A DNA stretch of 64,000 nt from Chroococcidiopsis sp. TS-821. GTDB taxonomy: Bacteria > Cyanobacteriota > Cyanobacteriia > Cyanobacteriales > Chroococcidiopsidaceae. A model generated the notes under the pieces. It searched no databases and was not told where the DNA came from. It worked only from the letters and a program-made list of their open reading frames with translations. Both the position numbers and the translations under genes were made by a program. Shown here in pieces: positions 1-64,000 of the stretch. Numbering within the stretch: the stretch's first letter is position 1; every line of letters starts with the position of its first letter. The DNA lies in assembly GCF_002939305.1 (NCBI RefSeq), contig NZ_MVDI01000012.1, positions 62,001 through 126,000 of the forward strand, written 5' to 3'.

Positions 1-155
1 TAAGTGCAGCCCTATTGTATCCGACATTGACAGAAGCAAGCGAATAGTCTTCCTCAGAGTGCTTTATCTCAAGCCTATAACTGATAGTTGTGACAGACAC
101 TCATGTATTTGGGAATGCTAAGCATAGGTCACAATCTTTGAGCTATAGTCTTGAT

Positions 156-530
156 ATGTCGATTGAGCAACTACAACCTGCTAGTCTACAAGAAGTCAGA
201 GTTTATCAACCTTATTTTCAAGGCAATAAACGCAACACACTACCTTTAGCGATTAGCCTTTACAAGCAAGGAGTTCTTCAAGGACAGCGCAACATAGAAG
301 GTGGTGATAGTATTCCGTTTGTGGCAACTTGGAACGTGTCTACACTACCTGCTGATTTAACGCGTTGCCGAATGCAGTTTGACGGTAAGGCAGACCTCAG
401 TTATGAGGTGATGATGTCTAGCTCGGAACTCGTAGACTTTTTGATCGATACGATCTTACATTTCAAGCGTACGAACACTGTCGATTTTACTAAGGCTTTT
501 TACCGAAAACTACTTCGATTTGACGATTGA
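156..530 (+). CDS. ebsA: EbsA-like type IV pilus biogenesis protein
   Basis: This small soluble protein (124 residues from this start) reads like the cyanobacterial EbsA family. EbsA was found as a gene needed for biofilm self-suppression and for type IV pilus assembly and secretion in Synechococcus elongatus. The opening MSIEQLQPASLQEV, the central YQPYFQGNKRN and the stretch ADLTRCRMQFDG are what I recognise. There is no signal peptide or membrane segment. A GTG at 90 would add 22 residues unlike the family, so the ATG at 156 is preferred. A BioD/DRTGG gene follows on the same strand after 141 bases. The identification is from memory of the family and not from a search. The pilMNOQ cluster lies about 50 kb away, so any link to it is functional and not by operon. 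Confidence 0.65.
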   Translation: MSIEQLQPASLQEVRVYQPYFQGNKRNTLPLAISLYKQGVLQGQRNIEGGDSIPFVATWNVSTLPADLTRCRMQFDGKADLSYEVMMSSSELVDFLIDTILHFKRTNTVDFTKAFYRKLLRFDD

Positions 531-671
531 GTTCGAAATCTTACGTCATTTTGTAACTTATAATTCCAATCTGTTACCCGTCTGCCCTCAAACTACAAGA
601 ACTGCTTATGAGTCTTATCAAATAGCAGGTTCCACCTAGAATAGAAAAATAATCAAGCCGCAGGCGGTGAA

Positions 672-1784
672 ATGTTGAGTTTAGGGAGTGGGGACGTGCC
701 GAATGCTAAGTACTTGCTGATCGGATCGATCGAGGCTTACAGCGGTAAGTCAGCGACAGTGCTGGGATTATCTGAACAGCTAAAGCATACAAAGCTCGAT
801 CTTGCCTATGGAAAACCGTTGGGTAATTGGGTGAATGACTCGGAGGAATCACCGATCGATGCAGATGTTCAATTTGTAAACCAAATCCTTCGGCTACCAG
901 AAAACCGACTGTTGCCATCGCTTTTGACTTTGAATGAAACAACGATTCAAAAGCGCCTGTGCGGTGAGGATACGACTGATTATCAGCACTTAGCAGCGGT
1001 ACAATATCAGCACTCAAAAGGAGATTTAGTCATTCTTGAAGGTCCAGGAAATTTAGAAGAAGGTAGTTTGTTTGGCTTAAGCTTACTCGAAGTTGCGAAG
1101 ATCGTTGATGCTAAAGTCCTGCTTGTAACGCGCTATAAATCAGTTTTCTTGGTAGAAGCACTGTTAGCGGCGAAGCAGCGTTTAGGCGATCGCTTGATCG
1201 GTGTCTTGCTCAACGATATCGCCCCAGAACAAATGCAGACGGTGAATACCGAAGTCCGCGCGTTTTTAGAAAAGCAAGGTATTCCTGTATTAGGAACGCT
1301 GCCAAAAAATAACTTACTGCGTAGCGTCAGCGTCGCCGAACTTGTAGAGCATTTAAATGCTGAAGTCCTGTGTCGTCCGGATCGCCTAGATTTAATGGTA
1401 GAAAGTCTGGCAATTGGTGCGATGAATGTCAATGCGGCGCTGAAATATTTCCGCCGACGGCAAAATATGGCAGTAGTAACAGGCGGCGATCGCGTCGAAA
1501 TTCAATTGGCTGCTTTAGAAAGTTCAACGCAATGTCTCATCCTCACAGGACAACTACCACCACCACCGTTTATCCTCGCCAAAGCTGAGGATCTGGAAAT
1601 TCCTATTTTGTCGGTCGATCTCGATACACTCTCGACAGTGGAAATCATCGACCGCACTTTTGGACAAGTCCGCCTGCACGAACCAATTAAAGTGCAATGC
1701 ATCCGCGAGTTGATGCAGAAACATTTTGATATTGACCGTTTGTTGTCGCAACTCGAGTTAAAGCCTGCAGTAGCTTTGCCTTAA
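672..1784 (+). CDS. BioD-like/DRTGG phosphotransacetylase-family protein
   Basis: The protein has an N-terminal P-loop NTPase fold of the dethiobiotin synthetase (BioD) type, with the nucleotide loop in GSIEAYSGKSA near residues 18-28. The C-terminal half (about 215-320) looks like a DRTGG domain, with a VVTGGDR motif. In Pta enzymes this pair precedes the phosphotransacetylase catalytic domain, which is absent here. Database products often read phosphotransacetylase family protein, but acetyl transfer should not be assumed. The length of 370 residues is normal for the stand-alone cyanobacterial form. A GTG at 696, behind the purine-rich AGGGAGTGGGGA, would start at VPNAKYLLIG, which matches relatives better, so the true start may be 696. 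It meets the DUF4188 gene tail to tail. Confidence 0.8.
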   Translation: MLSLGSGDVPNAKYLLIGSIEAYSGKSATVLGLSEQLKHTKLDLAYGKPLGNWVNDSEESPIDADVQFVNQILRLPENRLLPSLLTLNETTIQKRLCGEDTTDYQHLAAVQYQHSKGDLVILEGPGNLEEGSLFGLSLLEVAKIVDAKVLLVTRYKSVFLVEALLAAKQRLGDRLIGVLLNDIAPEQMQTVNTEVRAFLEKQGIPVLGTLPKNNLLRSVSVAELVEHLNAEVLCRPDRLDLMVESLAIGAMNVNAALKYFRRRQNMAVVTGGDRVEIQLAALESSTQCLILTGQLPPPPFILAKAEDLEIPILSVDLDTLSTVEIIDRTFGQVRLHEPIKVQCIRELMQKHFDIDRLLSQLELKPAVALP

Positions 1785-1789
1785 AGGTT

Positions 1790-2278
1790 TTATGTATGAG
1801 ATGCTTTTGGTTTTAGCTGTTGTCGTGCTGTTTCTCTCCGTCCTTTCGCCGTAACGTGCTGAGTCGCAGCAGCTAAGCCGAAGACGGGCATATTGCCATA
1901 AATTGCTTCGTAGTTGCCAGGTTCAATCAGGTACGTTTCGTGCCAAATTCCGACACTGCCATCGTTACCTACGGCGCGATGAAAGCGTTGCCATGCTGCT
2001 AGATGGGGATCGGCAGGATTCCTCGCAAAGCGCTCTAAATCTTCAAACGATCGCCAGTATTGAATGAGTCCCACACCCCGCCAATATAAAAAGCTTTCTC
2101 CCCCTAAAAATCCTTTTTCTGGATGCTGATAAAGCGTCCGCAGCATCGGTGTCATCGCCTGTGCTGTCGGAATCCATTTGGAAAAAGCAAAGAATTGATT
2201 GATGCGCATGCCAATTAGAAACACGACGAAGGGTTCGTCAACTTGCGCTGTATAGCGTCCTGGCATAACTTGAGCCAT
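1790..2278 (-). CDS. DUF4188 (monooxygenase-like) protein
   Basis: This 162-residue protein belongs to the DUF4188 group, a dimeric alpha/beta-barrel-like family related to small monooxygenases. Recognisable parts are the start MAQVMPGRYTAQ, FVVFLIGMRIN and the conserved core around GGESFLYWRGVGLIQYW and PHLAAWQRFHRAVG. The substrate is unknown. The start is set by the ATG at 2278, which has an AAGGAGAG ribosome site just upstream; a longer frame from 2320 would run back through the operator palindrome. It is transcribed away from a PadR-type regulator, and the shared 115-base gap holds two strong palindromes, so this gene is the likely target of that regulator. Confidence 0.75.
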   Translation of the reverse strand: MAQVMPGRYTAQVDEPFVVFLIGMRINQFFAFSKWIPTAQAMTPMLRTLYQHPEKGFLGGESFLYWRGVGLIQYWRSFEDLERFARNPADPHLAAWQRFHRAVGNDGSVGIWHETYLIEPGNYEAIYGNMPVFGLAAATQHVTAKGRRETARQQLKPKASHT

Positions 2279-2314
2279 GAATATTCTCTCCTTGCGCTCA
2301 ACTGGAGGCTTTTT

Positions 2315-2375
2315 ATGCAATTAATTTATTATGTAATTAATTGCATATTTAGATTATATGCAATCTGTTGCATAT
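2315..2375. promoter_or_regulatory. Two palindromes between DUF4188 gene and padR: probable PadR operators
   Basis: There are two inverted repeats. The first has perfect 12-base arms, ATGCAATTAATT (2315-2326) and AATTAATTGCAT (2335-2346), around 8 bases. The second has perfect 8-base arms, ATATGCAA (2356-2363) and TTGCATAT (2368-2375), around 4 bases. Both share the half-site ATGCAA/TTGCAT. PadR proteins bind such AT-rich dyads and often repress themselves and a divergent neighbour. That this regulator uses these sites is inference from position. Confidence 0.7.
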
Positions 2376-2393
2376 GTCAAGGAAATTATTTAC

Positions 2394-2927
2394 ATGGCTT
2401 TAGCACACGCAATTTTGGCAGTTCTCGTTGATTGTCCGCATAGTGGTTACGACTTAGCAAAGCAATTTGATGGTTCTGTCGGCTTCTTTTGGGCGGCGAG
2501 TCATCAACAAATTTATCGGGAGTTGTCCAAACTCGAAGCGCAAGGCTGGCTAACGTGTGAAATCATTCCGCAAGAAGGACGTCCTGATAAAAAGCTGTAT
2601 CACATTACCGAAACGGGGAAACAAGAACTACAAGCGTGGATTGCTCAACCTTGCGAACCAGCAGCAATTAAAGAAGATTTACTTGTCAAAATTTTTGCGG
2701 GTTATGTCGCGACTTCCCCCGAAATCATTTTGAATGAATTACAGCAGCACCGCCAAGCGCACTTAGAGAAACTATCGACGTACAAGGCTTTAGAGCAGCG
2801 CTATTTTCAAAATATACAATCGCTGTCTTTGCCCGCGAAGTTTCGCTATCTTACGCTACTCAAAGGTATTAGCTACGAGTCAGATTGGGTGGCTTGGTGC
2901 GATCGCGCAATTGAATTACTTCGTTAA
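2394..2927 (+). CDS. PadR family transcriptional regulator
   Basis: A 177-residue regulator. The N-terminal winged helix carries the typical PadR opening (ALAHAILAVL, then GYDLAKQFDGSVGFFW) and the wing/recognition block QQIYRELSKLEAQGWL. The C-terminal half (about 90-175) is the helical Vir_C/PadR dimerisation part. The ATG at 2394 gives MALAHAIL, the usual family start; earlier codons in the frame fall in the operator. The divergent DUF4188 gene is the probable target, and the two TGCAA/TTGCA dyads in the shared gap suggest autoregulation. PadR proteins commonly sense phenolic or hydrophobic compounds, but the inducer cannot be read from sequence. Confidence 0.85.
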   Translation: MALAHAILAVLVDCPHSGYDLAKQFDGSVGFFWAASHQQIYRELSKLEAQGWLTCEIIPQEGRPDKKLYHITETGKQELQAWIAQPCEPAAIKEDLLVKIFAGYVATSPEIILNELQQHRQAHLEKLSTYKALEQRYFQNIQSLSLPAKFRYLTLLKGISYESDWVAWCDRAIELLR

Positions 2928-2991
2928 ATTGTAAATAACAGCGCTCGCGCTGTCTGTTAAAATAACTAGGTTGTTTAATCTGATTCCGTCT

Positions 2992-3498
2992 TTGAGTCAG
3001 TCTATCGATCTCGTCAACAACGTTGACACGTTAGCGCAAGAACTAGCTACGATTCAGCAAACAGGTGCTAAGCGAATCGCTCTGTTGGGTTCTCGTCACG
3101 TTCCTCTGACTCATCAGCATCTGATCGAAATGATGAGTTATGCTCTTGTATTATCTGGCAATCGGCTGATTACCTCTGGCGCAACCGGAACAAACTCGGC
3201 GGCGATTCGAGGCGCAATGCGGGCTGATGCTAATTTATTGACAGTTATTCTGCCCCAAAGCCTAGAACGCCAACCGCTAGAGTCACGACAGCAGCTCGAG
3301 CAGGTAATGCATTTGGTGGAAAATCCTAGCAATGATAATTTGTCTCTGGCAGAAGCAAGTGCGATCTGTAACCAAGAAATCATCTCGCGCTGTCAGCAGT
3401 TGATTTGCTTTGCGTTTCACGATAGCCGGACTTTGCTACAAACGTGCCGAGAGGCAGAGGATCAGCGCAAGGTAGTGACGCTATTCTATCTAGATTAA
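2992..3498 (+). CDS. DNA recombination-mediator protein A (DprA-like Rossmann protein)
   Basis: A cyanobacterial Rossmann-fold protein related to the DprA/LOG superfamily. Visible features are IALLGSRHVPLTHQHL near the N terminus, the glycine-rich ITSGATGTNSAAIRGA and the C-terminal CFAFHDSRTLLQTCREAEDQ. Annotation pipelines name this family DNA recombination-mediator protein A, but its biochemical role is not well established. No ATG fits. A TTG at 2992 gives (M)SQSIDL, which matches the usual family start; another TTG at 2971 adds seven residues. The length of about 169 residues is normal. It is followed by a MAPEG gene on the same strand after 36 bases. Confidence 0.75.
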   Translation: MSQSIDLVNNVDTLAQELATIQQTGAKRIALLGSRHVPLTHQHLIEMMSYALVLSGNRLITSGATGTNSAAIRGAMRADANLLTVILPQSLERQPLESRQQLEQVMHLVENPSNDNLSLAEASAICNQEIISRCQQLICFAFHDSRTLLQTCREAEDQRKVVTLFYLD

Positions 3499-3534
3499 GG
3501 CTGTTAGTTATTCGCTCTTTTCAACTGGTAAAAC

Positions 3535-3951
3535 ATGAATTTATCGCAACTACCAGCTTCTACAGTTTTTTTGTATTGCATTGTTGCGGCGGCGATCCTC
3601 ATCTATCTACCATTTTTAGTTGTCGGTTATGCGCGAGTACAAGTCGGCTACGATATCGCCGCACCCCGCGCTATGTTTGATAAATTGCCGCCTTATGCAC
3701 AAAGGGCAACATGGGCGCATCAAAACTCTTTTGAAGCTTTCACGATCTTTGCCCCTGCTGCTTTGATGGCATACGTTACAGGCATAAATTCTAACTTAGC
3801 TGTTGGTGCGGCGATCGCTTTTGTGATTGCCCGCTTGTTCTATTCAGTTTTTTATATCGCCAATATTCCCGTCGGGCGATCGCTCATGTTTGCTGTTGGC
3901 TCGCTCTGTTCTGGTACGCTATTTGTTCTAAGTCTTCTGCACAATAATTAG
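3535..3951 (+). CDS. MAPEG family membrane protein
   Basis: A 138-residue integral membrane protein with four hydrophobic segments (about 9-30, 68-86, 88-106 and 114-134), as expected for MAPEG proteins (membrane-associated proteins in eicosanoid and glutathione metabolism). The family signature is visible as RATWAHQNSFEAFTIFAPA, followed by ARLFYSVFYIANIP. Eukaryotic relatives are glutathione transferases or peroxidases; the substrate of the bacterial members is mostly unknown. The gene starts at an ATG 36 bases after the recombination-mediator gene and may be co-transcribed with it. Confidence 0.85.
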   Translation: MNLSQLPASTVFLYCIVAAAILIYLPFLVVGYARVQVGYDIAAPRAMFDKLPPYAQRATWAHQNSFEAFTIFAPAALMAYVTGINSNLAVGAAIAFVIARLFYSVFYIANIPVGRSLMFAVGSLCSGTLFVLSLLHNN

Positions 3952-4035
3952 GTGCGAGAAGCGAGTGACTAGTGTCAGAGAATGTTTATACGTAGTATTC
4001 TCCTCTGCGCCCTCTGTCTTACAACCCCCTTGCTT

Positions 4036-4527
4036 ATGGCTGCTACATACTCTTTTGACATCGTTAGTGATTTTGACCGCCAAGAGTTAGTCAATGCGGT
4101 CGATCAAACTGTGCGCGACATCAAAAGTCGCTATGACTTGAAAGATACACAAACTACCGTAGAACTCGGTGATGAAGTTATCACAATTAACACTAACAGC
4201 GAGTTTACTCTAGAATCCGTCCACACAGTCTTGCGCGAAAAAGCTGCAAAGCGCCAGTTATCGATGAAAATCTTTGATTTTGGTAAAGTTGAATCTGCTA
4301 GTGGAAACCGCGTTCGCCAAGAAATTAAGCTCAAAAAAGGTATTAGCCAAGAGATTGGCAAGCAAATCTCCAAGTTAATTCGCGACGAATTTAAGAAGGT
4401 ACAGGCTTCGATTCAAGGCGATGCGGTACGAGTTTCGAGTAAATCAAAAGATGACTTGCAAGCTGTTATGCAACGTTTGAAGCAAGAAGATTTTCCAGTA
4501 GCTTTGCAGTTTACTAACTACCGTTAA
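4036..4527 (+). CDS. YajQ family nucleotide-binding protein
   Basis: A soluble two-domain protein of the YajQ family (163 residues). Family members bind nucleotides, and the Xanthomonas member is a cyclic di-GMP effector. The typical start [20 protein letters not shown] and the block [20 protein letters not shown] are clear. A longer frame from 3982 would add the hydrophobic [18 protein letters not shown], which resembles a signal peptide. Family proteins are cytoplasmic and begin M-A-x-x-YSFD, so I take the ATG at 4036. Whether it binds cyclic di-GMP here cannot be read from the sequence. Confidence 0.85.
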
Positions 4528-4574
4528 GGCAATCGCTATTTCATAACAAATCCTTAGTGTAAATTTTTTTGAAT

Positions 4575-4605
4575 TATGTCTGAATAATTGTTCATATGTT
4601 ATACT
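4575..4605 (+). promoter_or_regulatory. SmtB/ArsR-type operator and -10 box for the metallothionein gene
   Basis: The core is TGAATAATTGTTCA (4581-4594), an imperfect dyad of the TGAAYA-N2-TRTTCA kind that SmtB-type zinc sensors bind as a 12-2-12 site. A TATACT box (4600-4605) follows directly, so a bound repressor would cover the promoter. No smtB gene is seen in the window, so the regulator would be encoded elsewhere. Confidence 0.65.
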
Positions 4606-4629
4606 GAGATTCAGAGCTAGGAGAAAAAA

Positions 4630-4794
4630 ATGACAACTGTAACTCAAATGAAGTGTGCGTGTGAAAATTGCTTGTGTATCGTTTCTCTAGAAGACGCTAT
4701 CCAGAAAGACGGTAAGCCTTATTGCAGCGAAGCTTGTGCTAATGGTCACACAAGTGGTTCAGGTTGCGGTCACAGTGGTTGCGGATGCAGCTAA
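4630..4794 (+). CDS. smtA: Bacterial metallothionein (SmtA/BmtA type)
   Basis: A 54-residue Cys- and His-rich protein. Reading from the ATG gives MTTVTQMKCACENCLCIV, then a middle part KPYCSEACANGH, then a tail with C-G-H-S-G-C-G-C-S. It has nine cysteines and two histidines (GHTSG and CGHSG), close to the nine Cys and few His of cyanobacterial SmtA, which binds a Zn4 cluster and buffers zinc or cadmium. The CxCxxC and YCSxxCA motifs are those of the SmtA zinc-finger-like fold. AGGAG lies seven bases upstream of the ATG. The SmtB-like operator just upstream implies induction by excess zinc or similar metals. The tail is Gly/Ser-rich, as in several filamentous and unicellular relatives. Confidence 0.92.
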   Translation: MTTVTQMKCACENCLCIVSLEDAIQKDGKPYCSEACANGHTSGSGCGHSGCGCS

Positions 4795-4828
4795 GATTTT
4801 ATTTATAACCAAAGTATTGTGGAGTAAT

Positions 4829-5569
4829 TTAGGGAGTAGGGAAAATGTTTCTACTCCTTTGTTGTGTTGATATGAAATTAACTTCTAATTCATTTCTTCG
4901 CGCATAAGAATCTATAGCCCACATCCAACTGATTGAGTTGATTCCGGTTTGAACTGCATGAGGATTAGCTAGAGCAAAAGCTGACTTACTTGCTCTAAAT
5001 TGAGGATTTAAATAACTTTCAGGTCGTCTCCAACCTGTGGCTAAGAATATGTTTGATAAATCTGGTGGTAGCGTGAAAGGTTAAACATTAACCTATCTTG
5101 GGTCATTTGTTTAAGGAGAGATACAACGTCTTTTAAAGATGAGAAAAGACTTGTTTGTCATACTCCCAAATAAAAGGAAAATAATCATACAACCAAAATT
5201 TTTTGCCTGCGATCGCGTCAAAGGAAAAAATCATCACTTTCTTTTGAGCAATTCGGTTCATCTCGTAGAAAGCTGTTTTGAGATTCGAAAAATGGTGAAT
5301 TGCTAGAAGACAAATGACAACGTCTACTGCATCGTCAGGTAAAGCAATTGCCTCAGCATAATTGTTCAGCCATTGCACTCATGGATGTGGTGTCATTGGC
5401 GATCGCATCGCAGCAGAAGGTTCAACCGCATAAACATGAAATCCGCGTTCAGCAAGCATCCAACTATAGCCACTTCTGGGTGCAACGAACTGTACTACAG
5501 AATCGACATCCGCATATCTGGAAGCCGAGAGCGAGTATACGATTGACCGATCGCGTCATAAATAGGCAT
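4829..5569 (-). pseudogene. Decayed class I SAM-dependent methyltransferase
   Basis: On the minus strand, pieces of one methyltransferase follow in order but in different frames. From the ATG at 5569 comes MPIYDAIGQSYTRSRLPD, which runs into a stop. Next is GYSWMLAERGFHVYAVEPSA (motif I region; the Gly-rich SAM loop is partly missing), then WLNNYAEAIALPDDAVDVV and LLAIHHFSNLKTAFYEMNRI, then FPFIWEYD. The last piece, in another frame, is GWRRPESYLNPQFRA and runs to a stop at 4829. Intact relatives are about 250 residues. At least two frameshifts, a stop and a deletion near motif I break it. It is a dead gene, probably of the ubiE-like type. Confidence 0.8.
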
Positions 5570-5727
5570 GATGGGTTTTTGTAGGACATTAGGTAATAAA
5601 AGGTAATTATTTCGGTGCGATCGCTCCCCATCGCGCAGAAATTTTGCAAAATATATAGAAGTTGAATATTCTTAACTTAATTCTCAGCAATCAGACAGTT
5701 CGTCCCATTTGCTAGCGATATTTATAT

Positions 5728-8700
5728 ATGAACAGCCCTTTTTTGACTCGCCTTCATAGTCCAGAACGTCCTGTCATCGTCTTCGATGGCGCGATGGGAA
5801 CAAACTTGCAAGCTCAAAATCTTACCGCAGCCGACTTTGGAGGAGCGCAGTACGAAGGGTGTAACGAATATTTAGTCCATACCAAACCCGAAGCTGTCGC
5901 CAAGGTGCACCGCGACTTTTTAGCAGCAGGTGCAGATGTTATCGAGACAGATACATTCGGTGGAGCGTCAATTGTTTTAGCAGAGTATGACCTAGCCGAT
6001 CGAGCTTACTACTTAAACAAAAAAGCAGCAGAACTCGCAAAACAAGTCGCTGCAGAATTTTCTACTCCCGAAAAACCCCGCTTTGTTGCTGGTTCGATGG
6101 GACCAACGACCAAATTACCAACCCTAGGACACATCGACTTTGACACGATGCAAGCGGCTTTTGCCGAACAAGCCGAAGGATTATATGACGGCGGGGTTGA
6201 TTTATTTATTATTGAAACGTGTCAGGACGTGCTGCAAATCAAAGCCGCATTAAACGCCGTTGAGTCGGTATTTCATCGCAAGAAAGAACGACGTCCCCTG
6301 ATGGTATCAGTGACAATGGAGACGACTGGCACGATGCTGGTAGGCTCGGATATTGGTGCAGCGTTGACGATTTTAGAGCCATACCCAATTGATATTCTCG
6401 GTCTAAACTGCGCGACAGGTCCAGACCGGATGGCGGAACATATCAAGTATCTGTCGCAGCACTCGCCCTTTGTTGTTTCTTGTATTCCGAATGCTGGACT
6501 ACCAGAAAACGTCGGCGGTCAAGCGCACTATCGACTCACGCCGATGGAATTGCGTATGGCGCTGATGCACTTTGTGGAAGATTTGGGCGTACAGGTCATT
6601 GGTGGCTGTTGCGGTACGCGTCCTGACCACATTCAACAACTAGCAGAAATTGCTGCAACGCTAAAACCAAAAGAACGGCATCCCAGTTATGAGCCAGCAG
6701 CAGCATCGATCTACAGCGCGCAACCTTACGACCAAGATAATTCGTTTTTGATTGTCGGTGAACGATTGAATGCGAGTGGTTCTAAGAAATGCCGCGAATT
6801 ACTCAATGCGGAAGATTGGGATGGACTCGTGTCGATGGCAAAGGCACAGGTGAGAGAGGGCGCACACGTATTAGATGTCAACGTCGATTACGTGGGGCGC
6901 GATGGCGTACGGGATATGCATGAATTGGTATCTCGTTTAGTAACAAATGTTACATTGCCATTGATGCTCGACTCCACTGAATGGGAAAAGATGGAAGCGG
7001 GGTTAAAAGTTGCGGGTGGTAAGTGTCTGCTCAACTCGACGAACTACGAGGATGGAGAACCGCGCTTTTTCAAAGTGTTGGAGTTAGCAAAAAAATATGG
7101 CGCTGGTGTCGTTGTCGGTACGATTGATGAAGATGGCATGGCACGAACTGCCGAAAAGAAATTTGAAATTGCCCAACGCGCTTACAATCAAGCTGTGGAA
7201 TACGGAATTCCACCAGCAGAAATCTTTTTTGATACCTTAGCGCTACCGATATCGACAGGAATTGAGGAAGATCGCGCTAATGGTAAAGCAACAATTGAAG
7301 CGATTCGCCGCATTCGGGAAGAATTACCAGGTTGTCATGTCATTTTAGGTGTTTCTAATATCTCCTTTGGTTTGAATCCTGCTGCGCGTGTCGTACTCAA
7401 TTCGATGTTTCTGCATGAGGCAATGGCGGCGGGAATGGACGCAGCGATTGTAAGTGCAAGTAAGATTTTGCCGCTTGCGAAGATCGCGCCAGAGCATCAG
7501 GAAGTTTGTCGCAAGTTGATTTATGATGAGCGGCAATTTGATGGCGATATTTGCGTTTACGATCCTTTGGCAGAGTTAACGAAATTATTTGAAGGCGCAA
7601 CAACGAAACGCGATCGCACAATTGACGAAAGTATCCCTATCGAAGAACGCCTCAAACGTCATATCATCGATGGTGAAAGAATCGGTTTAGAAGAACAGCT
7701 GCAAAAAGCGTTAGAAAAATACGCGCCGCTTGATATCATCAACAACTTCTTACTTGATGGCATGAAAGTTGTCGGCGATCTGTTTGGCTCTGGGCAAATG
7801 CAGCTACCTTTCGTGTTGCAATCGGCAGAGACAATGAAAGCCGCAGTCGCGTATCTTGAGCCATTTATGGAAAAGCAAGAAAGCGGCAATAACTCAAAAG
7901 GTACAGTAGTGATTGCGACCGTTAAAGGTGATGTTCATGACATTGGTAAAAACCTTGTCGATATTATTTTGTCTAATAATGGCTACAAGGTCGTTAACCT
8001 TGGCATCAAACAGCCGGTAGAAAACATTATCGATGCCTACGAGCAGCACAAAGCCGATTGCATCGCGATGAGTGGGTTACTCGTCAAGTCTACTGCTTTC
8101 ATGAAAGAAAACTTGGAAGTCTTCAACCAACGCGGAATTACAGTTCCAGTGATTTTGGGTGGTGCAGCGTTGACTCCTAAATTTGTCTATGAAGATTGCC
8201 AGCAAACGTATAAAGGACAGGTAATTTACGGTAAAGACGCCTTTTCTGATTTACACTTTATGGATAAGTTGATGCCAGCCAAGTCGCAAGGCAACTGGGA
8301 CGATCTCCGAGGCTTCTTGAATGGTATCAGCAGCCAAAACTTAGAAATGACCACTCCAGAATCAGAAGCTAGCACGCAAGACAAAGAAACACCCGTTGAC
8401 AATCACCAATTACCAATTACCACTGAAGTTGATACTCGCCGATCTGAAGCCGTTGCAGTCGATATAGAGCGCCCCACGCCGCCTTTTTGGGGAACGAAGA
8501 TATTACAACCAGAAGATATTGCTTGGGACGAGTTATTTTGGTATTTGGATTTACAAGCTTTGATCGCCGGACAATGGCAGTTTCGTAAGCCTAAGGAGAA
8601 ATCGAAAGAGGAATATCAGGCTTTCTTAGCACAGAAGGTGTATCCGATTTTAGAGTCTTGGAAGCAGCGAATTGTTGCGGAAAACTTATTGCATCCGCAG

Positions 8701-9276
8701 GCGGTTTATGGGTATTTTCCATGTCAGGCTGTGGGGAATTCGTTGATTGTTTACGATCCGAACCACAAAGATACAAAAGAAATTGCGCGGTTTGAGTTTC
8801 CAAGGCAAAAGTCTCTGCGAAGGCTTTGTATTGCTGATTTCTTTGCGCCGCAGGAATCGGGTGTCATTGACGTGTTTCCGATGCAAGCGGTGACGATGGG
8901 AAATATTGCAACGGAGTTTGCGCAGGAGTTGTTTAGAGCGAATCAATACACTGACTATCTCTATTTCCACGGTTTGGCAGTGCAGATGGCGGAAGCTTTG
9001 GCAGAGTGGGTGCACGCACGGATTCGGCGCGAGTTGGGCTTTGGGGCTGAGGAACCAGATAATATTCGGGATGTCCTGGCGCAGCGCTATCGCGGTTCGC
9101 GTTATAGTTTTGGTTATCCCGCGTGTCCGAATATTCAAGATCAGTATAAATTGTTGGAGTTGTTGGGAAGCGATCGCATCAACCTCCATATGGATGAAAG
9201 CGAACAACTCTATCCTGAACAATCAACAACTGCGATTATTGCTTATCACCCCGTAGCTAAATATTTCAGTGCATGA
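5728..9276 (+). CDS. metH: Cobalamin-dependent methionine synthase
   Basis: MetH transfers a methyl group from 5-methyltetrahydrofolate to homocysteine through cobalamin. All four modules are present in 1182 residues (E. coli has 1227). The homocysteine domain has zinc ligands Cys228 (LNCATGP) and Cys294/Cys295 (GGCCGTRP). The pterin-binding domain spans about 340-610. The helical cap and B12 domain carry the lower-ligand motif DVHDIGKN, with His737 predicted to coordinate cobalt. The C-terminal reactivation domain carries [14 protein letters not shown] and binds SAM. The linker before the reactivation domain (about residues 870-915) is low in complexity and contains NHQLPITTE, the translation of a heptamer repeat. 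No strong ribosome site precedes the ATG. A Uma2 gene ends one base downstream on the other strand. Confidence 0.97.
8399..8423 (+). repeat. ATTACCA heptamer repeat inside metH
   Basis: CACCAATTACCAATTACCA-type heptamers run in frame through the linker between the B12-binding and reactivation domains of MetH and encode HQLPIT. The same repeat family is found in several gaps of the window. Confidence 0.6.
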
Positions 9277-9277
9277 T

Positions 9278-9991
9278 TTATAGTTGCTCTGGATTAATTC
9301 CTTTTTCTCGCAGTAGTGCGCTTAAAGCTGCATAACGCTGTCTTTCCTCTTCTAATTGTTTTATTGCTTCATCAGCACGTTGGCGTTCTTGTTCGGCGCG
9401 TTGACGTTCTTGCTCGCGTAGTTGATTTAGCTCAACATAGGTAAGGAATTTATCTCCTTGAGGTGAAAAAATTTCTAAATTATCAGAACTTAGCTGAAAT
9501 TTAATTTTGAGGCGGGGACTTACCCAATTATTCATCTCTGGAATAATTTCTAAATCATCCCCCGATCGCAGCCAACCGATTAGCTCGTTGTCATCTGGGT
9601 CATATACATAGTATTCTTCGACGCCGTAACGTTCGTAAAACTTAAATTTTTCTGCCATTTTCTTCAGGCGGTTCCCAGGAGAGAGTATTTCAAATACAAC
9701 CTGCGGTGGAATGTTGTCTTCTTCCCATTGTTTGTAAGAACCTCTGTCTCCTTTTGGTCTACCAAAGACAACCATCGTATCTGGTGCTTGACGAATTTTA
9801 TTGTCTCCTTGAACCGGATACCACAGGAGATCGCCAGCAACAAATACTTGGCTATCTTTCACAAATAGCAGTTCTAAGTTTTCTTTGATAGTGACAATCC
9901 AACGAAATTGTTTGGTGTTGTCTGCCATTGGTTGACCGTCACTATCGGGGTAAAAAATCCTTTGTGTCGTTGTTTGCAGCTGTTCTATCAT
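9278..9991 (-). CDS. Uma2 family (DUF820) putative nuclease
   Basis: A 237-residue protein of the Uma2/DUF820 family, which is very abundant in cyanobacteria and has a PD-(D/E)xK restriction-endonuclease fold. The core is seen in APDTMVVFG (the catalytic-type Asp) and PQVVFEILSPGNR (the acidic position and following strand), then ERYGVEEYYVYDPD. The C terminus (about 185-225) is a charged coiled coil rich in Glu, Arg and Gln. The biological target of the family is unknown, and copies are often scattered as single genes. It lies tail to tail with metH, with a one-base gap. A second Uma2 gene is at 25067-25747. Confidence 0.85.
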   Translation of the reverse strand: MIEQLQTTTQRIFYPDSDGQPMADNTKQFRWIVTIKENLELLFVKDSQVFVAGDLLWYPVQGDNKIRQAPDTMVVFGRPKGDRGSYKQWEEDNIPPQVVFEILSPGNRLKKMAEKFKFYERYGVEEYYVYDPDDNELIGWLRSGDDLEIIPEMNNWVSPRLKIKFQLSSDNLEIFSPQGDKFLTYVELNQLREQERQRAEQERQRADEAIKQLEEERQRYAALSALLREKGINPEQL

Positions 9992-10090
9992 ACTGCTCTC
10001 TCCTCTTGAGAGGGATTGCCCTATTCTATCTTTTTGCTCAGTTGTTAATGAGTCACTCTACTTTTACAGAATTACTTAGTGCTTACGTCT

Positions 10091-10123
10091 TAAAAATAAA
10101 AATAGCACCTCGGATTAGGTGCT
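10091..10123 (-). terminator. Rho-independent terminator of the 10171-10842 gene
   Basis: Read on the minus strand, the stem AGCACCT/AGGTGCT (10104-10123, loop of 6) is followed by TATTTTTATTTTTA. It lies 47 bases past the stop codon of the membrane-protein gene. Confidence 0.75.
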
Positions 10124-10170
10124 AAAGAATCTCATTTTTGTTTGTTTCTAACTAGTACTGTCAAGGTTAA

Positions 10171-10842
10171 TTAGTAATTAGTTGTATTGACGTTTGCTCT
10201 TGGACTACGCGCACCAGCTGCTGCACCGATCATGGAAGCGATTAAGCCAAGTAACGAACCAAAGAAGAACCACCACAACCCTTGAGAAATACCACCAGCA
10301 ATGTCACGCGTTTGCTGTGCTGTAACGCCTGGCTGTTGTGCACCTGTTCCTGCTCCTGGTGTAGGGATATTTCCTTGCTGAGCTTGCTCAAGGACACCAC
10401 CTGCAACGTTAGCAGCCGCTTGAGTTGCTAAACCAAATGCGCCTGTGACTCCAGCTGCGAGTAGCCAAGAACCAAGTGCTAATGTGGTTGCCCAAAGAAT
10501 CGCTCCGTTTAGTAGCGCTGTGCTGCGATTCATCGGTCCACAAGCGCGGGCTGTTACCCAACCACCGACAAATAAGGAGATTAATAAACCAATTGTTGAC
10601 CAAATACCTACATTACCTGCCACATCAGGGGCATCTGTTCTAGGAGCGCCCGAGCCGGCAATTGTTGTTGCGCCAATAGCACCAAAGAGTGCGCTAAGAA
10701 GTAACTGAGTTGCTAGAGCAACGACTAAACCTGAAAGAATTGGACCCCAACGAACGCGATCGTGATAATCTACGACAGCTGCTCGATTCACTACGGCAGG
10801 TTCAGAAACAACATCATCTGCCGGTCTATTTACGTACGACAT
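10171..10842 (-). CDS. Conserved membrane protein of unknown function
   Basis: A 223-residue protein with a short hydrophilic N terminus (about 1-30) and four hydrophobic segments (about 33-58, 82-99, 108-137 and 188-210). A Gln/Gly/Pro-rich loop (about 150-180) separates the third and fourth segments. Alanine- and glycine-rich helices with VRWGPILSGLVVAL and a VGGWVTARACG motif are typical of small bacterial membrane proteins sometimes linked to stress response, but I do not recognise a named family. It is monocistronic: a hairpin-T terminator follows and a long AT-rich leader of more than 300 bases precedes it. Confidence 0.7.
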   Translation of the reverse strand: MSYVNRPADDVVSEPAVVNRAAVVDYHDRVRWGPILSGLVVALATQLLLSALFGAIGATTIAGSGAPRTDAPDVAGNVGIWSTIGLLISLFVGGWVTARACGPMNRSTALLNGAILWATTLALGSWLLAAGVTGAFGLATQAAANVAGGVLEQAQQGNIPTPGAGTGAQQPGVTAQQTRDIAGGISQGLWWFFFGSLLGLIASMIGAAAGARSPRANVNTTNY

Positions 10843-11169
10843 GGGTAACTTACCCCCTTCCCTGTTCTGTTTCTCTACAATTTTGCTTGAATCTCTAATT
10901 TAATTTGGAATTTTAATTTAACTATCTATCAGTAGAAATAGTTGCGGAATCTACCTTTAGGAGTAAAGTAAACTCAGCAATTTGTGAATTTTAATTTGCG
11001 TGATAAAAATTTAATTATTTTATTAATTTGTAACTGCTTTATTAAGATCTTAAAAGTTAACAAATGAAATGAATTGTCAATTTTTATCGAATTGATTAAT
11101 TAATCAAATATATATAGACATCAGCCTATTTTGATTTCTATCTCAAAGCGATGAAATTTTAAAAAAGAT
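10843..11169. other. AT-rich gap between the membrane-protein gene and the ybjQ-like gene
   Basis: No gene is seen in these 327 bases. The gap should hold the promoter of the membrane-protein gene (minus strand). It contains a perfect 16-base palindrome, TTGATTAATTAATCAA, at 11092-11107, just downstream of the ybjQ-like gene. The palindrome could be an operator or part of a weak terminator; nothing decides between these. Confidence 0.5.
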
Positions 11170-11496
11170 TTAACGAAGCTTAACAGCAGTTCCTGTTGCT
11201 GTAATCAGTAGTAAAGCTCCTGATTGGTCGATATTAATCGTACCAGTATCAATTTCAATGCCAATGACAGCATCGGCTCCGAGTTTAAGGGCGCGGCGCT
11301 CTAATTCTTGAATTGCATCGCGCTGACCGCGTTCAAACACGCGTTCGTAACTACCAGTACGACCACCAATAATATCTCGAATGCCTGCGAAAAAGTCACG
11401 CAACGCATTACTGCCGTAGACGACTTCTGCCGTAACGATTCCCAAATAGGCTTCGATCGTAGTTCCTTGAATAACATCGGTAGTCGTTAAAATCAT
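11170..11496 (-). CDS. YbjQ/UPF0145 family protein
   Basis: A 108-residue protein of the YbjQ (UPF0145, formerly DUF74) family, which forms small pentameric beta-rich assemblies and is sometimes called putative heavy-metal-binding. The characteristic pieces are TTTDVIQGTTIEAYLGIVTAE at the start, GIRDIIGGRTGSYERVF in the middle, and RRALKLGADAVIGIEID near the end. The function is unknown. It starts with an ATG at 11496 with GGAGG closely upstream (CCTCC at 11502-11506). The neighbours give no functional hint. Confidence 0.88.
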   Translation of the reverse strand: MILTTTDVIQGTTIEAYLGIVTAEVVYGSNALRDFFAGIRDIIGGRTGSYERVFERGQRDAIQELERRALKLGADAVIGIEIDTGTINIDQSGALLLITATGTAVKLR

Positions 11497-11663
11497 GGAG
11501 GAGCCTCAGAAAACGCGATTTACCAGAAGTGGGAAAGTCCGATCTCAAACATTGAAACCAAGACAATTTTAAATTGACTAGCACCCAGAAAATTGGGAAA
11601 AAAAGTTTCCAAATTGAAAGATTCCTGGTTTAATGTAGAGCATCAGTCGCACCTTAGCAAAAA

Positions 11664-12635
11664 TTGCAGAAGTATAGCAGAAAAGTAGTCGTGCAAAAGC
11701 AGAGTTTATTAGCTATAAGTGTCTTGCTACTAGGAGGAATTGGCGTTATTGTACCGCCAACCGCTCAAGCTCAAATAGTGGTTGCACAAACCAAAGGCGC
11801 GGTACCTAGCAGTCCTTATCAACGCAGTCAGCAGCTACAAAAATTGCTGCAAGAAGGACGGAGGTTGATGGATGCGGGAAAATCAGCCGAAGCGATCGCC
11901 CGCTATCAACAAGCCGCTAAATTATCGCCAAAGAATGCACGCATTTTTTCGACGATTGGTTTCCTCTATGCGCGCCAAGGAAACTATGCTGCGGCAACGA
12001 CAGCCTATCGTCAAGCGATTGATGCAGCTCCCAACCACGCAGACTTCCACTATGCTCTCGGCTACACTTTAGCACGGATGGGACGCTATGCCGAGGCTGC
12101 TAGTGCGTATCGGCGAACAACCGAGCTAGACCAGAATAACATCAACGCTTATCTTGGATTAGGCGTCGTAATGTTGCGTCTCAAAAATTATCAGGGTGCT
12201 GAATGGGCAGCTCAGCAAGCGATTAATCGCGATCCTAATAATTCAAGTGCGTATGAGTTGATGGGAGCGATTCTTCTACAACAAGATAAGTTTCGCGATG
12301 CGATCGCAATGCTCCAAAGGTCAGCAACGATCGACCCTAACAACGGCAATGTTTTATTAAATCTTGCCATAGCTTGGGCAAGTCAGGGCAATATGACCGC
12401 AGCTTTGATGACTTTGCGACGAGCGGTGCAGATTGACCCCCAAAATGTAACAGTCCTCCTACAAATGGGAGACATTCTCAGAGTGCAAAACGACGTTCAG
12501 GGCGCCATCGACGCCTATAAACGTGCATTAGCCCTGCAACCAGACTTAGCAGAAGCCCAGAAAGCAGTCAACGATATGCTGCTCAATCAACCAGGAAGTA
12601 GTCGTTTAGAACGTCTTCTAACGCCACGACTTTAA
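11664..12635 (+). CDS. Exported tetratricopeptide repeat protein
   Basis: An N-terminal signal peptide (LLAISVLLLGGIGVIVPP, then AQA|Q near residue 37) is followed by about six TPR units from residue 60 to 310. Repeats such as AEAIARYQQAAKLSPKNARI, AAATTAYRQAIDAAPNHADF and QGAIDAYKRALALQPDLAEA are clear. TPR proteins are protein-binding scaffolds; the partner is unknown. The start is uncertain. A TTG at 11664 opens the frame, and a GTG at 11691 would give (M)QKQSLLAIS with a more compact signal peptide. It ends 12 bases before the stop of the convergent ABC ATPase gene. Confidence 0.8.
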   Translation: MQKYSRKVVVQKQSLLAISVLLLGGIGVIVPPTAQAQIVVAQTKGAVPSSPYQRSQQLQKLLQEGRRLMDAGKSAEAIARYQQAAKLSPKNARIFSTIGFLYARQGNYAAATTAYRQAIDAAPNHADFHYALGYTLARMGRYAEAASAYRRTTELDQNNINAYLGLGVVMLRLKNYQGAEWAAQQAINRDPNNSSAYELMGAILLQQDKFRDAIAMLQRSATIDPNNGNVLLNLAIAWASQGNMTAALMTLRRAVQIDPQNVTVLLQMGDILRVQNDVQGAIDAYKRALALQPDLAEAQKAVNDMLLNQPGSSRLERLLTPRL

Positions 12636-12647
12636 TTCAGCAATTCG

Positions 12648-13511
12648 CTAGTCGAGTTGGCGTCCGGTGAGTTCGACAAAAATATCTTCGAGGTTCGAGG
12701 GACGTACCATGATACCAGTTTTATCCTTTTGCTGCTCAAGGTAGGCGTTGGCTTGTTCGAGGGTGGGAAAAAATTGGTATTCCCAGCGTGCTGCGTCCTT
12801 CGTACCAATTTGTTTAATTGCTAACGCTTCGCCGTGTTTGGCACGTAACTGTTGTAAGGTTCCTAGCGCAATCAACTGACCGCGATCTATAATGCCGATG
12901 CGATCGCACAAGTATTCCACCTCTTCCATGTAGTGTGTTGTGAGCAATATAGTCATACCTTGTTTATTTAAATCAAGGATGATTTCCCATAACCGTCGCC
13001 GCGTTTGCGGATCGAGTCCAACTGTCGGTTCATCTAAAAATAAAATTTGTGGTTGATGTAACAATGCTCTGGCAATCTGTAAGCGACGCTTCATCCCGCC
13101 AGACAATGTTTTCACAAAATCGTCGCGCCGCTCTGCAAGTTCCATGTACTCTAGCCATTGATGAATCAGGCGTTGACGTTTTGGATTGCGGATGTGATGC
13201 AATCTTCCGTGCAACTCCATGTTTTCCCACACAGATAAATCGCCATCGACACTCGTTGGTTGCAAGACGACTCCAATACACTGCTTTACCTGCAAAGCTT
13301 GACGTACGACATCAAACCCTGCGACTTCGATACGCCCTTGCGACGGTTTTGTTAAAGTTGTTAGCATCCGAATCGTCGTTGATTTACCTGCGCCGTTAGG
13401 TCCTAGTAAACCAAATATTTCTCCAGACTGAATCGTAAACGAAAGGTCATTAACAACAGGAACGTTATTAAACAGTTTGCGAACGTTTTGCAGCGAGACA
13501 GCAGGCATCAA
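12648..13511 (-). CDS. ABC transporter ATP-binding protein (DrrA/CcmA type)
   Basis: The ATPase subunit of an ABC-2 type exporter, 287 residues. The Walker A motif is GPNGAGKST (about 37-45), the signature is LSGGMKRR, and the Walker B is ILFLDEPT, followed by an H-loop in LTTHYMEEVEYLCDRI. The C-terminal extension ending in NLEDIFVELTGRQL is typical of the DrrA/NatA group, which export drugs, lipids or polysaccharides. No permease gene lies beside it, so the partner membrane subunit must be encoded elsewhere. The cargo cannot be told from sequence. Confidence 0.88.
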   Translation of the reverse strand: MMPAVSLQNVRKLFNNVPVVNDLSFTIQSGEIFGLLGPNGAGKSTTIRMLTTLTKPSQGRIEVAGFDVVRQALQVKQCIGVVLQPTSVDGDLSVWENMELHGRLHHIRNPKRQRLIHQWLEYMELAERRDDFVKTLSGGMKRRLQIARALLHQPQILFLDEPTVGLDPQTRRRLWEIILDLNKQGMTILLTTHYMEEVEYLCDRIGIIDRGQLIALGTLQQLRAKHGEALAIKQIGTKDAARWEYQFFPTLEQANAYLEQQKDKTGIMVRPSNLEDIFVELTGRQLD

Positions 13512-13782
13512 TATTTAAGTTGTTGATTAAATCGATCCATACTTAAATTATCACCTAGATTTCGCTACGTGCTGGTTGCAGAGTATTGCGAGTAGATGAG
13601 GGTAATAATCTAACCTTGCAAGATGAGGCTAAATCCACTCGTACGTGAAGTATGCTTTTGCTAAAAAGAGAATAAAGTAACGAGAGAAATAAATTTACTC
13701 TAAAATTTTCTATTTCGTCCTAAGACAATCTGAGATAATTCTGCTGAAATCTCAGCTTTTATTTTACAAAGGTAGGCAAGTT

Positions 13783-14229
13783 ATGCGGTGGCAAGCTTGG
13801 ACAAAATTGTTGTGCCTTGCTGGTGCTTCGTTGTTCGTGAGTTCAATTCTACCTGTAGTCGCCCAGACTCCACCTGCACGTACCTATCAACCAGGGTACT
13901 GGCAACCACGAGCGCGGGTAAATCCAAAGATGCCAATAACAGTAATTTTGGAAAACCAGACGGAAATGCCACTCAAGTATAACTTTTTGGATGACCGTGC
14001 GGAAGCTGATTTAATTGTTGGCGACCAAGTTCAGCTTAGCCGCGTTACTTTACCATTGAACATTGCTGTTTACGACCCTTCACCTAAGGCGGGGGCGGGA
14101 GATGAGGTTAATCTAAATTATGCAGTTTCTGTTAATCGGAATGTTGTGACCGTGCTTGTTCAGCCAACACAAGAAGAAGGCTATCGTGTTGTGAATATTG
14201 GTAGAACTGGGGCTATTTATCTTTATTAG
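13783..14229 (+). CDS. Small exported protein of unknown function
   Basis: A 148-residue protein with a signal peptide (about 1-28, ending VVAQ|TPP) and a short Pro/Arg-rich stretch. A predicted all-beta domain follows (about 48-148) with ITVILENQTEMPLKYNFLDD and SRVTLPLNIAVYDP. The alternating hydrophobic strands suggest an immunoglobulin- or cupredoxin-like sandwich, but no metal ligands are evident. I do not recognise the family. The gene is single, with 105 bases before the next one on the same strand. Confidence 0.65.
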   Translation: MRWQAWTKLLCLAGASLFVSSILPVVAQTPPARTYQPGYWQPRARVNPKMPITVILENQTEMPLKYNFLDDRAEADLIVGDQVQLSRVTLPLNIAVYDPSPKAGAGDEVNLNYAVSVNRNVVTVLVQPTQEEGYRVVNIGRTGAIYLY

Positions 14230-14334
14230 TTAATTAATTGCTTGTATAATTATTGAGATATATAAAATTCATCGCCTCAGTAAAGTAGCACTTTGATCCT
14301 TGCTATATTGACTATAGATTGGTAAGGAAGGATC

Positions 14335-14676
14335 ATGCTACTCAATCGTAGAGTCATCGCTGCCTTAGGAATCATTATTTTAGTGAGTGCGATCGCTCTT
14401 CCTGTCCAAGCAACTGTACCGCCAGCACAACAGTATCAATATAGTCGCGCTGGGTATCGCAGTCGAGTCTACACTTCAGATTTTAGTCGTCTTCAGGGAT
14501 TGCCGCGATCGCGCAGGTTTTATCGACAACGCGTAAATGCAGTTTACCGTGCCGATCCTTTTTATCATTTATATACTGGTAGTTTCCATCGCCGTCGCAT
14601 CCACAATAACCGCTATCCTGTACGCAGAAGAATTGGCAGTTTTAGACCAGGATTTAGGCTGAGGCTTGTGAAGTAG
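14335..14676 (+). CDS. Small basic exported protein of unknown function
   Basis: A 113-residue protein with a clear signal peptide (about 1-26, IIILVSAIALPVQA|T). The rest is very rich in Arg and Tyr (for example RSRRFYRQRVNAVYRADPFYHLY and a tail RRRIGSFRPGFRLRLVK). The mature part would be strongly positive and could bind polysaccharide, cell wall or nucleic acid outside the cytoplasm; this is inference from composition. The last 23 bases overlap the 3' end of nadE on the other strand. Confidence 0.6.
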   Translation: MLLNRRVIAALGIIILVSAIALPVQATVPPAQQYQYSRAGYRSRVYTSDFSRLQGLPRSRRFYRQRVNAVYRADPFYHLYTGSFHRRRIHNNRYPVRRRIGSFRPGFRLRLVK

Positions 14677-16420
14677 TTTGTTCGCGAGGAGTCTGATAAG
14701 TATTTGTTGATATCCACTTATTTGCAATTGGCATTCGCCAGCCTGTACCGAACGCGCGATCGGTAACTTTGAGTCCTGGTGGCGCTTGACGGCGTTTAAA
14801 TTCAGCACGTACTATCATCTTAATAACGCGATCGACTACGGTTGGATCGTGACCGGCTTGGGTGATTTGACTTGCTGATTCGTGGTTGCAAATAAAGCGT
14901 TCTAAGATATCGTCAAGGACATCATACGGTGGTAGAGAATCTCGATCGACTTGACCTGGTTTTAATTCGGCGCTGGGTGCTTTAGCTAAAATGTTTTCTG
15001 GAATCACCTCTGAGTCTCGGTTTAACCAACGACATATTGAGTAAACGCGAGTTTTGGGAACATCAGCGATCGCGGCTAAACCACCATTCATATCGCCATA
15101 AAGGGTGCAATAGCCGACTGCCATTTCTGATTTATTGCCTGTCGATAGCAGTAAATGACCAAATTTATTAGAAATTGCCATTAACAAATTACCGCGAATC
15201 CGCGATTGAATATTTTCTTCGGCAAGTCCAAACTCAGTATTACTAAATAAAGGTGCAAGCGTTTTGTCATAGCCTTGCATTAATTCACCAATAGGTAACG
15301 TCTGCGTTTGGATGCCTAAATTTGCAGCGAGTTGCAAGGCATCTTTAATTGAGTGTTCGGAACTATATGGCGAAGGCATAAGTACGCCGAGGACGTTTTC
15401 TTTACCAAGTGCTGCGGTGGCGATCGCTGCTACCAATGCCGAATCAACTCCCCCACTTAAGCCAATAACAACTTGACGAAAACCGCACTTACGTGTATAA
15501 TCTCTTACACCTAAAACTAAAGCTTGCCAGATCTCCGCATCGTCATTTTCGGGCATAGTCGCGATTGTACTAGGCTGTAAGTCATGTTTTTGCTCGTCAA
15601 ATTCGACAACGAGTAGATCTGACTCAAACGCCTGCGCGCGGCATACTAGTTCGCCCTGACGGTTAAATCCGACACTGCAACCATCAAAAATCAAGTCATC
15701 ATTCGCAGCGATTTGATTAGCATACAGTATTGGGCAACGATAACGGCTTGCAGCATGACTCAACATCGCTTCGCGCAGTTGCTGTTTGGCGACGCTATAA
15801 GGAGACGCTGATAAATTGACAATTAAGTCAACACCAGCTTCCACTAAGTCTGTTATTGGACTGATTGCATAGTGACGTTTTCCCCAAAATTCTTCGTCAT
15901 TCCACAAGTCTTCGCAGATCGTGACACCGATTTTGAGGGAGGTTGGGTCATTGGTAATTGGTAACGGGTAATTGGTAATTTCTTTTGGTTGTGAAATTGT
16001 AAAAAATCGAGTTTCTTGCCCAGGTTCAAAGTAGCGATTCTCATCGAAGACATCGTAGGTGGGAAGGAGGCGTTTGTGAAATGTTTGCTGAAGTTTGCCA
16101 CCAGAGAGTAACGCAACGCTGTTGAATAAAGGTTTACCACCAGAAATATAGGCTTGGGTGTTTGGTTCGACACAACCAACTAAGACAGCGATCGCAGGTG
16201 GTAAGCTTTGTGCGAGTTGTTGTAGATGAGATGCGATCGCCGCAATAAAACTCGGATCGAGTAATAGATCTCGCGGTGGGTAGCCACATAGCGAAAGTTC
16301 TGGCGTTAATAACAAGTTTGCACCTTGCGCGGCTGCTTCTTGGGCGGCGGTGAGGATTTTTTGCGCGTTACCTGCTAAATCACCAACGGTAGGATTAATT
16401 TGAGCGATCGCAATTTTCAT
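14654..16420 (-). CDS. nadE: Glutamine-dependent NAD+ synthetase
   Basis: This enzyme makes NAD from deamido-NAD, ATP and glutamine. The N-terminal nitrilase-type glutaminase domain (about 1-270) has the expected triad: Glu41 (LLTPELSLCGYP), Lys116 (FHKRLLPTYDVFDE) and Cys169 (ICEDLW). The C-terminal synthetase domain (about 290-560) has the PP-loop GLSGGVDSALV and GNKSEMAVGYCTLYGDMNGG. Residues 145-160 (QPKEITNYPLPITNDP) are the translation of a heptamer DNA repeat inserted just before the strand bearing Cys169; it is in frame and the enzyme looks intact. It is the last gene of the pncB-nadD-nrtR-nadE cluster, 62 bases behind the regulator. Confidence 0.96.
   Translation of the reverse strand: MKIAIAQINPTVGDLAGNAQKILTAAQEAAAQGANLLLTPELSLCGYPPRDLLLDPSFIAAIASHLQQLAQSLPPAIAVLVGCVEPNTQAYISGGKPLFNSVALLSGGKLQQTFHKRLLPTYDVFDENRYFEPGQETRFFTISQPKEITNYPLPITNDPTSLKIGVTICEDLWNDEEFWGKRHYAISPITDLVEAGVDLIVNLSASPYSVAKQQLREAMLSHAASRYRCPILYANQIAANDDLIFDGCSVGFNRQGELVCRAQAFESDLLVVEFDEQKHDLQPSTIATMPENDDAEIWQALVLGVRDYTRKCGFRQVVIGLSGGVDSALVAAIATAALGKENVLGVLMPSPYSSEHSIKDALQLAANLGIQTQTLPIGELMQGYDKTLAPLFSNTEFGLAEENIQSRIRGNLLMAISNKFGHLLLSTGNKSEMAVGYCTLYGDMNGGLAAIADVPKTRVYSICRWLNRDSEVIPENILAKAPSAELKPGQVDRDSLPPYDVLDDILERFICNHESASQITQAGHDPTVVDRVIKMIVRAEFKRRQAPPGLKVTDRAFGTGWRMPIANKWISTNTYQTPREQTTSQASA
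15946..15980 (-). repeat. ATTACCA heptamer array inside nadE
   Basis: On the minus strand this reads as tandem AATTACC-like heptamers (five units) and encodes ITNYPLPITND in the glutaminase domain. The same heptamers are found between genes at 22990, 28988 and 60271 and inside metH. Confidence 0.75.
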
Positions 16421-16482
16421 AGTGAGAAAGTGGCTAGTGACTGGTAAGTGGAAATATCAGGAAATTTGCTAATTGAAGATCG

Positions 16483-17220
16483 CTAAATAAATACTAAAGG
16501 TTTATCTTTAAAGGGAGCAAAGGCGGTAGCATTAAAGCGGTACAAACTGGCGGGACGTCCGGCACCGCGCGAGACTTTTAAACCTGTATCGCACAAAAAA
16601 CCGAGCTTGAGAAGTCGGGCGCGGAAGTTAGAATAATCGGAGAATTCGCCTAAAACTGTTGTATAAAGCTGATAGAGATCGTTGAGTGTAAAAACTTCGG
16701 GTAAGACATCAAACGCTACAGGGCTGTATTCAAGTTTATTTTTGAGTCGGCGGTGTCCGTAAGCTAAAATTTCGTTGTGGTCAAACGCGAGTTGCGGTAC
16801 TTGTTTTACCGGATACCAAGCAATACCGCTAACACCATCGGCGATCAGTTCGGCATCTTCGTATCGCACTAGTGCAAAGTAACTAACAGAAAGATAGCGC
16901 ACTCCGTGGGTTTCTTCGCGCGGGTCGCGTTCTGGTCCGCCGAATGTGTACAATTGCTCTAAATATAAATTTTTGACACGAATTTTCTCTGCCAAAATCC
17001 GATAGGCAGCATCTTCAAGCGATTCGCCCTGGCGTACTAAAGTTCCAGGTAAACTCCATTGACCTAAAAAAGGTTGTTGTTGTCGCATCACAAGGAGGAC
17101 TAAAAGCCGATTTTGGGCGGTATCAACTGAAAAAATCGCGTTGTCTACCCCGACCTTGAAATCTGCTAAAGGCTGTGGCTTTACCGCGTCGGCAATGTTT
17201 CTTTGGCTGCGTGTTGGCAT
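16483..17220 (-). CDS. nrtR: NrtR-like Nudix-related regulator of NAD metabolism
   Basis: A 245-residue protein with a Nudix fold (about 20-160) and a C-terminal winged helix (about 165-240, with FRARLLKLGFLCDTG and GRPASLYRFN). This architecture is that of NrtR, a repressor of NAD genes that senses ADP-ribose. The Nudix box is degenerate: where catalytic enzymes have R-E-L-x-E-E-x-G, it reads RILAEKIR, so it probably no longer hydrolyses. It lies inside a pncB-nadD-nadE cluster, overlapping nadD by 40 bases, which strongly supports the NAD role. The operator is not known; a perfect 7-1-7 palindrome upstream of pncB is a candidate. Confidence 0.85.
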   Translation of the reverse strand: MPTRSQRNIADAVKPQPLADFKVGVDNAIFSVDTAQNRLLVLLVMRQQQPFLGQWSLPGTLVRQGESLEDAAYRILAEKIRVKNLYLEQLYTFGGPERDPREETHGVRYLSVSYFALVRYEDAELIADGVSGIAWYPVKQVPQLAFDHNEILAYGHRRLKNKLEYSPVAFDVLPEVFTLNDLYQLYTTVLGEFSDYSNFRARLLKLGFLCDTGLKVSRGAGRPASLYRFNATAFAPFKDKPLVFI

Positions 17221-17780
17221 TCGTACAAATGCTGTTGATGAATATATGCTTCTACAGGAGGTGTTAACGCTTCAGAATCTCCACTTTCACGATACGCGGT
17301 TGAGGACACGTCTGGTGCAGTTAGGTTTGCGATCGCAAACTTCGCACCCAACTGTTTTAGCTGTTGTAGGTCACTTTCTGCTACTTCATATCCTGGTCGC
17401 GGTACGACTAATAGCTGCACTTGTTGCAACAATTCTTCAACGGCGTACCATTGTTGTAGTTGATGCACCAAGTCTGAACCAATAACGAGTGTAAACGTTG
17501 CATCCTTCCAGTGTTGTTTTGCTTTGTTAACGGTTTCTAGCGTGCGATGACTGCTCAATTCTTGATGTAAACCGATATTGTGTCGCGGCGGATTGATATC
17601 TTCAATGAGTAGCCGCAGCATAGCGGCGCGATGTTCCAAGGGTGAAGCATGGGACTTAAAAGGATTATCTGCTGCCCAAACTGCTACCCAATCGTAGTGT
17701 TGCGACAACCAGCTAATAATCGCTTGATGTCCGGCGGTAGGAGGATCGGCACTTGTACCAAATAAGGCAATTTTGAGCAT
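17181..17780 (-). CDS. nadD: Nicotinate-nucleotide adenylyltransferase
   Basis: This enzyme couples nicotinate mononucleotide with ATP to give deamido-NAD. The nucleotidyltransferase signature is visible as IALFGTSADPPTAGHQA (in place of the usual GGTFDPxHxGH), along with VIGSDLVHQLQQWY and the C-terminal VSSTAYR motif that holds the ATP phosphates. The length is 199 residues, as expected. The start lies 24 bases after the pncB stop, and the 3' end overlaps the nrtR start by 40 bases, so the genes are translationally close. The product of PncB is its substrate, and its own product is the substrate of NadE. Confidence 0.93.
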   Translation of the reverse strand: MLKIALFGTSADPPTAGHQAIISWLSQHYDWVAVWAADNPFKSHASPLEHRAAMLRLLIEDINPPRHNIGLHQELSSHRTLETVNKAKQHWKDATFTLVIGSDLVHQLQQWYAVEELLQQVQLLVVPRPGYEVAESDLQQLKQLGAKFAIANLTAPDVSSTAYRESGDSEALTPPVEAYIHQQHLYECQHAAKETLPTR

Positions 17781-17804
17781 GTTAAATTTTAGATTTACTA
17801 TTGG

Positions 17805-19184
17805 CTATGCGGTTACGGTGGTTTTAGCTAGTCGCGTTTTCTCAGTTAACTGCTGCAAGGCGGGTGATATTTCTACAGGTAAAGATATCGGGTTATCTAG
17901 TCGCCGGACGGTGTCGGGTAGACTCGCAACTGAACGAGTCGTGCGATCGCGAATTTGGGCGAGTGTCTCTGGCGGTTGTAGGCGTTTGCCTTGCTGCATG
18001 ACAAGTTGTAATAATGGTTGCGCGTCTGTTTCTGTCATCAAACCTAAAGCGTCTTTGATAACTCTATTTCCCGCATACCTTCGAAAAACTTGTTTGCGTC
18101 CTGGATACGTTGCTTTCCCACTCGATTGTTTCATCACTGGAATGCCTTCAATTTCTACGATCTTGTAGACACCGTTGACAGGCGTCCCTGTAACGAGGCG
18201 CGTTCCCAAGCCATAGCCATCAATTTCTGCCTTATTTGCTTTGAGTCGGGCAATTTCCCACTCGTCGAGATCGCCACTAGCAAAAATCTTGACTCCTGGC
18301 AAAAGCGATCGCACTTGTTGCGACAGCGTGGCTAAGTCTCCCGAATCTAATCGCACTCCTGCAAGTTGCATTTCTCCTGCTTGCACTTTTTTGGCTAAAC
18401 GTTGTGCTGCTGCTACGGTGTCGTAGGTGTCAATTAGTAACGGTGCGCCTGGAAAATAACGGTGAAATGCAGTAAACGCTTGGTCTTCTGTACCTTCCAT
18501 CGCGGCGATCGCCATCACCAAAGAATGCGCCATTGTCCCACTCGGCTGACTTCCCAGGTGCAATGCGGCTAGCACATTCGAGGTAGAATCTAAACCAGCG
18601 GCTAGTGCTGCACGCGCTGCCCAGAGTGAAGATTGCGGACTAAAAGCGCGTCGCGTCCCAAATTCTAAAAGTGTTGCGGACGGTCCAGCGATATCGCGGA
18701 TGCGTGCGGCGCGGGTGGCGACTAATGTTTGAAAATTGAGTGTATTAAGTAAATAGGTTTCTACTAGCTGCGCTTGCCACAAAGGGGCTTCGACTCGTAA
18801 AAGTGGTTCATTGGCAAAAATGGCGGTTCCTTCAGGTACTGCCCACACATCGCCAGTAAAGTGTCCTGATTCTAGCAGCGTCCAAAAGCTTTCTGGCGCG
18901 TGGGTAAAAATGTTCGTTGCTTTTAAAGCTGATATCTGCGTTGGCGTAAAATGCAAATTTTCGAGATACTCTAATGCTTGGGCTAATCCCATTGCGATTA
19001 AGTAACCAAAATCGTCTGGTAGGCGGCGCGTAAATAGTTCAAAACTCGCCCATTTTTGCTCTAACCCTTCACCCGTATAGCAAGCCGCCATTGTCAGCTG
19101 ATAAAGGTCTGTCAGCAGACTATAATCTTCTGAAGTAAGTGTCAGTTCCTGCGTTGATACCCAATCGAGGGAAGGTGCCATCAC
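17805..19184 (-). CDS. pncB: Nicotinate phosphoribosyltransferase
   Basis: The first enzyme of the Preiss-Handler salvage route: nicotinate + PRPP + ATP give nicotinate mononucleotide. Clear features are the start YSLLTDLYQLTMAACY, LEFGTRRAFSPQSSLWAARA with the PRPP-contacting region, and DTYDTVAAAQRLAKK, followed by GVRLDSGDLATLS and FASGDLDEWEI. The length is 459 residues. It is the leading gene of the pncB-nadD-nrtR-nadE cluster and so probably carries the cluster promoter. Confidence 0.95.
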   Translation of the reverse strand: MMAPSLDWVSTQELTLTSEDYSLLTDLYQLTMAACYTGEGLEQKWASFELFTRRLPDDFGYLIAMGLAQALEYLENLHFTPTQISALKATNIFTHAPESFWTLLESGHFTGDVWAVPEGTAIFANEPLLRVEAPLWQAQLVETYLLNTLNFQTLVATRAARIRDIAGPSATLLEFGTRRAFSPQSSLWAARAALAAGLDSTSNVLAALHLGSQPSGTMAHSLVMAIAAMEGTEDQAFTAFHRYFPGAPLLIDTYDTVAAAQRLAKKVQAGEMQLAGVRLDSGDLATLSQQVRSLLPGVKIFASGDLDEWEIARLKANKAEIDGYGLGTRLVTGTPVNGVYKIVEIEGIPVMKQSSGKATYPGRKQVFRRYAGNRVIKDALGLMTETDAQPLLQLVMQQGKRLQPPETLAQIRDRTTRSVASLPDTVRRLDNPISLPVEISPALQQLTEKTRLAKTTVTA

Positions 19185-19564
19185 ACAGCAATTCAGGTAG
19201 TTTGTTTAATTATAGTATAATTCACCAAAATATTGCCAAGCAAGCTGCGATTATTTTCCAGCAAATCAGAGTTTTGGCAGATATTGAGGGAGAGATTACA
19301 CAAACTACATACTTATTTATGTTTATTTGTAGTCAAATTTACTATATTTAGTTGTATTGAGCTTTGTAGATACCGAGCTCAAACTTCTTTAGCATCCTCT
19401 GATCCCTGAGTGCTGATTCCTAATAAAGTATTGCAAACATAAACGAATAAGCATTACAAATGTGCGCGAAGAATTAAGCACGTATCATAATAAAAGCAGA
19501 AGGGGATTAAACTACATGCATTCAGAATTGAATTCATCATAATCATCATTAGGAGAAATATCCT
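19185..19564. other. 380-base gap holding the pncB promoter and a candidate NrtR operator
   Basis: No gene is seen. Near the pncB side lies AATTATA-G-TATAATT (19208-19222), a perfect 7-1-7 palindrome 24 bases upstream of the pncB start. On the other side is the leader of the small gene at 19565, with AGGAG at 19551-19555. A short CTGATCCCTGAGTGCTGATTCC stretch near 19400 belongs to the CTGACCC-like heptamer style. Confidence 0.5.
19208..19222. promoter_or_regulatory. Perfect palindrome upstream of pncB (candidate NrtR site)
   Basis: AATTATAGTATAATT is symmetric around the central G. It lies just ahead of the NAD cluster that contains an NrtR-like gene. It may also include the -10 box (TATAAT on either strand). 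The assignment to NrtR is inference from context. Confidence 0.45.
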
Positions 19565-19717
19565 ATGAATATTTATCGCATGATTGACAGCATGACTCGA
19601 TATATTTCTGAAGCTGTTACGCGGATTTTTGGACCGAGTGATGATGCCTATCCAGCAACAGGAGTACAGCCGTTCACAGGAGAACCTTTCAAACCTCAAC
19701 GGAATGCTGATTGGTAG
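19565..19717 (+). CDS. Conserved 50-residue cyanobacterial protein
   Basis: The ATG at 19565 opens MNIYRMIDSMTRYISEAVTR, followed by IFGPSDDAYPATGVQPFTG and EPFKPQRNADW. The motif SDDAYPxxGVQPFxGEP and the final ADW resemble a small protein conserved across cyanobacteria whose function is unknown. The N-terminal half could form an amphipathic helix. AGGAG precedes the ATG by nine bases and a hairpin-T terminator follows about 45 bases after the stop, so it looks like a genuine single-gene unit. A longer frame on the opposite strand here looks spurious. Confidence 0.75.
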   Translation: MNIYRMIDSMTRYISEAVTRIFGPSDDAYPATGVQPFTGEPFKPQRNADW

Positions 19718-19760
19718 GTAGTATGACAAATTAATCAAATACTATATTATTAGCAATCAA

Positions 19761-19794
19761 GCAGGTGGTAGATGTCATTCTCCATCTGCTTTTG
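19761..19794 (+). terminator. Terminator after the 50-residue protein gene
   Basis: GCAGGTGGTAGA (19761-19772) pairs, with G-T wobbles, to TTCTCCATCTGC (19778-19789). TTTTG follows directly. Confidence 0.6.
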
Positions 19795-19855
19795 TTTCAA
19801 TGGGCAATCGATAAATTGACGATCTAGATTTTCTACATTTCTACCTGAATATTAG

Positions 19856-19947
19856 GCGAATAAATTCGCCGCTAAATAAACAAAATATCACTTTAAGTAT
19901 GCCTGCGCACACTTTGTTTGGATAACCCCGAAGAAATTCGCAGGGCT
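19856..19947 (+). repeat. Dispersed structured repeat, copy 1
   Basis: The copy has three parts in order: a GCGAA/TTCGC inverted repeat around TAAA, a GC-rich middle with CGCACACT, and CCCCGAAGAAATTCGCAGGG, which can pair CC-GAA with TTC-GG. The stretch CGCACACTttGTTtGgaTAaCCCC has a near match in the copy at 59987-60090. It lies directly before the DUF1802 gene. Confidence 0.55.
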
Positions 19948-19985
19948 AAAATAATCTTTAGCTATCCTGACCCCTGACTCTATCC

Positions 19986-20579
19986 ATGCAATTAAACACT
20001 TGCCATGCCCTCAAAGAATGGGCGGTAGCAGTTGCAGCGCTAGAACAAGCGAAAACAATTATGCTGCTACGCAAAGGTGGAATTCACGAACAAGGCGGGC
20101 GCTTTCGCGTTGCTTGCGACCAAGTTTTGCTTTATCCTACTTACGAGCATCAGCAACCTGGGTTGTTGAAACCGGAATATGCTAATGCTGTCACTCCTGT
20201 TGCTTCTGGTTGGCATCCGGAAACTGTGCGTATTGGCAGTTGGGCAGAAATTACGGATATTTTACCTGTGAGCGATCCGCAAGTAGTAGAAGCGTTGTTG
20301 CCATTTCATATCTGGAACGACAAGTTTATCAGCGATCGCTTGAAATGGAAATCGCGTCAGCCGCTTTATATTTTGCTGTTACGAACTTACTCTCTTCCCC
20401 AAGTGCATCACATTCCTTATCGTGCAGAATACGGTGGTTGTAAGTCTTGGATTGATTTAGCACAAACAATTTCTCTAGAAAACTCCCAACCCGTATTATC
20501 CGACGCTGCGTATGCTCAAATCGTGGCAGAAGTTCGCTATAAGATTGGTCATGTCTTACAGGGAGTAAGTGATGAGTGA
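19986..20579 (+). CDS. DUF1802 family protein
   Basis: A 197-residue soluble protein of the DUF1802 family, found mainly in cyanobacteria. Typical pieces are HALKEWAVAVAALEQAKTIM, LRKGGIHEQGGRFRV (an arrangement like a small nucleotide- or nucleic acid-binding fold), LLYPTYEHQ, and the later LLLRTYSLPQVHHIPY with GGCKSWIDL. No catalytic function is known. It starts at the ATG at 19986, just after a dispersed repeat and a short CTGACCC-type heptamer run (CCTGACCCCTGACTC, 19968-19980). Confidence 0.85.
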   Translation: MQLNTCHALKEWAVAVAALEQAKTIMLLRKGGIHEQGGRFRVACDQVLLYPTYEHQQPGLLKPEYANAVTPVASGWHPETVRIGSWAEITDILPVSDPQVVEALLPFHIWNDKFISDRLKWKSRQPLYILLLRTYSLPQVHHIPYRAEYGGCKSWIDLAQTISLENSQPVLSDAAYAQIVAEVRYKIGHVLQGVSDE

Positions 20580-20917
20580 TAAGTTAATCCTAATTACGTA
20601 ATTCCCATTTATTCTCTTCTACTCCCTCTACTGTCCTCCAGGTAGTTGCTTCATGACAAAACCTGACTACAAGGCGATCCCCAGCACCTAGCTACGGTGC
20701 CAGATAGGAACTCTTACCCTAGATAGATATACAAAACTTAAAGAAAAAGTATCTTGACAGCAAGACATTAGTCTTGACAAACGTAAATTAGTGTGCTTAA
20801 ACATTTATAAGCTTGAGGCTACATAATTCTTCAAAGTTATCAGCCTAAAGACAAGCTTTTCCTAAATGCGAATCAGTGCATTGCGTTTTGTGCCGTTATT
20901 TGAGACAAGGAGTGCCT
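20580..20917 (+). other. 338-base gap with a possibly structured leader
   Basis: No gene is seen. Between 20641 and 20735 the DNA can fold into GTAGT (20642-20646) with ACTAC (20666-20670), and GCACC (20684-20688) with GGTGC (20696-20700). An unusual GC-containing block, CAGATAGGAACTCTTACCC, follows. It lies about 200 bases before the next gene. It could be a leader RNA or the remains of one; I do not recognise a known riboswitch class. Confidence 0.35.
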
Positions 20918-21175
20918 ATGCCTCGACAATTGTGCTGGCTATCGAAATCCGGTACAGATGGCGAGAAAGTTTTGTATTTACAAGCTGCACCAAATGAGCC
21001 ATGGAAACCTTACACGCATTTTCCGCAGTATGCAGTACCCGATTACCGAATTCCTGGCGGTTCTAAAGGTTGGGCAACTTACCAAAAACTAATCAAGCAA
21101 GGCTGGATTTTGGTGCCTAGTGCCCGCGCTACAGAATTTGGGAAAATTGCGACGGAGGCAGAAATTTTGAAGTAG
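20918..21175 (+). CDS. Small conserved hypothetical protein
   Basis: An 85-residue soluble protein starting MPRQLCWLSKSGTDGEKVLY, with PWKPYTHFPQYAVPDYRIPG in the middle. The aromatic- and proline-rich middle and the GWATYQKLIKQGWILVPS stretch resemble small cyanobacterial proteins of unknown function. The ATG at 20918 has an ideal AAGGAG six bases upstream, so the longer frame from 20876 is not needed. It ends 85 bases before the 3' end of the convergent ggt gene. Confidence 0.65.
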   Translation: MPRQLCWLSKSGTDGEKVLYLQAAPNEPWKPYTHFPQYAVPDYRIPGGSKGWATYQKLIKQGWILVPSARATEFGKIATEAEILK

Positions 21176-21260
21176 GGGTAAGGAGGGGGTGAATAGTGGC
21201 TAGTGATGAGTTTTGAGTTTTGAATTTAATACTCAACCCTGATAGTTCGCAATTCTTGAA

Positions 21261-22988
21261 TCAAAATCCCTTTGGTGAACCTTCTCCACGCGGATCGGCA
21301 GCACCTTCTAGCATGTTATCAGAAGTGACGACGATCGCATTTGCATTTCCCCACGGCGATCGCTCTTCAATTTTATGCCCGCGACGACACAATTCAGCGA
21401 TCGTGGCGTAGTCTAAGCCAAAAGGTTCGACCCGTAATTCGTCGGGTAGCCATTGGTGATGAATTCGAGGTGCAGCTACCGCAGATCCGGCATCCATGCC
21501 GTATTCTAAAACGTTGAGGATTGTTTGCAAGACTGTAGTGATGATCGTACTACCGCCAGGTGCGCCGACTGCCATGCGCAAGCGATTGTTTTCGGTGACA
21601 ATTGTGGGTGTCATACTTGATAAAGGAGTTTTACGCGGGGCGATCGCATTTGCCTCTTTGCCAACTAGCCCGTAAGCATTGGGAACCCCTAGTGCAGCCG
21701 CAAAGTCGTCCATTTCGTCGTTGAGGAGAATTCCTGTGCCTGGCGTTACGACGCCAGAACCGAAGCCGTAATTAATCGTAAACGTGAGACTCACCGCGTT
21801 ACGCTGCGGATCGATGACGGTTAAATGACTGGTATCTGATGATTCGTTGCCTTTAATGTAGCGCAAGAGCGTTTGGCGGTCTACAGGTTTGACTTCACTC
21901 GAACGTCGTACGCTATCCATGCGAATTTCTTGACGTCTTTGCAAGGCATAGTCGCGACTAATGAGTTGTTGCACGGGAACTTTGACAAAATCAGGATCGC
22001 CGAGATGTTCAGATCGATCTGCATACGCAATTCGCATCGCTTCTACCATCAGATGCAGTGCGTCAGGATTGCGCCATCCTAGTGATTTTAAATCAGTATT
22101 GCCGATGATATTCAACATCTGCAACAAGTGTACGCCTCCCGAAGACGGCGGCGGCATCGAACACACGCGGTAGTTGCGGAAATCGCCACAAACGGGAGTA
22201 CGCCAAATCGGTTGATAGATTTTGAGGTCTGTGAGGGTAATTAAACCACCGTTTTTTGCCATATCGGAGGCGATCGCGCGGGCAATATTTCCGGTATAAA
22301 AGCTTTGCGGATTTTGGGCGACTGACTGTAATGTTTTTGCTAAATCGCGCTGTACTAATTTCTCGCCTGGCTGGTACATTTCGCCGTTGCGTGTAAATAT
22401 TTGTCGCGCAGCGGGATTTGCTAAAATTACTTGTTGACGACTTTCGGCAGCATTCGTATATCTTTGCGACACCACAAAGCCATCGCGCGCGTAGCGAATC
22501 GCGGGTGCAATTAATGTCGCCCAAGGTAATTTTCCGTATTGGCGATGCACTTCGTACATTCCGGCTACGGTTCCTGGAACTGCAACAGATAAGTAACCGT
22601 CTATACTGGCGTTTGGACGTACTTTACCTTGCGCGTCTAAATACATATTTCGCGTTGCTTTTAATGGTGCGCGTTCGCGAAAATCTAATGCCTTTATTTC
22701 TTTCCCTGGCTGGTGGAGTAACAGAAAACCACCGCCACCAATTCCCGCAGAAAAGGGTTCGACGACAGAAATCGTAAAGGTTGTCGCGACAGCTGCATCG
22801 ACGGCATTACCACCTTGACGTAAGATTTCTAATCCCGCTTCGCTGGCTAACGGATGTGCGGAAACAACCATCGCTTGTTTGGTGCGCAGTGGTTGGACAA
22901 AAGCTGCGATCGCTGCTTTTTCAGGTGCGATCGAGCATAGGGAAATTGCGACAAGCGTGAAGGGCTTGTATTTGGAGGTGACGGGCAT
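21261..22988 (-). CDS. ggt: Gamma-glutamyltransferase
   Basis: An Ntn-hydrolase that cleaves glutathione and other gamma-glutamyl compounds or transfers the glutamyl group. The precursor has 575 residues and matures by self-cleavage before Thr386 in ESSDTSHLTVID, which becomes the nucleophile. Other family marks are VSAHPLASEAGLEILRQGGN near the start, SAGIGGGGFLL, the FRERAP motif (DFRERAPLKA) and GVVTPGTGILLNDEMDDF, then APGGSTIITTVLQ. The first 30 residues contain a hydrophobic stretch (FTLVAISLCSIAP), which suggests export to the periplasm. A heptamer repeat array lies just upstream of the start. Confidence 0.95.
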   Translation of the reverse strand: MPVTSKYKPFTLVAISLCSIAPEKAAIAAFVQPLRTKQAMVVSAHPLASEAGLEILRQGGNAVDAAVATTFTISVVEPFSAGIGGGGFLLLHQPGKEIKALDFRERAPLKATRNMYLDAQGKVRPNASIDGYLSVAVPGTVAGMYEVHRQYGKLPWATLIAPAIRYARDGFVVSQRYTNAAESRQQVILANPAARQIFTRNGEMYQPGEKLVQRDLAKTLQSVAQNPQSFYTGNIARAIASDMAKNGGLITLTDLKIYQPIWRTPVCGDFRNYRVCSMPPPSSGGVHLLQMLNIIGNTDLKSLGWRNPDALHLMVEAMRIAYADRSEHLGDPDFVKVPVQQLISRDYALQRRQEIRMDSVRRSSEVKPVDRQTLLRYIKGNESSDTSHLTVIDPQRNAVSLTFTINYGFGSGVVTPGTGILLNDEMDDFAAALGVPNAYGLVGKEANAIAPRKTPLSSMTPTIVTENNRLRMAVGAPGGSTIITTVLQTILNVLEYGMDAGSAVAAPRIHHQWLPDELRVEPFGLDYATIAELCRRGHKIEERSPWGNANAIVVTSDNMLEGAADPRGEGSPKGF

Positions 22989-22989
22989 T

Positions 22990-23021
22990 GGTGGTAAGCG
23001 GTAACTGGTAATTGGTAATTG
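22990..23021 (-). repeat. ATTACCA heptamer array between ggt and the aminotransferase gene
   Basis: GGTAACTGGTAATTGGTAATT on the plus strand, which is AATTACC-like heptamers on the minus strand, directly upstream of ggt. Confidence 0.65.
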
Positions 23022-23044
23022 TACTGACTTTTCTGATTAATTAC

Positions 23045-23881
23045 CTATGACCAACTACCCAATTTTGTGTAGTTGTGAAACAGATGCATAAGGTATTGGG
23101 TGTTTTCTCCTGGTTTGCCGTTGGAAATTTGGAGATCGTCGATTTGTATGACTGGCATAATCTCTTTGTTGGTGGCGGTGATGAATGCTTCGTCACAACG
23201 ATTTAAGTCGCTGTAGCTAATTGGCTGTTCGACGATCTCAAACTTGTTTTTGGCGAGTTCTAAAACAACTTCTCTGGTAATACCGTAAAGGATGTTGTCT
23301 TTTGGGGTAATGAGTTTATTGTCTTGAAATACGAATAAGTTTGTTGTTGTTCCTTCTAGGACGCGATGCTGATTTACGTATAGTGCTTCAACTGCATTCT
23401 CTTGTTTGGCTTGTTGTAATGCCATGATTGCAGAGATATAATTGAGGCTTTTTGCTCCTGGTATGAATCGCTGCGTTTGGACTGTAATAACTTTGACGCC
23501 TTGTTTGTAATAGGCTTCAGGATATTCAGTTACCGGAGTCACAATTACAATTAAGCTGGGTTCGCCAGCAGGAGTGATGAAATCGGTGGCAATACCTCCT
23601 GTAGCGATGATGCGAATGTTTGCGTCTGGAAGATGATTGCGGTTGAATGTCTCTTGCGCGATTGCCTCGATTTCTGGCGTTGACCACGGTAAATTTAAAC
23701 CGATTAATTCTGCTGATTTTTGCAGTCTTTGTACGTGTTCGCGGAGTTTGAATGGAACTCCGTTGTATGTCCGCAAAAAATCAAATACGCCGTATCCTCG
23801 GACGATTGCCAAATCGTTGATTGGTAAACAAGCTTCATCAGCAGCAACATATTTCCCATTCAGATAATAGATATATGTCAT
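23045..23881 (-). CDS. Class IV aminotransferase (branched-chain/D-amino acid type)
   Basis: A fold-type IV PLP enzyme of 278 residues. Visible marks are YLNGKYVAADEACLPINDLA at the start, RGYGVFDFLRTYNG, then PGAKSLNYISAIMALQQAK with the PLP-binding lysine (in GAKSLNY), EALYVNQHRVLEGTTTNLFV, and the late TATNKEIMPV. The family includes branched-chain aminotransferase, D-amino acid aminotransferase and 4-amino-4-deoxychorismate lyase. The GTTTNLF and Arg-Gly-Tyr motifs do not separate the first two. The ATG is followed by a normal family start. It is not in an operon with other amino acid genes. Confidence 0.88.
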   Translation of the reverse strand: MTYIYYLNGKYVAADEACLPINDLAIVRGYGVFDFLRTYNGVPFKLREHVQRLQKSAELIGLNLPWSTPEIEAIAQETFNRNHLPDANIRIIATGGIATDFITPAGEPSLIVIVTPVTEYPEAYYKQGVKVITVQTQRFIPGAKSLNYISAIMALQQAKQENAVEALYVNQHRVLEGTTTNLFVFQDNKLITPKDNILYGITREVVLELAKNKFEIVEQPISYSDLNRCDEAFITATNKEIMPVIQIDDLQISNGKPGENTQYLMHLFHNYTKLGSWS

Positions 23882-24067
23882 TTTTCATGCGCTCAAATAT
23901 TAAGAAGATTTTCTGACAAGGTAGTATACAATTGCTGCAATTTGTTGTATTATTTTTATATGATTTTCTTCATAATGGAGATATAACCCAAAATAAAATT
24001 TTTGCACAGATTCCCATTATGTAGAAAATTGTATCAGGTGCGAAGGAAAAAATCAACTGCCTATCCC

Positions 24068-24985
24068 CTACTTCTTCGCATTTTTCGGTGGAATTTTAGC
24101 CTGTAAAAATTCGCTCACAACTTCTTTAATATCGCGTAATTCGCCTTCGACTTGGTAGTTAAGACTGCGCATTTCATCTTCAGTAATTAAATTACCGAGT
24201 TGTTGCATTGCGGGTAGTAGCTGAGGGTATTTCTTCAACGTAGCTTGGCGGACGATTGGTGCAGCTTCGTAAGGAGGAAAATAGCGTTTATCGTCTTCTA
24301 GAATTGCTAAATCTAATCGGGCAATTTGTCCGTCGGTAGAGTTACCTGCAACCATATCGACTTGCTTATCAATTAAAGCACGGTACATTAAGCCCAAATC
24401 CATAACGCGGGGCGATCGCGCAAATTGTAAACCGTACGTTTGAGCAAGTCCAGGAAATCCATCTTCGCGCTGAATAAATTCGTAGCCAAAGCCTGCTTGC
24501 CATTGGGGAGTATATTGTGCAGCTTGCGAAATTGTTTGTAGATTATATGCTCTTGCATCTTCACCGCGAACAATAATTGCGAAGGTATTTTCAAAGCCTA
24601 AAGGGGGAGTGACTTCCAGGTCAAATTGTTCTGCATAAGACGATCGCACTTGTTGATAAACTGCTTGCGGATCGCCGATGGGTTTTTGTTTCAAAATTCC
24701 AGTAAAAGCCGTACCCGTGTATTCAACATAAGTATCAATTTGTCCAGCAAGTAATGCTTGATGACAGACAAAAGTTCCACCCAAATGTAGGCGGCGCTCG
24801 ACGCTTAATCCAGTAGTATTTTCGATATGCTGAGCCAAAAGTTCACCGAGAATATTTTGTTCAGTAAAGTCTTTAGAACCAACAACAATATCACCACCGC
24901 CGCCAGTTGTTGTGCTGGGATTACAACTAGCGATCGCGAGTACCAAACTAAAAGTAACAAAGCACAGCAGAATAAATTTTTTCAT
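24068..24985 (-). CDS. Osmoprotectant/glycine betaine ABC transporter substrate-binding lipoprotein
   Basis: An exported solute-binding protein (305 residues). The ATG at 24985 gives MKKFILLCFVTFSLVLAIASC, a signal peptide with a lipobox (AIAS|C). The ligand-binding domain of the OpuAC/ProX type starts with IVVGSKDFTEQNILGELLAQ and continues with YVEYTGTAFTGIL and DMVAGNSTDGQI, typical of choline, betaine or carnitine binders. The frame could begin at 25012, but that would precede the signal peptide with nine odd residues. Its permease and ATPase genes lie upstream on the same strand, separated from it by a convergent Uma2 gene. Confidence 0.9.
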   Translation of the reverse strand: MKKFILLCFVTFSLVLAIASCNPSTTTGGGGDIVVGSKDFTEQNILGELLAQHIENTTGLSVERRLHLGGTFVCHQALLAGQIDTYVEYTGTAFTGILKQKPIGDPQAVYQQVRSSYAEQFDLEVTPPLGFENTFAIIVRGEDARAYNLQTISQAAQYTPQWQAGFGYEFIQREDGFPGLAQTYGLQFARSPRVMDLGLMYRALIDKQVDMVAGNSTDGQIARLDLAILEDDKRYFPPYEAAPIVRQATLKKYPQLLPAMQQLGNLITEDEMRSLNYQVEGELRDIKEVVSEFLQAKIPPKNAKK

Positions 24986-25066
24986 ATCTACCAACGCCAA
25001 AAATCTCATCAACTAAACTAGAAGTAATCTTAAATCGCCTTGCTCGCGCAATTCAGCCTCAGTAAT

Positions 25067-25747
25067 ATGGTACAAAGCAGTCCAACGCATTCTCCAACCT
25101 ATCCTCCTACTGATTTACTAAGTAACGAACCGCCGTTGGAAACCTATCGCCATCTTAGACAACTTATCGTACTCCTCACTTCGCTAGAACGCTTGTGGCA
25201 AAATCGGCAAGATTTTTTTGCAGGAGGTAACTTAAGCATTTACTACAGCATTCGTCAGCTTAAATCAGAGGATGTAAGAGGACCAGATTTTTTTGTTGTT
25301 TTAAACACTGAACGTAAAGAGCGAAAAAGCTGGACAGTGTGGGAAGAGGAAGGAAAGTATCCTAACTTCATTTTGGAGATTCTTTCCGAATCTACTGCTA
25401 AAAATGACCGAGGTTTAAAAAAACAGTTGTATCAGGATGTGTTTCGCACGCCGAATTACTTCTGGTTTGACCCTTATACTTTAGAATTTGCGGGTTTCAA
25501 ACTCAATTACCGTATTTATGAACCACTCATCCCGAACGATCAAGGATGGTTGTGGAGTGATGAATTGCAGTTGTATTTGGGGATTGTCGGCGAACAGTTG
25601 CGGTTTTTTACACCAGAAGGTCAATTAGTTCCAACGCCAGAGGAAGCAGAAGCAGAAGAACGAAGACGGGCTAATGCGGCGGAAGCAAAAGTAAAATTAC
25701 TACAGCAAAAGTTGCGCGAATTGGGAATTGAGATTGAACAAGAGTAA
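25067..25747 (+). CDS. Uma2 family (DUF820) putative nuclease
   Basis: A second Uma2/DUF820 protein (226 residues from the ATG at 25067; 25040 is an alternative). The PD-(D/E)xK-like core shows in VRGPDFFVVLN and YPNFILEILSESTAKND, followed by LYQDVFRTPNYFWFDPYT. The C-terminal 40 residues form a charged coiled coil (EAEAEERRRANAAEAKVKLL). It lies between the substrate-binding gene and the permease gene of an osmoprotectant transporter but on the opposite strand, so it looks like an insertion into an ancestral operon. It is a different subtype from the copy at 9278-9991. Confidence 0.85.
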   Translation: MVQSSPTHSPTYPPTDLLSNEPPLETYRHLRQLIVLLTSLERLWQNRQDFFAGGNLSIYYSIRQLKSEDVRGPDFFVVLNTERKERKSWTVWEEEGKYPNFILEILSESTAKNDRGLKKQLYQDVFRTPNYFWFDPYTLEFAGFKLNYRIYEPLIPNDQGWLWSDELQLYLGIVGEQLRFFTPEGQLVPTPEEAEAEERRRANAAEAKVKLLQQKLRELGIEIEQE

Positions 25748-25775
25748 AGAGTGGCTAGTGATGAGTGAAAGAGAT

Positions 25776-26438
25776 TTAAAAACCCTTAGCTTTAGCTTGC
25801 GATCGCTTTTTTAACAGACGTCGCTCGATTAAACCGATACCCCAGTCGGCTAGAATTGCTAATATAGCGGCGGGAATCGCGCCAGCGAGAATCAGTTGAT
25901 TGTTTACCATCGCGATACCGCGAAACACAAATACACCTAAGCCACCAGCGCCGATCGCAGCGGCGATTGTTGCAATCCCGATCGCAATCACGGTAGCAAC
26001 GCGCACTCCGGCTAAAATAAAACTTAAGGCTAAAGGAATTTCGACTTGGAAAAGCAATTGTCGATCGGTCATTCCCATACCGCGTCCAGCTTCGCGAATT
26101 GCGGGATCGACGCTGGTAATTCCTGTGTAAGTATTGCGAATAATCGGGAGAAAAGAGTATAACGTTAAGGCAATAATTGCAGTTTGCGCTCCAATTCCGC
26201 CAATGATGGGTACAGAAATTAAAAAGCCGAACAGTGCCAAACTCGGAATCGTCTGCAAGATATTTGCAATGCCAAGAATCGGTTGTCGCCAGCGTACTTG
26301 ACGCGTAATCAGAATTCCTAAAGGAATACCGATTAGAGTTGCAACGCCAACTGCAATTCCGACAATTAATAGATGTGTCCCAGTTTCTTGCAAAATTTCT
26401 GGGGCGTATCTAATCAAGAAAAATTCGTTTAAATCCAT
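25776..26438 (-). CDS. Osmoprotectant ABC transporter permease
   Basis: The membrane subunit of an OpuC/ProW-type importer, 220 residues with five to six hydrophobic segments. The cytoplasmic coupling motif of binding-protein-dependent permeases is visible in AGRGMGMTDRQLLFQVEIPLA (EAA loop), preceded by IALTLYSFLPIIRNTYTGI. The glycine-rich IAAAIGAGGLGVFVFRGIA is typical of the betaine group. It overlaps the upstream ATPase gene by 10 bases, so the two are surely co-transcribed. Confidence 0.9.
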   Translation of the reverse strand: MDLNEFFLIRYAPEILQETGTHLLIVGIAVGVATLIGIPLGILITRQVRWRQPILGIANILQTIPSLALFGFLISVPIIGGIGAQTAIIALTLYSFLPIIRNTYTGITSVDPAIREAGRGMGMTDRQLLFQVEIPLALSFILAGVRVATVIAIGIATIAAAIGAGGLGVFVFRGIAMVNNQLILAGAIPAAILAILADWGIGLIERRLLKKRSQAKAKGF

Positions 26439-27235
26439 TTCCCGTTATTGCTATCTCCCTCTGAGAAGTTTGGAAATGATTCTGGGATGGCAATTCCCCG
26501 CAAACACTGCTTAAAAGCAAGCGCTTCCGATTCTTGCGAACCCAAAAACTCTTCTGGCGTACCCAAGACGACTAACCGCCCCGTATCCATTAAACCAATA
26601 CGCGAAGCTAAGACAAAGGCTTCTTGAATATCGTGCGTTACGAAAACAACAGTTTTCCCCAGTTCTTGTTGCAAGCGGCGAAACTCGCTTTGAATTTCCA
26701 AGCGAGTAATTGGATCTAATGCACCGAAAGGTTCATCCATTAATAGTACTGGAGGATCGGCAGCTAAAGCACGGGCGACACCGACGCGCTGGCGTTGTCC
26801 GCCAGATAATTCGTGTGGATAGCGTTTGGCAAATTGTTCGGGTTCTAAACCGACTAAGTTTAACAATTCAAAGACCCGCGTTTTGATTTGTTTGGGTTTC
26901 CAGCCTTCTAGTGCAGGAATCAAACCAACATTGCGTTCTACCGTAAAATGCGGAAACAAGCCCGTTTCTTGAATGACGTAACCAATTTTGCGCCGTAGCT
27001 TAATTTCATCCCACTGATTCGTGGGAATTCCATCGAAGAGAACTTCGCCTTGCGTCGGCGTTAACAGCCGATTAATCAACTTCATCGTCGTTGTTTTGCC
27101 ACTACCACTACGCCCTAATAAAATCAGTGCTTCACCTCGCCGAATTGAGAAATTGAGATTTGACACGATCGCGCGATGTTGTGGACTATAACTGACATCA
27201 CGGAATTCAATAACCGTTTCTTGTTCCTGCAACAT
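26429..27235 (-). CDS. Osmoprotectant ABC transporter ATP-binding protein
   Basis: The ATPase that drives the betaine/choline-type importer encoded next to it (268 residues). The Walker A motif is LGRSGSGKTTTMK, the Q-loop region is GYVIQETGLFPHFTVERN, the signature is ELSGGQRQRVGVARAL and the Walker B is PVLLMDEPFGALDP. The family-typical FVTHDIQEAFVLASRI follows. It ends before any CBS domains, so the osmosensing C-terminal CBS pair of OpuA/ProV is absent. It leads the cassette: ATPase, then permease with a 10-base overlap, then the binding protein beyond a convergent gene. Confidence 0.92.
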   Translation of the reverse strand: MLQEQETVIEFRDVSYSPQHRAIVSNLNFSIRRGEALILLGRSGSGKTTTMKLINRLLTPTQGEVLFDGIPTNQWDEIKLRRKIGYVIQETGLFPHFTVERNVGLIPALEGWKPKQIKTRVFELLNLVGLEPEQFAKRYPHELSGGQRQRVGVARALAADPPVLLMDEPFGALDPITRLEIQSEFRRLQQELGKTVVFVTHDIQEAFVLASRIGLMDTGRLVVLGTPEEFLGSQESEALAFKQCLRGIAIPESFPNFSEGDSNNGKWI

Positions 27236-27394
27236 GGATAATTTGCACTGACTCGGTTTACGTCATTATGAAACGATTTTGCCCCCAAAAGTGTACTCAA
27301 TGCGATCGCTTTACAGAATTATTTGCGATTTTGAGCCAAAAACCAGCAGCGCAGTAAACTTAAATATGCAAGGATGAGCGAATAAGTACTCCAA

Positions 27395-27465
27395 AACCTA
27401 CCTGCAAATTCAAACCTACGGCTTGTGTCTTCTTCAATTACGAATCCGTAGGCTGAAGCCCACTG
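27395..27465 (-). repeat. Possible dispersed structured repeat, copy 2
   Basis: The stem CCTACGG (27415-27421) and CCGTAGG (27446-27452) is flanked by GGGCTTCAG and GCAGGTAGG in minus orientation. Its style (paired hairpins, ACACAAGCC linker) resembles the other copies, but the match is loose. Confidence 0.4.
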
Positions 27466-27466
27466 C

Positions 27467-27494
27467 AAATTACGAACTACGAATTACGAATTAT
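27467..27494 (+). repeat. AATTACG heptamer array at the helicase start
   Basis: AAATTACGAACTACGAATTACGAATTA-like tandem heptamers end two bases before the ATG of the helicase gene, leaving no room for an ordinary ribosome site. Confidence 0.65.
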
Positions 27495-27496
27495 TA

Positions 27497-28969
27497 ATGG
27501 TACGTATTCCTACATTGTCTTTCGATCGCGGTACTTTAATTTTGCATCCTCCACCCAAAGGTAAAGCTTGGGTAGATTACGCGACTTGGGATGACAGAGT
27601 AGAAAAATTCCGCATCAAAGCGATTGACTATCGTTCGCTGGTGGAAGCCTTACAAAACGAGAACGTTAACTTTATTGATGAAGCGAAAGCGTTTGTTTCG
27701 TTGGAACTTGTTTCCAGTTTGGCGATGGAACCGTATCCGCATCAAACCGAAGCTTTAACCGCATGGAAACACGCAGGGCGTCAAGGAGTTGTCGTTTTAC
27801 CTACCGCAGCGGGAAAAACGTATTTAGCACAACTAGCGATCGCTTCTACTCCGCGTAGTACGCTGATTGTCGTTCCTACTCTCGATTTAATGCATCAGTG
27901 GTACGCGCAACTCTTAGCAGCATTTCCCGATGCAGAAGTGGGGTTACTCGGTGGCGGTTCGCGAGATAAATCGCCTTTATTAGTCGCAACGTACGATAGT
28001 GCAGCAATTCATGCGGAAGCTTTGGGAAACCGCTACGCATTGTTAATTTTTGATGAATGTCATCATTTACCTACCGATTTTAATCGCGCGATCGCCGAAT
28101 ATGCGATCGCACCCTATCGATTAGGATTAACTGCAACGCCCGAACGCAGCGATGGAAAGCATTCGGATTTAAACTACTTGATTGGAAACGAAGTTTATCG
28201 CCAAACTGCGGCTGAACTGGCGGGAAAGGCTTTAGCCAAACACGAGGTAGTACAAATCAAGGTGCAACTATCGCAACACGAACGCGATCGCTACAACGAA
28301 TTAATTCGGTTACGCAATGCCTTTTTACAGCAAGCAAATATCAAGTTAGGGAACTTAAAAGGTTGGCAATTGTTTGTGCAAGCCAGCGCGCGTTCCACAG
28401 CGGGACGTCAAGCCATGTTAGCGCACCGCGAAGCGAAGGCGATCGCCTTGGGTACGGATGGTAAGTTACGCGTCTTGAGTAATTTACTTGCACAACATTA
28501 TCCCGAACGCACGTTAATTTTTACCGCAGATAACGCAACGGTGTATCGCATTTCGCAAGAGTTTTTGATTCCAGCGATTACGCATCAAACTCCGATTAAG
28601 GAACGTCATGACATTCTCACGCGGTTTCGCGCAGGCGAATATCGCGCTTTAGTGGCTTCGCACGTTTTAAATGAAGGGGTGGATGTTCCCGCAGCGAGTG
28701 TGGCGATTATTCTTTCGGGTACGGGTTCGGCGCGCGAGTATATCCAACGCTTAGGGCGTGTCTTGCGGCGCGGTACAGAGGGAGAGAAGTTGGCTGTGTT
28801 ATATGAGGTGGTGGCGGAGGATACTTCAGAGGAGGGAACTTCGGTGAGAAGAAGGGGTTTGGAGAACGAACCACAGAGACACAGAGGGCGCAGAGGAGAA
28901 GAAAAGGGAGGTTTGTTGGCGGCGGAATCTTCTGGTTTATATAAAGTTGATGTTGATAATGATGAGTAG
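27497..28969 (+). CDS. XPB-like superfamily 2 DNA helicase
   Basis: A 490-residue SF2 helicase of the XPB/UvsW-like group. Motif I is VVLPTAAGKTYLA, motif II is LLIFDECHHL, motif III is LGLTATPERSDG, motif V is VASHVLNEGVDVP and motif VI is YIQRLGRVLRRG. The N-terminal 90 residues resemble the damage-recognition-like part of short archaeal/bacterial XPB. The DUF790 gene 56 bases downstream matches the archaeal XPB-Bax1 pairing, in which helicase and nuclease act together in nucleotide excision. The last 35 residues are unlike the family and include NEPQRHRGRRGEE, translated from a CACAGAG-type repeat, so the C terminus seems extended by repeat insertion. The ATG directly follows a heptamer array. 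Confidence 0.9.
   Translation: MVRIPTLSFDRGTLILHPPPKGKAWVDYATWDDRVEKFRIKAIDYRSLVEALQNENVNFIDEAKAFVSLELVSSLAMEPYPHQTEALTAWKHAGRQGVVVLPTAAGKTYLAQLAIASTPRSTLIVVPTLDLMHQWYAQLLAAFPDAEVGLLGGGSRDKSPLLVATYDSAAIHAEALGNRYALLIFDECHHLPTDFNRAIAEYAIAPYRLGLTATPERSDGKHSDLNYLIGNEVYRQTAAELAGKALAKHEVVQIKVQLSQHERDRYNELIRLRNAFLQQANIKLGNLKGWQLFVQASARSTAGRQAMLAHREAKAIALGTDGKLRVLSNLLAQHYPERTLIFTADNATVYRISQEFLIPAITHQTPIKERHDILTRFRAGEYRALVASHVLNEGVDVPAASVAIILSGTGSAREYIQRLGRVLRRGTEGEKLAVLYEVVAEDTSEEGTSVRRRGLENEPQRHRGRRGEEKGGLLAAESSGLYKVDVDNDE
28866..28895 (+). repeat. CACAGAG-type heptamer repeat inside the helicase gene
   Basis: ACCACAGAGACACAGAGGG and the following GCGCAGAGG read in frame as NEPQRHRGRRGE near the C terminus. 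This is a common intergenic heptamer type of cyanobacteria, here absorbed into coding sequence. Confidence 0.6.
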
Positions 28970-28987
28970 GGTGGATAAATGTTGTTT

Positions 28988-29018
28988 ATACCACCAATTA
29001 CCGATTACCAGTTACCTA
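28988..29018 (+). repeat. ATTACCA heptamer array between helicase and DUF790 genes
   Basis: ACCACCAATTACCGATTACC plus AGTTACC fill most of the short gap and end eight bases before the DUF790 ATG. Confidence 0.7.
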
Positions 29019-29025
29019 CTTTAAA

Positions 29026-30237
29026 ATGTTACCGACTGATTTACTCACGCATCGATTGAATGGCGAATCAATTGTTCCGAAGCAATTAGCGATTGACGAT
29101 CGGAATTTAGAATTAGCAGCAGAGTTGATTGCTTGTTTCCAAGAATCAATTGGTAACTCTCAAGGCGAATTAAATGAAAAATTGCAATATTTTGAGGGTG
29201 ATAGTCCTGATTATCGCATTAAGCGTGGATTAGCGCATTTATTGAAAGGTTTGTGTGAATTTGAAGTTGTTAGCCCCTTAGAACCTCAAGTTTTGCGCGA
29301 ACGAGTCTTTAAGGTTGCGGCGCAAACAGTTCCTAGTACTTTTAATAGTCAACAAACTCTTAATAAGTTGGCATTACAACTCACGCAAGAGTTAAAACGG
29401 GAAGTTATTGCTGAGGAAATTCGTGTAGGATTGTATGCTGATTTAGCTGAAAATCGAATTCTAACTTCTTTTGATGCGCCTACGCCAGAGGAATTATTAC
29501 ATCGATATAACTTGTCTCAAGTGCAGGGAATTTTTTATAAGGCGAGTCATTTAACTATTAATGCACATCGCAATGTTCCTGGTCAATATAAGTTGTTATT
29601 TCGTTACTTGAAGTTATTTCAGTTAATGGCTTATATTGAAGGCGACGCGGAACACGGATTTACAATTACAATTGATGGACCTGCGAGTTTATTTAGTCCG
29701 AGTACGCGCTATGGACTAGCGATCGCTAAACTCATTCCCGCACTCTTACACGTTACTAAATGGAGTCTCAGCGCCACACTACAATTTCGTGACTTTTATA
29801 CAAATAACTGGAAAACAGGTCGTTTTAGTCTCGATTCTGAATGCGGTTTAGTATCGCACTATCCACCAGGTAAAACATACGATAGTATGCTCGAAGCTTC
29901 CTTTGTAAATCGCTGGGAAGCATTAAACACAAATTGGGTTCTAGAACGCGAAGTTGATTTAATTCCAATTCCTGGTAGCGTCATGATTCCCGACTTTCGC
30001 TTGGTACATCCCGATGGCAGAATATTCTTATTAGAAATTGTCGGTTATTGGCGACCTGAATATTTACAAAAGAAGTTCTCTCAAGTGCGTAGAGCGAATT
30101 GCGATAATTTAATCTTAGCAATCTCTGAACGCTTAAATTTAGAAAAAGCTGGAGTAAAACTAAACGATTGCCCTGCAAGAATTGTGTGGTTTAAAGATAA
30201 ATTACAACCCAAATCTGTATTATCTTTACTAGAATAA
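29026..30237 (+). CDS. DUF790 family nuclease (Bax1-like)
   Basis: A 403-residue DUF790 protein. Archaeal relatives (Bax1) are structure-specific nucleases that bind the XPB helicase. The start LLTHRLNGESIVPKQLA fits the family. The C-terminal part carries the PD-(D/E)xK-like core: PDFRLVHPDG, then ILFLLEIVGYW-like sequence (RIFLLEIVGYWRPEYLQKK) and NLILAISERLNL. A central block with DGPASLFSPSTRYGLAIAKL and LLHVTKWSL is also typical. It is preceded by the helicase gene on the same strand, and the pair very likely forms one DNA repair or defence machine. It is followed by a 324-base gap with hairpins. Confidence 0.9.
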   Translation: MLPTDLLTHRLNGESIVPKQLAIDDRNLELAAELIACFQESIGNSQGELNEKLQYFEGDSPDYRIKRGLAHLLKGLCEFEVVSPLEPQVLRERVFKVAAQTVPSTFNSQQTLNKLALQLTQELKREVIAEEIRVGLYADLAENRILTSFDAPTPEELLHRYNLSQVQGIFYKASHLTINAHRNVPGQYKLLFRYLKLFQLMAYIEGDAEHGFTITIDGPASLFSPSTRYGLAIAKLIPALLHVTKWSLSATLQFRDFYTNNWKTGRFSLDSECGLVSHYPPGKTYDSMLEASFVNRWEALNTNWVLEREVDLIPIPGSVMIPDFRLVHPDGRIFLLEIVGYWRPEYLQKKFSQVRRANCDNLILAISERLNLEKAGVKLNDCPARIVWFKDKLQPKSVLSLLE

Positions 30238-30561
30238 TTCATTCAATACTGATGCAATTTGAAGGCACTATTTTTGAATTTCTTGACTTCAGATTTTGCA
30301 CTTTCTCTCATTGCCTCAATAATCAATATTCCGTTAAAATGGAATAAAAAAATCTTACCAAGCTAGTCGGATTTATCCGACTTAAGCTATCAGCCAAGAA
30401 ATTAATTTCTTGGCGGTATGGTAATTTATACTAATTTGCTAATTATAAATCAGAAAGAAGCCGCAATCACTGTTTCATATATAAAAGCAATCTAACAAGC
30501 AGAATTAAAAGATATAAACCTTTCTCGCAGCGCTCTGAAACATCACATAAATGAAATACGA
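30238..30561. other. 324-base gap with two adjacent hairpins
   Basis: No gene is seen. The middle holds a hairpin pair (30362-30414, listed as a repeat). It lies between the convergent DUF790 gene and the minus-strand gene at 30562, so it may also end transcription from one or both sides. Confidence 0.5.
30362..30414. repeat. Double hairpin, possible dispersed structured repeat, copy 3
   Basis: The first stem is AGTCGGA (30365-30371) with TCCGACT (30376-30382). The second is a perfect GCCAAGAAAT (30393-30402) with ATTTCTTGGC (30405-30414). The linker TTAAGCTATCA and the paired-stem layout are like dispersed elements common in cyanobacterial gaps. Confidence 0.6.
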
Positions 30562-31125
30562 CTAAGCCACCTTGACTAGCATATTATGTTCTTTTGAGTC
30601 ATTAACCGAGCGAACAAGACTTATAAAAGAAGCTCCATCTTGGTAAGTTACATGAAATTTATTAGGTCTTTTTTTCAAGAATTTAACAGGGTACTTTTCT
30701 AATTTAAGTTCTTTCAAAACTGAGGACAAACTTTTACCATAAATACGGCAAAAGTGACTACCTACAACACAGACTGAAACGCTTGCCGTTTTTTTTTGGG
30801 CACACAAATCTGCTACCAAAGTAACTAGGCTATTTTCTAATTCTTCTTCAGTAAAAGTCACTTGCTTAGTTTTAGATTTAGATAACTTAGGTTGTTCAAT
30901 GACTTGATGATTTAGAGCGTCGATATGTTCTTGCAATTTCTGGTCAACGCGATCGCAGCGTTGATTGACAAGCTGCATTACTTCTTCCACGCGATCGCTT
31001 ATCAAATTGTTTTGAATTTGGAGTTTGTTAATCGCACATTGAGAGTCTTGTAAAGCTTCAACACCACTTTTTTCTGCCTGTTGTGTTTTTTTAATCACTA
31101 TTAATAATGCAGTAAAAGCAGACAT
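30562..31125 (-). CDS. Coiled-coil protein with C-terminal possible RNA-binding domain
   Basis: From the ATG at 31125 the protein has a hydrophobic start (SAFTALLIVIKK), a long coiled coil (about 15-80) and a Lys-rich link. A compact C-terminal domain (about 95-180) contains VVGSHFCRIYGKSLSSVLKE and PVKFLKKRPNKFHVTY. That domain has the look of an OST-HTH/LOTUS winged helix, an RNA-binding fold; this is a weak call from pattern only. The frame stays open upstream to a stop near 31250 and would encode LINVALTIVCTVGIAHTAIA, a good membrane segment, but with no ATG, GTG or TTG. So either the start is unusual or the gene is trimmed. It lies behind the HicA-like pair on the same strand. Confidence 0.55.
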   Translation of the reverse strand: MSAFTALLIVIKKTQQAEKSGVEALQDSQCAINKLQIQNNLISDRVEEVMQLVNQRCDRVDQKLQEHIDALNHQVIEQPKLSKSKTKQVTFTEEELENSLVTLVADLCAQKKTASVSVCVVGSHFCRIYGKSLSSVLKELKLEKYPVKFLKKRPNKFHVTYQDGASFISLVRSVNDSKEHNMLVKVA

Positions 31126-31325
31126 TAAACCGATATCTTTGGGTTTAGCGATCGCAGTGTGAGCAATACCGACGGTACAAACTATTGTAAGCGCAACATT
31201 GATTAGTTTCTGTTGGCTAATATGCGTAAAAGTTATTGTATAAATTTTCCTTTAAAGTTTAAAACTAGTTGATTGGTCTTTTTTGTAACGTACAGGAATT
31301 TATATTCAATCAACTCGATACGATA

Positions 31326-31643
31326 TTACTGCCAATACCCTAAATGAACCAACGCAGATTCAATAGTATTAACTTTCTCAACTAATGCAGTCCAACTTTT
31401 TGCTTTAATGCCGTAGATTTTTGCAAAGTGATTTTTAGCCGCCTTGAATCCACCAAGTTCGCGCTTCATGACAGCGATCGTCCAAGTTTTTCGTTTGGCT
31501 GATAGTGTAGGTTGATTAAAGGTATCCAGTTGCTCTAATATGCGCTCATGAGCCTGAACGAGTTCTGATGTAGCTCCTAAAATTTCAGAAGTTGTTCGAC
31601 GAGAACGCGCTACGTTATTTCGTATCCGTTGTGCAAGACTCAT
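31326..31643 (-). CDS. 105-residue hypothetical protein coupled to the HicA-like gene
   Basis: A helical, basic protein of 105 residues starting MSLAQRIRNNVARSRRTTSE. Its C-terminal half, KTWTIAVMKRELGGFKAAKN and HFAKIYGIKAKSWTALVEKV, may form a small helical nucleic acid-binding domain. I do not recognise a family. The ATG overlaps the TGA of the preceding gene as ATGA, and GGAGG lies eight bases upstream, so it is translationally coupled to the HicA-like coiled-coil gene. Both genes look cyanobacterium-specific. A longer frame from 31664 is not supported by a ribosome site. Confidence 0.65.
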   Translation of the reverse strand: MSLAQRIRNNVARSRRTTSEILGATSELVQAHERILEQLDTFNQPTLSAKRKTWTIAVMKRELGGFKAAKNHFAKIYGIKAKSWTALVEKVNTIESALVHLGYWQ

Positions 31644-32314
31644 GAATTTTCCTCCGTCAGCCATTGAATTATTTGCTGTAGTTCTAGCCGTAATTTTGGT
31701 CTTAGCCGCCGCGAAAACCGAGTTAACTTTTCACCACCAACCTTAATCAGCAACTCCTGTTGCTCCACTTCCTCAGCAATCATGAGCATTTCTTTATCTT
31801 GTTGTGCTTTTTGCTGAATCAGGTTAGCAATTTCTTGTTTTAATCCTTCAATCCAACACTTTTGTCTGTAAATTTCCTTACTTAATTCTGCGTTCCTCGT
31901 TTCAGTTTCTGCTGCTAAATCAATGGCTGCTTCAACATCATCTTTTAATTTTTTATTAGTTGAATTTGCTTCTGCTAGCTGAACCTCAAGTTGATTGACT
32001 TTAGCTTTATAAAAATTTGAGACTTTTTGAAGCTTATTATTTGTGTTTATGTATTCCACATCATTAACCGAAGGCTGCTGTAGTGATTTAATGACTTTAT
32101 GTGCTGTACCGTTAGGAATAATTGCGCTATCTCTATGTCCTGGAATGGGAACGCTGGAATGTCCTTTTTTACAGGCTTTTAGTTGTTCTTTGCCTGCTGG
32201 TACAACTTCCCAACCATTGTTTATAGCAATTGCGACAATTTCTTTGCGAGTTACATTTCTACATATCTCACCTGTACGTCTACAAGATCTCTGTAGTGTC
32301 TCTTGTCGCCCCAT
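31640..32314 (-). CDS. HicA-like domain fused to a long coiled coil
   Basis: A 224-residue protein. Residues about 21-80 resemble HicA (YcfA), a small double-stranded-RNA-binding-like mRNase toxin: TRKEIVAIAINNGWEVVPAG, KKGHSSVPIPGHRDSAI and NGTAHKVIKSLQ match its helix, strands and last helix. The catalytic histidine of HicA (in G-S-H) is not there; the position reads GKEQLK. So it is probably a binding domain and not an active RNase. From about 95 to 195 it is a continuous coiled coil, ending in a basic patch (FSRRLRPKLRLELQQ). It overlaps the next gene by ATGA. No hicB antitoxin is seen nearby. Its role is unknown. Confidence 0.65.
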   Translation of the reverse strand: MGRQETLQRSCRRTGEICRNVTRKEIVAIAINNGWEVVPAGKEQLKACKKGHSSVPIPGHRDSAIIPNGTAHKVIKSLQQPSVNDVEYINTNNKLQKVSNFYKAKVNQLEVQLAEANSTNKKLKDDVEAAIDLAAETETRNAELSKEIYRQKCWIEGLKQEIANLIQQKAQQDKEMLMIAEEVEQQELLIKVGGEKLTRFSRRLRPKLRLELQQIIQWLTEENS

Positions 32315-32539
32315 GTATTTTCATCAATAAAGTTTTGACATAAAAGGTGGTTTCTTTCAAATTCAGACTATTGTTTAGATAGGTAAGTCTATGAGATTAT
32401 TTATGATGACTCAATATGGATTTCGAGAACTTTAAAATAACAGAAACATTATGTAGCGCGAGGTTGTATGTTCTGTCATACTTAATAAAATGGAAACTTC
32501 CGTATCTCTAATATCCATATTGAGACAACTATAAACTAT

Positions 32540-33118
32540 TTAATTGAAAGTTGGTTGTTGGGAAACTTCCTTATTTGAAAAGAGTGCTTTCAACTTCGTC
32601 TTAGCACTTCGATCTAAATAAAACATCTTATTAACAAATCCTTGTACTCCTTCTTTTGTACTGTTCAACTCTTGCTGAGTTTTTTGTAACTCTTCTTCAG
32701 TAGAAGATAATTGTTGCCGAAGTTGACTTAGCTCAATTTGAGCTTGCTGTTCTTGTTGCTGAGCTTGCTGTAATTTAGCATCAAAATAAGACTGGATTTG
32801 AAGTTTATGTTGATGAGATTGTGCTAGTTGTTGTTGAGTTTGTTGTAATTGTTCTTGAGTAAAAGATAGTTGTTGCTGAAGTTGATTAAGCTCAATTTTA
32901 AGCTGTTCTTCAATTGAAACAGGTTTTTGTTCACTTACTTGTGACTTGATTGAATCTGGTTGTGACGATCCTTCTTGAGGAAGTTCACCATCTACTAATT
33001 GTAGTCGTCCTTGTGTCCAGTATTGATAAACAATAGTTGTACCAGCTGCGAGTACTCCAGAAATAGCGACACCATTAATTAGGTAGGTTAAAGTATCCTG
33101 AATCAGTTGATATTGCAT
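32540..33118 (-). CDS. Membrane-anchored Gln-rich coiled-coil protein
   Basis: A 192-residue protein with one N-terminal membrane segment (about 13-32, YLINGVAISGVLAAGTTIVY), a short polar stretch, and a Gln-rich coiled coil from about 68 to 160 (for example QLQQQLSFTQEQLQQTQQQL). The basic tail (DRSAKTKLKALFSNK) is short. The coiled coil consists of near-repeats of LQQQLSxTxEELQxTQQEL, which suggests internal duplication. I do not recognise a family. It lies upstream of the HicA-like gene on the same strand with a 225-base gap, so co-transcription is uncertain. It may act as a membrane scaffold. Confidence 0.6.
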   Translation of the reverse strand: MQYQLIQDTLTYLINGVAISGVLAAGTTIVYQYWTQGRLQLVDGELPQEGSSQPDSIKSQVSEQKPVSIEEQLKIELNQLQQQLSFTQEQLQQTQQQLAQSHQHKLQIQSYFDAKLQQAQQQEQQAQIELSQLRQQLSSTEEELQKTQQELNSTKEGVQGFVNKMFYLDRSAKTKLKALFSNKEVSQQPTFN

Positions 33119-33448
33119 TTTTCAATTCCTTTAATAGAATCTACTTTATTCTTGCCGATGGGAATTAATTAGCTTATTGAAAAATATTATAATTTTTGAA
33201 GTAGAATCAATTCCGTTCGATAGTTTCATCTTAGGAACTAGAACTTTGAACTACCACAGTGTAATTACTAATTAAAATTTAAAAGAAGAATAAAGTATAA
33301 TTGCTATTTTTAAACGAACTTTATCAAGTTTTAAAGCATAGCAAAAGTACTATTATGAATTTTATGCGAAGTAGAGATCTAACTGTGTTGTGGTAACAGT
33401 AATCTTACGGAAGTATATTTTGCGTGCGATCGCATTTACAATACTGCA
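33119..33448. other. 330-base AT-rich gap
   Basis: No gene or clear RNA is seen. It holds the promoter region of the minus-strand coiled-coil gene and the 3' flank of the ribonuclease gene, without an evident hairpin-T terminator. Confidence 0.4.
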
Positions 33449-35506
33449 CTAATTAGCCGCCTGTTGCGCTTCCGAATAAGTGACTTCCTGAAACTGCAAC
33501 ACGTCTTGACGCGGATCGACGTAGCTGACTTTTACTGATACCTGTTCGCCTATTTTAACGCCACGTTTGAAAACCATTGGTAACTGCAATCCCAAGTCTT
33601 CAATCAAAATCAGTGCCAAACGGCTATCTTCGCGCAGCCACATCAGTACCAATGCTTGCCAAACTTGATTAGGATGACGACGTAGATATTCTAATCCCCA
33701 ATAGCGGTTAGTTTGTCGTTCGACCAATGTCGCTTCTTGGGTTGCGGTCGATACACTTAACATGAGTTCTTGAATTTGTTCGCTAGAAAAAGGAGGCGTT
33801 TCACCGCGTAAGTGGGCTTTTAGTTGAAAATGCGTGAGGAGATCTGTGTAGCGACGAATTGGCGAAGTCGCTTGCGTATAAGTTGCTAATCCTAAGCCGG
33901 CGTGACGCGTGGGTGTAATACTCATCTCGCTTTTAGGCATACAGCGGCGCATTGCACAAGCGCGCGCGAAGCCTGCGGGTAATTGCATTAACTCTTCATC
34001 TGAAGGTAATTCGGGTTGTGGTTGACCGCGAAATGGCAACGCAATTTTATGAACTTGCGCGTAATGTCCTGCAACTTCGCCTGCTAAGATCATCATCTCG
34101 GCGACCAACTGGCGCGCTGGAGAATCATTTAAGACCTTGATCGTAATCTCGTCGTCTTGAACTTTGATAATAGCTTCGGGTAAGTTAATGCTAATTGCGC
34201 CTTGCGATTGCCGCCACTGTTGACGACGTTGGGCTAAGCGCGCGATCGCGGCAATTTCCGGTTCTGCTTCTACCCCCAATTCCAACATTTCGTCTACATC
34301 TTCGTACGTTAGACGATACGTCGGTTTAATCAAACTTGGATGAATACTGTACTCTTGTACAGCGCCTGATTCATCTAAAACAACACCAAAACTTAAAGCA
34401 CAGCAAACTTTTCCCTGCAACAAACTCATTGGTCCTGTTGCTAATATTGAGGGAAACATCGGGATCATTCCCGTTGGCAAATACACTGTTGTCCCCCGCC
34501 GCCGTGCGTCTAAATCAAGTTCATCTTCTGGCAATAACCAGCGCGTCGGATCGGCAATATGAATCCACACCTTTTGACGTCGATCGGGTAGCAATTCCCA
34601 ACTGATGCCGTCATCAATTTCGCTCGTACTTTGGTCGTCAATTGTGTAAACTTTATGATGAGTTAAATCGAGGCGCTGATCGACATCAGGTGGTGGAGAA
34701 TCCATACGCTGTTGAGCCACTTCTAACACCTTGGTAGGGAACTGAACCGCAATTTGGCTGCGCCTTAGAAATAAATTTTCGTGAACACTCCAGATCCCCA
34801 AATCTACGAGTAGCTGAAAAGCTGCTTGCGGCGTAGCGGCACGTCCCAAAGTATTCATGGTTTCTACCACAGAAGCTGGTGGGGCATAAGTACGCGCTAG
34901 CGAGTCTGGAGTTACCCCGGAACGCACGCCTTCTGCTAGTAGTGTCGCATACTTTTCTAACATCTCGATGCGTTGGCGATCTTGGCGACTCCATTCCACT
35001 GTTTCACCTTTGATCGCTTGCGCAACGCGTGCGAGAAATTCTTGTTGTTCGCGTTGGCGGTTGACTTCGACTTCGATTTGGTGTTTTCGTTCAGCGACTT
35101 GCGCTGCGCTTCGTGGTTCGTAGCTGTCGCCCTTTTGCTTAAAGTAGAGCTTATCATCTGAAAGCAAGCAGTGGGCAGCATAACACTGTGGCGGATTTTG
35201 TTCAGCGAATAACAGTGTCGCCATTTGTGCAGGATTGACGGTTTCACCGCTTTCTACAAGCAATTCCCAGGCGACTTCTAAGCTTGCAGGATCGAGGTAT
35301 GTCTGTACTTCTGCCAAAAACTGGGGAATTTCTCCTGGTTGGAAGGTTTGACCGGAAACTTGATAGGTAATTTGTCGCGGCGCTAGACTATGCGTTGAGC
35401 CGCGTTCGTCTACAGCAATCCAGCGTGATTTGCCATCAGGACGATCGACAACTCCAAGTCGGCGATCGCCTTGTACCCTAAATTCGACTAGCGTTCCCTT
35501 TTCCAC
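33449..35506 (-). CDS. RNB-family exoribonuclease (RNase II/R type)
   Basis: A 3'-to-5' exoribonuclease of 685 residues; E. coli RNase R has 813 and RNase II 644. The RNB catalytic domain (about 265-585) shows the metal-site sequence TIDDQSTSEIDDGISWELL, then HIADPTRWL, LPTGMIPMFP and the late YTQATSPIRRYTDLLTHFQL. The N-terminal cold-shock-like part is shortened, and the C terminus ends in an S1-like strand set (GEQVSVKVSYVDPRQDV). It follows rpmG and rpsR on the same strand, an arrangement I know from other cyanobacteria, which suggests a role in rRNA or ribosome-related RNA processing. The gap after rpsR is 135 bases. Confidence 0.93.
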   Translation of the reverse strand: MEKGTLVEFRVQGDRRLGVVDRPDGKSRWIAVDERGSTHSLAPRQITYQVSGQTFQPGEIPQFLAEVQTYLDPASLEVAWELLVESGETVNPAQMATLLFAEQNPPQCYAAHCLLSDDKLYFKQKGDSYEPRSAAQVAERKHQIEVEVNRQREQQEFLARVAQAIKGETVEWSRQDRQRIEMLEKYATLLAEGVRSGVTPDSLARTYAPPASVVETMNTLGRAATPQAAFQLLVDLGIWSVHENLFLRRSQIAVQFPTKVLEVAQQRMDSPPPDVDQRLDLTHHKVYTIDDQSTSEIDDGISWELLPDRRQKVWIHIADPTRWLLPEDELDLDARRRGTTVYLPTGMIPMFPSILATGPMSLLQGKVCCALSFGVVLDESGAVQEYSIHPSLIKPTYRLTYEDVDEMLELGVEAEPEIAAIARLAQRRQQWRQSQGAISINLPEAIIKVQDDEITIKVLNDSPARQLVAEMMILAGEVAGHYAQVHKIALPFRGQPQPELPSDEELMQLPAGFARACAMRRCMPKSEMSITPTRHAGLGLATYTQATSPIRRYTDLLTHFQLKAHLRGETPPFSSEQIQELMLSVSTATQEATLVERQTNRYWGLEYLRRHPNQVWQALVLMWLREDSRLALILIEDLGLQLPMVFKRGVKIGEQVSVKVSYVDPRQDVLQFQEVTYSEAQQAAN

Positions 35507-35641
35507 TACCAGCGCACTCAGCAGTTAAGTTTATGTTCAATCAAGTTTTACAAGCGGGGTTTAGGGCAAGTTACTAAAAGACAACTGAAGTTCTCGCTCC
35601 TCGCCCCAACGCTGCGCTTTGCCTTCAGCTGATGCTCCTAT

Positions 35642-35857
35642 TTATCCCTCTTGATTAATAAAAGGCAGCATTGCTAAGATACGCGCCCGCTTGATTGCTA
35701 CTGTGAGATCGCGTTGTTGCTTAGCAGTTAATCCTGTAATGCGGCGTGGCAAAATTTTACCGCGTTCGGTAATAAACTTGCGCAGCAATTCGATATCTTT
35801 GTAGTCAATGGGATCTTGCGGTTTAATCGGTGACAAACGACGACGAAAGTAACTCAT
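35642..35857 (-). CDS. rpsR: 30S ribosomal protein S18
   Basis: The 71-residue S18 protein binds S6 and 16S rRNA in the platform of the small subunit. The conserved core is [20 protein letters not shown] followed by [20 protein letters not shown]. Its start lies two bases after the stop of rpmG, so the two are co-translated. It is followed by the RNB ribonuclease gene. Confidence 0.97.
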
Positions 35858-35859
35858 TT

Positions 35860-36054
35860 TTACTTAATTTCCTTGTGAACGGTGTGGCGGTTGCAGTTTG
35901 GGCAAAACTTCTTCAGTTCTAATCTTGCAGTTGTGTTGCGACGGTTTTTCATTGTGGTATAGCGCGAAACTCCAGGCGATCGCTTGTCTGGGTTAGTGCG
36001 ACATTCTGTGCATTCTAGTGTCACAGTAATCCGGACACCCTTATTCTTAGCCAT
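35860..36054 (-). CDS. rpmG: 50S ribosomal protein L33
   Basis: The 64-residue L33 with both CxxC pairs (CTEC near residue 15 and CPNC near 51), so it is the zinc-binding (C+) form. The start [18 protein letters not shown] and [20 protein letters not shown] are typical. Presence of the C+ form means it may be zinc-dependent in its own stability. It leads the rpmG-rpsR pair. Confidence 0.97.
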
Positions 36055-36096
36055 ATTGACACTTACTCAAGTTTAAACAAAATTAAACACAATCTA

Positions 36097-36636
36097 TTAT
36101 TTTAGAATACGCTGCCAAGCTTGGGCAAGAAAACGTTTCATTTTGATGTCGAGTGAATAGCCGCGCAGCGAACTAGCAACAATTGTACGGGCAACTCGGT
36201 CATGTCCGGCGAGCGATCGCGTGTTATCGACAAACGCCATACCGCAGTCGATTGCTAACGGTAGCAGTAGTAATATATTACCGGCACTCGTGAAGAAATT
36301 ATTAAAGGCGATCGCGGCAAGCATCGCACCCAATCCCACAATACTTTCGCGGAGCACTAAGGCTTGTAAACTTGGAACTTTACCCAACTCTACATCGAGT
36401 ACCTTCATGTCCAACGCCCAGCGCCCAAGACTTTGTCCGTGATTTCGAGCCACAACAAAAACCCGCGTACCGTACCATGCTAATAAAAACACAATAGCCT
36501 GCGCCCAAGAAAAGCGATCGCGTCCGCCCAATAAAGAGCTTAGTAGCCAAACGCCTAAAAAATCGATTGCAAAAGCTACAGCGCGTCTTCCCATTTGCAC
36601 CCGAGGAAAGCGGGTATAGTCTGGCGAAGTCTTCAT
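36097..36636 (-). CDS. RDD family membrane protein
   Basis: A 179-residue membrane protein with RDD-domain marks: R-R-A-V-A-F-A-I-D-F-LG at the first helix (the family Arg-Asp), then GQSLGRWALDMKVLD and VLRESIVGLGAMLAAIAF in the later helices, ending with an acidic-basic patch at the cytoplasmic side (DNTRSLAGHDRVARTIV). RDD proteins have been linked to sodium/proton exchange in some bacteria, but their role in cyanobacteria is not known. It lies 42 bases upstream of rpmG on the same strand. Confidence 0.88.
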   Translation of the reverse strand: MKTSPDYTRFPRVQMGRRAVAFAIDFLGVWLLSSLLGGRDRFSWAQAIVFLLAWYGTRVFVVARNHGQSLGRWALDMKVLDVELGKVPSLQALVLRESIVGLGAMLAAIAFNNFFTSAGNILLLLPLAIDCGMAFVDNTRSLAGHDRVARTIVASSLRGYSLDIKMKRFLAQAWQRILK

Positions 36637-36937
36637 AGCAAAAAATTGTGACTGGCTACTTTCATATCCTATGCTGATAGCCGTCGCATTGTAGCCATTG
36701 AATTGTTCAATTTTACTTTAAACCAAGAGCATTTAATTATATAACTATGATAAGTAAAGCAATGCTGAACCTACAGCAAATATTTACTTACCAAAAAAGC
36801 AATTAGTACGTGAATAACGATGCCTAAGCTTGCATATGATATTGACATCCTTAATTTGAGGATTATCGCTAACCGCTAATTGCTAACAGCCAAGTGCTGT
36901 TACTAAGCTAAGAATACAGAATTCAGAGTTAACTTGT
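36637..36937. other. 301-base gap between the RDD gene and moeA
   Basis: No gene is seen. It holds divergent promoter regions and a run GCTAACCGCTAATTGCTAACAG (36870-36891), a heptamer-like repeat of the CTAAxxG style, close to moeA. Confidence 0.4.
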
Positions 36938-38227
36938 ATGCTGCCAGCAAGCCAAGCAGAGGCAATGATTTTAGATTTGGTGCAACCCCTAGATGGAAAG
37001 CGGCATGGTGAGGTTGTAACACTTTTAACAGCAATTGACCGCATCCTGGCAGCACCAGTTGTGAGTCAGTTGGATTTTCCGCATTGGGATAATTCGGCAA
37101 TGGATGGTTATGCGGTGCGTTACGAAGACGTCAAAAATAGTCATGCAGAGCAACCCGTTGCTTTAGAAATTGTCGAAGAAATCCGTGCAGGACAAGCACC
37201 AAAACGCGAGATCAAGCCAGGACAAGCCGCACGCATTTTTACAGGTGGGGTGATGCCATCGGGCGCAGATACCGTCGTCATGCAAGAACACGCGCGCCAG
37301 GAAGGCAATCGCGTCATGATTTTGGCAGCACCACCCGAAGAAAAAGCTTTTGTCCGTCAAGGAGCATCGTATTATCAAGCAGGAACGCCCCTGTTGTTGC
37401 CAGGAATTGCGCTCCAACCCCCAGAACTTGCAGTATTAGCAGCAGCACAGTGTACCCAAATCAAAGTTTATCGCCGCCCGCGCGTCGCAATTCTTTCGAC
37501 GGGTGACGAATTAATTACCCCCGATCAGCCTTTACAACTCGGTCAAATCGTTGATTCTAATCAGTATGCTTTAGCCGCGCTCGTCGCGCAAACTGGTGCA
37601 GAACCATTGCACTTGGGCATTTTTCCTGACAAACCTCATGTTTTGCGCCGCGCAATTTCACAGGCGATCGCTACTGCTGATGTTGTCTTATCCTCTGGTG
37701 GTGTTTCGGTTGGTGACTACGACTTCGTCGAACAAATTCTTGCCGAGTTAGGCGCGACGATTCATATTCGTGCTGTTGCTGTTAAGCCAGGGAAACCCTT
37801 GACATTCGCGACATTTTCTGCATCGGCAGCGACTAAACATAAACCCGTATTGTATTTTGGTTTGCCTGGTAATCCGGTTTCTGCTTTAGTCAGCTTTTGG
37901 CGGTTTGTCCAGCCTGCTTTACGCAAGCTTTCCGGACTTGCCCACAGTTGGGGACCGATGTTTGTGCAAGCGCGATCGCAGCACGATTTAAAATCTGACG
38001 GTCAGCGCGAAACTTATCTTTGGGGACAACTCCACCTCATCGATTGTGCCTACGAGTTTCATTTAGCTGAAGGCAGCCACAGTTCAGGCAACTTAATTAA
38101 CTTAGCACAAACCAACGGTCTCGCCGTTATTCCCGTCGGTCAATCGGCGATCGCCAAAGGCGAAACAGTCCGCGTGTTACAAGTCGGCACGCCTATAATT
38201 CCGCTAAAGCACAGTAAGCAAGATTAA
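36938..38227 (+). CDS. moeA: Molybdopterin molybdotransferase
   Basis: MoeA inserts molybdenum into adenylylated molybdopterin to form molybdenum cofactor. Its 429 residues show the four-domain family. Marks are DFPHWDNSAMDGYAVRYEDV near residue 50, ARIFTGGVMPSGADTVVMQE, VAILSTGDELITP, SSGGVSVGDYDFVEQIL and PGNPVSALVSFWRFVQPAL. The C-terminal beta domain ends normally. The ATG is preceded by a weak ribosome site. A hairpin terminator follows the stop. No other moa/mob gene is in the window. Confidence 0.95.
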   Translation: MLPASQAEAMILDLVQPLDGKRHGEVVTLLTAIDRILAAPVVSQLDFPHWDNSAMDGYAVRYEDVKNSHAEQPVALEIVEEIRAGQAPKREIKPGQAARIFTGGVMPSGADTVVMQEHARQEGNRVMILAAPPEEKAFVRQGASYYQAGTPLLLPGIALQPPELAVLAAAQCTQIKVYRRPRVAILSTGDELITPDQPLQLGQIVDSNQYALAALVAQTGAEPLHLGIFPDKPHVLRRAISQAIATADVVLSSGGVSVGDYDFVEQILAELGATIHIRAVAVKPGKPLTFATFSASAATKHKPVLYFGLPGNPVSALVSFWRFVQPALRKLSGLAHSWGPMFVQARSQHDLKSDGQRETYLWGQLHLIDCAYEFHLAEGSHSSGNLINLAQTNGLAVIPVGQSAIAKGETVRVLQVGTPIIPLKHSKQD

Positions 38228-38237
38228 GATTATGTCA

Positions 38238-38268
38238 AGCAGTTGTATCCAATGCAACTGCTCGCTTT
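38238..38268 (+). terminator. Probable terminator of moeA
   Basis: AGCAGTTG (38238-38245) pairs with CAACTGCT (38255-38262) and is followed by CGCTTTTA. It may also serve the convergent gene at 38288. Confidence 0.55.
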
Positions 38269-38287
38269 TAGCAAAAGGTATAATCAA

Positions 38288-39037
38288 CTAATTGACAACC
38301 CGCCCATTCACGTAGCGTGTTGCTGCACCTACTGTTCCGCCTACTTGTTGCGCGAAAGACAACGCGCGTTCATAAGACGTAAAAGATGCTACTTGAACTG
38401 ATTTAATACCCCGTTCTCTCACAATCGAAAATGCATCATTACATAGATGAGTTCGAATTTGACGGAGATTACCTCCATCTATAAATACTGGCCAATATGT
38501 TCCTTGGCTCTGGAATGGATCTCCACAGCTTTTACGAGGAAATGAGACGTTTCTACTAGTGACAGCTGCTCTATTACTGGTGCGAGAACTACTTACAGTT
38601 TGTCTTCCACCATTAGCCGTTCTTAAACTGCAAACATAAAGTAATTCTGCTTCACCAAGACTGTCAGGTACAGGCGAACGTAAACTACGTGGTACTTTGA
38701 GATGACTGAAGTCATCATCACTTAATACATTACCTTTTGAATCGTATTCAACCTGTCTTAATACACCTATTTTGTTGCTTGCACAATCAACATAAGTTAA
38801 TGACATTACAGATTGAGTTCTTGGTCGGCTGAATGAAATAGACGAGCTAGAGTTGGAAACTTGAGTATAAATTAACTTGCTCCAAAAAGTTCTAGTATCT
38901 CCTGTTCCTTTAATGCTATCAACATCCACGGCAAGATAAGGTTCAGAATTTAGCACTATCCATTGCCTTGCTGAAGCAGAATTTGTGTAAAATATTGCTA
39001 CCAGAGAAGCCGTAGCTACTATAAACTTTTTCAACAT
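38288..39037 (-). CDS. Exported protein with adhesin-E-like N-terminal domain
   Basis: A 249-residue exported protein with a signal peptide (about 1-23, ending SASA|R). Residues about 25-145 look like the surface-adhesin protein E domain: WIVLNSEPYLAVDVDSIKG, FWSKLIYTQ and MSLTYVDCASNKIGVLRQVEY. After a Ser/Arg-rich linker, a C-terminal domain (about 172-245) contains YWPVFIDGGNLRQIRTHLC and VQVASFTSYERALSFAQQV, in the style of SPOR-like domains in cyanobacterial secreted proteins. It is probably periplasmic or surface-bound. The domain calls are from pattern. It is a single gene, possibly sharing a terminator with moeA. Confidence 0.7.
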   Translation of the reverse strand: MLKKFIVATASLVAIFYTNSASARQWIVLNSEPYLAVDVDSIKGTGDTRTFWSKLIYTQVSNSSSSISFSRPRTQSVMSLTYVDCASNKIGVLRQVEYDSKGNVLSDDDFSHLKVPRSLRSPVPDSLGEAELLYVCSLRTANGGRQTVSSSRTSNRAAVTSRNVSFPRKSCGDPFQSQGTYWPVFIDGGNLRQIRTHLCNDAFSIVRERGIKSVQVASFTSYERALSFAQQVGGTVGAATRYVNGRVVN

Positions 39038-39243
39038 AAATTTGCTTCTCTCTTTTCAAAGATAGAAACTTAAGAAACTATTTCTGTAAATTGTTGCGCT
39101 TGAATTATTTAAAACTACATGCCTTAGTTCTGTACTAAATATATTTCACTTATGTAAAATAAGTGTTAAAGGATGACTCTTTCTAAGCTAATAATGATGA
39201 ATTTTTTGTGAATTTAAGTACTATATATTTTTGATATTTATTG

Positions 39244-40860
39244 CTAAAACCAACCGCGCTTACCATTAGGGCGTACGGTCATCCAATTTACTTTAGCTTG
39301 TGCTAGTTGCTCGTCCGAAACTTTTGCCCCAGTAAGGTTAGCACCACACAAATTCACATTTTTTAAATGAGCTTCGCTGAAGTCAGCGTAGCTTAAGTTA
39401 GCACCGCGAAAATCGGCTCCTTCTAGATCGGCAGAATGAAAGTACGCTTTTGTTAAGATCGCTTCTCTAAAATTAGTACGCTTGAGGCTAGCGTGGCTAA
39501 AGTCATTACCTGACAAAATACATTTAAAAAAATTTGTGCGGTCTAATTTTGCTGCGCGAAAGTTAACTTCCGATAAATCTACTCGCTGTAGGTCAAGTAA
39601 ACTGAGATCGTAAGAAGCAAAATCTCTTCTACCTTTGATATAAGATAAGACTAAATTATTCGCATCGAGCTTTCTTGGTGGTGATTTAGGCTTGGCTCCA
39701 ACTGTTGAAGGTGCAGAAGTCAGCGCAACTGATGGTAGTGGAGACTGTATTGATGTATTCGATGCTTCAGTCAAATTGGCTCTTCTGGCACGAATAGCCG
39801 CAGCCAGTTGTGCCCGCGATTGCGCAGCGCTACTTCCTGTGTAAGCACTTGTTGTAGTCGCTACTGGGGTTGTTGTCGGTGTCGCTTGCTTCACCTTGCG
39901 GGGTAATTTGGGTTTACGTACCGCTGAAGGCTGCGCCGCCATGCTATTCGCTAAGCTATCCATGTAGGGTTCGAGTTCGAGTGCGGTGAGAACCTCATTA
40001 GGTGATTGGTAGCGATGTCGCACCGAACCTTCTACCATTTTTTGTAAGACTTTGCGAAAGCGATCGCTAATCTGTACTTTGTTTTGCCACACCATTTCTC
40101 CCGTTGAGGAATTATAGTCGAGATCCTTGGGAGATTTTCCTGTGAGAAGATAGATGCAAGTCACCCCAAGAGCGTAAATGTCACTTGCGTAGACAGGACG
40201 CATCGCGAGTTGTTCAGGCGGCGCGAAACCTGGAGTTCCCACCGCAAAAGCTGTTAATGCTGTATTTTCTGACATACTCGTTGTTTGACTCACTTGGTCT
40301 TTCACTGCACCAAAATCGATCAAAACGAGTTTACAGTCCTCATGACGGCGAATAATATTCGCGGGTTTGATGTCTCGGTGAATGACCTGTTGGCTATGGA
40401 GATATTGCAGCGTTGGCAGAATTTCACTCAAAAATTGTTTTACCCCAGTTTCGCTAAACGGACCAGAGCGTTTGACTTCTTGTTGCAGCGTTAAACCATT
40501 AATGTACTCTTGAACCAAATAGAATTGTTCGCTATCTTCAAAGTAGTCAAGTAGTCTGGGAACTTGTGGATGACTGCCTATTTTACCCAAAGTTTTAGCT
40601 TCCCGGGCAAAAAGTTTTCGTGCCATGTCTAAAGCTTCTGACGATGTAGCCGAAGGTCGTAGCTGCTTGATAACGCATTTGGGTTCGCCAGGTAAAGTAA
40701 CATCCTGGGCTAAAAACGTTGCACCGAAACCACCTTGTGCTAGTGCTTGCAGCGCGCGGTAGCGATCGCGTAATAATAATGGAGCGCCACAAGCTGCACA
40801 GGTCTGACGAGAACTGGAGTTTTGCGGATTGGAACAGTTGGGATTTAGGCAGTAGCTCAT
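39244..40860 (-). CDS. SpkB-like serine/threonine protein kinase with pentapeptide repeats
   Basis: A 538-residue Hanks-type kinase. The N terminus has a Cys-rich motif (YCLNPNCSNPQN, then TCAACGAPLLL), as in SpkB of Synechocystis. The kinase domain (about 33-295) has the glycine loop ALAQGGFGATFLA, the ATP lysine in CVIKQL, the catalytic loop HRDIKPANII near 160, and IDFGAV. A low-complexity linker (about 305-400) follows. The C terminus (about 430-530) is a row of A(N/D)LxX pentapeptides, such as ADLEGADFRGANLSYADFSE. No membrane segment is seen, so it is cytoplasmic. In Synechocystis, SpkB is tied to motility and oxidative stress signalling. The substrate here is unknown. Confidence 0.88.
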   Translation of the reverse strand: MSYCLNPNCSNPQNSSSRQTCAACGAPLLLRDRYRALQALAQGGFGATFLAQDVTLPGEPKCVIKQLRPSATSSEALDMARKLFAREAKTLGKIGSHPQVPRLLDYFEDSEQFYLVQEYINGLTLQQEVKRSGPFSETGVKQFLSEILPTLQYLHSQQVIHRDIKPANIIRRHEDCKLVLIDFGAVKDQVSQTTSMSENTALTAFAVGTPGFAPPEQLAMRPVYASDIYALGVTCIYLLTGKSPKDLDYNSSTGEMVWQNKVQISDRFRKVLQKMVEGSVRHRYQSPNEVLTALELEPYMDSLANSMAAQPSAVRKPKLPRKVKQATPTTTPVATTTSAYTGSSAAQSRAQLAAAIRARRANLTEASNTSIQSPLPSVALTSAPSTVGAKPKSPPRKLDANNLVLSYIKGRRDFASYDLSLLDLQRVDLSEVNFRAAKLDRTNFFKCILSGNDFSHASLKRTNFREAILTKAYFHSADLEGADFRGANLSYADFSEAHLKNVNLCGANLTGAKVSDEQLAQAKVNWMTVRPNGKRGWF

Positions 40861-41167
40861 ATGAGCGTTTACTCGCTGTTTCAGGTAACACTGGGAGCGA
40901 TCGCACCCTGCTTCAATTATTTAAAGAAATATGTCTCATAGCCACGTGATTTATACGGAAAATGAGAGGTGCACAGGAGCAGGGGAAGAATAAAGTTTTC
41001 TCTATGACTCATCCCTCAAAACCACCAACTACGATGGGATGAGAATGTTATAAAGACAGAGAGTTATTACTGCAAAATCCGATTACAGGCTAAGCATTGC
41101 CTAGTTCTGACCTTTGACCCCTGCTTTTGATAAGATAGTCTAGCTGAGGTCTAAGCAATCACACTCC
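40861..41167. other. 307-base gap between the kinase gene and pheT
   Basis: No gene is seen. It carries the divergent promoters and a CTGACCTTTGACCCCTGC heptamer run (41106-41123), about 45 bases before pheT. Confidence 0.4.
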
Positions 41168-43615
41168 ATGCGTATTTCTCTAAATTGGCTACAAGAACTT
41201 GTTGAGTTGACGCTTTCTCCTGAAGAATTGGCAGAAACGTTGACAATGGCAGGGTTTGAAGTAGAAGAAATTGAAGATCGCCGTCTATGGGCGGAAGGTG
41301 TGGTTGTGGGAAAAGTGCTAGAGTGCGATCGCCATCCAAATGCGGATAAACTCAGCGTTACTAAAGTCGATGTCGGAACGGCTTCCCCAGAACCATTAAA
41401 TATTGTCTGTGGTGCGCCGAATGTCCGTGCGGGAATATATGTACCCGTCGCCACAGTAGGTACTTACCTGCCCAAAATTGACGTCAAAATCAAAGCCGCA
41501 AAACTACGCGGAGTACGTTCGGAAGGCATGATTTGCTCTTTAGCTGAGTTAGGACTTGCTAAAGAATCCGCAGGAATTCATATTTTTGAGCAGGAACTCG
41601 AATTAGGCAGTGACGTGCGCCCGTTGCTCGGTTTAGATGATGTCATTTTAGACTTGACAGCAACTGCCAATCGTGCTGATGCATTAAGCATGGTAGGTGT
41701 CGCGCGCGAAGTTGCTGCAATTACGGGAAAAACAGTGCGGTTACCAGAAGCTCCAGAAATTTCTATTCCTGATGGCAAGAAGAATTTAACGCTCAAAATA
41801 TCGCAGCCACAAGCTTGCCCTGCGTATATTGGTACAGTGATTGAGTCAGTCAAAATTGCTCCTTCACCTGCATGGTTACAACAAAGATTGCAAGCTGCTG
41901 GAACTCGCCCGATCAACAACGTTGTTGATATTACAAACTATATTTTACTCGAATGGGGTCAACCACTTCATGCGTTTGACCGCGATCGCCTTTTAGCCGT
42001 CAGTGGTGCTCAAGCAGATTTAACCATTGGCGTTCGATTCGCGCGCTCAGGGGAAACGCTCAAAACGCTCGATGGTCAAATGCGCGCGCTTTCCAGTCAA
42101 GCTTTACTAATTACCGCACGCGACGAACCAGTAGCCTTAGCGGGAGTTATGGGCGGCGAAGCCACCGAAGTGCATGAGGGTACGCAAAATCTCGTTTTAG
42201 AAGCCGCCCTGTTCGATCCTGTCGCGATTCGGCGATCGGCGCGCAGTCAAGGTTTACGTACTGAAGCTTCCGCAAGATATGAGCGGGGAATCAACGCGGC
42301 TGAATTAGAATTAGCCTGTCGTCGAGCCATAATGCTGATTCAGGAACTAGCAGGTGGCGTTCCCGTGCAACAAGAATTTGCTGACGCAAGACCTGATATT
42401 GGCACAACATCACGTTCGATTGAATTACGGCTCGATCGCGTTAACCAAGTTTTAGGACCAATTGACTTAGAAGACACGACTGGCGAACTCCAACCCGAAA
42501 CTATTCAGCAAATTCTTACCGCCCTTGGATGTCAGGTAAAACCATCATCCGAACAACAAAGAGTTTTGACTGTCACTGTTCCACCGTATCGTCATCGCGA
42601 CCTAGAGCGTGAAATTGACTTAATTGAAGAAATTGCGCGACTGTATGGCTACGATCGCTTTTGCGATACTTTACCTGATAAAACAGAACCTGGCTATCTT
42701 TCCTTAGAACAGCAACTGACGCGCCAAATCCGCGAAGCTTTCCGCGCCGCTGGGCTAACTGAATTAATGCATTACTCGCTCGTCAAACCAGGACAAGAGC
42801 GACAAATCGTCCTTACTAACCCAATTTTTGTGGAGTATTCAGCGCTACGGACTGATTTGATTTCTGGTTTAATCGATGCTTTTCAATACAATCTAGAGCA
42901 GGGGAATGGTAGCCTCAATGGTTTTGAAATCGGGCGCATTTTCTGGCAAGAAGAAGACGGATTACTCGAAGCTGAGGCTATTGGCGGTATTTTAGGCGGC
43001 GATCCAACTCAAGGAAAGTGGATATCGGGTGGAAAAGAGCGTCCGCTAACCTGGTTTGAAGCTAAAGGCGTTTTAGAAAGTGTTTTTCAACGCTTGGGGC
43101 TAAAAGTAGAATACCAACCGAGCCACCAAGATTCGCGCTTGCATCCAGGTCGTACAGCGTCGTTATGGTTGCAGGGAAATCATTTGGGTAATTTTGGACA
43201 AATCCATCCGCAATTACGCCAAGAAAAAGGCTTACCAGATGCTGTTTACGTCTTTCAACTCGATTTAGATGTGATTCTAGATTACTGGGATCGCGACGAA
43301 GTTTTAGTACCAAAATTCCGTTCGTATTCTACTTACCCAGCGTCACCCAGAGATATTGCATTTTTTGCGCATCTCGAAATCTCTGTTGCGGAAATAGAAC
43401 GCGCGATCGCACTGGCGGCGGGAGAATTGCTCGAATCTGTTGAATTGTTCGATGAATATCGTGGCGAACGCGTCCCCCAAGGACAAAGAAGTTTAGCGTT
43501 TCGTTTAGTGTATCGCGCCCCAAATCGCACTTTGACAGATGAGGACATCGAACCCGTACACCAAAAAGTGCGAGAATCTTTGGTAGAAAAATTTGGCGTG
43601 AATCTGCGAAGTTGA
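41168..43615 (+). CDS. pheT: Phenylalanine-tRNA ligase beta subunit
   Basis: The large subunit of the alpha2-beta2 enzyme that charges tRNA-Phe, 815 residues. The domains in order are the tRNA-binding OB fold (about 40-155, with [18 protein letters not shown]), the B3/B4 editing module (about 210-390, with [20 protein letters not shown]), the B5 DNA-binding-like domain (about 405-510), the catalytic-like core and the C-terminal anticodon-binding fold (about 720-815, with [17 protein letters not shown]). The YciI-like gene follows eight bases later. The alpha subunit (pheS) is not in the window. Confidence 0.97.
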
Positions 43616-43623
43616 ACTTGTGT

Positions 43624-43893
43624 ATGCCTAAGTACGTAATGTGGGGAAGTTATTGCGAGGATGTGCTAGAAAAACGCGCTCCTCATCGACAAGCTCATCT
43701 CGACGGGCTAGCTGCGCAAAAAGAGTCAGGTGTATTGATTACAATTGGTCCAACGAAGGATTTAACCAAGGTTTTTGGCATCTACGAAGCTGAAGATGAA
43801 GCAACAGTTCGTCAACTTGTTGAAGCCGATCCTTATTGGAAAAATGGCGTTTGGACAGAATACTTTATTAAAGAGTGGATTCAAGCTTTTTAA
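43624..43893 (+). CDS. YciI family protein
   Basis: An 89-residue protein of the YciI family, a ferredoxin-like alpha/beta fold. It starts MPKYVMWGSYCEDVLEKRAP and has the conserved HRQAHLDGLAAQKESGVLIT, FGIYEAEDEATVRQLVEADP and WTEYFIKEW stretches. YciI proteins may bind small ligands or act as hydrolases with a His-Asp pair; the His is in PHRQAH. The ATG at 43624 fits relatives. It follows pheT by eight bases and is likely co-transcribed with it. Confidence 0.88.
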   Translation: MPKYVMWGSYCEDVLEKRAPHRQAHLDGLAAQKESGVLITIGPTKDLTKVFGIYEAEDEATVRQLVEADPYWKNGVWTEYFIKEWIQAF

Positions 43894-43959
43894 TGAGAGC
43901 AATTAGCAATTTAGTTATAGCAAGACTAAAACGACTTCCCTAAATGATGAGAACGGGCT

Positions 43960-44775
43960 TTAGTTGAGATACTGACGACAAAAATCGAGTGCAACAGATA
44001 AATCGCTGGTTTGCTGCGGATAATTAACGGTTGGTCTACTGATTGTAATTAAGGGAATACCAAGTTGAGTGGCGACAAGGCGTTTTGTCTCTTCACCCCC
44101 TGGTTTTCCTGAGGCTTTGGTAATCGCAAGTTGAATTTGCCACTGACGCCAAAGCGCGAGTTCTAATTCAGCAGAGATTGGAGGACGCAGACAGATTAAG
44201 CGATCTGGGGTAAAACCTGCTTGTGTTGCTGCTTCAATGGCGATCGCTGAAGGCAGAATTCTCGCAAATAATGTGGCGCGATCGTGCCAAGCTTGAAATA
44301 GGTGTAGCGGTCTGTAACCTACAGTTAATAAGACGCGTTTGTTTTGCAAGCGGTTTGTGGATAATAGAGCTTCAAAGCTATCGAAATGTTCGGCTTTGCC
44401 ATCTACATTATTAGATGATAAGATGGGGCGTTCATAGCGTAAGTAAGGGACTTGCAAGTGTTGCGCCGCCGCGATCGCATTTTGCGAAACTTCGACAGCA
44501 TAAGGATGTGAAGCATCCACAATTGCTGCAATTTGGTGTTGTTTGATAAAATTAGGGATCTGAGCGCGCGTTAAACGCCCTACCCACACTGTTAAACACG
44601 GTGCAGGATGGTAAAGCGATTGCGCTGAAGGAGTTGTAACAGAGATAATACAGCAGATATCTGCCTGTGCAATTGCCGCAGCGATCGCAACACTTTCTTG
44701 GGTTCCGCCAATCAACCACAACTTACCACACACAGTACCAGATGGAAGCGGCTCAATAGCGGGAGGAATAGGCAA
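43960..44775 (-). CDS. cobK: Cobalt-precorrin-6A reductase
   Basis: This enzyme reduces precorrin-6A in corrin ring synthesis with NAD(P)H. The 271-residue protein shows the family start GKLWLIGGTQESVAIAAAIA, the conserved VWVGRLTRAQIPNFI, then VDASHPYAVEVSQNAIAAAQ and LRYERP, and the late ITKASGKPGGEETKR. It is the CobK/CbiJ family. It could supply the corrin used by MetH, encoded in the same window. It ends 66 bases from the YciI-like gene, convergent to it. Confidence 0.93.
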   Translation of the reverse strand: MPIPPAIEPLPSGTVCGKLWLIGGTQESVAIAAAIAQADICCIISVTTPSAQSLYHPAPCLTVWVGRLTRAQIPNFIKQHQIAAIVDASHPYAVEVSQNAIAAAQHLQVPYLRYERPILSSNNVDGKAEHFDSFEALLSTNRLQNKRVLLTVGYRPLHLFQAWHDRATLFARILPSAIAIEAATQAGFTPDRLICLRPPISAELELALWRQWQIQLAITKASGKPGGEETKRLVATQLGIPLITISRPTVNYPQQTSDLSVALDFCRQYLN

Positions 44776-44780
44776 CGCAG

Positions 44781-44990
44781 TTAGCCTTTTAGTGCTTTGC
44801 GGAAGTTTTGTCGATAAGACTTATTCGAGATTAACAATGCAGGCCATAATAATGACAAAGACAAGCGATTGGAAAAACTACGCGAAAACGTAGTGCGATG
44901 AAATCCATTCCAGAATTTCCAAGCACCTATTGCATACACAACAATCAAGCCAAAAACAATCCAGTTCATTGCCTTAAACCACCTGTACAA
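44781..44990 (-). CDS. Small membrane protein of unknown function
   Basis: A 69-residue protein with one hydrophobic segment (about 9-29, NWIVFGLIVVYAIGAWKFW) and a basic cytoplasmic tail (SLLWPALLISNKSYRQNFRK). Similar short single-span proteins occur in other cyanobacteria, but I do not know a function. It is on the same strand as cobK with a five-base gap, so the two are probably co-transcribed. Confidence 0.65.
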   Translation of the reverse strand: MYRWFKAMNWIVFGLIVVYAIGAWKFWNGFHRTTFSRSFSNRLSLSLLWPALLISNKSYRQNFRKALKG

Positions 44991-45418
44991 AGGATCGTAA
45001 AGTAAAAATTGGTATTTTGAGCTAAAGTTCCTCTCCCACTATCTCTTAGTGTAAATTAGCCAAGAGAAATCGTTAGAGCGATCGCCATGAGTAGCGTTGA
45101 GTTAGTTGTAGCTCAAAAGCGCGGTGACTCGCCATACATTAAATCAGCTTTTTGTCAATATGTTGTTCAGCGCCCGACGAACTACCATGCACAGATCCAT
45201 GAATCATAGCCAGCAGCAACATTTACTTGTTCTCGATAGGCGCATAGTTGTACGTCTCTACACTGACATATATGCTTAATGAAGTTTACGCTTAACGGAT
45301 GTATCCTGTGGAAGTACCTTAAGTTTCAAGATACGTAGGAAACTATAACAAGACTTGCTTTTTGCCAGATTCATTGACTCGATGTCAGTGATGAGGGCAA
45401 ATCACCTAAGGAGGAATT
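44991..45418. other. 428-base gap, with a doubtful 40-residue frame
   Basis: A frame from ATG 45087 to stop 45209 encodes MSSVELVVAQKRGDSPYIKS and 20 more residues. It lacks a ribosome site and looks like a gene remnant or a chance frame. The end of the gap holds the ribosome site AGGAGGAA for the next gene (about 45410-45417). Confidence 0.35.
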
Positions 45419-47977
45419 ATGCGTGCAGTGCTGATGGCTGGAGGGTCTGGAACGCGGTTAAGACCGCTGACTTGTGACCTTCCTAAACCGATGGTACCTA
45501 TTTTAAACAGACCAATTGCGGAACATATTATTAATCTTCTCAAACGACATCAAATTACTGAGATAATTGCCACGCTGCATTATTTACCAGAGGTCATTCG
45601 CGATTATTTTCAAGATGGCAGTGACTTTGGCGTACAAATGATCTATGCCGTTGAAGAAGATCAACCCCTGGGTACCGCAGGCTGCGTGAAGAATATCGCG
45701 GAATTTCTCAATGAAACATTTTTAGTCATTAGTGGTGATAGCGTTACAGATTTTGACCTCACCGCGGCAATTGAGTTTCACAAACGCAAACAAGCCAAAG
45801 CAACCTTAGTTCTTACTCGCGTTCCCAATCCGATTGAGTTTGGAGTCGTGATTACCGACGAAGACTATCGAATTCGGAGATTTCTAGAAAAGCCATCAAC
45901 AAGCGAGATCTTTTCTGATACGGTTAACACTGGTATATACATTTTGGAACCCTCAGTTTTAGAGTATTTACCAGCTAATCAAGAATCTGACTTTTCCAAA
46001 GATTTGTTTCCGTTGTTGCTAGAAAAAGGCGAGCCGATGTACGGCTACATTGCACAAGGTTACTGGTGTGATGTTGGGCATCTTGATGCATACCGCGAAA
46101 GTCAGTATGATGGCTTGTTTGGCAAGGTAAAACTTGACTTTGCGTACCCCGAAACAAAGCCAGGGATTTGGCAAGGACAGAATACTTATATCGATCCGAG
46201 CGTTGAAATTTGTCCTCCAGTGTTGATTGGTCACAATTGCCGCATTGGACCGCGAGTGCGAATTGATGCTGGAACGGTAATTGGGGACAACGTGACGATT
46301 GGGGCGGACGCTGACTTAAAACGACCAATCATCTGGAATGGTGCAATTATTGGCGAAGATGCAGAATTGCGAGCGTGTGTGATTGGTCGCGGAACACGTG
46401 TAGACCGCCGCGCGCAAGTATTAGAAGGTGCTGTGGTTGGTTCGCTTTCTACAGTTGGAGAAGAAGCACAAATTAGTCCTAACGTTCGTGTTTGGCCAAG
46501 TAAACAAATTGAATCAGGCGCAACATTAAACATAAATTTAATTTGGGGACAAACTGCACAGCGCAATTTATTTGGTCAGCGTGGAGTGACTGGGTTAGCT
46601 AATATTGATATCACGCCCGAATTTGCCGTGAAGTTAGGCGCAGCTTACGGCTCGACATTGAAACCTGGTTCGCAAGTGATGATATCGCGCGACCAACGCA
46701 GCATTTCCCGAATGGTGACGCGATCGCTGATTGCGGGTTTAATGTCTGTGGGTGTCAATATTCAGAACTTGGATGCAACCGCAATTCCGATGGCGCGGAC
46801 TGTTGCACCAACTTTGGGCGTTGCTGGCGGAATTCACGTACGATTGCACCCAGATCGACCCGATTACCTGTTGATTGAGTTTATTGATAACAAAGGCGTC
46901 AACATCTCAAAAGCACTCGAAAAGAAAATCGAAGGCGCGTACTTTAAAGAAGACCTCCGGCGCGTGCAAATTCACGAGATTGGTAATGTTGTCTATCCGA
47001 TTCAGATGATCGACACTTACTGTAGTGCTTTTGAGAAAAATTTAAACGTAGAAGCCATTCGCCATAGTAACTCGAAAGTTGTCATTGATTATACATATGC
47101 CGTATCGGGTGCGGTTTTGCCGCAACTTTTAGCAAAATTTGGTTGCGACGCCGTCGTGTTAAATGCCAGTTTGAAGCAAACAGCGGTGTCTTCAGTCGAG
47201 AAAGAAGCACTCTTACAGCAGCTAGGTCATGTTGTCGAAGCATTGCGAGCGACTTTTGGCGTTCAGGTATCTGCCAATGGAGAACAGCTCATTTTGGTTG
47301 ATAAGTTGGGAACGCCGATTCGCGGTGAAATGTTGACCGCCCTTATGGTGAATATGATTCTGACTGCACATCCACGCGGAACTGTTGTTGTCCCGATTCA
47401 TGCATCGAGTGCTGTCGAACAAATTGCCCGCCGCCATGATGGTAAGGTCATTCGCACTAAGGCAAGTCCTACCGCACTTATGGAAGCTTCTTTGCCAAGT
47501 GCCAACCCGAATGTTGTCCTGGCGGGAAGTGGGGATATGGGATTTATTTTTCCACAGTTGCATCCTGGGTTTGACGCAATGTTCTGCATTGCCAAAGTGA
47601 TTGAGATGTTGACGGTTCAAGAGCGATCGCTCGCGTCAATCCGCGATGACGACTTACCACAAGTAAGCCACCGCAGCTACACCGTACGCTGTCCCTGGAC
47701 GGTCAAAGGAGCATTGATGCGCCATTTGGTCGAAACTCATAAAGAAGAAAATCTAGAATTGGTTGATGGCGTGAAGATTCGCTTTGAAGATGATAATTGG
47801 GTACTCATTTTGCCCGATGCGGGCGAACCACTGGTACATTTGTTCGCTAACAGTCACGATCGTAATTGGGTAGATGAATCGTTGAGGGAATACCGCACCC
47901 GCGTTCAATCATTTATTGAACAACAACAAGGAGTGGAAGCTTACAGTAACAGTCCTCAGCAATCGATCGTGAGTTAG
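45419..47977 (+). CDS. Mannose-1-phosphate guanylyltransferase / phosphomannomutase-like fusion
   Basis: An 852-residue protein in three parts. Residues about 1-235 are a nucleotidyltransferase with MRAVLMAGGSGTRLRPLTCD and the partner loop in GVVITDEDYRIRRFLEKP. About 250-370 is a left-handed beta-helix of hexapeptides (IGHNCRIGPRVRI style). About 380-830 resembles phosphomannomutase/phosphoglucomutase. The mutase active-site serine loop (TASHNP in active enzymes) reads GGIHVRLHPDRPDYL here, so the mutase half is probably not catalytic and may be regulatory. The likely product is GDP-mannose or another NDP-hexose for cell surface glycans. The ribosome site is AAGGAGGAA. Confidence 0.9.
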   Translation: MRAVLMAGGSGTRLRPLTCDLPKPMVPILNRPIAEHIINLLKRHQITEIIATLHYLPEVIRDYFQDGSDFGVQMIYAVEEDQPLGTAGCVKNIAEFLNETFLVISGDSVTDFDLTAAIEFHKRKQAKATLVLTRVPNPIEFGVVITDEDYRIRRFLEKPSTSEIFSDTVNTGIYILEPSVLEYLPANQESDFSKDLFPLLLEKGEPMYGYIAQGYWCDVGHLDAYRESQYDGLFGKVKLDFAYPETKPGIWQGQNTYIDPSVEICPPVLIGHNCRIGPRVRIDAGTVIGDNVTIGADADLKRPIIWNGAIIGEDAELRACVIGRGTRVDRRAQVLEGAVVGSLSTVGEEAQISPNVRVWPSKQIESGATLNINLIWGQTAQRNLFGQRGVTGLANIDITPEFAVKLGAAYGSTLKPGSQVMISRDQRSISRMVTRSLIAGLMSVGVNIQNLDATAIPMARTVAPTLGVAGGIHVRLHPDRPDYLLIEFIDNKGVNISKALEKKIEGAYFKEDLRRVQIHEIGNVVYPIQMIDTYCSAFEKNLNVEAIRHSNSKVVIDYTYAVSGAVLPQLLAKFGCDAVVLNASLKQTAVSSVEKEALLQQLGHVVEALRATFGVQVSANGEQLILVDKLGTPIRGEMLTALMVNMILTAHPRGTVVVPIHASSAVEQIARRHDGKVIRTKASPTALMEASLPSANPNVVLAGSGDMGFIFPQLHPGFDAMFCIAKVIEMLTVQERSLASIRDDDLPQVSHRSYTVRCPWTVKGALMRHLVETHKEENLELVDGVKIRFEDDNWVLILPDAGEPLVHLFANSHDRNWVDESLREYRTRVQSFIEQQQGVEAYSNSPQQSIVS

Positions 47978-48094
47978 GAGTGAGTAGACTAGTGATTAGT
48001 GGCTAGTGGCTGGTGTCAAGAGCAACTAGTCACCAATTCTTCCCCTAACCTTTGACCCCTAACCTCTCATCGAGCGAACACATAGGAGAAGCGA

Positions 48095-48634
48095 ATGAAT
48101 AGCTGTATTTTGATGGCAGAAATTGTGCAAGCGCCACAACTGCGTTATACGTCTGACAACATGGCATTAGCGGAAATGCTGATTCAATTTCCAGCTTTAC
48201 GTGCAGAAGATTCTCCTGCAACGTTAAAAGCTGTTGGTTGGGGTAACTTGGCGCAAGAGATTGAACAAAATTATCAGCAAGGCGATCGCGTCATTATTGA
48301 AGGTCGCCTAAGCATGAACACTGTTGAGCGCTCGGAAGGCTTCAAAGAAAAACGTGCTGAATTGACGATACAACGAATTCACGCCGTCGATAAAACTGTA
48401 GATACAACGGCGACAAAAGCAAACTCCAAAGCTGCAACCGCTGCTGTAAGTTCGCGTCCCGAAAAAACTGCCAAGAATGTGAATTCAGATACGATGACTT
48501 CTACTCGGACGACAACTAGTCGCACCGATGTCATTGCTGACTTTGCGACGGCGACTTATGAACCACCTGTAAGAACATCTTCAACGCCGCTCCCACCCAG
48601 CGAAGAGCAGGATATCGACGACATTCCATTTTAG
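48095..48634 (+). CDS. ssb: Single-stranded DNA-binding protein
   Basis: A 179-residue SSB-like protein. Residues 1-105 form an OB fold (MNSCILMAEIVQAPQLRYTS, AVGWGNLAQEIEQNYQQGDR, VIIEGRLSMNTVER). The middle is a Ser/Thr-rich disordered linker (about 110-160). The end is the acidic tip DIDDIPF that recruits partner proteins. The fold is a little divergent from E. coli SSB, as in a second cyanobacterial SSB paralogue. The ribosome site AGGAGAAGCG precedes the ATG. A hairpin terminator follows. The upstream gap carries CTAGTGA- and CTGACCC-like heptamers. Confidence 0.9.
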   Translation: MNSCILMAEIVQAPQLRYTSDNMALAEMLIQFPALRAEDSPATLKAVGWGNLAQEIEQNYQQGDRVIIEGRLSMNTVERSEGFKEKRAELTIQRIHAVDKTVDTTATKANSKAATAAVSSRPEKTAKNVNSDTMTSTRTTTSRTDVIADFATATYEPPVRTSSTPLPPSEEQDIDDIPF

Positions 48635-48705
48635 GTGGGGCGAGTGGAGAGGTTTGAGTAGTTAGCGACTAGTGATTAGTTGTGACTTGTTCGCGCAGTG
48701 TGCCG

Positions 48706-48747
48706 GAGGCATTAGAATTTTCTTAACTCATAATGCCTCTTTTCTTT
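48706..48747 (+). terminator. Terminator of ssb
   Basis: GAGGCATTA (48706-48714) pairs with TAATGCCTC (48731-48739), followed by TTTTCTTT. The 16-base loop is long. Confidence 0.6.
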
Positions 48748-48781
48748 AACTCCCTAACCTCCGACCTCTGACCCTTGACCT

Positions 48782-50107
48782 CTAAGCTCTACTATCCCAC
48801 TCTGCCGCAGCATCAGCAACAGCTTGGTCTACAGTTTTTTCACCTAACATAGCCGCTTGCAGATTGTCGTAAATCGCGCGTTGTAAGACATTGCGGTTTT
48901 CCATTGCGGGAACTAAGACTTCGGCTTGCTGCAATTGGCTGGCGCTAACAACGCGGGCTTTTTCGACGGTTGACGCATCAGCAGGTACTGACTTAAAGTA
49001 TTCGTCTGAGAGTGCGGCGACTGTTGAGGGTAAGACATTGGCAGCTTTGGCAAAGGCAAGCTGATTTTGATTGTTTGTAACATACAGTGCAAATTTTAAC
49101 GCTGCATCCGGTTGGTCGGTGTTGGCAGGAATGACTATGTTCATGACCGCAACGTTTTTCTTGCCTGTAGGTCCTGTTATTTGTGGTGCGGTAGCTGAAA
49201 CTTGCGCGATCGCTGGTGCGTTTTTGGCGATCGTTTTCAAAAATTCTGGACCTGAAGCTAATAACGCGGTTTGTCCAGCTTGATACTGCTCTATACCATA
49301 TCTGTGTCCTTGTGTCAATACTTCAGGCGGTATCAGTTCATTGCGATACAAGTCTACCCAGTACTGAAAGACAGCCCGACCTTCAGGAGTATTAAACGCC
49401 GCTTTACCCTGCGCGTCTACTAAATTGACTCCCATTTGCACAAAAGATTCCAAAACTTCGGCAGAATCTTCGGGAACAAACGTTGTAAAAAAGGCGTACT
49501 TTCCAGTTCTTTCTTTAACTTGTCGCGCCACTGTTGCTAATTCTGCATAAGTTGTTGGCGGTTGACTGACTCCTGCTTGCTTTAACAAATCAGTGTTATA
49601 AATTGTCAGGCGAGTTGTGAGGTACCAAGGTAGGCCAAAACTTTTCCCATTAATCGTGCTTGCTTTCCAAATATTAGGTAGATAAGTTTCGCGCACATCC
49701 GCGCTGACTTTCGAATCCAAGTCTAGCCAAGCATTGCGCGTTGCGAGTTGCGAAGCAAAACTGGGGTTTAAGTTGACGACATCCGGTGCGGTGCGTGCGG
49801 ACATCGCAGTGAGAATTTTGCTTTCCATCGCTGACCAGGGAACATCAACCCAGTTAACTTTAATTCCAGGGTTTTCAGCTTCAAAAGAACGGATGAGATT
49901 GTTGAAGAAATCTGTAAATTGTGGCTGGAGTTGCATTGTCCAGAATTCCACATTACTACTGTTACCTGATGCCGATTGCTGGGTACTATTATTGACGTTA
50001 CCAGTACCACAACTCACAACCCAACTCAGGGTTAAACCTAACAAAGCGAAAATTCCGAGGCGTTTCCAACCTCTGATTTTGCTAAAAAAGACTGATACTA
50101 TCGACAT
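48782..50107 (-). CDS. Sugar ABC transporter substrate-binding lipoprotein
   Basis: A 441-residue family 1 solute-binding protein. The N terminus has a signal peptide with lipobox (GLTLSWVVS|CGTG). The mature part starts with NVEFWTMQLQPQFTDFFNNL, and ENPGIKVNWVDVPWSAMESK is typical of carbohydrate binders; GLPWYLTTRLTIYNTDLLKQ and ANTDQPDAALKFALYVTN are further family marks. It has no permease or ATPase gene beside it, so it must join a transporter encoded elsewhere. The sugar is not predictable. A heptamer run (CTGACCCTTGACC) lies just beyond its stop codon. Confidence 0.88.
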   Translation of the reverse strand: MSIVSVFFSKIRGWKRLGIFALLGLTLSWVVSCGTGNVNNSTQQSASGNSSNVEFWTMQLQPQFTDFFNNLIRSFEAENPGIKVNWVDVPWSAMESKILTAMSARTAPDVVNLNPSFASQLATRNAWLDLDSKVSADVRETYLPNIWKASTINGKSFGLPWYLTTRLTIYNTDLLKQAGVSQPPTTYAELATVARQVKERTGKYAFFTTFVPEDSAEVLESFVQMGVNLVDAQGKAAFNTPEGRAVFQYWVDLYRNELIPPEVLTQGHRYGIEQYQAGQTALLASGPEFLKTIAKNAPAIAQVSATAPQITGPTGKKNVAVMNIVIPANTDQPDAALKFALYVTNNQNQLAFAKAANVLPSTVAALSDEYFKSVPADASTVEKARVVSASQLQQAEVLVPAMENRNVLQRAIYDNLQAAMLGEKTVDQAVADAAAEWDSRA

Positions 50108-50360
50108 TTTTCAAACGTCACTTGCTGACTTTTACGAGCAAAGCAATTCTAAGCTAAAGTAACAGACATTCAATTTTTATAGTAGAGGTCAGGGTTAATA
50201 GTTATTTGGAGTAGCGGAAAATCGTGTGCGAAGATCCTTTGTTAAATAAACTTTACAAGACAATGATTCTTAGCCTCTGTGACGTTTTAACAATATTGAC
50301 CATTGCTATTAAGTATCTCACTCTCAATTTCTTTTTACCCTCTAGATAACCAACAAAACC

Positions 50361-51491
50361 GTGCTTAACCGCTTCCAGACACTACCTAACCGCTTACAGA
50401 TACTGCCAAAACGTGCCAGGGGAGTTGGTGTTGAACTGGCTCCTGAACGTATTAATATTGCCCAGCTGCGCAAACAAGGACAAGGAATAAGACTGGCAGC
50501 GTTTACCTCGGTTCCCGTACCTGAAGGAATTTTTCAAGATGGTCAAATTATCGATCCACCAGCGCTTGCCGAAATTATCCAATCCGCCTTCGCCCAAAGC
50601 AAAATAAAAGCTAAGCGAGTGGCTACCGCTGTTCCTGGAAGAGATTCACTCGTGCGCTTAATTCCTTTACCCGCCGAGTTAGATGACCAAGAATTACGCG
50701 AAATGGTACTCAACCACGAAGCAGGTTTGTATCTCCCGTATCCGCGTGAAGAAGCTGATGTTGATTATCAAAAACTTGGGTATTTTGTCGACGAGGACGG
50801 AATTGAAAAGGTACAAGTGTTGTTAGTTGCTACGCGCAAAGAAGTGACAGATACTTACATCGACACATTTCAACAAGCAGGTCTGCAAGTCGATGTCTTA
50901 GAAATTAACAGTTTTGCGTTGTTACGCACGATTCGGGAGAAACTACGCGAATTTCCTTCACAAGAAGCCGTTGTTTTAGTTGACATTGAATTTGACAACA
51001 CTGAAATTGCAATTATTGTAGATGGAATACCGCAGTTTTCGCGGACTGTGCCAATTGGTACATTTCACCTGCAAAGTGCGCTATTGCGCGCCTTGCACTT
51101 ACCAATGTCTAGAGATACACAAGTAATGCTACAGTCGGTGGTTATTCCCACCACGACAACTGATGAAATGGGAGGAGTTATCAGTACGACAGTTGACCCT
51201 GGTACCGCAGCAATGTTGCGCGTGATGGGAGAGTTGATTGACGAACTACGGCGATCGCTCGATTTTTATCTTAGTCAAAGTGAAAATCTCGAAGTTGCCC
51301 AAATCCTCTTGGCAGGTCCTGGGGGCGGCTTAGTAAACTTAGATGAGTTTTTCCAACAACGAGTAAACATTCCCACCGTACAAATCGATCCTGTGGCAGC
51401 TTTGTCATTAGAAGTTGATGAGAAAAAAATTACTCCTGGACAACGCCCAGGACTCGGAATTGTTCTCGGTTTAGGAATGCGCGAGATTTAG
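50361..51491 (+). CDS. pilM: Type IV pilus assembly protein PilM
   Basis: The cytoplasmic actin-like ATPase of the type IV pilus platform, 376 residues. Marks are VELAPERINIAQLRKQG near the start, VATAVPGRDSLVRLIPLPAE, AVVLVDIEFDNTEIAIIVDG and ILLAGPGGGLVNLDEF. The start is GTG at 50361; no ATG is available before the conserved part. It leads the row pilM-pilN-pilO-pilQ. PilM recruits the N-terminal tail of PilN at the membrane. Confidence 0.95.
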   Translation: MLNRFQTLPNRLQILPKRARGVGVELAPERINIAQLRKQGQGIRLAAFTSVPVPEGIFQDGQIIDPPALAEIIQSAFAQSKIKAKRVATAVPGRDSLVRLIPLPAELDDQELREMVLNHEAGLYLPYPREEADVDYQKLGYFVDEDGIEKVQVLLVATRKEVTDTYIDTFQQAGLQVDVLEINSFALLRTIREKLREFPSQEAVVLVDIEFDNTEIAIIVDGIPQFSRTVPIGTFHLQSALLRALHLPMSRDTQVMLQSVVIPTTTTDEMGGVISTTVDPGTAAMLRVMGELIDELRRSLDFYLSQSENLEVAQILLAGPGGGLVNLDEFFQQRVNIPTVQIDPVAALSLEVDEKKITPGQRPGLGIVLGLGMREI

Positions 51492-51535
51492 TTAACTTAC
51501 CTGTCAGCTATCCATGACGATCGATACGAAATTCT

Positions 51536-52399
51536 ATGTACAGTCTAGACATTAACTTTATTCGCGATCGCCCAGAGTACATCTTAAAAAACGCGGGTGC
51601 TAAAAAACTAGGGATACTTGCTAGTGATACAACACCGTTGTATTTGGGAATTGCGATCGGCGTTATTTTGCCTGCTATGATTGGTGGCGCGTGGTTGGTT
51701 ATGCAAGCTCGCATTGGGCAACTCGAAGCCGAAAATGCAGAACTTGATGCTGAACTCAGTCGCTTGGGACTGCAAGAACAAGAAATTCAAACAACACAAG
51801 CGCAAATTAATCAAATTCGCACAGAGACCCAAGCTTTAGCTACAGTGTTTAATCAAATTCGTCCTTGGTCAGCGATGTTACAGGATATGCGCGATCGCAT
51901 TCCCCGCGCAGTCCAAATTGAAACTATTCGCCAAACTGCTGCTGCAACTCCCCAACCCAGCCCGCAAGCAGCAAATAATGCTGCAAATAATAACGAGCAG
52001 CAACAACAAGAGGGACAAGATCAACAAAACGCTGAACAGCAGCAACAGCAATCAGCACAAGTAGTTCCCGCAGGTAATATTGAAATTGCCGGAATTGCCC
52101 GTTCTTTTAACGATGTCAACGATTTCTTGCTGACGCTGCAACAATCAGCATTTCTGAAACCGACGGATACAAGAATTGTCACGGCTGAGTTGGTAGATAT
52201 TGCTGAACCAGGGACAGTAGCTGTACCCCAAGCAAATTCAACCGCAGTTGTGACGCCTCAAGCGGTAAGATATACAATTCAATCGACGTTAAGCGATGTC
52301 CCCGCCTCAGAGTTGTTAAGAGAACTAGAGCGTAAGGGTACATTAGGATTGGTAACTCGCATTCGCACACTGCAACAAAAAGGTGTGATTCAACAATGA
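51536..52399 (+). CDS. pilN: Type IV pilus assembly protein PilN
   Basis: The inner-membrane alignment protein, 287 residues. The cytoplasmic PilM-binding tail is MYSLDINFIRDRPEY. A membrane helix (about 40-60) contains GIAIGVILPAMIGGAWLVMQ. A coiled coil runs to about 110. The periplasmic part then has a Gln/Asn-rich insert (about 140-178, for example NNAANNNEQQQQEGQDQQNA) not found in standard PilN, followed by the ferredoxin-like fold (FNDVNDFLLTLQQSAFLKP). It overlaps the pilO start by four bases. Confidence 0.93.
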   Translation: MYSLDINFIRDRPEYILKNAGAKKLGILASDTTPLYLGIAIGVILPAMIGGAWLVMQARIGQLEAENAELDAELSRLGLQEQEIQTTQAQINQIRTETQALATVFNQIRPWSAMLQDMRDRIPRAVQIETIRQTAAATPQPSPQAANNAANNNEQQQQEGQDQQNAEQQQQQSAQVVPAGNIEIAGIARSFNDVNDFLLTLQQSAFLKPTDTRIVTAELVDIAEPGTVAVPQANSTAVVTPQAVRYTIQSTLSDVPASELLRELERKGTLGLVTRIRTLQQKGVIQQ

Positions 52400-53151
52400 C
52401 GGTAACTGAAGACTTTATTCCTGAAGAAAGCATTGAGTTTCAACCAGTAGCGCCAAGTTACCCCAAAGCATTTGGCGTGACGCTGACTCCGGCGGTAAGC
52501 GGTGTGCTGATTGCGCTGTTGGGGCTAGCAGGAAGTGTTTACTTGGTTATTAATTTGTTAATGCCAACGTGGCAAAGACACCAAGAATTGCAAGCTAGCC
52601 GCGATGAAAAAAATGCGCTGGTTGAACAAAAACAACTTGCCATTCAACAAACTGAACAGGTAAGAGCCGAGTTAGCCCAGGTCAAACAGCAAAATGCTCA
52701 AGTGCTTGCGTTATTTGCTGACGAACGCACATTAGATACCTTGTTACTGGACCTCAACCGCGTTGTAGAATCAGGTAATGCTCAACTTGCACAAAATGCC
52801 CCTAGGGCAAAACTGAAGCGATTTGTCCCCGTTAATCAGTCACCAGAAATTGTTTCAGATGGTAGCCTTGGACCAGTTGTCAATGGAAAACTTAAGCGCC
52901 AAGTTGTCAATATTGAGCTAGAAGGAACTTTCGAGCAAACGCAATCAATCATTCGCAATATTGAGCGGCTACAGCCACTATTGATAGTTAAAGATTATCA
53001 ATCATCCTTGGCACAAACTGGAGACAATCAGCAGCCTGGTGTTGTGCAGCCACGAGGCGCTGTCATTACAACATCTTTTCAGTTAGAAGCCTTAATGCCA
53101 GCTAGCCCCGCCGAAGCAGCCGCAGCCGCAAGTAACCAGAATCAACAGTAA
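52396..53151 (+). CDS. pilO: Type IV pilus assembly protein PilO
   Basis: Partner of PilN, 251 residues. A short cytoplasmic N terminus, a membrane helix (about 33-55, VSGVLIALLGLAGSVYLVIN), a coiled coil (about 60-115) and the periplasmic alpha/beta part (ELEGTFEQTQSIIRNIERLQ) are present. Its ATG overlaps the pilN stop (ATGA). No pilP follows, which is the usual state in cyanobacteria. The gene is followed by a 441-base gap before pilQ. Confidence 0.93.
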   Translation: MTVTEDFIPEESIEFQPVAPSYPKAFGVTLTPAVSGVLIALLGLAGSVYLVINLLMPTWQRHQELQASRDEKNALVEQKQLAIQQTEQVRAELAQVKQQNAQVLALFADERTLDTLLLDLNRVVESGNAQLAQNAPRAKLKRFVPVNQSPEIVSDGSLGPVVNGKLKRQVVNIELEGTFEQTQSIIRNIERLQPLLIVKDYQSSLAQTGDNQQPGVVQPRGAVITTSFQLEALMPASPAEAAAAASNQNQQ

Positions 53152-53592
53152 GTAGTAAATTGTAGAAGAAATTCTAATTTTTAGATTACAGGCAAGTTTT
53201 AACTCTGACCCTCGATCTCTGAGCCCTAATCTGTGCCTAAATTTGCTACCGTAATTTCACTGAAATCTTAATATTGAATATATTAAATTTCTTATGCATT
53301 GTCGGTGGAATTGCTCTTGGATATAGAGGATAAATAGCGTTATTTTTTTTATATTTTGTGATATAAAGCTAGCTGAGAATAGTTAATTAGCGAGCAATTA
53401 ATTATACTAATTTGAATTGCCAACGATTTAAGAAACATCTTTTTCAGCAACTCGGTGTCACGCTCATTATTTAAACTTGGTATTCGTTGTTTTACCAGTT
53501 TCCGCAGGGAATACATAACATTTTCTAAACCTAAACAAATTGAATTGTACGCATAAGTTGAGTAACAAAATTAAAAGGCTGAGGAGAAAACA
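53152..53592. other. 441-base gap before pilQ
   Basis: No gene is seen. The gap starts with a CTGACCCTCGATCTCTGAGCCC heptamer-like run (53203-53224), then AT-rich DNA that probably holds a separate pilQ promoter, and ends with GAGGAG (53581-53586) eight bases before the GTG. Confidence 0.45.
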
Positions 53593-55923
53593 GTGAGACA
53601 GCTTCCAGGTAGTGGAATGATATTAGCTGGGGCAACAATAACGTTGCTAGCAGCTCAGCCCGTGTGGGCAGCAGCAACACAGGTGACAGCGGTACGGCTA
53701 AATCCGACTCGCGGCGGGTTGAATGTCATTTTAGAGACTGCTGCAGGCGATCGCCCGCAAATTTTTACCAGCAGCCGAGGTAACGCCTTAGTCGCAGACA
53801 TCATTAACACGCAGTTGCGCTTACCACAAGGCAATAGCTTTCGTCAAGATAACCCAGCCCCTGGCATTACTACAGTCAGTGTCACTCAACTTGACCGCAA
53901 TAGCGTCCGCTTAGTCGTTGTGGGAAGTAATAGTACTCCCGCGAGTCAGCCTGCGGCGACCACAGCGCAAGGAATTACTTTCAGTATTAGTCCTAGTACT
54001 ACACCCGTAGCCCAGACTCCAGCACCGCAACCACAGCAACAACCGCCTGTACAAACTCCTAGTCAAACTCCAGGTGTCCTTGTACCTAACCCTGACGTAC
54101 AAATTCAAGGCGCACCCACACCCCAACCTGGAACGCCAGCACCACCGCCTTTCTTACCACGAGCCGTTGCCCCACCAGTAGGCGATATTGCGGTTTCCAA
54201 CGTTGATTCTTCTGCCTCAACGATTGATTTAGAAACCAACGAACGCGTACCGCGCTTAGTCTTGCGCGAAGCTCCTGTCAGAGAAGTGCTAGCCCTCCTC
54301 GCCCGTGCAGCTGGACTCAACCTCGCGTTTAGTGCGGCTCCCGCACCTGGTACGCAGCAAGCGCAAGAACCGACTCCTGGAGGGGAGGATGGACCAAGAA
54401 TTTCGTTGGATATTGAAAACGAATCGGTACAAGATGTGTTTAACTACGTCTTGCGAATTAGTGGACTACAAGCAAACCGCACGGGACGCACAATTTTTGT
54501 TGCACCGCGCTTGACAAATGAAGCACGTAATGTAATTGTCCGCAGCTTGCGACTCAATCAAATCAATGTGGGCAGTGCTTTAAACTTTTTAGTCGCAATG
54601 GGTGCTGAAAGTGCCGTCAGCCGCGAACGTGTTGTCACGAGTGTGAATGCGGTTCCGGTGGGAGGTTCTGCAACGCCTGTTACGCAAACGCAAACGAGTA
54701 CAGAAACGCGAGTCGAAACGCAGCGAATTGACTTCCAAGACTCGATACCCCTGTTACGCGGTTTACAGGTTGTGGGAGACGAACGGACAAACTCTGTCAG
54801 CTTAATTGGTACTCCTCGGCAAGTTGAGATTGCAACTGCGCAATTAGTGCAAATCGATTCGCGCAGGCGTCAAGTCGCTGTCAACGTCAAGATTATTGAT
54901 GTTAACTTAGTGGCAGTAAACGAGGCTAACACGAGCTTTTCATTCGGCATTGGGGACAGTTTCTTTGTCAGCGATGGTGGTTCGGCTGTCTTTAACTTTG
55001 GTGGAACTAATCCACCATCAGCAGGTACTGCACAAACAAACCTGTTTGGTCGCCCTGTTATTCCTAATCCTTTTGGTGAAGGTCAACCTTTCTTAGATGC
55101 ACAGCCAAATGCTCCGTTTGGCACTGGTTCACCGCAACAATTTGCAAATCCGCCACTACAAGGGGGTAACATCCAAACTGGACCTGGTGTCTATCCTCGC
55201 TCTCCGTTTGGAACCAACAACAATCCTCTGCAACCTGGAGTCACAAATATACCTGAGACTGGTCCAATTACATTTGGTTTACCAACTCTATTTCAATATC
55301 CGAGTCGATTTCTAGCACGGTTACAAGCAGAGGTGACGAATGGCAACGCCAAAATTTTGACTGACCCAACACTGACTGTGCAAGAAGGGCAGACAGCAAT
55401 TGTTAACCTTACACAAGAAGTCTTTGGCGGTTTTAGATTACAAACACAGACCGATCCTACTACAAACTTAACTACTCAAGCCAGAGAGCCAATTATCAAG
55501 CAGGCTGGATTAATTTTGCAAGTCAGAGTAGATCGCATTGACGATAATGGGTTTGTTTCCCTATCAGTTGCGCCTACTGTTTCTGCACTTGGAGATACAA
55601 TAAACACTGCTGATGGCACGATTGCACTACTACAATCTCGGCAACTGACTTCTGGACAACTTCGTCTCCGAGATAATCAAACTTTAATTTTGTCAGGTAT
55701 TATCCAAGAATCAGATCGGGTATCAGTATCCAAAGTCCCTATCTTGGGTGATATTCCTCTACTAGGGGCGCTGTTTAGAAGTACGAGGAAAGACAACTCT
55801 CGACAAGAGGTAATTGTGCTGCTCACGCCTCAAATTCTTGATGATTCCCAAAATTCTTCCTTCGGCTACAACTATACTCCTAGCCCAGAAGCACGACAGA
55901 TGCTAGAACGGCGAAGATTCTAA
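53593..55923 (+). CDS. pilQ: Type IV pilus secretin PilQ
   Basis: The outer-membrane channel of the pilus, 776 residues. The signal peptide (about 1-26) is followed by an AMIN domain (about 30-120, VTAVRLNPTRGGLNVILETA). After a Pro/Gln-rich linker (about 140-195) come STN/N-domains (LVLREAPVREVLALLARAAG, IDLENE...VFNYVLRIS style) and the secretin core (about 560-765), with KILTDPTLTVQEGQTAIVNL and VPILGDIPLLGALFRST. A Gly/Asn/Pro-rich insert (about 475-565) sits at the start of the secretin core. The start is GTG at 53593, with GAGGAG upstream. A gap separates it from pilO. Confidence 0.94.
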   Translation: MRQLPGSGMILAGATITLLAAQPVWAAATQVTAVRLNPTRGGLNVILETAAGDRPQIFTSSRGNALVADIINTQLRLPQGNSFRQDNPAPGITTVSVTQLDRNSVRLVVVGSNSTPASQPAATTAQGITFSISPSTTPVAQTPAPQPQQQPPVQTPSQTPGVLVPNPDVQIQGAPTPQPGTPAPPPFLPRAVAPPVGDIAVSNVDSSASTIDLETNERVPRLVLREAPVREVLALLARAAGLNLAFSAAPAPGTQQAQEPTPGGEDGPRISLDIENESVQDVFNYVLRISGLQANRTGRTIFVAPRLTNEARNVIVRSLRLNQINVGSALNFLVAMGAESAVSRERVVTSVNAVPVGGSATPVTQTQTSTETRVETQRIDFQDSIPLLRGLQVVGDERTNSVSLIGTPRQVEIATAQLVQIDSRRRQVAVNVKIIDVNLVAVNEANTSFSFGIGDSFFVSDGGSAVFNFGGTNPPSAGTAQTNLFGRPVIPNPFGEGQPFLDAQPNAPFGTGSPQQFANPPLQGGNIQTGPGVYPRSPFGTNNNPLQPGVTNIPETGPITFGLPTLFQYPSRFLARLQAEVTNGNAKILTDPTLTVQEGQTAIVNLTQEVFGGFRLQTQTDPTTNLTTQAREPIIKQAGLILQVRVDRIDDNGFVSLSVAPTVSALGDTINTADGTIALLQSRQLTSGQLRLRDNQTLILSGIIQESDRVSVSKVPILGDIPLLGALFRSTRKDNSRQEVIVLLTPQILDDSQNSSFGYNYTPSPEARQMLERRRF

Positions 55924-56009
55924 ATATAACTTGGTATGTACAACAGAATAATGCTACTTTTGCTAATGATTGAAAATCAATACATCCTACATGAATTGTA
56001 AGGATACAA

Positions 56010-56594
56010 ATGAGAAATAAAAAGCAAGATATGGTCAGTAGAACTCATACTATTGTTGGCTGTAAATCTTACTACATGTTACTTAGCTTGACAATACTTT
56101 CTTCAGGCATTATGCAGCTTATACCTCAAGCAGCTAATGCAAATCCACCAAACAACCGTTATGCTGATTGTTCTTTTGCTTTTCCTTACGTCTATGGGTC
56201 ACCGATACCTTGTCCAACTACAGTGTCTACTTACAACCGACCGCTCGGTTTCATTGACACTGTATCTCGCACAGTAGTTTCAGGGTGGGCAGAAGATTAT
56301 GATATCACTGGTCCAATCAATGTGCATATTTACAAAGTAGTAAACGGCGTACGCTCATTCGTAACAGCCCAACCAGCTAATCTCTATAGAGCAGATGGCA
56401 ATATTGGCTATCATGGTTTTTATGTCACTGGTTCCTTTCCAGTAGGAGCTAGCATTGAAGTTTATGCTATCGGAGTAAGCGGAGTATACGGTCCTTTTTA
56501 CCCCTTTTGTCAAAGCAATAGAGTAGATTGCGGAGAACCAGATGGTGAGAATTCTTCGCTCCCTACTTCAGGAACGAGCAGAATTGTAAAGTAA
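56010..56594 (+). CDS. Exported protein with one beta-sandwich repeat domain
   Basis: A 194-residue exported protein. A long N region and hydrophobic core (about 20-45, MLLSLTILSSGIMQLIPQAA) lead into a signal cleavage near NA|NPP. Residues about 75-165 form a domain I know from secreted cyanobacterial and actinobacterial proteins: GFIDTVSRTVVSGWAEDYDI, NVHIYKVVNGVR and GNIGYHGFYVTGSFPVG. It is a predicted beta-sandwich. Six cysteines may form disulfides. The tail is Ser/Gly-rich. A link to pili is possible by position only. An alternative ATG at 56031 would shorten the N region. Confidence 0.65.
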   Translation: MRNKKQDMVSRTHTIVGCKSYYMLLSLTILSSGIMQLIPQAANANPPNNRYADCSFAFPYVYGSPIPCPTTVSTYNRPLGFIDTVSRTVVSGWAEDYDITGPINVHIYKVVNGVRSFVTAQPANLYRADGNIGYHGFYVTGSFPVGASIEVYAIGVSGVYGPFYPFCQSNRVDCGEPDGENSSLPTSGTSRIVK

Positions 56595-57194
56595 TTATAA
56601 GTATCTGTAGCCGTAGTACTGTTAATGAGGCGTAGTAAAACTGACACTCAAAGTACTATGTCTCAAAGCTTGCTATGCGACCCAATTTGTACAGCGCAGA
56701 TAGAGTAATAACTCTCAATTCTCTAGGTTAACTCACAATTTATTGGTTTAAAGCAATTTGTTTATCGTGATTGCATCCTTGCTTATGCTCAAATAAACAC
56801 GCCTAGATCATTATAGGTAAGCAATTTTCGCAAGATTACTTATAACCTTGGTTGAGAATTCTTCTGTTTTCAACTCATCAACTTGTCTAATTGCGTTTGT
56901 ATTGATGTAGTTAGCACTGCTTCTAGACGGCTACTTAAGAGTTTTTTGCAGTTGAATATGGTACAAATCACAGTGAAAATACCTAAAAAATGTTGAAATC
57001 CATATATCTTAAAGGTTTCACCGATCCATATCGAGCTAGCACGCCTTAGAATAGGGCATTGAAATATCGAGCCTAGGAGAGTTTCAGCGATTGTCTTGAA
57101 ATGAAACCTCTTGCTCGACACAAGCTGAGTCTCCACACACCCTGAGATTCAGCAGTTTCATCAAATCTAATCTGTAAACTCTAAGGAGATCTAC
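56595..57194. other. 600-base gap before the HU gene
   Basis: I see no convincing gene. An 88-codon minus-strand frame at 56870-57136 has no ribosome site and no family look. The gap contains the HU leader and ends with AAGGAG (57182-57187) before the HU ATG. The rest is unexplained AT-rich DNA. Confidence 0.45.
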
Positions 57195-57479
57195 ATGAAC
57201 AAAGGTGAATTAGTTGACGCGATCGCAGATAAGGCAAGCGTTACCAAAAAGCAAGCCGATGCAGTTTTAACCGCAGCTTTAGAAACAATCATCGAAGCTG
57301 TTTCTTCTGGTGATAAAGTCACGCTGGTAGGTTTTGGTTCATTCGAGCCGCGCGAGCGCAAAGCCCGTGAAGGTCGTAACCCGAAAACCGGTGATAAAAT
57401 GGAAATTCCAGCAACAAAGGTGCCCGCCTTTTCGGCTGGGAAGCTTTTCCGCGAAAAAGTGTCACCAGGCAAAGACTAA
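57195..57479 (+). CDS. hup: HU family DNA-binding protein
   Basis: A 94-residue histone-like protein that bends and packs DNA. The start MNKGELVDAIADKASVTKKQ and the DNA-binding arm VTLVGFGSFEPRERKAREGR followed by NPKTGDKMEIPATKVPAFSA are typical; the conserved proline at the tip lies in RNPKTG. AAGGAG is seven bases upstream. The cobD gene starts 19 bases later. Confidence 0.96.
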   Translation: MNKGELVDAIADKASVTKKQADAVLTAALETIIEAVSSGDKVTLVGFGSFEPRERKAREGRNPKTGDKMEIPATKVPAFSAGKLFREKVSPGKD

Positions 57480-57498
57480 AAAACTGCTCACATACTTG

Positions 57499-58545
57499 AT
57501 GCGACCTATTCACGGGGGGAATTTAGCCTGGGCAGCAGCAGTTGCTGGCTGTTCCCCTAGCGATATTCTGGATTTTTCTGCAAGTATCAACCCCTTGGGA
57601 CCGCCCAAGAGTGCGATCGCAGCAATTCGAGCGCATTTGGGGGATCTATGCGCTTATCCAGACCCCAACTACGGGGAATTACGCACCGCGTTAGGTCAGT
57701 GGCATCAATTACCACCCGAATGGATTCTGCCGGGGAATGGCTCGGCAGAATTACTTACCTGGGCAGGCTGGGATTTAGCACAACTTGCTAAAACTTACTT
57801 ATTTACCCCAGCCTTTGCCGATTACTATCGCGCTTTGAAAGCTTTTGGTGCGATAGTGCAGGAATGTCCTCTGGAACTAGAGGTCGGGGGTAATGTTTCA
57901 GCATCAGAGTGTGGTTTACTTTTAAATAATCCTCACAATCCTACAGGGCAGATGTTTATGCGAGAAACGATTCTGCCTTATCTTGAGCAATTTGCTTTGG
58001 TTGTGGTGGATGAAGCGTTTATGGATTTTCTGCCACCAGGTGAAGAACAAAGTTTAATTCCTCTGGTACAGAAGTATCCTAATTTAGTCATTTTGCGATC
58101 GCTCACCAAATTTTACAGTTTACCTGGGCTGCGACTCGGATATGCGATCGCGCACCCAGACCGTTTGCAAAGTTGGCAGCAACGACGCGATCCGTGGACG
58201 GTGAATACACTAGCAGCAGTGGCGGCGATCGCCGCGATTCATGACAGCGACTTTCAACAGCGAACTTGGGCATGGCTACCACCGGCAAGAACTCAATTAT
58301 TTGAGGGTTTAGCGCAAATACCTGGATTGCGCCCTTTAGAAAGTACTGCTAACTTTTTACTCGTACAATGCGAGTCGAGTCAAATTTTGCAACAGCAGTT
58401 GTTACAGCACCACAAAATTTTAATTCGCGATTGTTTGAGTTTTCCCACTCTAGGCGATCGCTTTTTCCGCATTGCGGTACGCTCAAATGCAGAAAATGAA
58501 CGTTTGTTGCAGGCATTGTTTCAGCTATTAGCGATTAGCTACTAG
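57499..58545 (+). CDS. cobD: Threonine-phosphate decarboxylase
   Basis: A PLP enzyme that makes (R)-1-amino-2-propanol phosphate from threonine phosphate for the lower-loop linker of cobalamin. It is also called CobC in some nomenclature. From the ATG at 57499 it has 348 residues: MRPIHGGNLAWAAAVAGCSP is the family start, then DFSASINPLGPP, NNPHNPTGQMF, VVVDEAFMDFLPPGEEQSLI, and SLTKFYSLPGLRLGYAIAHP with the PLP lysine. It resembles histidinol-phosphate aminotransferase, but HGGN and DFSASINP point to CobD. A longer upstream frame overlaps HU and is not coding. Confidence 0.9.
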   Translation: MRPIHGGNLAWAAAVAGCSPSDILDFSASINPLGPPKSAIAAIRAHLGDLCAYPDPNYGELRTALGQWHQLPPEWILPGNGSAELLTWAGWDLAQLAKTYLFTPAFADYYRALKAFGAIVQECPLELEVGGNVSASECGLLLNNPHNPTGQMFMRETILPYLEQFALVVVDEAFMDFLPPGEEQSLIPLVQKYPNLVILRSLTKFYSLPGLRLGYAIAHPDRLQSWQQRRDPWTVNTLAAVAAIAAIHDSDFQQRTWAWLPPARTQLFEGLAQIPGLRPLESTANFLLVQCESSQILQQQLLQHHKILIRDCLSFPTLGDRFFRIAVRSNAENERLLQALFQLLAISY

Positions 58546-58554
58546 CTAAATATT

Positions 58555-59961
58555 ATGATTGACTACGATGTTGTAATTATTGGTGGCAGTCTGACGGGGC
58601 GCTATGCAGCGATTCTAGCGACTCAATTGCACGCTAAAGTTGCGCTAGTAGAACCTCCGCAACAAACAATTTTTCAGAATGTTTTGATACCTCATGCATT
58701 GGCTTATCTTGGGAAACGCCAACAGCTTGATGCAATGCAATGGGGAATGACTGCGGACAATAAAAACGCTGTGCCGCGGGCAGATAGATCGCTGCAAGTT
58801 AAGAGTGTTGTCGCTGATGTAGAAGAACAATATTCCCCTGCTGTTTTAGCGGCGTTGGGAGTTGATCTAATTTCTGGCGTTGGGCAATTTGCGCGATCGC
58901 CTGCGCTGACTTTTAGCGTGAATCGGCGTCAACTCGAATCGCGTAGTTACCTACTTGCTACAGGTTCGCGTCCGATTATCCCTGATATTGAAGGATTGCA
59001 AGCAACAGATTACTACACAACCGCAGACATTTTATCCGTACTCAATTGTGCCAACCCACCAACTCGATGGGTCGTTGTCGGGGGAGATCCATCGGGAATT
59101 CAAATGGCGCAAATCCTCGCACGCTTTGGTTTAGATGTGACTTTGATCGTTCAGCATTCGCATATCTTACCCCAAGAAGATCCGGCAATCGCGCAACTGA
59201 TTCAAGCAGCGTTGGAAGCGGAAGGCGTGCGGATTTTGACAGAACCCGTTACTCAAATCAAGCAGATCCAAGATAAAAAATGGGTGCAAGCGGGCGATCG
59301 AGCGATTGAAACCGATGAAATTTTATTGTGTGCTGGACGACAGCCGGATGTGGCGCATCTCAACTTAGAAGCTGTTGGCGTGCGATCGCAGCGTCATCGT
59401 TTAGTAGTAAACGCGAGACTGCAAACAACGCATCCTCGAATCTATGCTTGTGGAGAAGCCATCGGCGGCTATCCTTTAACGAACGTGGCGCATTATGAAG
59501 CAGCGATCGCCTTAAAAAATGCGTTGGGTTTGACGCGCGATCGGGTCGATTACAGTAGTATTCCTTGGGCAATTTTTTGCGATCCGCAGTTAGCACGAGT
59601 CGGACTTACCGAAACGCAAGCCCGACAATTGTTCGGTGATGTCGTGGTGTTGCGTCAGTATTTCAAAAGCGTCGCCGCTGCGCAAATCGAGATAGCAACA
59701 ACGGGAGTTTGTCAAGTCGTACTTTTACCTAATGGAGAAATTTTAGGCGCGACGATTATCGGCGCTTGCGCCGCAGAATTGATTCATGTTTTCAGTTTGG
59801 CGATCGCCCAGCACATCAAAATTAACAAGATTGCGCAACTTGCTCCGATTTATCCTAGTTTTTCAGAAATTTTCGCTCAAATCGCGATATTAACGTACCA
59901 AACACGCTTAAACCGTCCTTCAATTTGGGATAAGATTTTAGCAACTTTCCGCCGTTGGTGA
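58555..59961 (+). CDS. FAD-dependent pyridine nucleotide-disulfide oxidoreductase-like protein lacking the redox cysteines
   Basis: A 468-residue flavoprotein with the fold of mercuric reductase/lipoamide dehydrogenase. The FAD loop is VVIIGGSLTGRYAAILA; the NAD(P) loop is WVVVGGDPSGIQMAQILARF; FAD-contact YACGEAIGGYPLTN and the dimer domain are present. The redox-active CxxxxC, normally about 40 residues from the start, is absent: that region reads QNVLIPHALAYLGKR. The C-terminal catalytic His of HPTxSE reads YPSFSE. So it cannot act as a disulfide reductase; it may be an electron-transfer or NAD(P)H-oxidase-like protein. It follows cobD by nine bases and may be co-transcribed. Confidence 0.85.
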   Translation: MIDYDVVIIGGSLTGRYAAILATQLHAKVALVEPPQQTIFQNVLIPHALAYLGKRQQLDAMQWGMTADNKNAVPRADRSLQVKSVVADVEEQYSPAVLAALGVDLISGVGQFARSPALTFSVNRRQLESRSYLLATGSRPIIPDIEGLQATDYYTTADILSVLNCANPPTRWVVVGGDPSGIQMAQILARFGLDVTLIVQHSHILPQEDPAIAQLIQAALEAEGVRILTEPVTQIKQIQDKKWVQAGDRAIETDEILLCAGRQPDVAHLNLEAVGVRSQRHRLVVNARLQTTHPRIYACGEAIGGYPLTNVAHYEAAIALKNALGLTRDRVDYSSIPWAIFCDPQLARVGLTETQARQLFGDVVVLRQYFKSVAAAQIEIATTGVCQVVLLPNGEILGATIIGACAAELIHVFSLAIAQHIKINKIAQLAPIYPSFSEIFAQIAILTYQTRLNRPSIWDKILATFRRW

Positions 59962-59986
59962 CTCATAGACCTCCTACATGAATACT

Positions 59987-60090
59987 GAGCAAATTTATTC
60001 GCTGAGATAAACCCTGTCTGCCATCGCAAGCTTATTTAGCGTGCTTCCGCACACTGCGTTCGAGTAGCCCCAACTTCAATCGGAAGATTC
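59987..60090 (+). repeat. Dispersed structured repeat, copy 4
   Basis: It contains GCGTGCTTCCGCAC (stem GTGC/GCAC), then ACACTGCGTTCGAGTAGCCCC. The run CGCACACTgcGTTcGagTAgCCCC aligns with copy 1 at 19856-19947. The flanks also share AAATTxATTCGC/AAATTCGC and ATAAAC in the same order. Confidence 0.55.
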
Positions 60091-60270
60091 CGCACTTGTT
60101 GACAATTCGCTAGACTGAAAGAATTCCTCTTTATCTGCTGAAATTTCCCTGTGTCGCTCTTGAGAATAGGTTCTCTGTGATTAAGTAAGTGGGTGAAAAT
60201 AAATATAACTTAAGGGCTGGTAATTGGCGAAGCCGCCTGTGGTCTCCCAGGCAAAGCGGAAAGAATCTGC

Positions 60271-60299
60271 ATTACCCATTACCTATTACCCGTTACCCA
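60271..60299 (+). repeat. ATTACCC heptamer array
   Basis: ATTACCCATTACCTATTACC plus CGTTACCCA: four tandem heptamers ahead of the PAS-REC gene. Confidence 0.75.
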
Positions 60300-60389
60300 A
60301 CAAATGTTACGTGTGATATTTAATTATGCCCACCTACTTAGTTGCCAGGTAAATTTCCAGTAAATAGGCAACAGCATCAGTTAAGAATT

Positions 60390-61424
60390 ATGAGTAGCGA
60401 ACAGTTTAGACAATATATTAGAACGATCCAAAAGCAAATTGCCAAACTGCAAGAGGAACTCGCAAGAGATTGGAGCGAAATTGCAGAAGCGCTTGACGGT
60501 TTGCAACTGATTCATGAAGAGATGCAGACAAGTTTGGAAGCAGCCGAGGTTGTCGAGCAAACTCTGCTTCAGCAAAATCAGCAAATCGCTGCGGCGTATC
60601 AGTATTATTACGACTTGTTTCAAACTTCACCAATCGCCTATGTGGTGACAGATGCCAATGGTTTAATTTTGGAAGCAAACCAAGCGATCGCCCAATTGCT
60701 AAAAGTGCCGCAACGCTACCTACTAGGTAAACCGCTAGCAGTTTATGTGGCAGAGGGAGAGCGCCACGACTTTTATACCAAGCTCAGTCGAGCCAAAAAT
60801 AGCGGCATCCAAGTTTGGCAAATGAGTATCTGCCCGCGAGAAGATACTCCCCTTGCCGTTGAGTTCTATGTTAGTACAGTACGTAGTGACGCTGGCTTGA
60901 TTGAACTGCGCATAGCAGTATCCACCATGAGCCTATCGCGGGAAACAACTCAAGCGCAACACCTGAACCAAGAAGCAATCCGACCAGAAACAAGATTTAG
61001 ACCGCACTTACCGCAATCACTCGATGGTTTACGGGTGCTCGTTGTCGATGACGAACCCGATGTCCGTGAATTTATCACGGCGATTTTAGAACCTTATGGA
61101 ATTGGTGTGAGGGCAGTTACAAGTGCAGCCGCCGCGTTAGCGGAGTTGGAGCAATTTCATCCTGATGTATTGGTGAGTGATATTCGGATGCCTGGTGAGG
61201 ATGGGTATAGCCTCATTCAGCAGATTCGAGCCTGGGAGGCGCTTCGGGGAAGGCATATCCCCGCCGCTGCAATTACGGCTTATCTGGACGAGGATCGGGA
61301 AAAAGCTTTAAGTGCTGGGTTTGAGGCACATTTGCACAAACTGGCTCCACCAACTGATTTGATTAAGATGGTGGCGCAATTGGCTGGACGCGCTGCTAAA
61401 CAAGAGTCTGATGCGTTGAATTAA
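60390..61424 (+). CDS. PAS-REC response regulator
   Basis: A 344-residue signalling protein. The N terminus is a coiled coil (about 1-60). A PAS domain follows (about 70-175; AYVVTDANGLILEANQAIAQ, LLKVPQRYLLGKPLAVYV). The C terminus is a receiver domain (about 205-330) with LRVLVVDDEPDVREF, the phospho-accepting Asp in DVLVSDIRMPGEDGYSL, and the conserved Lys in LHKLAPP. There is no output domain after REC. Such REC-ended proteins act as phosphate sinks or adapters. It lies 291 bases before a sensor-kinase-like gene on the same strand that may be its partner. The ATG at 60390 is chosen; an upstream ATG at 60342 adds an unlikely extension. Confidence 0.85.
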   Translation: MSSEQFRQYIRTIQKQIAKLQEELARDWSEIAEALDGLQLIHEEMQTSLEAAEVVEQTLLQQNQQIAAAYQYYYDLFQTSPIAYVVTDANGLILEANQAIAQLLKVPQRYLLGKPLAVYVAEGERHDFYTKLSRAKNSGIQVWQMSICPREDTPLAVEFYVSTVRSDAGLIELRIAVSTMSLSRETTQAQHLNQEAIRPETRFRPHLPQSLDGLRVLVVDDEPDVREFITAILEPYGIGVRAVTSAAAALAELEQFHPDVLVSDIRMPGEDGYSLIQQIRAWEALRGRHIPAAAITAYLDEDREKALSAGFEAHLHKLAPPTDLIKMVAQLAGRAAKQESDALN

Positions 61425-61715
61425 CTTTAAAAACCGCGATTCTTTTTTTTGCAGTGTTACCTTCTGGGCTAACTCAACTAAAGCAAATTGTTTAAGCCAA
61501 ACACATTGCCTGTACTTATGGTTTAGCCGCAATAAATTCACTTCACCTAATTGAAGTTGTGACAACTGAAAAAACGATAAAACCAATGCCTCGCTTTAAT
61601 TCAATTTGCTATAGCTCTAGTCAATACAGTTAGACCGTTATCGAAGCTTGTATTGATGTCCCTGAGGGGAGTTTAACTCTGAACCCTGCCATAAATTGCC
61701 AGAGCCATAAAAGCC

Positions 61716-64000
61716 ATGCAACGTTCTCAACCTGAAACTGTTACCCTGAACGACATTTTAATTACTGAGGAATTGTCGCGGCGATCGCCCCGTACTCCTA
61801 ACTTGCAAGCAGAAAATCAAGCATTGCATGCGCTAGCACGGCAGCTAGCAAATCAGCAGGAAACAATGCTCCAAACTCTAGTTGACATGGCGCTAGAATT
61901 GTGCACTGCTGGAACCGCAGGCGTGAGTTTGCTGGAAACGACTAATGGCGAAGAAATCTTCCGTTGGAATGTCTTAGCAGGAACACTAGCACACTACGTC
62001 GGTGGCACTACTCCTCGCAATTTTAGCCTTTGTGGCGTTTGCCTGGAGCGCGGCACACCCCAACTTTTTTCTCATCCCGAACGATATTTCACCTACTTTC
62101 AACAAGCCAATACGCCGGTCGTCGAAGGACTGGTATTGCCTCTGATTGCCGACAATAATGCTCTCGGTACTATTTGGATTATGTCGCATGACGAGCAGCG
62201 ACATTTTGACTCAGAAGATGTGCGACTGATGACAAGTTTAGCAGACTTTACTGCTGCCGCTCTACTTTTGAATCAGCGACAAACCAAGGAATTACTAGCT
62301 GCCAACGTTGCCTTAGAAGCCGAAATTAGAGAGCGCAAACGAGCGGAAGCAGAAATCAGACAATTAGGAGAGCGCAACCGCCACATTCTAGAAAGCATTA
62401 CGGATGCCTTTGCCGCGCTCGATCGCGAGTGGCGATATACCTACATCAACGACAAAGGCGCGCAGATTTTGGGCAGCACGCCAGAGCAATTGCAAGGGAG
62501 AACAATCTGGTCAAGTTTGCCCAGACACGAAGAAACGCCGTTCGGTCAACTTTATCTGCAAGTCGCCCAAACAAAAGTTCCAGGCGCGATCGAAGCTTAT
62601 TTTCCGCCATTTGATGCTTGGTACAACGTGCGCGTCTACCCAACCGAAAACGGCATCACGATTTTTAATCTCGAAGTGACCGAGCGCAAACGTGCCGAAG
62701 CAGCTTTGCGCGAATCCGAGGAGAAATACCGATCGCTGTTTGAATCGATCGACGAAGGCTTTTGCATCATCGAAGTTTTGTTTGACGAAAATGAAAGACC
62801 CGTTGATTACCGCTTTTTAGATATTAACCCGTCGTTTGAGAAACAAACGGGCATCAAGAACGCCGTCGGCAAACGGATACGCGAAATTGCGCCGCAGCAC
62901 GAAGCGCATTGGTTTGAAATTTACGGGCGCGTAGCGACGACGGGCGAATCCATCCGCTTCGAGAATCGCGCCGAACAGCTTAACCGTTGGTATGACGTTT
63001 ACGCCTTCCGCGTTGGCGAACCCGCGCTCGCGCAAGTCGGCATACTATTCAACGACATCAGCGATCGCAAACGTGCCGAAGCAGCTTTGCGGGAATCGGA
63101 AGCTAAATATCGATCGCTGTTTAATGCGATGGGCGAAGGCTTCCACATCATTGAATTGATTGATGACGAGGCGGGTGAAGTCACTGATTACCGCTTTTTA
63201 GAAGGCAATCCAGCCTTCGAGCGGCTGACGGGTCTCAAAAATGCCGCAGGCAAGTTGGGCAGCGAGATCGCTCCGAAAACAGAATCCTATTGGATCGAAG
63301 CTTATAGCCGAGTAGCGCAGACAGGTGAGCCGCTTCGCATCGAGAACTACAGCGAAGATACTCAACGCTGGTATACCGCTTACGCTTCGCGGGTTGGCGG
63401 TGTGGGGAGTCGGCAAATTGCCATCATCTTTGATGACATTACCGAGCGCAAACAGGCAGAAGAAGCGTTGCGCGAAAGCGAAGAGCATCAGACCTTCTTG
63501 CTGAAACTCAGCGATGCGCTGCGGTTCCTTGCCAATCCGGTTGAGATTCAAGAAGCTGTCACCCAAACCGCTATAAATTACTTTGGGGCGGACAGGTGCT
63601 ACTACTGCGAAATCGAGGATGACAATGCCATCATCTTGCGTGACGCTGCTCGTGAAGATTTGCCTTCGGTTGCAGGGGTGTATTCGCTCTCGCGCTTTGC
63701 CATTTTTAAAGCCGTAGTGGATGCAGGTTATCCATTTATTGTGTCTGATGTGTATACAAGCGATCGGGTAGACGAGGAACTCAGGCAGCTTTGCATCCAG
63801 TTGCAGGTGATTTCCTTTATCGATGTGCCCGTGATTAAAAACGGCAAGCCAGTCGGTATTTTTTGTTTAGTTCAAAGCACGCCAAGAAACTGGACTGAGC
63901 TAGAAATAGAACTGGCACAAGAAACCGCCGAACGCGCTTGGGCAGCCGTGAACCGCGCCCACGCTGAAGAATCTCTCGCCCGATCGGAAGAAAAATATCG
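61716..64000 (+). CDS. Multi-domain GAF/PAS sensor protein, probably histidine kinase (cut by window end)
   Basis: The frame is open from the ATG at 61716 to the end of the window (761 codons). The domains in order are a GAF (about 48-190, with LCGVCLERGTPQLF and GLVLPLIADNNALGTIW), a coiled coil (about 190-215), a PAS (218-330, DREWRYTYIN), two similar PAS domains in tandem (about 330-457 and 457-582, each with DYRFL-x-x-NP-x-FE), a second GAF (about 594-748) and the start of one more PAS (RSEEKY). Tandem PAS and GAF before a kinase are typical of cyanobacterial hybrid sensors. The kinase or cyclase output lies outside the window. No membrane segment is seen. Confidence 0.88.
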   Translation, partial: MQRSQPETVTLNDILITEELSRRSPRTPNLQAENQALHALARQLANQQETMLQTLVDMALELCTAGTAGVSLLETTNGEEIFRWNVLAGTLAHYVGGTTPRNFSLCGVCLERGTPQLFSHPERYFTYFQQANTPVVEGLVLPLIADNNALGTIWIMSHDEQRHFDSEDVRLMTSLADFTAAALLLNQRQTKELLAANVALEAEIRERKRAEAEIRQLGERNRHILESITDAFAALDREWRYTYINDKGAQILGSTPEQLQGRTIWSSLPRHEETPFGQLYLQVAQTKVPGAIEAYFPPFDAWYNVRVYPTENGITIFNLEVTERKRAEAALRESEEKYRSLFESIDEGFCIIEVLFDENERPVDYRFLDINPSFEKQTGIKNAVGKRIREIAPQHEAHWFEIYGRVATTGESIRFENRAEQLNRWYDVYAFRVGEPALAQVGILFNDISDRKRAEAALRESEAKYRSLFNAMGEGFHIIELIDDEAGEVTDYRFLEGNPAFERLTGLKNAAGKLGSEIAPKTESYWIEAYSRVAQTGEPLRIENYSEDTQRWYTAYASRVGGVGSRQIAIIFDDITERKQAEEALRESEEHQTFLLKLSDALRFLANPVEIQEAVTQTAINYFGADRCYYCEIEDDNAIILRDAAREDLPSVAGVYSLSRFAIFKAVVDAGYPFIVSDVYTSDRVDEELRQLCIQLQVISFIDVPVIKNGKPVGIFCLVQSTPRNWTELEIELAQETAERAWAAVNRAHAEESLARSEEKY

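Follow-up and report, generated by a model that had tools for sequence, protein, structure and literature searches.

Two overlapping minus-strand genes, B and C, in a 64,000-nucleotide stretch of Chroococcidiopsis sp. TS-821 DNA (the window, on contig G000:C12 of the 5.23-Mb source genome, G000) belong, on sequence comparison, to a genuine but undescribed two-gene family spread across cyanobacteria. B carries a HicA-like head on a long coiled coil, and C encodes a small basic partner. This small partner occurs in about one-quarter of sampled cyanobacterial genomes, yet the pair has no family name. We propose, with about even confidence, that B–C represents, with its HicA head, one form of a two-gene operon that recurs in cyanobacteria. 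The two proteins would be obligate partners in a heteromer, shaped as a rod or filament, by which nucleic acid is tethered, and the adjacent genes A and D are possible accessories.

All four minus-strand open reading frames (A–D, Table 1) were recovered where the first-pass annotation had placed them, and each is conserved as a protein in both congeneric genomes, G067 and G085 (identities of 95/81% for A, 91/82% for B, 93/89% for C and 83/79% for D). This conservation, together with purifying selection on A, B and C, indicates that the frames exceed chance. Pairwise dN/dS values for A, B and C are ∼0.16–0.5, compared to 0.06–0.10 for the flanking genes, arguing that these three genes are coding and constrained but fast-evolving. 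One C pair gives 0.71, a value resting on just 3.5 synonymous changes. For D, the corresponding range is 0.32–0.88.

The four genes are collinear on one strand in all three available congeners (G000, G067 and G085), keeping the same order between rnb and bax1, with protein identities of 79–95%. Three sister-genus genomes (G017, G102 and G119) instead have rnb and bax1 adjacent, with a gap of ∼80–190 bp. The occupied site in the congeners and the empty site in the sister genus show that A–D constitute a ∼3.2-kb insertion at a defined position. The GC content of the four-gene stretch is 0.36–0.37, versus ∼0.45 over most of the window. The group had been described as lying next to a helicase–nuclease pair. 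That pair is real (an XPB-type helicase and DUF790/Bax1), but it adjoins rnb with or without the insertion and is thus conserved background outside the group; we ruled it out as a partner. Searches of the insertion gave no Rfam match for an RNA gene and no promoters or terminators above shuffled expectation, and its repeats fall mainly within the Gln-rich codons of A. Between D and bax1, a stretch at ∼30360–30430 contains two palindromes (AGTCGGATTTATCCGACT and GCCAAGAAATTAATTTCTTGGC). G000 and G067 have this stretch and G085 lacks it; it may be a terminator or a mobile element of small size.

Table 1. Features of the insertion and its flanks, in window coordinates
Feature	Coordinates	Strand	Description and basis
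Insertion	30238..33448	.	AT-rich, genus-specific; carries A-B-C-D; present in G000, G067, G085, absent from sister-genus G017, G102, G119
A	32540..33118	-	192 aa; Gln-rich coiled coil with a hydrophobic N-terminus; known from this genus only
B	31640..32314	-	HicA-like head and long coiled coil; 224 aa
HicA-like head of B	32069..32257	-	Residues 20-82; Glu43 at the HicA catalytic His position; profile, Pfam on 10/11 heads, fold match to 6g26
Coiled coil of B	31712..32113	-	Residues 68-201; single continuous predicted helix (~134 residues); AlphaFold2, pLDDT mostly >90
C	31326..31664	-	112-aa basic partner from an unnamed family found across the class; 25-bp overlap with B
Three-helix domain of C	31344..31484	-	Residues 61-107; conserved around Trp91; alignment and AlphaFold2 model
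D	30562..31236	-	Hydrophobic N-terminus, helical stretch, C-terminal OST-HTH domain; ATA in the window at the ancestral start codon (31234-31236)
OST-HTH domain of D	30640..30852	-	hhalign to NYN-OST-HTH repeats, E=2.9e-13; relative L022 passes Pfam OST-HTH cut-off
bax1/DUF790	29026..30237		Flanking gene, convergent with rnb
rnb	33449..35506		Flanking gene (RNase II), convergent with bax1

A profile search placed the C family in 107 of 390 sampled cyanobacterial genomes (69 of 390 in an earlier profile round). We read the neighbourhoods of 51 C loci, leaving some weaker C matches from the 107-genome search unread. A coiled-coil gene lies directly upstream of C in 50 of these 51 loci, at gaps of −137 to +121 bp (within 40 bp in 45 of the 50). 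The exception is the Synechococcus elongatus-like genome G149, in which the B-type gene is ∼1.5 Mb from C, unlike G130, also S. elongatus-like, where B and C are adjacent (L141 and L210 with L142). A distant C paralogue elsewhere in the source genome (G000:C2, ∼514.3 kb) and a C relative in G036 each sit directly downstream of a coiled-coil gene. Beyond genus-level synteny, the neighbourhoods read contained no recurrent neighbour other than the pair itself.

No family in Pfam, NCBIfam, PHROG or PADLOC covers the coiled-coil-plus-C pair, in line with the first-pass view that the group is undescribed, and the pair genes are labelled ‘hypothetical protein’ in the annotated records that we saw. 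Recognition of the pair makes its function directly testable, including in tractable organisms: annotated pairs, with translations checked, are SYNPCC7002_RS14990/RS14985 on plasmid pAQ6 of Picosynechococcus PCC 7002 and AVA_RS27490/RS27495 on plasmid A of Trichormus variabilis ATCC 29413. PCC 7117 has a further pair on its chromosome, and PCC 7002 may have one too.

Four types of partner are found upstream of C. Type 1 partners contain a ‘FERRSKAGIKGWETRRKRENERLKQEI’ segment, type 2 partners a ‘RRSRGSLQSWNxRYR’ segment, and type 4 partners a ‘RFRSATDFPKTI’ head and a ‘PQMYTDPASxxRSLLDR’ tail, all three types lacking a HicA head; such a head defines type 3, to which B of the window belongs. 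By hhalign, homology of C extends across the types (E=5.5e-18 to type 1 and 1.8e-8 to type 2). Homology of the B coiled coil to the type 1 and type 2 partner coiled coils was not demonstrable. When 49 C proteins were placed in a tree, type 1 formed one well-supported branch and type 4 another, and the type 2 proteins grouped with less support. Type 3 is split between two positions: one is the clade of the window and thermophile-like C proteins (97/87), and in the other the C proteins of G130 and G149 group with type 4 (100/96). Partner-type labels require 4 changes on this tree, compared to 26.9 in shuffles. Thus C clades follow partner type: the partners have mostly moved as a unit, apart from a single exchange of head or partner. 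In four loci (L205, L206, L209 and L215), the type 4 pair lies directly downstream of psbA, which encodes the photosystem II D1 protein, and in L215 aroC lies on the other side of the pair. In Nostoc sp. MS1, plasmid pNSMS101 carries a type 1 pair (L053, 5242–6498) that precedes a type I-MYXAN CRISPR-cas operon.

The first-pass description of B as a fusion of HicA-like and coiled-coil parts is borne out by the Pfam matches of its relatives, the predicted helix and the fold match of the head. Full-length B of the window scores below the Pfam HicA cut-off (15.6 versus 27 bits), and the HicA_toxin model matches 10 of 11 heads (best E=1.5e-6). AlphaFold2 models the head as alpha-beta-beta-beta-alpha, with pLDDT mostly 85–90, and Foldseek superimposes it on HicA of the Burkholderia pseudomallei HicAB complex (6g26; probability 1.00, TM 0.79 by target). 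Dominance of the query by the long helix limits the Foldseek E value to 0.027. A search with residues 19–82 recovered the head in further genomes, nine of them outside the genus having the head, then the coiled coil, then C directly.

HicA toxins require the catalytic His of a GxH motif (PMC11594946). In our alignment, this position is Glu43 in window B and Glu or Asp in G130, G149, G184 and G242; the remaining aligned relatives, including several from thermophiles, have His. As judged from alignment and model, the head of B has a HicA-like (dsRNA-binding-type) fold but, in this organism, lacks the active-site residue that HicA toxins need. These observations bear on whether the pair could be a toxin–antitoxin module, with B a HicA RNase toxin held by a coiled coil and C its antitoxin. 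The HicA-like fold, the overlapping two-gene operon with a small partner and the retention of the catalytic His position in several thermophile relatives would all fit such a module. However, the loss of His from the window protein and from four relatives, a partner that is not HicB (no Pfam match, and modelled as helical), and the lack of a HicA head in three of the four partner types all weaken this reading, and we consider it highly improbable.

C is 112 residues long from the first ATG and 105 from the second, the latter being the length of the coupled basic protein noted at first pass; it is indeed basic (net charge +9) and overlaps B. The AlphaFold2 model of C comprises a long helix (residues 4–49, moderate confidence) and a three-helix domain (residues 63–107, pLDDT mostly >85). 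Foldseek found no relative of this model, and no Pfam or NCBIfam model names C. The C domain gave a single weak Pfam match each to HNH_repeat and NUMOD1 (E 0.013 and 0.036). We set aside its identification as an HNH-associated or NUMOD repeat, with one weak match to each, although these matches hint at a helix-turn-helix.

How might the two proteins work together? In the arrangement that we propose, B would be a long rod of coiled coil capped by a head of HicA fold; having lost the catalytic His, that head would bind RNA, or some other nucleic acid, and leave it uncut. C would add a helix that packs against this rod, along with a small, HTH-like head of three helices. The resulting heteromer, a rod or a filament, would tether nucleic acid to some second target. 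The Gln-rich coiled-coil protein A, with its possible membrane anchor, and the OST-HTH protein D, with its hydrophobic N-terminus, may be dispensable accessories, with D probably being lost. The partnership of B and C is supported by the 50/51 linkage, by the spread of C over 107 of 390 genomes and by C clades tracking partner type; the rod is suggested by the long helix in B and by the helix and three-helix domain in C. We infer nucleic-acid binding from the predicted fold (Pfam HicA matches to 10 of 11 heads and the 6g26 fold match), and binding without cutting from Glu43 in place of the catalytic His. Points against this reading are the moderate-confidence C model, which lacks a fold match, the Foldseek E value of the B head, the lack of demonstrable homology between the B coiled coil and the type 1 and type 2 partners, and the ∼1.5 Mb separating the two genes in G149.

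The strongest rival to a nucleic-acid-binding rod is, by analogy, a purely structural role like that of ZicK and ZacK of Anabaena, coiled-coil proteins that need each other to form heteropolymers (PMC7766704). On this account, B and C would be a pair of cytoskeletal coiled-coil proteins that do not act on nucleic acids, the HicA-like head having been remodelled as a protein-interaction domain. C is constantly paired with coiled-coil partners whose heads differ, and HicA heads are missing from partner types 1, 2 and 4, as would be expected of such a pair. Against this, the HicA fold has been kept in type 3 heads, several of which carry the GxH motif, and the C domain looks like a compact three-helix, HTH-like unit. 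We regard a purely structural pair as rather unlikely. The likeness to ZicK/ZacK is that both involve two different coiled-coil proteins thought to be interdependent. To look for identity with Slr7083 or ZicK/ZacK, plasmids were searched with a type 1 pair, and Nostoc sp. MS1 alone was recovered. A broader version of the nucleic-acid-tethering heteromer, which we consider unlikely, is a cytoskeleton-like nucleoprotein system, in which an obligate coiled-coil heteromer with exchangeable heads would organise RNA or DNA, the HicA fold being reused as a non-catalytic RNA-binding head.

HicA domains have been published in 14 genetic contexts, class 14 being an SMC protein with a C-terminal HicA (Gerdes 2024, PMC10865869). 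The arrangement seen here, a coiled coil that bears the HicA head at its N-terminus and has C as its partner, is absent from these 14. B resembles HicA toxins in fold and sequence but has Glu43 in place of the GxH His. The HicB partner of HicAB has a partial RNase H fold, whereas C lacks a Pfam HicB match and is modelled as all-helical. The pair thus adds a HicA-domain context, in which a coiled-coil scaffold has apparently co-opted a toxin fold as a non-catalytic head.

The first-pass annotation had grouped A, B, C and D as one candidate system and suggested a check of their co-occurrence. This check gave a split result: B and C are tightly paired class-wide, but A and D are found with them only in this genus. 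A itself, and the architecture of D, were found only in the three congeners. A contains 22% Gln and one hydrophobic stretch (residues 12–30, KD 1.63), which by its composition is a possible membrane anchor; no convincing relative of A was found outside the genus.

Might the four genes nevertheless encode a membrane-scaffolded RNA-binding complex, possibly in defence or RNA control, built in this genus around a B–C core? All four are retained, collinear and on the same strand in 3/3 congeners, A, B and C are under purifying selection, A and D both have hydrophobic N-termini, and B and D both have RNA-binding-type folds. On the other hand, A and D do not accompany B–C outside the genus, and D has lost its start codon in the window and has an in-frame stop in G067. 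The defence role proposed for the group fares no better: PADLOC models gave only coiled-coil noise (<20 bits), there were no matches in phage records or viral contigs to indicate phage origin, and neighbours other than the pair do not recur. We therefore rejected a defence system; the CRISPR-adjacent type 1 pair on the Nostoc plasmid is not a recurrent arrangement. A four-gene complex of this kind seems to us very unlikely, and we retain the B–C heteromer, with A and D as possible accessories, as the preferred reading.

The suspected OST-HTH-like domain of D was confirmed by comparison with cyanobacterial NYN proteins, whose C-terminal repeats it matches (hhalign E=2.9e-13). One of these relatives (L022) passes the Pfam OST-HTH cut-off and three pass the NYN cut-off. 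D alone has no Pfam OST-HTH match and no Pfam match to NYN/LK-nuclease. Hence, D shares a homologous C-terminal OST-HTH domain with cyanobacterial NYN-OST-HTH proteins (LK-nuclease/LOTUS; OST-HTH, PMC2848206) but, unlike them, lacks the nuclease domain and has a hydrophobic N-terminus and helical stretch. The D frame extends upstream to 31236, where G067 and G085 have ATG and the window has ATA, and D of G067 contains an in-frame TAA at codon 49 (L099, from 10732). With damage in two of the three species, D is probably in decay, or else its translation begins further downstream. Among the NYN-OST-HTH proteins, seven (L010, L014, L019, L023, L024, L032 and L033) start with an IS1 InsA-like zinc ribbon, which in L010 matches Pfam Zn_ribbon_InsA; these proteins join a zinc ribbon of the transposase type to a predicted RNase.
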